From a virus, in IMG/VR virus record IMGVR_UViG_3300037502_001639, positions 1 through 24,776 of that record: DNA of 24,776 nt, one strand, 5' to 3'. Below are positions 1 through 24,776 of this stretch, one piece after another (the stretch's first letter is position 1; every line of letters begins with the position of its first letter). The notes under the pieces were generated by a model. That model was given only the letters and a program-made list of their open reading frames with translations. It was not told the origin of the DNA and did not search any database. The position numbers and the translations under genes were made by a program.

Positions 1-434
1 CGGCGAAGGGCTGCGAGCGGGAGGTCAACAGCTTCGCGGAGCGTCGGAAAGAAACCTTCGGCCTGTTCCATCTCTTGGGCCTGCTGCGCGATGTCCTGTG
101 CGAACGCAACGTCCTCGGGCGTCTGCGAGGCTTGGAGACGGGCTTGCGCCTGCTGCATCTGAGTCAGACCAGCGGCCATGCCGGGAACGTCTCCGGTCAG
201 AACACCGAGCGAGGTACGACCGCCGCCGAGGGCGAGCTGCCCTCCACCCATCAAGGACTCGCCCATCTGACCGATGAAGCCAGGTTGTTCGGCAGGGGCG
301 GCTTCCGGTGCAGCGGGTTCTTGACTGTCGAAATACGCAATCGCTTCGTCTACATCGGCATCGTTCGGCTCAGACGCAAAATCAACCTGATAGGTTCGTC
401 CGGTCTGGGAGCTGGTGAGATCGTAAATAGGCAT
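1..434 (-). CDS. Partial large virion-type protein (3' end beyond window)
   Basis: The frame starts at the ATG at 434-432 and stays open to base 1, so only about 144 N-terminal residues are present and the C-terminus is missing. The start reads MPIYDLTSSQTGRTYQVDF, followed by an acidic stretch (SEPNDADVDEAIAYFD) and a Pro/Ala/Glu linker. A Gly/Leu-rich segment follows (about residues 60-90), then a Gln/Ala-rich helical segment. Short openings of this kind (an aromatic/Gly start, then an acidic D-x-D-E-A helix) occur at the N-terminus of very large phage virion proteins; that comparison is from memory. It is the last gene of the run that starts at 4469, where T7-like phages place their largest internal core protein, so an ejected internal virion protein is plausible. 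No catalytic motif is visible in this fragment. Confidence 0.75.
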   Translation of the reverse strand, partial: MPIYDLTSSQTGRTYQVDFASEPNDADVDEAIAYFDSQEPAAPEAAPAEQPGFIGQMGESLMGGGQLALGGGRTSLGVLTGDVPGMAAGLTQMQQAQARLQASQTPEDVAFAQDIAQQAQEMEQAEGFFPTLREAVDLPLAALR

Positions 435-495
435 GACTCTGATAGTATGGACGGATGCCGAAGCATTTCCACACTTTTCTATCGTCGTCCAAGCC

Positions 496-1308
496 TTATT
501 GTGCCGGGATCACCGCCGGCTTGAAGGTATTGCCTCGGCTGGTGGTCGGAACGCTTCCAGCGGCGGGGGCAACAGGTGCCGCAGGGGCGACCGGAAGACC
601 AAACCTTTCACGCTCCAGTCGGAAGATCTCAGACTGAATCCGTTCGTTCTCCTGCTCGTCACCGATGGCATTCTTGGCTCGAAACTCCAAAGTGTCTCGG
701 AGCGCCTTGATGCGGTCGTCGGTCAGTTCATCCTGTGTCTTCTGGACCTTCTTCTCAGCAGTCTGAAGTTGCTTCAGCTCTCCGATCATACGACGGGCCT
801 TGATCGTATTGATGCGTCCGCTGGTGTCATAGACGCTCTTGATCTGGTCCTCGGTGGCTTGAAGCTCGGCCATTTCACCGAGTAGGTCGCCGCTCTTGTC
901 ATCAGCGACCCCCTTGTGGAACCGTTCGGCTTCCTTATCCCAGGCCGAGAGGATGGTCTTGCCTACCTCCGACTGCTGCGAAAGCGGGTACTGGGTCAAA
1001 AGCTGAAGACGCCTTGCAGGCGCATCAGGAGCATCGGGAGGCGTGACTTTAAGCTCATTCCAGAGCGCCTCTGTTTGCTGGTCGGCCATCTGCTGCATCA
1101 CCGCCTCACGATACTTTTCCTGCTGAGTATACGGGTCGCTGTAGCGAGAGCTGGAAGTCCTCCCGCCGAAGAAGCGCGTCTGCGGGATGGGCGACGGCAG
1201 ATTGAACATCTGCTGCGGCGTGGGCGCTTGGACGGCTTGGGGCGGCGGAGCAGGCTGTGCGCCTGCCAGCATCTCTGCAATCGCCTGATCGGTGAGGAGG
1301 GTGGCCAT
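496..1308 (-). CDS. Coiled-coil putative internal virion protein
   Basis: This is a 270-aa protein that I cannot assign to a family. Residues 1-50 are a low-complexity Pro/Gln/Ala linker. Residues about 60-130 are predicted helical and Gln-rich. Residues about 143-236 are strongly charged with heptad-like spacing, which suggests a long coiled coil. The C-terminal 35 residues return to Ala/Pro/Val. There is no signal peptide, membrane segment or catalytic motif. It begins 3 nt after the 532-aa gene ends and lies 61 nt before the large partial gene. Its composition and its place between adaptor-like and giant virion genes resemble the internal core proteins of podoviruses (T7 gp14-gp16 region), but this is positional inference and not homology. 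Confidence 0.75.
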   Translation of the reverse strand: MATLLTDQAIAEMLAGAQPAPPPQAVQAPTPQQMFNLPSPIPQTRFFGGRTSSSRYSDPYTQQEKYREAVMQQMADQQTEALWNELKVTPPDAPDAPARRLQLLTQYPLSQQSEVGKTILSAWDKEAERFHKGVADDKSGDLLGEMAELQATEDQIKSVYDTSGRINTIKARRMIGELKQLQTAEKKVQKTQDELTDDRIKALRDTLEFRAKNAIGDEQENERIQSEIFRLERERFGLPVAPAAPVAPAAGSVPTTSRGNTFKPAVIPAQ

Positions 1309-1311
1309 GGG

Positions 1312-2910
1312 TTACAGTTCTCGGTCGTAAATATTTTCAAGCATGCGCAGTTGTTTTTCAGCTTGCTTTCTTGTAGCTTCGTCAAAACGCGCATCTTTTG
1401 ATATTTTGCTGAGCCTTAAAGCCTCCCCATAATAATCTTGACCGAGGTTAGACTTTTCAAGAAGTTCAGGCTTTATGAAAGGAGAAGAGCTCGTTAAGTA
1501 GTTTTGAGTGTCATTGACGTTCGTAAGCAAACGGCTTTGTCTATCAGCTTGGTCTCTTGTTTCTTTCGGAAGGCTTTGGTTATTTGCGATATTGTCAAGC
1601 CTTTCCAATTCATCAACGTACTCGGAAAGACTGAGCCTCGGCTTTTGCAACAGTTCAGGATTGATAAACGGAGAAAGTTTGGGGTCGGTGCTTTTCGGGG
1701 CAGCGGTTTGCAACGTTTTCGTTGCAGTTGCCTGCGGTAGAAAAGTGGATGCGCCTCCGGTCGATGTCGCTAGGATGTCCTGGATCTCTCTAGGACCAGA
1801 GGTTAGAAGACGGAGTAGACCTCGAAGACGACGCGTTTCCTCGGCGTTGTTATTTATCATCGCGGAGCGGAGAGCAGCTTGCGTTTCGACGATTTTGGTT
1901 TGGACTGAGGCGCTAGGCGGACGAGAAGCAAGCTCTGGCGTTTCCGTAGCCGTACGTCGGTCGGCTTCTGCAATGAGTTCTTCAGGCGTTAGGTTCTCAG
2001 GAACCTCGACCGCCTCGGTTTCTTTTGTCACCTTAACGGGCTGCGGGGGAGCGGCAACCCTCGCCGGAGCAGGAGCCGGAGCAGCCGCCGCAGGAGCGGC
2101 CTGAGCCGCAGCGACAGCCGGAGCCGTAGCACCAGCGGCACGGAGGATCTGGGCGGCTCGCATCCGAGCGGCGCTCTGTTCAGCGGCGAGTTCGGTAGCT
2201 CGGCGACGGATCGCCTCTCCTTGTTCTGGGCTAGGTGCAACAGAACCTGCACTTTGAATGCCTGCGGAGAGCGCGTTCGCAATAGCGGAAGGTGTATTTT
2301 CAACCCCAAGCCTGGCGGCGATAGACGCTCTTTGCGCTGCGGGCAAAGCGTTCGTTTCGGCCTCAATCTGACGACGCCTAGCAGCAACATCCGTTTGAAA
2401 CGGTTTATTGAAGAGACGCTCTTCCTGATTAAGTGCCCGTTGCGGGGTGGAGAAGCCCACGGGAATGCCGTTGCGGTAGGCAACGCGGACGCCACCGGGG
2501 CTTTCCTGCACGATCTGTTGTTCCGGCATATTGCCCACGATGGGCATCCCAGTCGTCAAGTCAGTGCCAAACAAACGGCCCTGTGCCGCAGCGCGTTCAG
2601 CGACGGCAGACTGACCCGCAGCCAACATGCGGGCGGCACGGGCGCGGGCAAGAGCTTGCTGATCTCCGCGAAGAGTACCTGTGGACTCGCTTGGGTCCAA
2701 CGGCATGTCGGGATTGGCGAGGTAGGCGTAGTAAGCGCGGTTGAAGCGTTGCAGTTGCTCCTGTTGCGGCGTCAAAGCAGCTGGGGCCGCAGGTTGAGCA
2801 GTCGGGGCCACAGGTTGAGTAGCCGGCTGTTGAGCAGCCCCCTGGCTCATCATACCCGCTACGGTTGGGCGAAGGGTATTAAAGGTGGAGAAAAATTGTT
2901 CAAAGGCCAT
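1312..2910 (-). CDS. Ala/Pro-rich putative internal virion protein with C-terminal tandem repeat
   Basis: This is a 532-aa protein of unknown family. Residues 20-50 and 255-295 are Ala/Pro/Gln linkers. Residues 80-115 and 175-255 are Ala/Arg-rich and helical. The last 120 residues contain two diverged copies of a unit of about 52 residues, both opening SPFI(N/K)PELL(Q/E)K (residues 413-464 and 476-526). The DNA for this C-terminal part (about 1312-1740) is clearly more AT-rich than the rest of the gene, which suggests a separately acquired module. The start ATG at 2910 lies 2 nt after the upstream stop, so the genes are co-translated. A structural or ejected core role is inferred from neighbours and composition only. 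Confidence 0.75.
   Translation of the reverse strand: MAFEQFFSTFNTLRPTVAGMMSQGAAQQPATQPVAPTAQPAAPAALTPQQEQLQRFNRAYYAYLANPDMPLDPSESTGTLRGDQQALARARAARMLAAGQSAVAERAAAQGRLFGTDLTTGMPIVGNMPEQQIVQESPGGVRVAYRNGIPVGFSTPQRALNQEERLFNKPFQTDVAARRRQIEAETNALPAAQRASIAARLGVENTPSAIANALSAGIQSAGSVAPSPEQGEAIRRRATELAAEQSAARMRAAQILRAAGATAPAVAAAQAAPAAAAPAPAPARVAAPPQPVKVTKETEAVEVPENLTPEELIAEADRRTATETPELASRPPSASVQTKIVETQAALRSAMINNNAEETRRLRGLLRLLTSGPREIQDILATSTGGASTFLPQATATKTLQTAAPKSTDPKLSPFINPELLQKPRLSLSEYVDELERLDNIANNQSLPKETRDQADRQSRLLTNVNDTQNYLTSSSPFIKPELLEKSNLGQDYYGEALRLSKISKDARFDEATRKQAEKQLRMLENIYDREL
1333..1674 (-). repeat. Two-copy coding tandem repeat at the end of the 532-aa protein gene
   Basis: Copy 1 spans 1519-1674 and copy 2 spans 1333-1485. 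Both encode SPFI-x-PELL-x-K, then an acidic/aromatic stretch (SEYVDELERLDNI versus DYYGEALRLSKI). They close with an E-T-R/A-T-R-x-Q-A-(D/E)-(R/K)-Q segment and an RLL-N or RMLEN end. The copies are diverged, so the duplication is old or selected to vary. Confidence 0.8.
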
Positions 2911-2912
2911 AA

Positions 2913-3500
2913 TCAGATTCCAAGACGGCGGTTGGGAGCGTAGAGACCGCTCAGGAGAGATTTACGGGCGTTATCAGTACCACGGGTGCGCGGCCCCATG
3001 TTGAGGATTGCAGCAGGGGCAACTGGGAACATCTGGCGAAGAATGCTCTCATCTACGTCCCCAATGTTCTGCTTGTTCGACATGCCAGTGCGAGGATCGT
3101 AAGCCGTGATCGTTGGCTCGACATTACCACCAAGAGACTGAATGTATCTGCGGTTGTAGGTATTGGCGGCCATGCTGGCACCAGCATCCGAGGGAGTGAA
3201 AAAGTATTGAACGCCGGTAGTGGCGTTGGTGAATAGAGGCTTCGGCGCTTCTACCGTCCCACCGCCACCTCCGCCAGAAGATCGACCTTGGCCGTCTCCG
3301 CTTCGAGCCTGCCTTTCTTCAACGCGATATTTTCTTTCGGCCATTCGGCTCGGGTCGTACCACGAACGACCTGACGGGCGAGCCGCGTCGGGACCGGACA
3401 GGGGGCCGTAGTTTGGGGTCAGCGACTGCTCTCCGAACTTTAGTCCTTGGAGAGTGTCGTATCCCGACTTCTGCTGAAAGAGTCTTGCTGGGTCAGCCAT
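2913..3500 (-). CDS. Unknown structural-region protein
   Basis: This is a 195-aa protein that I do not recognise. It starts MADPARLFQQKSGYDTLQGL and has a charged Arg/Glu segment (about residues 50-72). A flexible Gly linker follows (about 73-81, seven Gly around two Ser). The second half is Asn/Thr/Tyr-rich and probably folded (about 88-195), ending in a basic tail (YAPNRRLGI). No membrane segment or enzyme motif is seen. Stop and start spacings to both neighbours are 2-3 nt, so it belongs to the same transcript as the adaptor-like and core-like genes. By position it could be a minor tail or core protein. The linker-then-domain layout resembles virion assembly proteins, but no function is assigned. 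Confidence 0.7.
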   Translation of the reverse strand: MADPARLFQQKSGYDTLQGLKFGEQSLTPNYGPLSGPDAARPSGRSWYDPSRMAERKYRVEERQARSGDGQGRSSGGGGGGTVEAPKPLFTNATTGVQYFFTPSDAGASMAANTYNRRYIQSLGGNVEPTITAYDPRTGMSNKQNIGDVDESILRQMFPVAPAAILNMGPRTRGTDNARKSLLSGLYAPNRRLGI

Positions 3501-3503
3501 ATA

Positions 3504-4469
3504 TCAGATCGTAGTAGGAGACCCGCCAGCGGACGACCAGCGGATCATGTTGAGGGGGAAGCGGATGTTGCCACGCTGCTGCTTGAGCGTCTGGTTGCCA
3601 ACTTGGTACGCCTTCTGCCAGAACAGTTCAGCACGCTCCAGCTCGTGAGCGCCCTGCTGTTCGTAGGTCCAGGCGATGAGACCGAACTTGAGCATCCCGA
3701 TGTCAGCCGGGTACACGTAGTCGGTCTCGCAGGCCAGCTTGATGAACCGCCGCTTGCAGAGCGTGCGGATGGCGGGCGGGTCGTCGGCACCGGTGTTGGC
3801 GCTGATGGTGCCGACCTTGTAGCGGCGGTAGGCCGGACGGGTCTCGGTCGGCTCGTAGGTGGAGAGGGTCGTGACGGTCACGCCGTCAACCTGAGCCAGG
3901 GTGACGCTTCCCAAGGTGGGGTCTTTTGCCACGCCGGTGAGGAGGAACGACTGGCTCGTGGTCACGGGAGCGTTCTGAAGCTCGACCGTGATGCCCTCGA
4001 TGCCGGAGTCGTCAAAGATCGGATCGCCATTGGTATCCAGACCATAGAGACGAACGAATCTGCCAGCGTCGCTGGTGTCGTTGGCGGTGAGTCGGATCGG
4101 CAGTGACTCTGTTTGCCGGATGATGGTGGGGTATTCCCCTTGGTCGATGAGGAGGCCGAGGTCATACTCCAACCTTTCATAGGGGCCGGGACCGCTTGAG
4201 AGGAACTCGTGGAACCGGCCGTAAGTGGGGCGGATGGCTTCTTTGACTGTGCAGCCGATGATGGATTCCCAGCGGCGGGGGAGGGTGAGGTAGCCGTCGG
4301 CGGAATCAAAGTCCACCACGCCGTAAGTGCCCTTCCACAGGCCACTGTTGAGGATGCGTTCGCACACCTCATTGAGCGCCGGGAGGAAACGCGGCGAGTT
4401 CTGGTTGGCAGGGTCCACCTGCATCCACAGGGTTTCCCTCACATCGGCGACTGTCAGATTGGAGGACAT
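3504..4469 (-). CDS. Putative head-tail adaptor / tail-tube-like protein
   Basis: From the ATG at 4469 the product is 321 aa and begins MSSNLTVADVRETLW. The N-terminal helical part (FLPALNEVCERILNSGLWKG) recalls connector and tail-tube proteins that open with a helix-rich domain against the portal. The middle is beta-rich (YLTLPRRWESIIG, LTANDTSDAGRFVRLYGLD). The C-terminal third is helical and contains Y-P-A-D-I-G-M-L-K and an ELERAELFWQKAY helix. Assignment as adaptor or tail tube is inference from shape and from being first in the tail/core run. The frame also extends to a TTG at 4505 (333 aa). I prefer ATG because the TTG start would shorten the gap before the divergent terminase gene and adds no conserved-looking sequence. 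Neither start has a Shine-Dalgarno site at proper spacing. Confidence 0.75.
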   Translation of the reverse strand: MSSNLTVADVRETLWMQVDPANQNSPRFLPALNEVCERILNSGLWKGTYGVVDFDSADGYLTLPRRWESIIGCTVKEAIRPTYGRFHEFLSSGPGPYERLEYDLGLLIDQGEYPTIIRQTESLPIRLTANDTSDAGRFVRLYGLDTNGDPIFDDSGIEGITVELQNAPVTTSQSFLLTGVAKDPTLGSVTLAQVDGVTVTTLSTYEPTETRPAYRRYKVGTISANTGADDPPAIRTLCKRRFIKLACETDYVYPADIGMLKFGLIAWTYEQQGAHELERAELFWQKAYQVGNQTLKQQRGNIRFPLNMIRWSSAGGSPTTI

Positions 4470-4487
4470 CTCCTTGGATTCTAGCCC

Positions 4488-4515
4488 TTGCAGAATCCCT
4501 TGCAACGCCTAAATT
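4488..4515 (+). promoter_or_regulatory. Weak candidate sigma70-like promoter for the terminase gene
   Basis: The short divergent gap contains TTGCAG (4488-4493), a 16-nt spacer and TAAATT (4510-4515). If used, transcription would begin at or next to the terminase ATG at 4522, giving a leaderless or nearly leaderless mRNA. That would fit the lack of a ribosome-binding site there. The boxes match the consensus only partly, so this could be chance. Confidence 0.2.
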
Positions 4516-4521
4516 TCAGCA

Positions 4522-6303
4522 ATGGCTACCAAAAAACCAAAGGCAGCGGTGCCTAGGACTCTGAAAATTCCGCTGCCGATCCCAGATTACGGATTTCACG
4601 ACATCATCAAAGCCTCTCCGATGAGGCGCTATCTACTCGACAACCTCGTCGAGTATGAGCTGTTTTTCTTCCTGAAAGGTGGATCTCACCGGTTTAAGGA
4701 CGGCACTCCCAACCCCAAGGGCAAGTCGAAGGCGTACCACTTCTGGCAGGCAGTCAGTCTCCTGTGGAACTTCCCAGGCTCGACCAACCCCCTCCACATG
4801 AACCCGTGGTCGGTTCGCATGGTCAACGCTCTTTGTGAGCACGACCGTCTGTCCATCGCGGGCTGCGCGTCCTCCGGCAAATCTCAGATCCTCGCGGTGT
4901 GGAGCATCGTCAACTATTTGGCCGATCCACTGAACACCCGAGTGCTTGTCACCTCGACCTCGCTCAAAGACTCCAGAGGTCGAATCTGGGGCGACATTGA
5001 AAAGCGGTGGCAGACCATGGTGGCCGAGGGACCTGGCAAATTGGTATCTTCGTCGGGCCTTATCCGGTATTATGACCACTTCACAGGTCGGGAAGACTCT
5101 CTGCGTGGCTTGATGCTTCTGGCCGGTGATAAGTCGAAAACGAACGAATCCATCGGCAAAGTCAAAGGCTTTAAGGCAACCCGCGTGTTCCTTGTTGCGG
5201 ACGAGCTTCCCGACCTGTCGAAGGCGCTGGTGGCCGAGGCCGAGTCCAACCTGTCTTCCAACCCCTACTTCCACTTCTGCGGCACAGGCAACCCCACCAG
5301 CCCCTACGACCCTCACGGTGAGATGTCTGAGCCGGAAGCCGGCTGGTCGTCCATCACCGAGAACGACTACGAGTGGCAGGGGAAGAAGGCGTACGTCATC
5401 CGATTCGATGCGGAGAAGTCACCCAACTTCGGACCAGAAGGCGAGAGGTGGCCCTACCTGATGACCCACGAACGACTTGCCTCGCTGCGTCGTGACCTCG
5501 GTGAGCGCAGTCTGCGCTACTACGCGATGGTGAAGGGCTTCTGGTTCTTCGAGGCTGGGCAGGACAACATCTACTCGCCGGCCATGCTCCAGTCCTACCG
5601 CTGTTTCGAGAAGGCGGTATTCAAGGGGCAACCGACGGTGGTGGCCGGGTTTGACCCTTCGTTCACAAACGGCGGGGACCGCTCGATGCTGACGATTGGA
5701 CGTGTTGGCATGGGCGTCGAAGGGCAAGTGCTCGTCGAGCGCGTGGCTTCCATCCCAGTCTACGAAGACGCCACCAACAAGGACACGGCCCGCACCGAGC
5801 AGATCGCGGCCCGAGTCATCCAGTTGTGCGAGGAGCACGGCGTCAAGCCCGAGAACCTGGCCGTCGATGCCTCCGGCGCTGGCTCTCCTTGGTGCGACAT
5901 GCTCTCGGTCAAGTGGAGGAACAACAACTTCAAGCGGGTCCAGTTTGGCGGCTCGGCCGAAGACAAGGAGCAGTTCTTCAACAAGGTCTCGGAGCTTTGG
6001 TTCAGCGGACAGGCGCTTGTGCGCTCCAGCCAGATTCGCGGCCTCGACCTCGACTTGGCCAAGGAAATGACGCTGCGTACTTACGAGATGCGTGGCAAGC
6101 GCGTCATGGTGACGCCGAAGGAAGATCTGCGCACCCGTCTCGGCAACTCGCCAGACAATGCCGACTCCTTCTTCCTCATGCTCGACATCGCCCAACGCAA
6201 GCACAAGCTGACCGCTACGGAGCGCGTCGGTGGTGGCGGTGCTGTCGGCAGCGGGATGAAGAAGCGGTTCAAGGACTTGGCTTCGATCTACGATGCGGCT
6301 TGA
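4522..6303 (+). CDS. terL: Terminase large subunit (packaging ATPase and nuclease)
   Basis: This 593-aa protein is the motor that drives phage DNA into the procapsid through the portal and cuts it. The ATPase domain has a Walker A motif GCASSGKS (residues 114-121) and a Walker B VFLVADEL (222-229; D227, E228). A GTGN coupling-type motif follows at 254-257. The RNase H-like nuclease domain shows FDPS (D378), VDASG (D449) and a late PDNADSF (D548), the expected three acidic metal ligands. The length is normal to slightly long for the family. It is the only plus-strand gene in the window: it diverges from the adaptor-like gene and its last 16 bases overlap the end of the convergent glycosyltransferase gene. 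No Shine-Dalgarno sequence precedes the ATG. No small subunit is recognisable beside it. Confidence 0.96.
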   Translation: MATKKPKAAVPRTLKIPLPIPDYGFHDIIKASPMRRYLLDNLVEYELFFFLKGGSHRFKDGTPNPKGKSKAYHFWQAVSLLWNFPGSTNPLHMNPWSVRMVNALCEHDRLSIAGCASSGKSQILAVWSIVNYLADPLNTRVLVTSTSLKDSRGRIWGDIEKRWQTMVAEGPGKLVSSSGLIRYYDHFTGREDSLRGLMLLAGDKSKTNESIGKVKGFKATRVFLVADELPDLSKALVAEAESNLSSNPYFHFCGTGNPTSPYDPHGEMSEPEAGWSSITENDYEWQGKKAYVIRFDAEKSPNFGPEGERWPYLMTHERLASLRRDLGERSLRYYAMVKGFWFFEAGQDNIYSPAMLQSYRCFEKAVFKGQPTVVAGFDPSFTNGGDRSMLTIGRVGMGVEGQVLVERVASIPVYEDATNKDTARTEQIAARVIQLCEEHGVKPENLAVDASGAGSPWCDMLSVKWRNNNFKRVQFGGSAEDKEQFFNKVSELWFSGQALVRSSQIRGLDLDLAKEMTLRTYEMRGKRVMVTPKEDLRTRLGNSPDNADSFFLMLDIAQRKHKLTATERVGGGGAVGSGMKKRFKDLASIYDAA

Positions 6304-7697
6304 CAGGTGATCTTGGCAAGTCCTCGGCGGGTTGGCAGCATCTCTAGTTTGAGATCAAACTTCTGCACAGCATCTTTGATGCCTTCGATATCTCGGTTGG
6401 CGTCGTCCGCTATGATGCAGCCGCCTTTGGCGAGAAAAGGAAAACACTCTTCGATGCTGTATCGACGAGCTTGCGTCCCCGGTGGGCCATCAACAACAAT
6501 CGTGTCAAACAGCCCTTCCACTGAGGACAGGTCGTAGAAACCGTTCGGTTTGATCGGGGCAGTCAGAAACTTTGCGTGTTGGCTCTTGACCCTCTCTCTT
6601 GCCGCAGCGGAATAGACAGGCATGTGGTCGATGCTGACAACTTCCATTGCCCCTTCAAGAAGAGCTTCGGTTCCTTTCGCCGATCCTGTTCCAAGTTCGA
6701 GGCATCTTCCGGTCGCGTGGGCTTTGAGGAAGTGGACCGCCGCAGGTTCGAGTGTGGCTCCCCCTGTGTCTTTGGCAAACTGGATCGGCTTCATGGTAGC
6801 CAGAAACTCGAAGAGTTCATCGTCCGTCCTTCGCTTGCAGTGGCGGTTGAAGTAGTCTCGGTCTCGAATGGCGCTTGCGTCGTTCAAGGCGCGTTTGCCG
6901 GTAGCCAATCCATCTAGTGACTCTAGCCAAGGGGCCATCACGGCCTCAAAGCCTCCCTTGCTCAAAACGGTCATGTAGGAATGCCACAGGTTGTTGGCTG
7001 GATGGACGAGGTTGTTGTACTTGTAGTTTATCGTCGCGGAATTTCTTGACGGGTGCTTGTCTCCGAAGAACTCGTGGCCAAGACACAGGCTTTCGTCAAG
7101 GTCAACAGGCACCCGTGCCATGAAGGCCCGGAGGGATGCACCTCTTTCCTGAGAACCGTGGCGTCCAGTATAGTTGTTCCAACCACCGATTTTCAGATAC
7201 GTCTGTCTTGACATGCACAGCCCAACTCCGACCCCGTAATTCGGTTCATCCTTCGAGAAGGCATACTGATGCCCGTTGGTAGGGAGCATCAACGTTCGGT
7301 TCGGGTAAAAGTCCTTGTCGCTCGCTTCTACGCGCTTTGGCTTCCAGTCCTCGTCGTAGTAGATGTTCGCCAGCGTAGGGCAAACGATCCTTTCGTCATC
7401 AGCAACCTGAGCTGCATACGAGCGCAAGTCACCGCGCTCAACAGACTGGTGGGCATCGACCCACATCAAGACATCACCTGTAGAGACAGAAGTAGCTGCC
7501 AGCTTGGCTTTCCCGCATCCGACAGGAGAAATTCCTTTGACCACCCTGACTTTCGCCGGTAGATCGTCGCAAGATCCATCTGTAGTCGCGTCCGAGTAGA
7601 CGACGATTTCATCCGCCCCTGCCTCGAGAAAACTATCACATGTTGATCTGACTCGTTTGCCTTCGTTGAACGTGTTGATGATGACGCTGAGTTTCAC
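6288..7697 (-). CDS. Glycosyltransferase (GT-A, GalNAc-transferase-like DxH) fused to SAM methyltransferase
   Basis: This is a 469-aa two-domain enzyme. Residues 1-240 form a family-2/GT-A glycosyltransferase: [10 protein letters not shown] (4-13), YSDATTDG (34-41) and MWVDAHQS (78-85). The D81-x-H83 replaces the usual DxD. D-x-H, a later Gly-His (LGHEF, H208) and an acidic/Arg stretch before it ([13 protein letters not shown], 180-192) follow the order seen in polypeptide GalNAc-transferases, where Asp, His and a distal His bind Mn. Residues about 325-465 form a class I methyltransferase: [12 protein letters not shown] (332-343), acidic SIDH (355-358), and [16 protein letters not shown] (397-412). 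The start is a GTG inside a GTGA overlap with the mucin-like gene, so translation is coupled. The 3' end overlaps the terminase gene by 16 bases. The likely acceptor is a virion glycan or protein; sugar and target are not known. Confidence 0.88.
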
Positions 7698-8119
7698 GGA
7701 GGTGGTGTCGGTGTCGGAGTCGGTGGAGGTGTAGGAGGTGGAGTAGGAGTAGGTGTCGGAGACATCGTAAACGTGAACGTCATTGTAGGCGTCATCGTCG
7801 TTGTCGGCGTCACCGTAGGTGTCATCGTTGGTGTATCTGTCGGGGTCGGAGTATCCGTAGGTGGAGAAGTCATCGTTGGTGTCGATGTCGGAGTAGCCGT
7901 TGGGGTAGGGGTCGGTGTCGGCGTAGGAGTCGGCGGCACGTACACGTACGGCACCGTGTTCAACTCGGTCGTCACTCTGGCCACCGGCTCAGGCTCGATG
8001 ATGACCGTATCGGTCAGCCGGCTGCGGTTGGCGATGATGCCAGAGGTCCCTTGCGTCCACGGACGGGAAAGGAACAGGCTCTCCTCGGGGCCGTAGTCGC
8101 CTTGGATGGTTCGGATCAT
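7694..8119 (-). CDS. Mucin-like Pro/Thr-rich putative virion protein
   Basis: This is a 141-aa protein. Residues 1-60 form a compact-looking N-terminal domain ([19 protein letters not shown], then [16 protein letters not shown]). Residues 62-141 are almost pure Pro/Thr: about 35 Thr and 31 Pro of 80, mostly PT dipeptides with inserted Met, Ser, Asp, Val and Phe. There is no signal peptide or membrane segment. Such an extended, hydroxyl-rich stalk is the classical acceptor type for O-glycosylation. The gene's stop codon overlaps the GTG start of the glycosyltransferase-methyltransferase fusion by 4 nt. It starts 2 nt after the 269-aa structural-type gene ends, so it is made with late virion proteins. 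Role as a surface spike, stalk or decoration is inference; a plain PT linker is the alternative. Confidence 0.85.
7697..7936 (-). repeat. Low-complexity Pro/Thr-coding DNA tract
   Basis: The plus strand is built from GTCGG, GGTGT and GGAGT-like hexamer variants, encoding PT dipeptides on the minus strand. The units vary at wobble positions, so selection on the protein is likely, but the tract is still prone to slippage and length change in multiples of six bases. Confidence 0.85.
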
Positions 8120-8121
8120 GG

Positions 8122-8931
8122 TCAGTTCTCGATGGATTCACCACGCAGCGGCGGGTAGATCGTCACCTTCTCGCGGAGCCACAGACCCTTCTGGGGCTGC
8201 ACTACGTCCTCAATGACGAACGGACGCCAGTCCTCGAAGTTGGTCGCCGGGAAGACTTGACCCTTCGGAGTGCCGGCACGAGTGACGTTCACGGCCCCGG
8301 CGTTGAAGACGATCTGGGCACCTGGCACCAGCTCTGGCAGCACAATGCGTGGGTGAAGGCACTTGGGGAAGTTGACCGACAGGCCGAGGTAGGAACCATC
8401 GACCTCGGTGGGGATGGGCTGCGGGTGCAGGAGAACCTGCGGATTCCACGGCACCTCGGAGAGGTACTGCTGTACCTTGATGCGGCTGTCCACGCTCACC
8501 GAGGGGCGGTACTTCTGACGGGCAAAATAGCGGGTCGCCGTGGAGATGGCATCAGAACCTGTCGCTGTGGACTGCGGAAAGGTCGAGGAGATGAAGTACA
8601 GATCCTCCAGCACCGGAGGCCACGCATATTGACGGCTGGAATAGAAGGACTCGAATGGCGTGTTCCGCTCCGTCTCAGTGCGAACACGGGCGAAGTAAAG
8701 GTGCTTGAACCCTGCATCCGCCTGTTCGCAGTAGGTGTACACGTAGTCGCCAAACTCAGCCACACGCTCATGCCGGACTGCGAAGCTGACCTCCTTGTAG
8801 GGGAGGTAGCGAGTCAGCTTGCCGCTCGGTTGGAGGGCAAGCTGCTGGTTGATGATGTAGTCCGGCACGCGGATCCGAATCGTGAACTCGGTCGGGTCCG
8901 GCGTGGCGATGAGGTCAAAGTCGGAGGGCAT
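8122..8931 (-). CDS. Putative virion structural protein, unknown family
   Basis: This is a 269-aa protein beginning [20 protein letters not shown]. It looks like a soluble mixed alpha/beta protein with many aromatic residues ([52 protein letters not shown]). A Pro-rich middle ([14 protein letters not shown]) and a C-terminal beta-like part ([28 protein letters not shown]) follow. There is no membrane segment, signal peptide or recognisable active site. Its start ATG shares one base with the stop codon of the 245-aa gene (TAATG) and it ends 2 nt before the mucin-like gene, so these three are tightly coupled. By context it is probably a tail or head-surface protein; no homology is claimed. Confidence 0.75.
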
Positions 8932-9668
8932 TACAGTTCAGGCTTGACGTTGCCGAAGCCAATCACCAGAGCCTTGCGCAGGTAGACATGCTGTGTCTCG
9001 TCACCGACGACGCAGGTAACGTCCCAGACCGCTTCGTAATACGACAGCTGTCGTGGTGCGAAGTGGTCGAGTTCGTCGCTGGTGGTCAGACGAGTGGTGG
9101 AGTAGGTCGGAACGACCGAGGTGGCAACAGCTTCGGCACCTCCTCCCCCAGTGCTGGCCAGTTTGTTCCACTCGATCTCCATCTCGCTGTTCGGGATGGC
9201 AACAATACCATCCGCTGCAAAGACGCCGGAAGTAGCAAGGGTGAATCCAGGGTCGTCAACTCCTTCGGCGGGTCGGCTTTTCTCAATGCCAAGAGCCGCA
9301 GTGCTGGTCGTGAACAGGTCTCGGTAGGTGCCAGAGTCGAAGCGGCAAAGCTCGTAGTCGGCAGCGGAGACGCCGTGGAAAGCCACATTGACTGTGGTTC
9401 CAGCTTGCAGCACCGGGCGGTCAAGGACCACAACCGAGTTGGTGGTGAAGCCAGCCACCCTGGCACCTGCCGGAACGCCGGGGCCGAAAGCATAATGGCC
9501 GACGAGGAGACCAGTGGTCGAACCGACACTTGTCAGCACGGGGCTGCCTGCCGTAGTCGTGGCCGTGGTCTGGAGAACTAGGGTCGGGTGAAGATCGACT
9601 GACTGGATGTCCGTGACTCCGGTCAGCGGTACTACAGCCCCGTTGGTCAAATACGCGAAAATTTCCAT
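8931..9668 (-). CDS. Putative virion surface protein with Gly/Thr beta module
   Basis: This is a 245-aa protein. Residues about 34-97 form a Thr/Gly/Val module with the pattern TTTAGSPVLTSV, TTGLLVGHYAFG, PAGARVAG and NSVVVLDRP. A similar beta-strand unit (T-x-G-S-x-x-L-T, then G-x-x-V/A-x-G-x-G-V-P-x-G-T/A-x-V) is common in phage and viral surface proteins from environmental sequences; I recall the pattern but cannot search it. The rest is a mixed domain with a long acidic/Ser/Thr middle (AEGVDDPGFTLATSGVFAAD) and an aromatic C-terminal part (ELDHFAPRQLSYYEAVWDV). No enzyme motif is seen. It overlaps the next gene by one base and follows the small zincin gene by 12 nt. It probably belongs to the tail or capsid surface. 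Confidence 0.75.
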   Translation of the reverse strand: MEIFAYLTNGAVVPLTGVTDIQSVDLHPTLVLQTTATTTAGSPVLTSVGSTTGLLVGHYAFGPGVPAGARVAGFTTNSVVVLDRPVLQAGTTVNVAFHGVSAADYELCRFDSGTYRDLFTTSTAALGIEKSRPAEGVDDPGFTLATSGVFAADGIVAIPNSEMEIEWNKLASTGGGGAEAVATSVVPTYSTTRLTTSDELDHFAPRQLSYYEAVWDVTCVVGDETQHVYLRKALVIGFGNVKPEL

Positions 9669-9680
9669 GGTGTCGAAAGA

Positions 9681-9944
9681 CTACTTGCGTGCTGGTAGGG
9701 TGTCAAGCGTCCTGACGCCGTGCTTCCACAAGAACTTCGATAGGATCTCCGCCTCGGCTGTGACGTGCTCCTCGGTCCAGTGCTGGTGTCGTTCATGCAA
9801 CATTTCGTGAATGAGTACCTCCAGACGGCGACGACCCTTGAGCCTCGGGTCGATCTCGATCTTGCCGTTCGGCCACCACAACCCCTCGGCCTGATGCCGA
9901 CCCAGTTTGCGCTCTACGACTACTGGCAGTTTTGACTTGCTCAT
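9681..9944 (-). CDS. Small HExxH zincin-like metalloprotease
   Basis: This is an 87-aa protein with the zinc motif HEMLH (residues 46-50) in the context LEVLIHEMLHERHQH. A downstream acidic/His helix (EEHVTAEAEILSKFLW, about 58-73) could supply the third ligand. Upstream is a typical strand-turn (GKIEIDPRLKGRRRLEVLI). This minimal layout matches the short SprT/ImmA-like zincins often found in phages, which lack a transmembrane segment and secretion signal and so act inside the cell or virion. The gene begins in an ATGA overlap with the winged-helix-like gene. The substrate is unknown; pairing with a DNA-binding-like partner recalls regulator-protease pairs, but a head-maturation or host-takeover role is equally possible. 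Confidence 0.8.
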   Translation of the reverse strand: MSKSKLPVVVERKLGRHQAEGLWWPNGKIEIDPRLKGRRRLEVLIHEMLHERHQHWTEEHVTAEAEILSKFLWKHGVRTLDTLPARK

Positions 9945-10225
9945 TTGATGATGCGGTAGTGGTGGGTAGCGTGTTTGACCCCATCGCTGCGTGGGATATG
10001 AAACTTTTTCGCCTCAATCGTCCCGTTCTTGAGAGCTTGGGCGATGTACTGCTGAGTGGCAAACCTCTTTCGGTTAATGAGTTTCTGAACATCTTCCCTG
10101 GTCAACCACTCTGGGCCGGGAGATTCCGATATTTCTTGGGCGTTGAGTGCGGCAAGCCAATCAGAAGGACTTGAACCCGGTTGGAACGTGCCAGCGGCCG
10201 TTGATTTCTTGGACTTGGTGGACAT
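9941..10225 (-). CDS. Small winged-helix-like DNA-binding protein
   Basis: From the ATG at 10225 the product is 94 aa. The first 40 residues are a Ser/Lys/Ala-rich tail. The C-terminal part, PEWLTREDVQKLINRKR, then TQQYIAQALKNGTIEAKKF and a basic HHYRIIK end, has the helix-turn-helix plus wing spacing of small phage winged-helix proteins. An upstream in-frame ATG at 10243 would add six residues. Either start lies inside the 3' end of the metallophosphoesterase gene in another frame, so 65 or 83 bases code twice. The stop overlaps the zincin start (ATGA). A regulatory or DNA-modifying accessory role is inferred from the fold only; identification is tentative. Confidence 0.7.
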   Translation of the reverse strand: MSTKSKKSTAAGTFQPGSSPSDWLAALNAQEISESPGPEWLTREDVQKLINRKRFATQQYIAQALKNGTIEAKKFHIPRSDGVKHATHHYRIIK

Positions 10226-10892
10226 TGAATGAACCGTCTTCATGGATTAGACCCATCGCGAACCCGCAGCCGTGACGCAGCGTGCCCGGATAGCGGGAGT
10301 TGTAGGGTTGATCGACGTTCAGCAAGCCGCCGACGCCGTATGCTGTTTTGCGTTCGTTGAAGGTACCGAAAGAGGCTGAGTCGGTAGCATGGCAATGACC
10401 ATAGACACAGTTGCCGTAAACCATTGCGTGTTGTTTGGCAGCATTCGCTCCCGAGAAATACCCATGCAAAAAGTTTAGCTTACCGAACGTGAATAAACCG
10501 AGCCTCTTATGGTAAGGTTTCCATTCGCAGCGAAGTTTTCGGAGTGTGTTCTCAAACTCGCTGGCCAGTCTGGCCGCATACTCCGCCTTGATTCCGGCGG
10601 TGCTGCTCTCAGCAAGCTGAAAAAGACGGTCATCATGGTTACCCAGTAACAGCTTCGAGGGCCGCCACGAGTGAAGAAACTCCATTCCCGCCTCCCAGTC
10701 CTCCTGCATCGAGAGAGATTGCTCCTCAGCAGTCGCTCCTTTGCGCAAAGCCGCCAAGTCTAGAAGGTCGCCGCCATATATGCGCAGGTCGGCCCTAAAG
10801 TCTTTGGTCACGTCCTTCAATACCTGAACAGCACGAGCGTTCTGGTGATGGCCGTGCAAGTCGCTTGCGAAAATGAACCGGATGGGCTTCAT
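10161..10892 (-). CDS. Calcineurin-like metallophosphoesterase
   Basis: This 243-aa enzyme contains all the metal-binding motifs of the calcineurin-like phosphoesterase superfamily in order: SDLHGH (D11, H13), GGDLLD (40-45), LLGNHD (82-87), a single His in FLHGYF (H143) and GHCH (165-168). It is soluble, without signal peptide or membrane segment. The family hydrolyses phosphomonoesters or phosphodiesters, including nucleic acids and cyclic nucleotides; the substrate here cannot be read from the sequence. Its start is in an ATGA overlap with the HNH gene stop. Its last 65 bases or so are shared with the start of the winged-helix-like gene. Association with the HNH nuclease suggests DNA or nucleotide processing late in infection, as an inference. 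Confidence 0.92.
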   Translation of the reverse strand: MKPIRFIFASDLHGHHQNARAVQVLKDVTKDFRADLRIYGGDLLDLAALRKGATAEEQSLSMQEDWEAGMEFLHSWRPSKLLLGNHDDRLFQLAESSTAGIKAEYAARLASEFENTLRKLRCEWKPYHKRLGLFTFGKLNFLHGYFSGANAAKQHAMVYGNCVYGHCHATDSASFGTFNERKTAYGVGGLLNVDQPYNSRYPGTLRHGCGFAMGLIHEDGSFNVHQVQEINGRWHVPTGFKSF

Positions 10893-11581
10893 GCGTTTTC
10901 TCGTTTGAGTTCGTGAGGCATCTTAGCCCATTTTGCCCTGTTATCGGAAGCCCAGAGAGGCTGAAGGTTCAAGTGATGGCAGAGAGCTACGAGATCTTCT
11001 GCGGTTTTTGCGGAGGCAAGAGGGATGATGTGATCGACGTGCCAATCGCCATAGTTTTCCCACGACATACCTGGCTGAAACTGCGCTTCAATGTGCGCCT
11101 TTGTTTCGGCAACCGTTGCGCCGAGTATGTTCTCCGTGTCTGAAAGTTTTTTTGCGTTTGCGCGACGGAAGGCATTGTATATTCTTGACCTTAATCGGCA
11201 CGAAAGTTTATAATTTGGGTTAGTTGCCGCCCTTTTTTCTTTCGACTTGCGTATAATATTGCGTACGCGATCGGGGTTTTCACGCCTCCACTTCCTATTT
11301 TCTTCACACTTTTTATCTGGGTTTGCTTTTACCCTCTTGCGCTCACTCTCACGCACCTTGTCTGGGTTTGCTTTTTTCCACTTGCGATTATTCTCTAGTA
11401 TCTTGACGGAGTTAAGCCCCCTCCATTTGCGGTTAGCTTCTTTCGCGCCTTTCATCTTCCGGTCAAATTTTTCCTGATCGAGCCAATACTCTCTCGATCC
11501 TTGATGGTAGCCCCAAAACACTCTCCCGTCCTGACGAACGTCACCTCTCTTGAATCTCACCGTGGCTTCTGGTTCACTCAT
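10889..11581 (-). CDS. HNH homing-type endonuclease with basic 15-residue repeats
   Basis: This is a 230-aa protein. The C-terminal HNH nuclease domain shows DWHVDHIIPLAS (179-190, D183-H184) followed by CHHLNLQPLWASDNRAK (201-217), the expected His-Asn-Asn/His arrangement. The N-terminal part opens with DGRVFWGYHQGSREYW (18-33), a pattern I associate with phage HNH proteins. Residues about 50-124 are a strongly basic array of 15-residue units of the type NRKW-x-x-x-NPD-K/R-V-R, probably a DNA-contacting helix array. The DNA of this gene, especially about 11160-11480, is much richer in A/T than its neighbours, which suggests recent arrival. It sits by ATGA overlaps between endolysin and phosphoesterase. 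It could be a free-standing homing nuclease or take part in packaging cleavage. Confidence 0.9.
   Translation of the reverse strand: MSEPEATVRFKRGDVRQDGRVFWGYHQGSREYWLDQEKFDRKMKGAKEANRKWRGLNSVKILENNRKWKKANPDKVRESERKRVKANPDKKCEENRKWRRENPDRVRNIIRKSKEKRAATNPNYKLSCRLRSRIYNAFRRANAKKLSDTENILGATVAETKAHIEAQFQPGMSWENYGDWHVDHIIPLASAKTAEDLVALCHHLNLQPLWASDNRAKWAKMPHELKRENA
11210..11434 (-). repeat. 15-codon tandem repeats inside the HNH gene
   Basis: About five units of 45 bases encode degenerate copies of NRKW(K/R)xxNPD(K/R)VRx. At DNA level the 15-mer TCTGGGTTTGCTTTT recurs at 11316-11330 and 11361-11375, exactly one unit apart, showing recent duplication of at least two units. Confidence 0.8.
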
Positions 11582-12126
11582 GCAGTCAAAACTCTGGATA
11601 GGGCTTCGCAGGCTTCGGCCCGCAGTTTAGGGTCTGTCATCTTCTTGAAGTCGTCAGGGTTGTCAATGAACCCGATCTCCAAGAGGAAGCACGGCTGAAA
11701 CGCCATGACGGCAAGGCGGCTATGCTGGGAAGCCCCTTCTGTCTTCACACCACGGTCTTTCGTGTCGAGAGTTTTGACGACGGCAGTGTTGATCTGCTCC
11801 GCCTTGGCCTTGTGCTGATCGCCACGGTAGAACGTCTCCGTGCCACTGGCCGATCCATTGAAAGCATTGCAATGTAGCGACAGCATGATGTCACCGTCAT
11901 ATTCCTTAGCGATGCCCGCACGTTCTCCAACAGGAGCTGGGTCAGAAGCATTGATGCGAGTGCGGATGACCTTGTGGCCAGCACTACGGAGGAAAGCGCG
12001 AATCTCGTTCGCCCAGTCCATGACAATCTCTGCCTCCGTAACCTTGTCGATGCCGACCGCGCCGGGGTCATAGACCCCTGAGCGACGGTTGCTCATCCCA
12101 TGGCCGGGGTCGAGGATGACGGTCAT
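11578..12126 (-). CDS. Endolysin: N-acetylmuramoyl-L-alanine amidase (Amidase_3)
   Basis: This 182-aa single-domain enzyme cleaves the amide bond between N-acetylmuramic acid and L-alanine in peptidoglycan, releasing progeny phage. The zinc and catalytic motifs of the AmiC/Amidase_3 family are present: ILDPGHG (H9), KVTEAEIV with E31 or E33, MLSLHCNA (H85) and FLLEIGFIDN (E150). There is no signal peptide and no separate cell-wall-binding domain, so it would need the holin for release. The gene begins in a 4-nt overlap with the holin-like gene and ends in an ATGA overlap with the HNH gene. The single catalytic domain is usual for endolysins of phages of Gram-negative hosts. Confidence 0.95.
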   Translation of the reverse strand: MTVILDPGHGMSNRRSGVYDPGAVGIDKVTEAEIVMDWANEIRAFLRSAGHKVIRTRINASDPAPVGERAGIAKEYDGDIMLSLHCNAFNGSASGTETFYRGDQHKAKAEQINTAVVKTLDTKDRGVKTEGASQHSRLAVMAFQPCFLLEIGFIDNPDDFKKMTDPKLRAEACEALSRVLTA

Positions 12127-12296
12127 TTCTTCGGCTTGTCGGACTTGAGGATCAGCACGACGCCGAGCAGAGCGCCAACGGCTTCACCGACCTGCTCCAC
12201 GACGCCGGGAGGGATGGGCAGGCCAAAGGCACCAACAAGGACGGCAACGCCAGCCCAGGTAGACTTTTCACGGAGTTTGGTGAGGATGGTCTTCAT
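12123..12296 (-). CDS. Holin-like small membrane protein
   Basis: From the ATG at 12296 the product is 57 aa: a basic N-terminus (MKTILTKLREKS), a first hydrophobic stretch (TWAGVAVLVGAFGLPIP, about 13-29), and a second (VGEAVGALLGVVLILKS, about 36-52). A charged C-terminal tail DKPKK follows. Two short hydrophobic segments, small size and position immediately before the endolysin fit a class II type holin that forms lesions in the inner membrane and sets lysis timing. The frame extends to a GTG at 12341 inside a GTGA overlap with the lipoprotein stop (72 aa). Since GTGA starts are used elsewhere in this operon, that longer form cannot be excluded. Family membership is not proven. Confidence 0.75.
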   Translation of the reverse strand: MKTILTKLREKSTWAGVAVLVGAFGLPIPPGVVEQVGEAVGALLGVVLILKSDKPKK

Positions 12297-12337
12297 ACGT
12301 TTGGAAGGTCTGAACAGCGGGTGGTAGTTGGGCCGTT

Positions 12338-12535
12338 TCACTTCTGAGCAGTCACCTCAATGGTCTTGAGAGTTTCGTACTCCGACTTGAGCTGCTCTGC
12401 CTTGAGTTTGGCCGACAGGCCAAGGGTGAGGATGGCAGCGGTGTCGAGGCCGGTCTTGGCCTTGAGCTTGGCATCGAACTCAGCGCAGGATGTTAGCGTG
12501 AGGACGGCCAGCAGGGAGAGGATGATGTGTTTCAT
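12338..12535 (-). CDS. Small lipoprotein, o-spanin (Rz1)-like
   Basis: This is a 65-aa protein with a clear type II signal peptide: basic MKH, hydrophobic core, then lipobox LTSC with Cys17. After cleavage about 49 residues remain, Lys/Glu/Ala/Leu-rich and helical, with two Lys-Leu-Lys-Ala elements. Being a short lipoprotein directly after a single-pass coiled-coil protein and before holin and endolysin, it fits the outer-membrane subunit of a two-component spanin that fuses inner and outer membranes at the last step of lysis. It lacks the Pro-rich character of many Rz1 proteins, so the match is by architecture. Both ends are in 4-nt overlaps. Confidence 0.8.
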   Translation of the reverse strand: MKHIILSLLAVLTLTSCAEFDAKLKAKTGLDTAAILTLGLSAKLKAEQLKSEYETLKTIEVTAQK

Positions 12536-12804
12536 ACGCGGAAAGAGTCAGAACGGACTTCGGCAAGCAATCTGTGAAGGTTGAGTCGGTCCTTTTCGCA
12601 ATCGTCTGACTTCTTTTCCAACTTGTCAACCTGCTTAGTGAGACTATCCAGACGCTCACGGCGCTCTTCGTTGAGCGCCCGAACCAGCTTTTCGTTGCCC
12701 TGCGTCAGCCACCAAACGGCCAGCAATAGCAGGATGGCGACAGGGCCGGCCTTCATGACTGGCTCCAGGGCGGCAAAGAGTTCGGGGGAAATGGCGGCGA
12801 TCAT
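12532..12804 (-). CDS. Inner-membrane coiled-coil protein, i-spanin (Rz)-like
   Basis: The true start is the ATG at 12804, which overlaps the upstream stop (ATGA); the longer open frame towards 13047 is antisense or overlapping noise. The 90-aa product has an N-terminal membrane segment (about 20-33, PVAILLLLAVWWLT) and then a highly charged coiled coil (about 36-83). This is the N-in, C-out topology of Rz-type i-spanins, and the next gene encodes a small lipoprotein. Alternatives are a holin or an antiholin-like protein; the long periplasmic coil favours spanin. No Shine-Dalgarno site is seen. Confidence 0.78.
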   Translation of the reverse strand: MIAAISPELFAALEPVMKAGPVAILLLLAVWWLTQGNEKLVRALNEERRERLDSLTKQVDKLEKKSDDCEKDRLNLHRLLAEVRSDSFRV

Positions 12805-13181
12805 GAGAGGATTTCGGTTCGGCGTTCGTCGGAAATGATAGCAAGGTTGACCAGCGCCGTCAATCCTTGAACGACCCGTGGGTCGTCCGAAAGGACTTGC
12901 GAACGCCAGCCGGAAAGGAGGAATCGGAGAGCGGCGATGGTCGGGTCTGTGGAGAGGCCAATCTTCGCCATCTCCTCCAGGGTGAACTCGGAGATGAAGG
13001 CTTCGACATCCGGCCACGACTTCGGCGGATTCTGCTGGCGGTCCCACTCGGCCTGAGCGTCTTCGCGGGTAGCGTCCAGCTCCTCCTGAGTCGGAGGTGG
13101 CAGACCGTCGTCGAAGGTGATCTGGTCGCCAACCTGCTTGGCGAACCGTTGCATGAATGCGCAGTGGAAAAGATACGTCAT
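12801..13181 (-). CDS. Tail-fibre-adjacent protein, possible assembly chaperone
   Basis: This is a 126-aa protein starting at the ATG at 13181, which overlaps the tail-fibre stop (ATGA); an ATG-less extension to 13199 is less likely. The N-terminus is hydrophobic/aromatic (MTYLFHCAFMQRF). A charged helical middle rich in Asp, Glu and Gln follows. The C-terminal half contains DPTIAALRFLLSGWRSQVL, DDPRVVQGLTALV and an acidic/basic end (SDERRTEILS). Small proteins encoded directly after a long fibre are often trimerisation or assembly chaperones. I recall similar small proteins behind fibres in environmental phages but cannot verify homology, so this is positional inference. Confidence 0.7.
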   Translation of the reverse strand: MTYLFHCAFMQRFAKQVGDQITFDDGLPPPTQEELDATREDAQAEWDRQQNPPKSWPDVEAFISEFTLEEMAKIGLSTDPTIAALRFLLSGWRSQVLSDDPRVVQGLTALVNLAIISDERRTEILS

Positions 13182-16100
13182 GTGGTCACGACCTCCCAAG
13201 TGATGAAGCTGTTGGCCTTGAATGTCACGGTGCCGACTACAGCGGTTTCAACCTTGCCTTGAAGCTGAACCGTTCCCGAGTTCGACCCGTTGCGGAACAG
13301 GATGGTGCCGATGGCGGGGCGGGCGGTGGCACCCCCGGCGTTGACGTTGCTACCAATCGAACCGTAGGAGGTCGAGTCAGTGATGGTGATTGACTCCGCA
13401 GTCGCCGAGTTCCAAAGACTGACGAGCGAAAAGTAGTTGGTCGGACTCGCCGGACCGTTCAAACCAATTTCATAGCCCGTCGAGGTCGCGCTCGTCGTAA
13501 CGCTGAAGTTGATGCGGATGAGGTAGGCCGTGTTCGCGGCAGCGGTAAACGACATCCCGGTGATGTCTTGGAAGACGCTGTTGTTGGTGATGGCGACATC
13601 GCTGGCGACCTGTTCGTAGGTCGCGCCACCGCCGCCACCCGTCGCGGACAACGTGGTTCCGCTCATGCTCAGGCCAGAGCCAATCGTGATCTCTTCTGGG
13701 TCGCCCGAACCGCTGGCGGAGCCTCGGCCAAGAAGACGGCTCGCCGCCGAGACATCCTGCATCTTGGCGTAGGTCACGACCCCGTTGTCAATGGTCCAGA
13801 CGGTGCCGGAGCCGGAGACCGTGATGTCGCCCTTGTCGCCGTCGGAAATGCCACCGCCGCCACTGGCCGCGATGGTGATGGAATCGGTCGAGGCGTCTGT
13901 GGTAATGGTGATATTGCTGCCCGCCACCAGCGTCAAGGTGTCGGTGGTGGTGTCGGCCACGACGTTCGACTGCCCAGAAACCGCAATGGTCTGGAAGATG
14001 TTCTGGTCGCCCGTGTTGGTGCCGGTGATGGCATCGAGTTTGGACGCATACGCCGTCGTCATCAGGCCATCCTGAGATGCCGAAGCATCGCGGATTTTGT
14101 CCGTGCCGCCCGTGACATGGGTAGAGGCATGGGCCGTTGGGGCGCGGGCATTAGAGAGACGCCCATCGTTGGCCTGCACTGCGAGGCCCGCCGTCGTCTC
14201 ACCGTCCGTGGCCAGTTCGACGGCACCTTTGACCGTGGTGCTGGCGTCGGGGACGTTGACGGTCGGATTGCCGCTCACGCCGTCGCCATTGCTGACCGAC
14301 ACGTTTGTGCCCGCCGCCACCGACCGAGCCACAGCGGTTCCGCTGCCTGTCCGAACCACGATGCCATTGGAGCCGGGGTCCACCACCGGAGTTGCTCCGT
14401 TGGAAGCAGCGGTGATGCGGCCCTTGGAGTCCACCGTCAGACTGGTGTTTGTGTAGCTGCCGGGAGAGACGGCGGTGTTGGCCAAGGTCGCGGCCTGACT
14501 TCCATTCCCCGGTCCTGCGGTTACATCGCCTGTAAGCTGGGTGATGCCTGTGTCGGTGACGGTGACTGCCAAGGTCGTGCCCGTCATGGACAGGCCAGTG
14601 CCAAGCGTAATTTCCTGCGGGTCGCCAGAACCCGAATCGCCTCGTCCAATCAGCTTGGAGGCGGCGGACACATCCTGCATTTTTGCATAGCTGACTGCGT
14701 TATTGGCGATGGTCAGCGCACCTGTGCTGGCGAGTGTGGCGTCGCCGGACACGGCCTTGTTCTCAAAGACTCCCGTGGAGCCACCGGAGGTAGCAACCAA
14801 AATGTTGCCAGTTGTCAGGCTGGTGATGGTCACTCCCTCATCGTCCTTGATGTTGGAGCCGTAGGTCGGACGGACGAACAGAGTGCCGTTGCTGGGGTGT
14901 GCGTTGACGACCGCGCAGACCTGAATGCGCGGATTCGGGGCGGCGGGGGCGGTATCCGTCAAGCTCCCGGTCGTCGTCCCAGCGTAGATGATCTCACCGT
15001 TGGTCCAAGTCTGCGAGTAATTACCACCGTTGGTCTGGATGCCGCGCAGTTTGCCGAAGGCGATGACGAAGCCTTCCTCGTCGTTGAGGAGCTGCTCGGC
15101 GGTCAGCCCCATGAAATAGGTGCTGGGGCCAGTGCCGTTCCAAAGCTGAATGAGGAGCTTGCCGCTGCTTCCGTCCGTTCCGGCGAACATCACCGGAACG
15201 CCTTTGGCAATAGTGCTGCCGGTTTGGTTCTTGACATGGTAGAGCAGATGCTCGCCCGTGTGCATGATGAAACCGTTGAGCTGAATGTCCAAGGTCTCCT
15301 CGTCGATGTTCCACGCCATCTGGCCCTGAGAAGCCAACGTGGCTGGCGTGGCCGTGTCCATCTGGATAGAGTTCACTCCGGCGATGTCGCCAGCGTCCGT
15401 GATGGTGACGACCGAGTTCTGGATGAGCTTGCCAGTGGTGGTGTCAAATCGAGCCACGGCCTCATCGGTTGCAGACGCGGGGCCAACAACGTCGCCCGTG
15501 CCGCCGCCAGTAGCCGACAGCGTGGTGCCGCTCATCGACAGTCCCGATCCAATGGTGATTTCTTCGACATTGCCTGCGCCACCGGCACTCCCGCGCCCAA
15601 GCAACTTCGATGCCGCCGAGACGTTCTGCATCTTGGCGTAGGTAACTGCGTCATTGGCAATCGTGGCCGTTTGACTTCCGTTACCGGGTCCGGCAGTCAC
15701 ATCGCCGGTCAGTTGAGTGATGCCAGTGTCGGCGGGGATGTCGGAAAGCAGGGCAATCGTGCCGCTGGCATCGGGCAGGGAAATGGCTTGGTCAGTGGTT
15801 GCGCTGCCAGTCAAGGTTGTGCGCGTGCCAACAACGCCAAGCTCAATCGAGCCAGTTCCGCGTGTGCTGATGCTGCCACCGCCATCATAGGTCTCAATCG
15901 AACCGCCCGCGAGCGCACCGCCTTGGGTTGAGATGCTGCCGCCGTTTGCGTCGCCGCCATAGGTGTAGATGTTCCCGCCGTTACCACCGTTGTTGCTTGC
16001 GTTGCCGTTTGCGCCACTGGTGTTGATGTAGCCTGCGGAACCGCCATTGCCACTGCCGCCGATTTCACCATTGCCGCCAGTGAGAACTAGGATGCCGCCT

Positions 16101-17638
16101 GTGCCCCCAACGCCTGTTCCACTGCTGGTAGAACCGTTGCCTCCTCTGGCTTGCACGTTTCCGCCCGCTCCTCCGGTGGTATCTTCGTCCGAGCCATCGG
16201 GCCAAAACAGGGCGTCACCAACCACTTTTCCACCCCAAGCCTGCACAGTGCTGCCGCCAGTGCCCGACGCAAGAATCACTGCGCCGTCCACAGAGCCAGT
16301 GGAACCGCCAATGCCCGAGGGGAGCACGTGGAATCCTTTGGTTCCGCCGCTGTCGGTGCCGTAATACTGGGAGTTTCCGGGAGAAGTCGAATCTCCAGAC
16401 AGCTTGAGGCCGCTGGTATCGCTGGTGATGGACTGCTGCGTTTTCGCCGAGGCGGTGAGCGCCTGCCCAGTCAGCGTGAAGTCAATGGTGTTGGAGTCTG
16501 TGACCGTGACATCTCCCGTATTCGTCCCGGTGCTGGTGCCGCTGCCACTCGGGTAGAGAGTGTCGAAATAGGTCTTGAGGGTGGCCTTGATGTTGGCCCA
16601 AGAGACCTTCTTGAGGATGTTGGACGCGGCACTGTCCAAGATGGGCACCACATCCGCGTCAATCGGCGTCGTTTTGGCGGTGCTTCCGTTGATGGCCGAA
16701 CCAACATTCTGCGCGTCGGTCACATCCGCACCCGCCTCGATGCCGTCCAACTTGGAGGCGTAGGCGGTGGTCATCAGACCGTCCACAGACGCGGTGGCAT
16801 CACGAATCTTGTCGGTGCCGCCAGTAACGTGCGTTCCAGCGTGAGCGGTCGGCGTGCGTGCGTCCGAAAGTCGGGTGTCGCTTGCCTGCACGGCCAGCCC
16901 TGCGGTCGTTTCGGCGCTGGTGGCCAACTCAACCGCACCCTTGGTGCTGGTCGAAGCATCGGGCACGTTGACAGTCGGGTTGCCGCTGACTCCATCCCCG
17001 TTGGTGATAGAGACGTTGGTTCCCGCGGCAATGCTGCGGGCTGTCGTCGTGTTCAGCGCGGTGCGCACCACGATGCCATTGGAGCCGGGGTCAATCAGAC
17101 CAGCCGGAGGAGCCAAGTCAGCGATGTCCTGCGCGGTGGTCTTTTTGAGGGTGCCCGCGTCGTTGATGAGGACTTCCTCTGTGCCAACGAGTGTGGGCTT
17201 GTTCGTCTTGCCCGAGATGGCACTGGCTTGAATCGTCGCGGCTTGGCTACCATTGCCGGGTCCGGCAGCAACGTCGCCCGTGAGCTGCGTGATGCCGTTG
17301 TCGGTGCCGTTGGCAATCGAAGTCACGCGACCCTTGGAGTCCACCGTGACGTTGGCGTTGGTGTAGGCACCGGGAGTAACCGCCGTGTTGGCCAGCGTCA
17401 CAGTGCCGTTGGAAGCCAAAGTGGCATCGCCCGAGACATTTTCCCAAGCGGTGTCGTAGTTGGTCCCCGACTGCTTGATGAGGATCTCACCGGTCGATCC
17501 GCCAGACGGCACGCCGGGTCCAGGAACCAAGGTAGGACTGATCTCAATCGTCCGAACCGCCTGATCGGGGTTGGTGACGATGACCTTGGCCGGACCCGGC
17601 TCAGGTGGACGGATGATGAGTTTTACAGGGCTGCTCAC
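13178..17638 (-). CDS. Long repeat-rich tail fibre / receptor-binding protein
   Basis: This is a 1486-aa modular fibre. It starts at a GTG in a GTGA overlap with the upstream stop. Three kinds of internal repeat occur: ITQLTGDV-x-AGPGNGSQ (from residues 116, 640, 1032), a block of about 118 residues from DPGSNGIVVRT to AYASKLD (183-300, 1087-1203), and YAKMQ(D/N)VSAAS(K/R)L(L/I)GRG units (667, 984, 1290). Residues about 488-600 are Gly-rich, probably a parallel beta or polyglycine-type structure. Residues about 773-938 (LYHVKNQTGSTIAKGVPVMF, GFVIAFGKLRGIQTNGG) form a compact domain of a type frequent in phage fibres. The C-terminal 150 residues (YEQVASDVAITNN onward) look like a globular tip. 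The YAKMQ repeat is typical of phage fibre shafts. It would bind the host surface. Confidence 0.92.
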   Translation of the reverse strand: MSSPVKLIIRPPEPGPAKVIVTNPDQAVRTIEISPTLVPGPGVPSGGSTGEILIKQSGTNYDTAWENVSGDATLASNGTVTLANTAVTPGAYTNANVTVDSKGRVTSIANGTDNGITQLTGDVAAGPGNGSQAATIQASAISGKTNKPTLVGTEEVLINDAGTLKKTTAQDIADLAPPAGLIDPGSNGIVVRTALNTTTARSIAAGTNVSITNGDGVSGNPTVNVPDASTSTKGAVELATSAETTAGLAVQASDTRLSDARTPTAHAGTHVTGGTDKIRDATASVDGLMTTAYASKLDGIEAGADVTDAQNVGSAINGSTAKTTPIDADVVPILDSAASNILKKVSWANIKATLKTYFDTLYPSGSGTSTGTNTGDVTVTDSNTIDFTLTGQALTASAKTQQSITSDTSGLKLSGDSTSPGNSQYYGTDSGGTKGFHVLPSGIGGSTGSVDGAVILASGTGGSTVQAWGGKVVGDALFWPDGSDEDTTGGAGGNVQARGGNGSTSSGTGVGGTGGILVLTGGNGEIGGSGNGGSAGYINTSGANGNASNNGGNGGNIYTYGGDANGGSISTQGGALAGGSIETYDGGGSISTRGTGSIELGVVGTRTTLTGSATTDQAISLPDASGTIALLSDIPADTGITQLTGDVTAGPGNGSQTATIANDAVTYAKMQNVSAASKLLGRGSAGGAGNVEEITIGSGLSMSGTTLSATGGGTGDVVGPASATDEAVARFDTTTGKLIQNSVVTITDAGDIAGVNSIQMDTATPATLASQGQMAWNIDEETLDIQLNGFIMHTGEHLLYHVKNQTGSTIAKGVPVMFAGTDGSSGKLLIQLWNGTGPSTYFMGLTAEQLLNDEEGFVIAFGKLRGIQTNGGNYSQTWTNGEIIYAGTTTGSLTDTAPAAPNPRIQVCAVVNAHPSNGTLFVRPTYGSNIKDDEGVTITSLTTGNILVATSGGSTGVFENKAVSGDATLASTGALTIANNAVSYAKMQDVSAASKLIGRGDSGSGDPQEITLGTGLSMTGTTLAVTVTDTGITQLTGDVTAGPGNGSQAATLANTAVSPGSYTNTSLTVDSKGRITAASNGATPVVDPGSNGIVVRTGSGTAVARSVAAGTNVSVSNGDGVSGNPTVNVPDASTTVKGAVELATDGETTAGLAVQANDGRLSNARAPTAHASTHVTGGTDKIRDASASQDGLMTTAYASKLDAITGTNTGDQNIFQTIAVSGQSNVVADTTTDTLTLVAGSNITITTDASTDSITIAASGGGGISDGDKGDITVSGSGTVWTIDNGVVTYAKMQDVSAASRLLGRGSASGSGDPEEITIGSGLSMSGTTLSATGGGGGATYEQVASDVAITNNSVFQDITGMSFTAAANTAYLIRINFSVTTSATSTGYEIGLNGPASPTNYFSLVSLWNSATAESITITDSTSYGSIGSNVNAGGATARPAIGTILFRNGSNSGTVQLQGKVETAVVGTVTFKANSFITWEVVTT
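13631..13771 (-). repeat. YAKMQ fibre-shaft unit, copy 3
   Basis: Residues 1290-1336, YAKMQDVSAASRLLGRG to TTLSATGGG. It is the last shaft unit before the C-terminal tip domain. Confidence 0.82.
14030..14380 (-). repeat. Fibre long repeat, copy 2
   Basis: This encodes residues 1087-1203, the second copy of the unit found at 16739-17092. It is one residue shorter (the TALNTTT segment becomes TGSGTAV) and is preceded, like copy 1, by an ITQLTGDV unit and a TVDSKGR(V/I)T segment. The duplicated block is therefore longer, about residues 78-300 versus 1045-1203. Confidence 0.85.
14561..14689 (-). repeat. YAKMQ fibre-shaft unit, copy 2
   Basis: Residues 984-1026, YAKMQDVSAASKLIGRG to GTTLAVT; the most diverged copy. 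It is followed by the third ITQLTGDV unit at 14483-14545. Confidence 0.82.
15500..15640 (-). repeat. YAKMQ fibre-shaft unit, copy 1
   Basis: Residues 667-713, YAKMQNVSAASKLLGRG to SGTTLSATGGG. The preceding ITQLTGDV unit lies at 15659-15721. Confidence 0.82.
16739..17092 (-). repeat. Fibre long repeat, copy 1
   Basis: This encodes residues 183-300 of the fibre, from DPGSNGIVVRT through KGAVELAT and GTHVTGGTDKIRDA to MTTAYASKLD. It matches copy 2 at 14030-14380 nearly residue for residue while differing at many third codon positions, so the copies are old or kept similar by protein-level selection. Confidence 0.88.
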
Positions 17639-17994
17639 GACTGGGTGTAGTTGTTGACGACCTTGACCTTGGCGGTCACGACGGGAGGAAGTCGAAGGCT
17701 CGCTGGGGCAGGGCTGGTCAACACCACGTCGTAGCCATACTCGCCGATGGCCAGAGCCGTTGTGTCAACATCGGTCTTGGCAATCTGGTAGGTGCCGGTA
17801 GCCGCGCTGACCCACGAGATGCCCATTGTGAAGGCCAAGGGTGAATCAGGCGTCTTACGGGCGTCGGCGTCAATGCTGTAGCCCGTGTAGTCAATGCCTT
17901 CGCCATTGGCGTCACAAAGCTGATACTGCGTGGCAACGAAGTCGATGCCACGAATGAAGGTAATGTCGGCTTTGGCGGGGGTCGAGCAGGCCAT
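17635..17994 (-). CDS. Small beta-rich fibre-proximal structural protein
   Basis: This is a 119-aa protein. It opens MACSTPAKADITFIRGIDFV; then come CDANGEGIDYTGYSIDADAR and SWVSAATGTYQIA, and it closes with a strand-rich end (VTAKVKVVNN). The pattern (an R-G-x-D/T-F strand, then D-x-x-G-x-x-I-D-x-T-G-Y, then G-T-Y) resembles the small immunoglobulin-like or BppU N-terminal-like domains that phages place next to fibres, where they attach receptor-binding proteins to the tail. That resemblance is from memory. Its stop overlaps the fibre GTG start, so the two are made together. It starts 2 nt after the tiny paralogue gene. Confidence 0.75.
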   Translation of the reverse strand: MACSTPAKADITFIRGIDFVATQYQLCDANGEGIDYTGYSIDADARKTPDSPLAFTMGISWVSAATGTYQIAKTDVDTTALAIGEYGYDVVLTSPAPASLRLPPVVTAKVKVVNNYTQS

Positions 17995-17996
17995 GG

Positions 17997-18101
17997 TCAG
18001 GGTGCCGGGTTAAGGGCAAGGGCGGCAAGGCGAATAGCATTCCACATCTGCATTGCTGAGACGTTCTGCGGAGGGAGAGTGGTGAAAGCGGTCGAGGACA
18101 T
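17997..18101 (-). CDS. Tiny protein (34 aa), paralogue of the 67-aa neighbour
   Basis: The frame runs from the ATG at 18101 to TGA at 17997-17999. The product opens MSSTAFTTLPPQNVSAMQMW, continues NAIRLAALALN and ends in a Pro/Ala tail. It matches the first half of the upstream 67-aa protein at MSS(D/T)AFTTLPP and MQM(L/W)NA(V/I)R(V/L)AA. It is tightly packed: 5 nt after the neighbour's stop and 2 nt before the next start, which supports a real gene. The helix MQMWNAIRLAAL is amphipathic. No function is known; a small minor virion or assembly peptide is possible. Confidence 0.65.
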   Translation of the reverse strand: MSSTAFTTLPPQNVSAMQMWNAIRLAALALNPAP

Positions 18102-18106
18102 GAGTG

Positions 18107-18310
18107 TCAGGATTGAAGTTCACCGTCGAGGGCGAGGCGGATGGCATTGAGCATCTGCATCGTGCTAATCTGTTGCGGAACCAAAACTTTGAACGGATCA
18201 TAGGTGATGGCTCCAGGATGGTTGGCGTTGACAGCCGCAACCCGAACAGCGTTGAGCATCTGCATCAGGTTGCTGGTCGGAGGTAGTGTGGTGAAAGCGT
18301 CGGAGGACAT
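18107..18310 (-). CDS. Small protein (67 aa) with internal MQMLNA repeat
   Basis: This is a small protein with two copies of one helix motif: LMQMLNAVRVAAV (about 15-27) and TMQMLNAIRLAL (about 50-61). They are linked by a segment with NHPGAITYDPFKVLVP. The 34-aa gene just downstream carries a third copy. The N-terminus MSSDAFTTLPP is shared with that paralogue. It has no signal peptide, enzyme motif or membrane segment. It lies between the acidic capsid-proximal gene and the fibre-proximal genes, so a minor structural or assembly role is possible. I do not recognise the family. Confidence 0.72.
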   Translation of the reverse strand: MSSDAFTTLPPTSNLMQMLNAVRVAAVNANHPGAITYDPFKVLVPQQISTMQMLNAIRLALDGELQS

Positions 18311-18322
18311 GGCAGTGTGAGG

Positions 18323-18595
18323 TTACATCTGCATCGGGACACCACGGCGGCGGGCCTTGGCGTACATGCCCTCGTCTTCTTCCTCTTCCTCTTCGCCGGC
18401 TTCGATCTTGATTTCCATCTCAGCGCCTTCGGATTCTTCATCGCTCATCGCGGAGACATCAGCGCCGTCGATCTGGATGAGAGTCAGGGTGCCGTCGCCG
18501 TTGTCTTGGAAAGTGCCGACAGCTTGAAACTCACCGCCGACCTCGGCGTCAGGGGGCATCTCGAAGCCCTCGGGGATCTCAAATTTCAGTTCCAT
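18323..18595 (-). CDS. Small acidic capsid-proximal protein
   Basis: This is a 90-aa protein. Its N-terminal part, MELKFEIPEGFEMPPDAEVG with a later FQDNGDGTLTLIQIDGADV, looks like a small beta domain. A very acidic stretch follows (about 51-75, including a run of six Glu), then a basic tail ARRRGVPMQM. Small proteins opening with the pattern (M)-x-L-K-x-E-(I/L)-P-E-G-F are common next to major capsid genes in environmental phages, as I recall; the role there is not known to me. It is the first gene after the capsid gene, separated by the hairpin at 18623-18658. A decoration, scaffolding-like or head-completion role is conceivable. Confidence 0.75.
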   Translation of the reverse strand: MELKFEIPEGFEMPPDAEVGGEFQAVGTFQDNGDGTLTLIQIDGADVSAMSDEESEGAEMEIKIEAGEEEEEEDEGMYAKARRRGVPMQM

Positions 18596-18622
18596 GGTGA
18601 TTTGTGGTGGGGATTAAAGTGA

Positions 18623-18658
18623 AAGCGGGGGTGCAGCCGTGGGGCCACACCCCCGCTT
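18623..18658 (-). terminator. Hairpin terminator / attenuator after the capsid gene
   Basis: A perfect 11-bp inverted repeat, AAGCGGGGGTG against CACCCCCGCTT, has a 14-nt loop. It sits 16 nt after the capsid stop on the minus strand and is followed by a weak T tract (TTTCACTTT). The poor T run suggests partial termination or 3'-end protection of the capsid mRNA, with read-through into the fibre operon. Confidence 0.75.
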
Positions 18659-18674
18659 CGGGGCCACTCTACTC

Positions 18675-19850
18675 TTAGGAGCAGGTGGAGTCAACCGTCC
18701 AGCTCAGCGGGCAGCGACGGAAGCGGATGACCGCACCATACTCGGGGATCACCGGCTGGGCACCGTAGCCAAGGATGCCTCGGAAGTAGCCGATGTTTTC
18801 ATCGGGGTTGCACTCGAGGTCATACTTGTTGATCCACTTGAAGTTGCCGAGGTAGTCCTGAGCCGGGAAGTTCATCGGGCCAGCGCGGAGAGCCGCACCG
18901 GGGATGGCGAACTTCACGACCTGATTGCTACCGATCACGAGGTCTTCGTACTCGGCCGTGTAGTAGGCCGGGTTCACGGAGGCGGCGTCACCGGCAGAGG
19001 TGGCCGGCAGGTAGTAGGGGACTCGGACCCAGCTACCACCGGTCAGATTCCAGCGGGCAGCCTGCATGTCGATGTGGTGCTTGAAGCCTTCAAGGTTCAC
19101 GAAGGAACCACGAGGGCCAAGCAGTTTGTCGACGCTGTTCGACCAACGGATGTTGTTGATCGTCGAGTCGTTGTTGACGAGGGTAGCCTGGGCTTCGCGG
19201 CTCAGGATGAGCGGCAGAACCGGCTGACCATACTCGTTGCGGGCGAGGCCGTTGTTCATGTGGGCACCGTCACCGACCAGCTTGTCGTACCAGTAGTCAA
19301 GCATCTCACGGGTGATCTGGCCAATAGTGCCAGTGCCGAAGGTGCTCGCGCCGGTCGTCATGCTGGCGTCAGCGATGGCCTTGTTGGTGGTCATCGAGGT
19401 GAACTCGTCGCGGCGGGCGTTCTGCCAAGCGTGACGGGTGTTGTGCTGAAGATTGCGCAGAACGTGCTCGGCCTGCTGGGCGATGTTCCAGCTCATGCGG
19501 CCATCTTCAATACAGATTTTCTCCGACTGAATGGCGGCCTTCTTGAGGGACATGCTCAGACGGCGAGTGGACTGGTAAACCGTAGCGGTGGTCGGGGTGC
19601 AGGAACCGCCGCCATCACCAGCGCCACCATCGTTGAACGAGACGGTCTGGAACTGAACCAGATTCGTCAGCGGCATCGAGCGGTCGTAGATGATGAAGTT
19701 CGGGGTTTCGCCCATTCCGTCTTCCCAGACGGTCTTCGGCACGATGTCGTTCGTGTCCCACGGGGTGGTGATCCAGCCCTTTTCGGAAGTCTCCTTGCTG
19801 ATGCGGTTTGCTTCAGTCTCGAAGAAGTTGTTGATGTCGGTACAAGCCAT
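18675..19850 (-). CDS. Major capsid protein (putative)
   Basis: This is a 391-aa protein from the ATG at 19850 (MACTDINNFFETEANRISKE). The frame extends to a GTG at 19922, but those extra residues come from the non-coding leader and are Pro/Ser-rich, so ATG is preferred. Size, lack of catalytic motifs and mixed alpha/beta character suit an HK97-fold coat protein. An N-terminal helical arm is followed by GETPNFIIYDRSMPLTNL, a long helix (IAQQAEHVLRNLQHNTRHAW) and Gly-rich loops. A conserved-looking C-terminal beta part follows (YFRGILGYGAQPVIPEYGA, FRRCPLSWTVD). It lies after portal and scaffold in canonical order, has its own leader and is followed by a hairpin, fitting high expression. The assignment rests on order and architecture. 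Confidence 0.88.
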   Translation of the reverse strand: MACTDINNFFETEANRISKETSEKGWITTPWDTNDIVPKTVWEDGMGETPNFIIYDRSMPLTNLVQFQTVSFNDGGAGDGGGSCTPTTATVYQSTRRLSMSLKKAAIQSEKICIEDGRMSWNIAQQAEHVLRNLQHNTRHAWQNARRDEFTSMTTNKAIADASMTTGASTFGTGTIGQITREMLDYWYDKLVGDGAHMNNGLARNEYGQPVLPLILSREAQATLVNNDSTINNIRWSNSVDKLLGPRGSFVNLEGFKHHIDMQAARWNLTGGSWVRVPYYLPATSAGDAASVNPAYYTAEYEDLVIGSNQVVKFAIPGAALRAGPMNFPAQDYLGNFKWINKYDLECNPDENIGYFRGILGYGAQPVIPEYGAVIRFRRCPLSWTVDSTCS

Positions 19851-20051
19851 AGTGGTAGGGGGTGGGGTTTGAGGGGGTTGTTCAGTTGAACGGTTAGATG
19901 AAAAGTTGATTCCCTTCTGCACACGCAGAGGAGTCTTTTCAATCCCGGGCTAGGATTGGTTAGATGCCCAAGTTTTTGCCCGGTTTTACCGCCCCAGTGA
20001 GCTGACTGTGGCCCTGACCGGAATCAGGCTTTTACGCTCTTGTGAAGAGGG

Positions 20052-20071
20052 TTGCACAAACGATTGTGCAA
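20052..20071. repeat. Perfect inverted repeat, operator-like
   Basis: Arms TTGCACAA and TTGTGCAA are separated by ACGA. The symmetry fits a dimeric repressor site or an RNA hairpin. It lies immediately downstream (minus strand) of the scaffold terminator and upstream of the capsid gene. Confidence 0.7.
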
Positions 20072-20079
20072 GTCAAACG

Positions 20080-20112
20080 AAAAAAGTGCGGGGGTTTTGA
20101 GCCTCCGCACTT
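20080..20112 (-). terminator. Rho-independent terminator after the scaffold gene
   Basis: On the minus strand AAGTGCGG pairs with CCGCACTT around an inner loop that can add two more G-C pairs, and the stem runs directly into six T residues. It begins about 19 nt after the scaffold stop codon. Stem, loop and T run are all present, so this is the clearest terminator in the window. Confidence 0.88.
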
Positions 20113-20131
20113 CTTGATGGTTTGGGTTTGT

Positions 20132-21337
20132 TTAAGACTGCATCGCGTTGCGCATCCGCGACCAGAGGCTTTCGCCCTCGAAGTTCTGCTGATCGTTGGC
20201 CGGAGGAGCAGACGCGGCGGGGCCGGAGCCACCGGCCCGAGGAGAGGCTGCGGATCGGGCCGCCAGGGTCTTCTCAAGCTCGGCTGTCTTGGCGCGGGCA
20301 GCGTGGAGTTCCTTGATGACCGAAGGCAGCAGTTCCCCGGCGTAGGCGTTGTAGGCTTGGCGAACCGGCTCGTCGGGCGTGAGGCTGGCATTGAACACGC
20401 GCTTGGCCAGATCTTCGTTCTTGAGCAGGTCGATCTTGGAGAGGAACTGCTTTTTCACGCTTTCAGCGGCAACCTGCACTTCTTTCTGACGGGTCTCCTG
20501 CTGCTTCTTCGACTCCTGCTCGCGCAGGAACTCGATCTCCTTCTTGGCTTCAAGAGCATTGTTCTCCAGCTCCTCGGCCTTGGCCATGATCTTCGCCGTC
20601 TGTTCGGCAATCTCAAAGATCTTGTTCTGGTGACGCGGATGCATCCCTTCCGTCAGTTGCAGCAGGCGCTTGTCCTGTGCCATCGGGTCGAGAATGTTCA
20701 TCGCCTCGTAAAGCTGCATCGGATCGACCTCATACTGAGGAGCGATCTGGGCAATCGTCTCGCCGAACTTCTGAAGCGGTTGGGCAATCTCCTCCTGATA
20801 CTGCCTGGTCGATTGAATGTCGAAGACGGCGATCTTCTTCTCGTATTCAGCGATGGCGGCTTCCTTCTCTTCCAGTTGCTTCTGGTAGAGACTCGGATCG
20901 GACTTGGAAAGCTCCTCGGCCTTCTGTTTCCACTCGGCCAGTTCCTTCTCCTTCTGGGGCAGGATCTCCTTCTGGATCTTGTCGAACTCGTCGGCCTTCT
21001 TGCGAAGCTCGCCCCACTTGTACTTGGCCGCAGGGGTGGCGTTGCCGGGAGGGCCATCGTCGCCGTCTGCCTTGGGTTCCTCGGCGGCTGGCTTCTGGTC
21101 AAGATCGTTCAGGGGCGTTTCCACACCAGAATCGTCCAGCGGGGTGTCCACCTTCGGCGCAGGATCAGAGGACGGCGCAGACTCGCTCTTGGGGGCAGGA
21201 GCGGGTTCAGAGGTGGGGGCCGGGGCTGAGTCGGCTTCCTTGGGGGCGGAATTGAACCGTGCCATGATATCGCCGGCCGACAGGGTGTCGTTGACGATGG
21301 GGGCTGGTTCGGGGGCGAGGGTGGCTTCAGTGCTCAT
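20132..21337 (-). CDS. Capsid scaffolding protein (putative)
   Basis: This is a 401-aa protein with typical scaffold architecture. Residues 1-105 are a Pro/Ala/Ser/Asp-rich disordered region. Residues about 106-330 are a long Lys/Glu/Gln-rich helical and coiled-coil part (ELRKKADEFDKIQKEILPQK, EKEAAIAEYEKKIAVFDIQ, EELENNALEAKKEIEFLRE). A Ser/Ala/Gly linker precedes a basic/aromatic C-terminus, SLWSRMRNAMQS. Scaffolds often bind coat protein through a basic C-terminal helix like this. It lies between portal and major capsid genes, the standard place, and starts in an ATGA overlap with the 111-aa gene. It would direct procapsid assembly and then leave the head. No protease motif is seen. Confidence 0.87.
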   Translation of the reverse strand: MSTEATLAPEPAPIVNDTLSAGDIMARFNSAPKEADSAPAPTSEPAPAPKSESAPSSDPAPKVDTPLDDSGVETPLNDLDQKPAAEEPKADGDDGPPGNATPAAKYKWGELRKKADEFDKIQKEILPQKEKELAEWKQKAEELSKSDPSLYQKQLEEKEAAIAEYEKKIAVFDIQSTRQYQEEIAQPLQKFGETIAQIAPQYEVDPMQLYEAMNILDPMAQDKRLLQLTEGMHPRHQNKIFEIAEQTAKIMAKAEELENNALEAKKEIEFLREQESKKQQETRQKEVQVAAESVKKQFLSKIDLLKNEDLAKRVFNASLTPDEPVRQAYNAYAGELLPSVIKELHAARAKTAELEKTLAARSAASPRAGGSGPAASAPPANDQQNFEGESLWSRMRNAMQS

Positions 21338-21669
21338 GGTTTGGTATCAAAGTAGGTTTCGTTGACGTGTGCGAATGGTTCTTCCAGCGGGTTCTCGTCT
21401 TTCTTCGGTAGCGGAGAGGCGAGTTGCTGGAGACGGTTGATGGCCCGTTGGATGCCGCATTGGGTCGCGTGAATCTGCGCAGTGGCGTAGGCGAGGTCTT
21501 CGCCACGAACACCTTGCAGAAGCATCTGGTGAGTCACGGGTTGTGGGGCGGCGTCGGCTCGGAGAATCTCCAAGGCGTCGCGCATGATGGGGTTGTCGAG
21601 GAGTTCTCGGAAGGCGGCATGTTTGCCGGTTTCCTTGAACCATCTGTCAATCAGTGTTGTATGGGTCAT
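21334..21669 (-). CDS. Small conserved-type protein between portal and scaffold
   Basis: This is a 111-aa mostly helical protein: MTHTTLIDRWFKETGKHAAF, then RELLDNPIMRDALEILRADA, a Pro break (APQPVTHQMLLQG), and a helix with Ala/Gln/Thr (YATAQIHATQCGIQRAINRL). It ends in an acidic, Pro-containing tail. There is no membrane segment or catalytic motif. The stop and start overlap both neighbours by 4 nt (ATGA), which places it firmly in the head-assembly operon. A head-assembly accessory role is inferred from position only. I do not recognise a named family. Confidence 0.75.
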   Translation of the reverse strand: MTHTTLIDRWFKETGKHAAFRELLDNPIMRDALEILRADAAPQPVTHQMLLQGVRGEDLAYATAQIHATQCGIQRAINRLQQLASPLPKKDENPLEEPFAHVNETYFDTKP

Positions 21670-23972
21670 GCAATTCCTAGCTGCGCTCGCTGCTGGGCAT
21701 TTTTGCGAGCGATGTCAGCCGCAGTCTGGGACGCCTTCAGCTGGCGGTCAAGTGCGGCTTCCTGAGTCTTTTGCTGCATGCGCAGCGCGAACATCTCCTG
21801 CTCCTGTTGAATCTTGACTTGATGCTCGATGACTCGGCGTTCAAGCTCGTTGTTGAGTTGAGACTGTTGCTCGAAGGCGGCTTGGTCGGGGGCGGGAGCG
21901 CCTTGGTCCATGGCTTGGGCCTGAGCTTGTTCCATCTGCTGACGCTGGAGCTTCTGCAAGTGGCGAACGCCGTTGACGAGAATTTCTCCGGCTTGCTGGA
22001 GCGCCTGGCGGAACTGCGGAGCGTCGGCTCCTGTGTACCCTTCCAGTGTCTCGGCAGCGTGGCGGTAGATGGCCTCCATCGGCGGAACGATCTGCTGGAA
22101 CATCTCGGGGTTCTGGCCGGCTTCTTGGAACTGACCGATGAACTCGCTGATCTTCCCGATGTGAACCTCCAGATGCACTCGCTTGTTCTCGCTCGGGCTG
22201 ACCGTGACGGTGCCGCCCTGCGTGAGTGCGTCGTTCTGAAGTTCCGCGATCTGGTAGTCGATGGGCACGCGGGAGGCCGTGTTGGCACGGGGGATGATGG
22301 CGTTGGCCGCTTCGTAGCCCACCACGGAGGCGGTGAGTTGGCGAAGGACAAACTGCTTGCCGTAGTCGTCGTAGTAGGGGAACAGCTCCATCACGTTCTG
22401 GAGCGCCACACGACGAGCAGCAGCACTGCCGAAGCCGACCACGCGGCAGGTGCGGGTCTTGCGATGGTCGATGTTTTCGAACGCCTTGGCGGGCACTCCG
22501 CGCTCCATGCAGCGTTCCTTCCACTCCCAGACGTAGTGACCGCCGGGATCGGTGCGTAGGTAGTCAGAGCGAGTCATCCGGCGCACGACCTGCTGGGCAA
22601 GACGGTCAGCCGGCTGGTTGTAAAGGTTGACGCTGGTGACAGAAAGCTGGGCCTGCTGCTCAACCTGAGCCATGGCCTCAAACCGAGTCATCTCCTTGTT
22701 CTGACTGAGCGGGTTGCTCGGGGCGTAGCTACCGGAGTTGCGGGCAACAGTCTCGCGCAGGCTGTTGACAGCCGGCTGGATCGTGTTCGTGATCTGAGGC
22801 TGTTGAACACCCTGCATGGCTGCGATGCCAGGGGAGACGAGCAGGCCGGGACCGAACGGGGTGATCTGAAGCTGCTCCATCGCCTCGTCGGACTGCGCCT
22901 GCCACACGGGACCAGCGGCGAAGGCGACATCGACCTTGCGGTTCTCCAAGCGCATGAGGGCTTGGTAGGCGTTGAACATGTCGGCTCCAAGGCCACGAAT
23001 GCTGTGGTAGGTGCCGTTGGTGCCAATGCCTCGGGTGAAAAAGATGAACGCCTCGCAGGCGCTCTTGAAGGCATGGCGCTTCTGGTAAAGGAACTGCTTC
23101 TGAGCGGTGTCGTCGGCGTTGGCAACGGCAGACTCGCAGAAGATGTAGAAGCTGTAGGTGCCATCGGCCTCACGCACCCACGAGTGAACAAGCGGAATGC
23201 TCGGGGCAGTTTCACCCTTCACGAGGTCGTTGTTCTTGTACTCGGCCTCAAACTCCATCCAGAAACGGGTATCGGCGTAGGGGCTGGTGGTGTTCAGCAG
23301 CGCCTTCTTGACGACCTCGGGGTTCCATCCCTCGGCACGGGCAGCTTCCTCGTCCTTGATGTATTTGAGCAGCGCGTGCGGCTGGGTGTAGCTCTTGACG
23401 AAGGCGTACTCGATCTCGTCTTCGGACGCGAGGGTCTGGCGGGGAATCTTGAAGTAGCCGAGGTGGGTGGTATTCCAGCGCCAGTCCTGACAGTCTTCAA
23501 AGTAGGCAACACCCACACCGTGAAGGGTGAAATACAGCGGGATGAACGAGTAGCGGAACGTGAACATCGGCCACGACCTCAGCACGTAGCCAAGCTCCTC
23601 GGACATGATCTCCGACCACTCCTGCTGCTCGGCCTCGGTGCCGTACTTGGTGAAGAGTTCAAACACCTTCACGTCCGCAGAGAGCAGATCCACGTACTGA
23701 CCCATGGCGGCATCGAGGGCTGCCTTGGCGTCGTTGGGGTTGAAGTTGCTCATGTATCCCTGACCCGAGGAGTTCAGCTTCGCTTGATTGTAGGGTGGCT
23801 GGCCATCGACCAGTGCTTGCACCTTGGCACGCTGCCGGTCCGACTCCAAGTCGGCGTCGCGGGTCTTGACGTAAAGCGACCGAAGCTGGTCGGCGTCCTT
23901 GACACGAGGATCGCAGACGTTGCCGTCGTCGTTGACGATGGGAAGAGTGAGGTCGCTGAGAGGAGTTTGCAT
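21666..23972 (-). CDS. Portal protein (putative)
   Basis: This is a 768-aa protein, large for a portal (P22 about 725 aa, T7 about 535). The N-terminal part has a helical stretch and the segment DGQPPYNQAKLNSSGQGYMS, a motif type I associate with portals of environmental podoviruses. The middle contains wing/stem-like mixed segments (FTFRYSFIPLYFTLHGVGVA, YFKIPRQTLASEDEIEYAF, HSWVREADGTYSFYIF). The last 90 residues are a Gln/Glu/Arg/Ala-rich coiled coil (about 680-768), which in large portals can form a barrel reaching into the capsid. It precedes scaffold and capsid genes and would form the dodecameric DNA entry ring for the terminase. The start ATG at 23972 lacks a Shine-Dalgarno site. Confidence 0.88.
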   Translation of the reverse strand: MQTPLSDLTLPIVNDDGNVCDPRVKDADQLRSLYVKTRDADLESDRQRAKVQALVDGQPPYNQAKLNSSGQGYMSNFNPNDAKAALDAAMGQYVDLLSADVKVFELFTKYGTEAEQQEWSEIMSEELGYVLRSWPMFTFRYSFIPLYFTLHGVGVAYFEDCQDWRWNTTHLGYFKIPRQTLASEDEIEYAFVKSYTQPHALLKYIKDEEAARAEGWNPEVVKKALLNTTSPYADTRFWMEFEAEYKNNDLVKGETAPSIPLVHSWVREADGTYSFYIFCESAVANADDTAQKQFLYQKRHAFKSACEAFIFFTRGIGTNGTYHSIRGLGADMFNAYQALMRLENRKVDVAFAAGPVWQAQSDEAMEQLQITPFGPGLLVSPGIAAMQGVQQPQITNTIQPAVNSLRETVARNSGSYAPSNPLSQNKEMTRFEAMAQVEQQAQLSVTSVNLYNQPADRLAQQVVRRMTRSDYLRTDPGGHYVWEWKERCMERGVPAKAFENIDHRKTRTCRVVGFGSAAARRVALQNVMELFPYYDDYGKQFVLRQLTASVVGYEAANAIIPRANTASRVPIDYQIAELQNDALTQGGTVTVSPSENKRVHLEVHIGKISEFIGQFQEAGQNPEMFQQIVPPMEAIYRHAAETLEGYTGADAPQFRQALQQAGEILVNGVRHLQKLQRQQMEQAQAQAMDQGAPAPDQAAFEQQSQLNNELERRVIEHQVKIQQEQEMFALRMQQKTQEAALDRQLKASQTAADIARKNAQQRAQLGIA

Positions 23973-23999
23973 TTGCGGAAACTAAGCCTTTGTCAAGTG

Positions 24000-24776
24000 T
24001 CAGGCAACGAGAATCTTCCCGCGCGGCCCGAGCTTGAAGCCGGAGTCCTTGGAACGGACGAACTCCTTGATGGAATTCTCGTCGATGGACAGACGCTCGG
24101 AGAGAACTTTGCAAGTCAGGCCAGGCTCAGTGCCGAGGGCTTTGCGGACACGGAAGGCGGTGAAGGACTGCTCTGGCTTTGGCTGCGGAGTATCTTCTCG
24201 TGGGATAGTGATCGTTTCGGCGGAGTCTATCGTCTGTGTTTCAGATGATTGCTCTGGCGGAGTGAAATTGACCTCCACTCCCTCCTTTTCGGCCCGCCGA
24301 AAGATGGAAGTCGCGTCTGTGCTTGGCTCAGGAGCCTTGGCCGGTTCTGGCCGTTTCTTGGCCGATTCTCCAAGCACGATGCGGGCGAGGCTGCCATCCT
24401 TGCACCCGTGGACCACGGCTGCGGTGATGGGAACATCGAAAGCGTGGTTGGTGCCTGGAGGGTTCTTGGGATCGTTCTCGCAGGTGTATCCGTCAGTGGT
24501 GGCCTTATAGTTGATCGTCCCCCAGCGGTGGGCGATGAGATCGTTGTGAGCAGCGTAGGGGATGACTTCGTAGCGCATCCGCACATCGTAAGGTTCCAGT
24601 GGCAGACGGCTCCACGGCATCTGGCGGTCAAGTGACTGAAGGAGCGTGCTGCGGGCAGCAGCGTTGGCAGGATAGATGGCCGCCGCACCGCCGACGAGGT
24701 GCTGTTCGTGGGGAGGAGGGTCACCAGCCTCGGGGTTAAGTTTGACCACACGGGTATGGACGATGCAACCGAAGTA
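24000..24776 (-). CDS. Partial unknown protein upstream of portal (5' end beyond window)
   Basis: The frame stays open to the window edge with no stop (codons from 24776 read YFGCIVHTRVVKLNPEAG), so the true start lies outside; the internal GTG at 24749 is not needed. The visible 258 residues contain an aromatic/Asn-rich domain (YEVIPYAAHNDLIAHRWGTI, then YTCENDPKNPPGTNHAFDVP). A Pro/Glu/Thr-rich linker (about 140-195) follows. The C-terminal segment, FRVRKALGTEPGLTCKVLSE with IDENSIKEFVRS and a GKILV end, looks like a small winged helix. A DNA-binding domain just before the portal could suit a small terminase or packaging accessory, but there is no direct evidence for that. It ends 27 nt before the portal start. 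Confidence 0.75.
   Translation of the reverse strand, partial: YFGCIVHTRVVKLNPEAGDPPPHEQHLVGGAAAIYPANAAARSTLLQSLDRQMPWSRLPLEPYDVRMRYEVIPYAAHNDLIAHRWGTINYKATTDGYTCENDPKNPPGTNHAFDVPITAAVVHGCKDGSLARIVLGESAKKRPEPAKAPEPSTDATSIFRRAEKEGVEVNFTPPEQSSETQTIDSAETITIPREDTPQPKPEQSFTAFRVRKALGTEPGLTCKVLSERLSIDENSIKEFVRSKDSGFKLGPRGKILVA

Follow-up and report, generated by a model that had tools for sequence, protein, structure and literature searches.

Two small genes that share a tag

The stretch of DNA analyzed here (the window) is a virus record of 24,776 bases in which two very small genes lie side by side on the minus strand. In minus-strand order, the region encodes a portal candidate (768 aa), a 111-aa protein, a scaffold candidate (401 aa), a capsid candidate (390 aa), a 90-aa protein, the 67-aa and 34-aa proteins considered here, a 119-aa protein, and a 1486-aa fiber-like protein. 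We refer to the 67-aa gene (MSSDAFTTLPPTSNLMQMLNAVRVAAVNANHPGAITYDPFKVLVPQQISTMQMLNAIRLALDGELQS, 18310..18107, minus strand) as type A and to the 34-aa gene (MSSTAFTTLPPQNVSAMQMWNAIRLAALALNPAP, 18101..17997, minus strand) as type B. A preliminary description of this DNA had reported both adjacent frames, their common start MSSxAFTTLPP, and three copies of MQM[LW]NA[VI]R, two of them in the larger frame, and all of these are present. It had also spoken of a 12-residue motif; strict identity extends over 8 residues, and the figure of about 12 holds once flanking similarity is counted.

In the window, the repeated unit, which we call the tag, reads LPP-x(2-3)-S-x-MQM-[LW]-N-A-[IV]-R. The type A protein carries it twice, at residues 9-28 (LPPTSNLMQMLNAVRVAAVN, 18227..18286, minus strand) and 42-63 (VLVPQQISTMQMLNAIRLALDG, 18122..18187, minus strand), with a linker, NxNHPGxITYDP, between the copies and GxxQS at the end. 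The type B protein, which stands alone in the window, is a single tag (residues 8-28, TLPPQNVSAMQMWNAIRLAAL, 18018..18080, minus strand) and nothing more. The motif HMM scores these three copies at 36, 39, and 45 bits, respectively, with each window copy being part of its seed. The AF2 model of type A is a helix-linker-helix with helices at residues 15-30 and 50-61 (mean pLDDT, 72.8), and the linker is strongly conserved in a 15-row alignment of type A homologs. A Foldseek search with this model found no PDB fold match (best E value, 1.9), and the tag helices are no more amphipathic than shuffled sequences.

The portal, scaffold, and capsid candidates take their labels from gene order only. 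Searches of PHROG, Pfam, and PDB sequences gave no significant match for any of them (nothing usable for the portal candidate in the PDB search), tblastn of the window capsid against an isolated-phage collection gave none at a limit of E 0.01, and an AlphaFold2 model of the capsid candidate (18675..19850, minus strand; 390 aa from ACTDINN) was discarded as unusable at a pLDDT of 30. Relatives of this capsid candidate are 57 to 100% identical to each other. Between it and the type A gene lies the gene for an acidic 90-aa protein (18323..18595, minus strand), a homolog of which forms the left border of a swapped cassette in relatives.

Directly downstream of type B, the 119-aa protein (17635..17994, minus strand) matches PHROG 1084 (unknown; E 4.8e-15) and PHROG 3304 (L-shaped tail fiber protein assembly; E 3.1e-10). 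Its family was found in 23 of 28 records and has three weak matches in Streptomyces phages (E 3e-3) in the isolated-phage collection; weak matches of its alignment to a plant receptor, Lsm3, and a glutamate receptor in the PDB were taken as chance. The 1486-aa protein that follows (13178..17638, minus strand) contains DUF5907 repeats (Pfam PF19264; E 3.2e-27) and has no match in PHROG. Elsewhere in the window, the 141-aa product of positions 7694-8119 (minus strand) includes a long PTPTPT-type repeat. Just 1 of 16 gene starts in the window is preceded by a Shine-Dalgarno-like GGAG, GAGG, or AGGA, which suggests a host that uses this signal little.

Conservation and distribution of the tag

Is the resemblance among the three copies real, and are the genes that carry them maintained? 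The local alignment score of the 34-aa protein against either half of the 67-aa protein was reached by 0 of 20,000 shuffles in each case, and that of the N-half against the C-half by 1 of 20,000; the similarity of the window copies is beyond chance. A close relative is L003, a 62-kb contig with a capsid candidate 87 to 88% identical to that of the window. Both frames are kept there, 84% and 88% identical to their window counterparts, so that disruption of the 34-aa frame, named at the outset as the observation that would count against a real gene, was not seen. Substitutions between the two genomes fall mostly in the third codon position (6/3/20 over the three positions in the 34-aa gene and 5/4/33 in the 67-aa gene), and pN/pS is 0.16 for the 34-aa gene and 0.125 for the 67-aa gene, the synonymous sites being close to saturated; the values for the capsid, 119-aa, and 90-aa genes are 0.20 to 0.24. 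For the stand-alone type B genes of L052 and L054, the value is 0.30. Both window frames thus bear signs of purifying selection, and relaxed selection on stand-alone type B was not seen in these two short pairwise comparisons (window/L003 and L052/L054). Together, the shuffles and pN/pS support the original view of a duplicated family of tiny coding genes.

Relatives were gathered by scans of viral contigs. A tag profile seeded solely with the copies from the window, L003, L008, and L040 also detected the tag in L019, L050, L052, L054, L064, L100, L105, and L109 types; the cutoff was set by inspection, with genuine tags scoring at least 13.4 bits, against 11.3 for the best of the remaining matches. 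Across this wider family, the core of the tag is QTL-x-x-PPP-V-[SD], followed by the helix. MQM is confined to the window and L003 among the relatives examined, and MQM-x-NA-x-R, offered in the preliminary description as the family motif, is a signature of the window lineage. The N-terminal tag of type A and the tag of type B co-vary within genomes (P = 0.0013 for all 10; P = 0.0101 when a single member stands for the window pair), and without the window and L003 the relationship is not significant (P = 0.096); the co-variation is significant only through the window lineage.

By whole-record search with a separate alignment, type A occurs in 26 of 35 related records, and type B occurs in 25 of those 26. 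The nine records without type A are L037 (70.8 kb), L014, L020 (whose contig stops right after the capsid region), and six records from distant groups. Our protein listing, from 29 contigs plus the window, holds 27 type A and 25 type B proteins. Against the isolated-phage collection, the window 67-aa protein had no tblastn match (limit E 10), and the L109 67-aa protein had one, at E 8. A Frankia match was rejected, with clear sharing limited to PGxITYDPL within a 313-aa protein of a different kind.

Other arrangements occupy the corresponding place in some relatives. In L037 (capsid 65% identical), which has neither A nor B nor the 119-aa family, a 190-aa protein with a Gly-rich stretch (7487-8059) lies at the A/B position. 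In five distant relatives (L027, L031, L033, L035, and L036; capsid 24 to 28% identical), another small duplicated pair, two tandem paralogs of about 107 to 117 aa (MSASYAANDEHVIANALAQAMGK.. and MAVPYSAPHQQITSNAIAQFMGK..), lies behind the capsid relative.

Type B at the N terminus of exchangeable bodies

Type B is usually part of a larger protein: 19 of 25 type B proteins are fused to bodies of 100 to 383 aa (14 measured), with the tag N-terminal to the body and often joined to it through a Gly-rich linker. In every one of the 25, fused or not, no more than about 10 residues separate the likely start from the beginning of the tag. The body in L050 is a Phage Tail Collar domain (PF07484; E 6.5e-25) that also matches tail PHROGs, body modules in L097 are 75 to 90% identical to parts of the large fibers of relatives, and L064 and L008 have a body module in common (35% identity). 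The body in L101 matches a "virion structural protein" classed under head and packaging (E 9.7e-07). Most bodies besides the collar have weak or no profile matches in PHROG and Pfam, and the type B proteins of L105 and L119 returned nothing usable from a PDB sequence search. The collar domain and the large-fiber modules are themselves of fiber type, and the bodies may bind host receptors.

In five L105-type phages, the tags are identical at 27 of 27 positions and the bodies are 22 to 72% identical; L101 compared with the other four keeps 27 of 27 with bodies at 22 to 26%. L064 and L019 agree at 25 of 27 tag positions with bodies at 13%, as do L111 and L019, and L050 and L119 have the tag and the start of the linker in common and a different body. 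As far as these alignments can tell, the type B peptide is conserved while its body diverges or is swapped.

The remaining six type B proteins, of three sequence types with the window among them, are the tag alone, counted from the likely start: 34 aa in the window, 31-32 aa in L047, L048, L052, and L054, and within the overall range of 31-34 aa in L003. In a post hoc comparison, stand-alone type B accompanies large downstream fibers (1486, 1264, 1225, 1387, 1607, and 916 aa, with the 1264 aa counted from an upstream TTG and the 916-aa fiber truncated where its contig ends), whereas the fibers that go with fused type B are shorter (431-1069 aa among those read) or absent.

Several pairs of relatives amount to natural experiments. 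The DNA flanking the locus is 97 to 99% identical between L041 and L047, and the stretch behind a 98-103-aa gene has been replaced: L041 has type A and a type B fiber (6683-8781), and L047 has a 31-aa type B, the 119-aa protein, a 1225-aa fiber, a 132-aa protein, and type A (6698-11497; both in coordinates of joined stretches). Each cassette holds one A and one B. The 119-aa family is found nowhere in the 58 and 53 kb of L040 and L041, and no other large fiber appeared in the stretch read. Farther along in L041 (9792-11804) is a 670-aa phosphoesterase-like protein interrupted by an insertion that starts CFTGDARVMTPFGF and, judging by its motifs, is intein-like. L014 lacks both A and B (its sequence at 11711/11733 matches L025 at 10988/12179, with flanks conserved), and L102 keeps A with B reduced to MAGVP, which breaks the one-A-one-B rule. 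Given that L014 lost both genes and L037 has neither, A and B are dispensable for such virions.

A proposed role for the tag and its alternatives

In total, these observations are consistent with a model, to which we give somewhat better than even odds, in which the tag is a modular docking element that mounts fiber-like proteins on the virion, with type A as a double tag and the 34-aa gene as a tag that lacks a body. The unit of 20-25 residues (a PP or PPP turn and then a helix) would be the docking tag of the fiber apparatus; we read it as the virion-docking end because the N-terminal segment stays fixed while the bodies swap, as in certain Klebsiella phages. Most likely the type B tag anchors its body at a fixed virion site, and type A, with two tags on one short chain, probably occupies or bridges neighboring sites of the same kind, as a clip or partner for B. 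The bare type B of the window probably fills sockets as a plug or aids the formation of the tag assembly, and host recognition would be left to the separate 119-aa protein and 1486-aa fiber. The two window genes are probably pieces of a host-attachment apparatus pared down to little more than a mounting peg. Virion binding by the tag, its partner protein, the clip and plug roles, and host-receptor binding by the bodies are what we infer. With its whole family missing from L040 and L041, the 119-aa protein is ruled out as a general socket; that role would instead fall to a conserved virion protein.

Could type A instead be an assembly helper, a chaperone or trimerization partner for B, so that the tags never hold fibers on the virion? 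Small accessory genes next to fibers often encode chaperones, A adjoins B in most genomes, and A was lost together with B in L014. However, A is built of B's own N-terminal tag, which would be unusual for a chaperone, and it persists in the window, L003, L047, L048, L052, and L054, where B has no body to fold; we regard this explanation as unlikely.

The position of the genes raises a second alternative, that A and B are capsid decoration proteins whose tag sits on a repeated head site and whose fused bodies are head fibers. The preliminary description placed the pair between capsid and fiber genes. By position this stands, and a single gene separates the capsid candidate from the A/B genes in the window, L003, L008, L040, L050, and L054 types; a set of three tags in each genome would fit a repeated lattice, and T5 pb10 likewise joins a helical capsid-binding domain to an exposed domain (PMC5292684). 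However, profile searches do not identify the 390-aa protein as a capsid, and adjacency to it is not conserved: in L011-type phages the A/B pair lies behind fiber genes, and in L047 and L048 the 67-aa gene is about 4.5 kb away. The body matches, except that of L101, are of tail rather than head type, the genes move with the fiber cassette, and neither a PHROG or Pfam match nor a PDB fold match for the type A model pointed to head decoration. The stable association of the tag genes is with the fiber cassette rather than with the capsid gene, and we consider a decoration role improbable.

A third possibility concerns the stand-alone gene, which might be the decaying remnant of a fiber gene that lost its body. 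Collinearity between L052 and L050, whose capsids are 93% identical, breaks only at B, where the collar-body stretch present in L050 is missing from L052; L102 shows that B can decay, and KpV767 provides a precedent (PMC6872550). Such decay is doubtful here, given that the stand-alone forms, of three sequence types, all have clean ends at 31-34 aa and that pN/pS is low both for the window and L003, where synonymous sites are near saturation, and for L052 and L054. Finally, the idea that the 34-aa frame serves as a leader for translational coupling to the 119-aa gene, with an irrelevant peptide, is very improbable: the type B stop overlaps the next start as ATGA in L047, L048, L052, L054, and the fused L050, and the gap is 2 bases in the window, but it is 25 bases in L003, and conservation extends to the peptide sequence, which has homology to A and to fiber N termini.

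Returning to the docking tag, we tentatively entertain, as a possibility rather than an expectation, a socketed platform made from one tag, with A as the clip and B as the peg in equivalent sockets, the peg either carrying a swappable body or serving as a bare 31-34-aa plug that would keep the site filled while a different fiber does the binding. If this were true, free docking pegs would form a class of genes kept for their own sake. The docking model, if right, would explain a family without a Pfam or PHROG match, would reveal natural exchange of fiber cassettes among near-identical phages, and would supply a natural peg of very small size by which proteins could be mounted on phage particles. 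More generally, a gene of only 31-34 aa in the structural region of a phage can be genuine and under constraint.

Comparison with known systems

The proposed arrangement is like T5 pb10 in that a small helical segment would hold an exposed domain on the virion, and unlike it in that pb10 is encoded by one gene, has an Ig-like domain, and binds capsid hexamers, whereas the bodies here are fiber-like and exchangeable (PMC5292684). No PHROG or Pfam relation to the phi29 head fiber was detected for the tag proteins. The phi29 head fiber gene is positioned near head genes. The likeness lies in a fiber protein encoded close to head genes, and the difference lies in the phi29 fibers themselves, which are a long helical coiled coil (PMC7602432).

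The closest parallel comes from KP32-, KP34-, and Menlow-type Klebsiella phages, in which a "conserved peptide" at the N terminus of secondary receptor-binding proteins has been proposed to attach to a branching domain; in KP32 group A it is 29 aa long, and it is conserved among related phages while the rest of the protein diverges; the hepta- and undecapeptides of K1E, K1-5, and SP6 phages are a related case (PMC6872550). The second receptor-binding protein of KpV767, truncated to 69 aa with the peptide retained, was read by its describers as retrograde evolution (PMC6872550). Both the attachment principle and a truncated peptide-bearing protein are thus already known. The tag resembles the Klebsiella peptide by analogy, as a short fixed N-terminal segment with a divergent body, rather than by sequence comparison. 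Unlike the Klebsiella peptides as described there, it also exists in duplicate within a dedicated 67-aa protein, present in 26 of 35 records, and as a stand-alone gene of 31-34 aa that occurs in three sequence types and shows signs of purifying selection. As far as our searches of the literature go, which were by topic rather than by motif letters, the double-tag protein and the stand-alone tag gene appear to be new.
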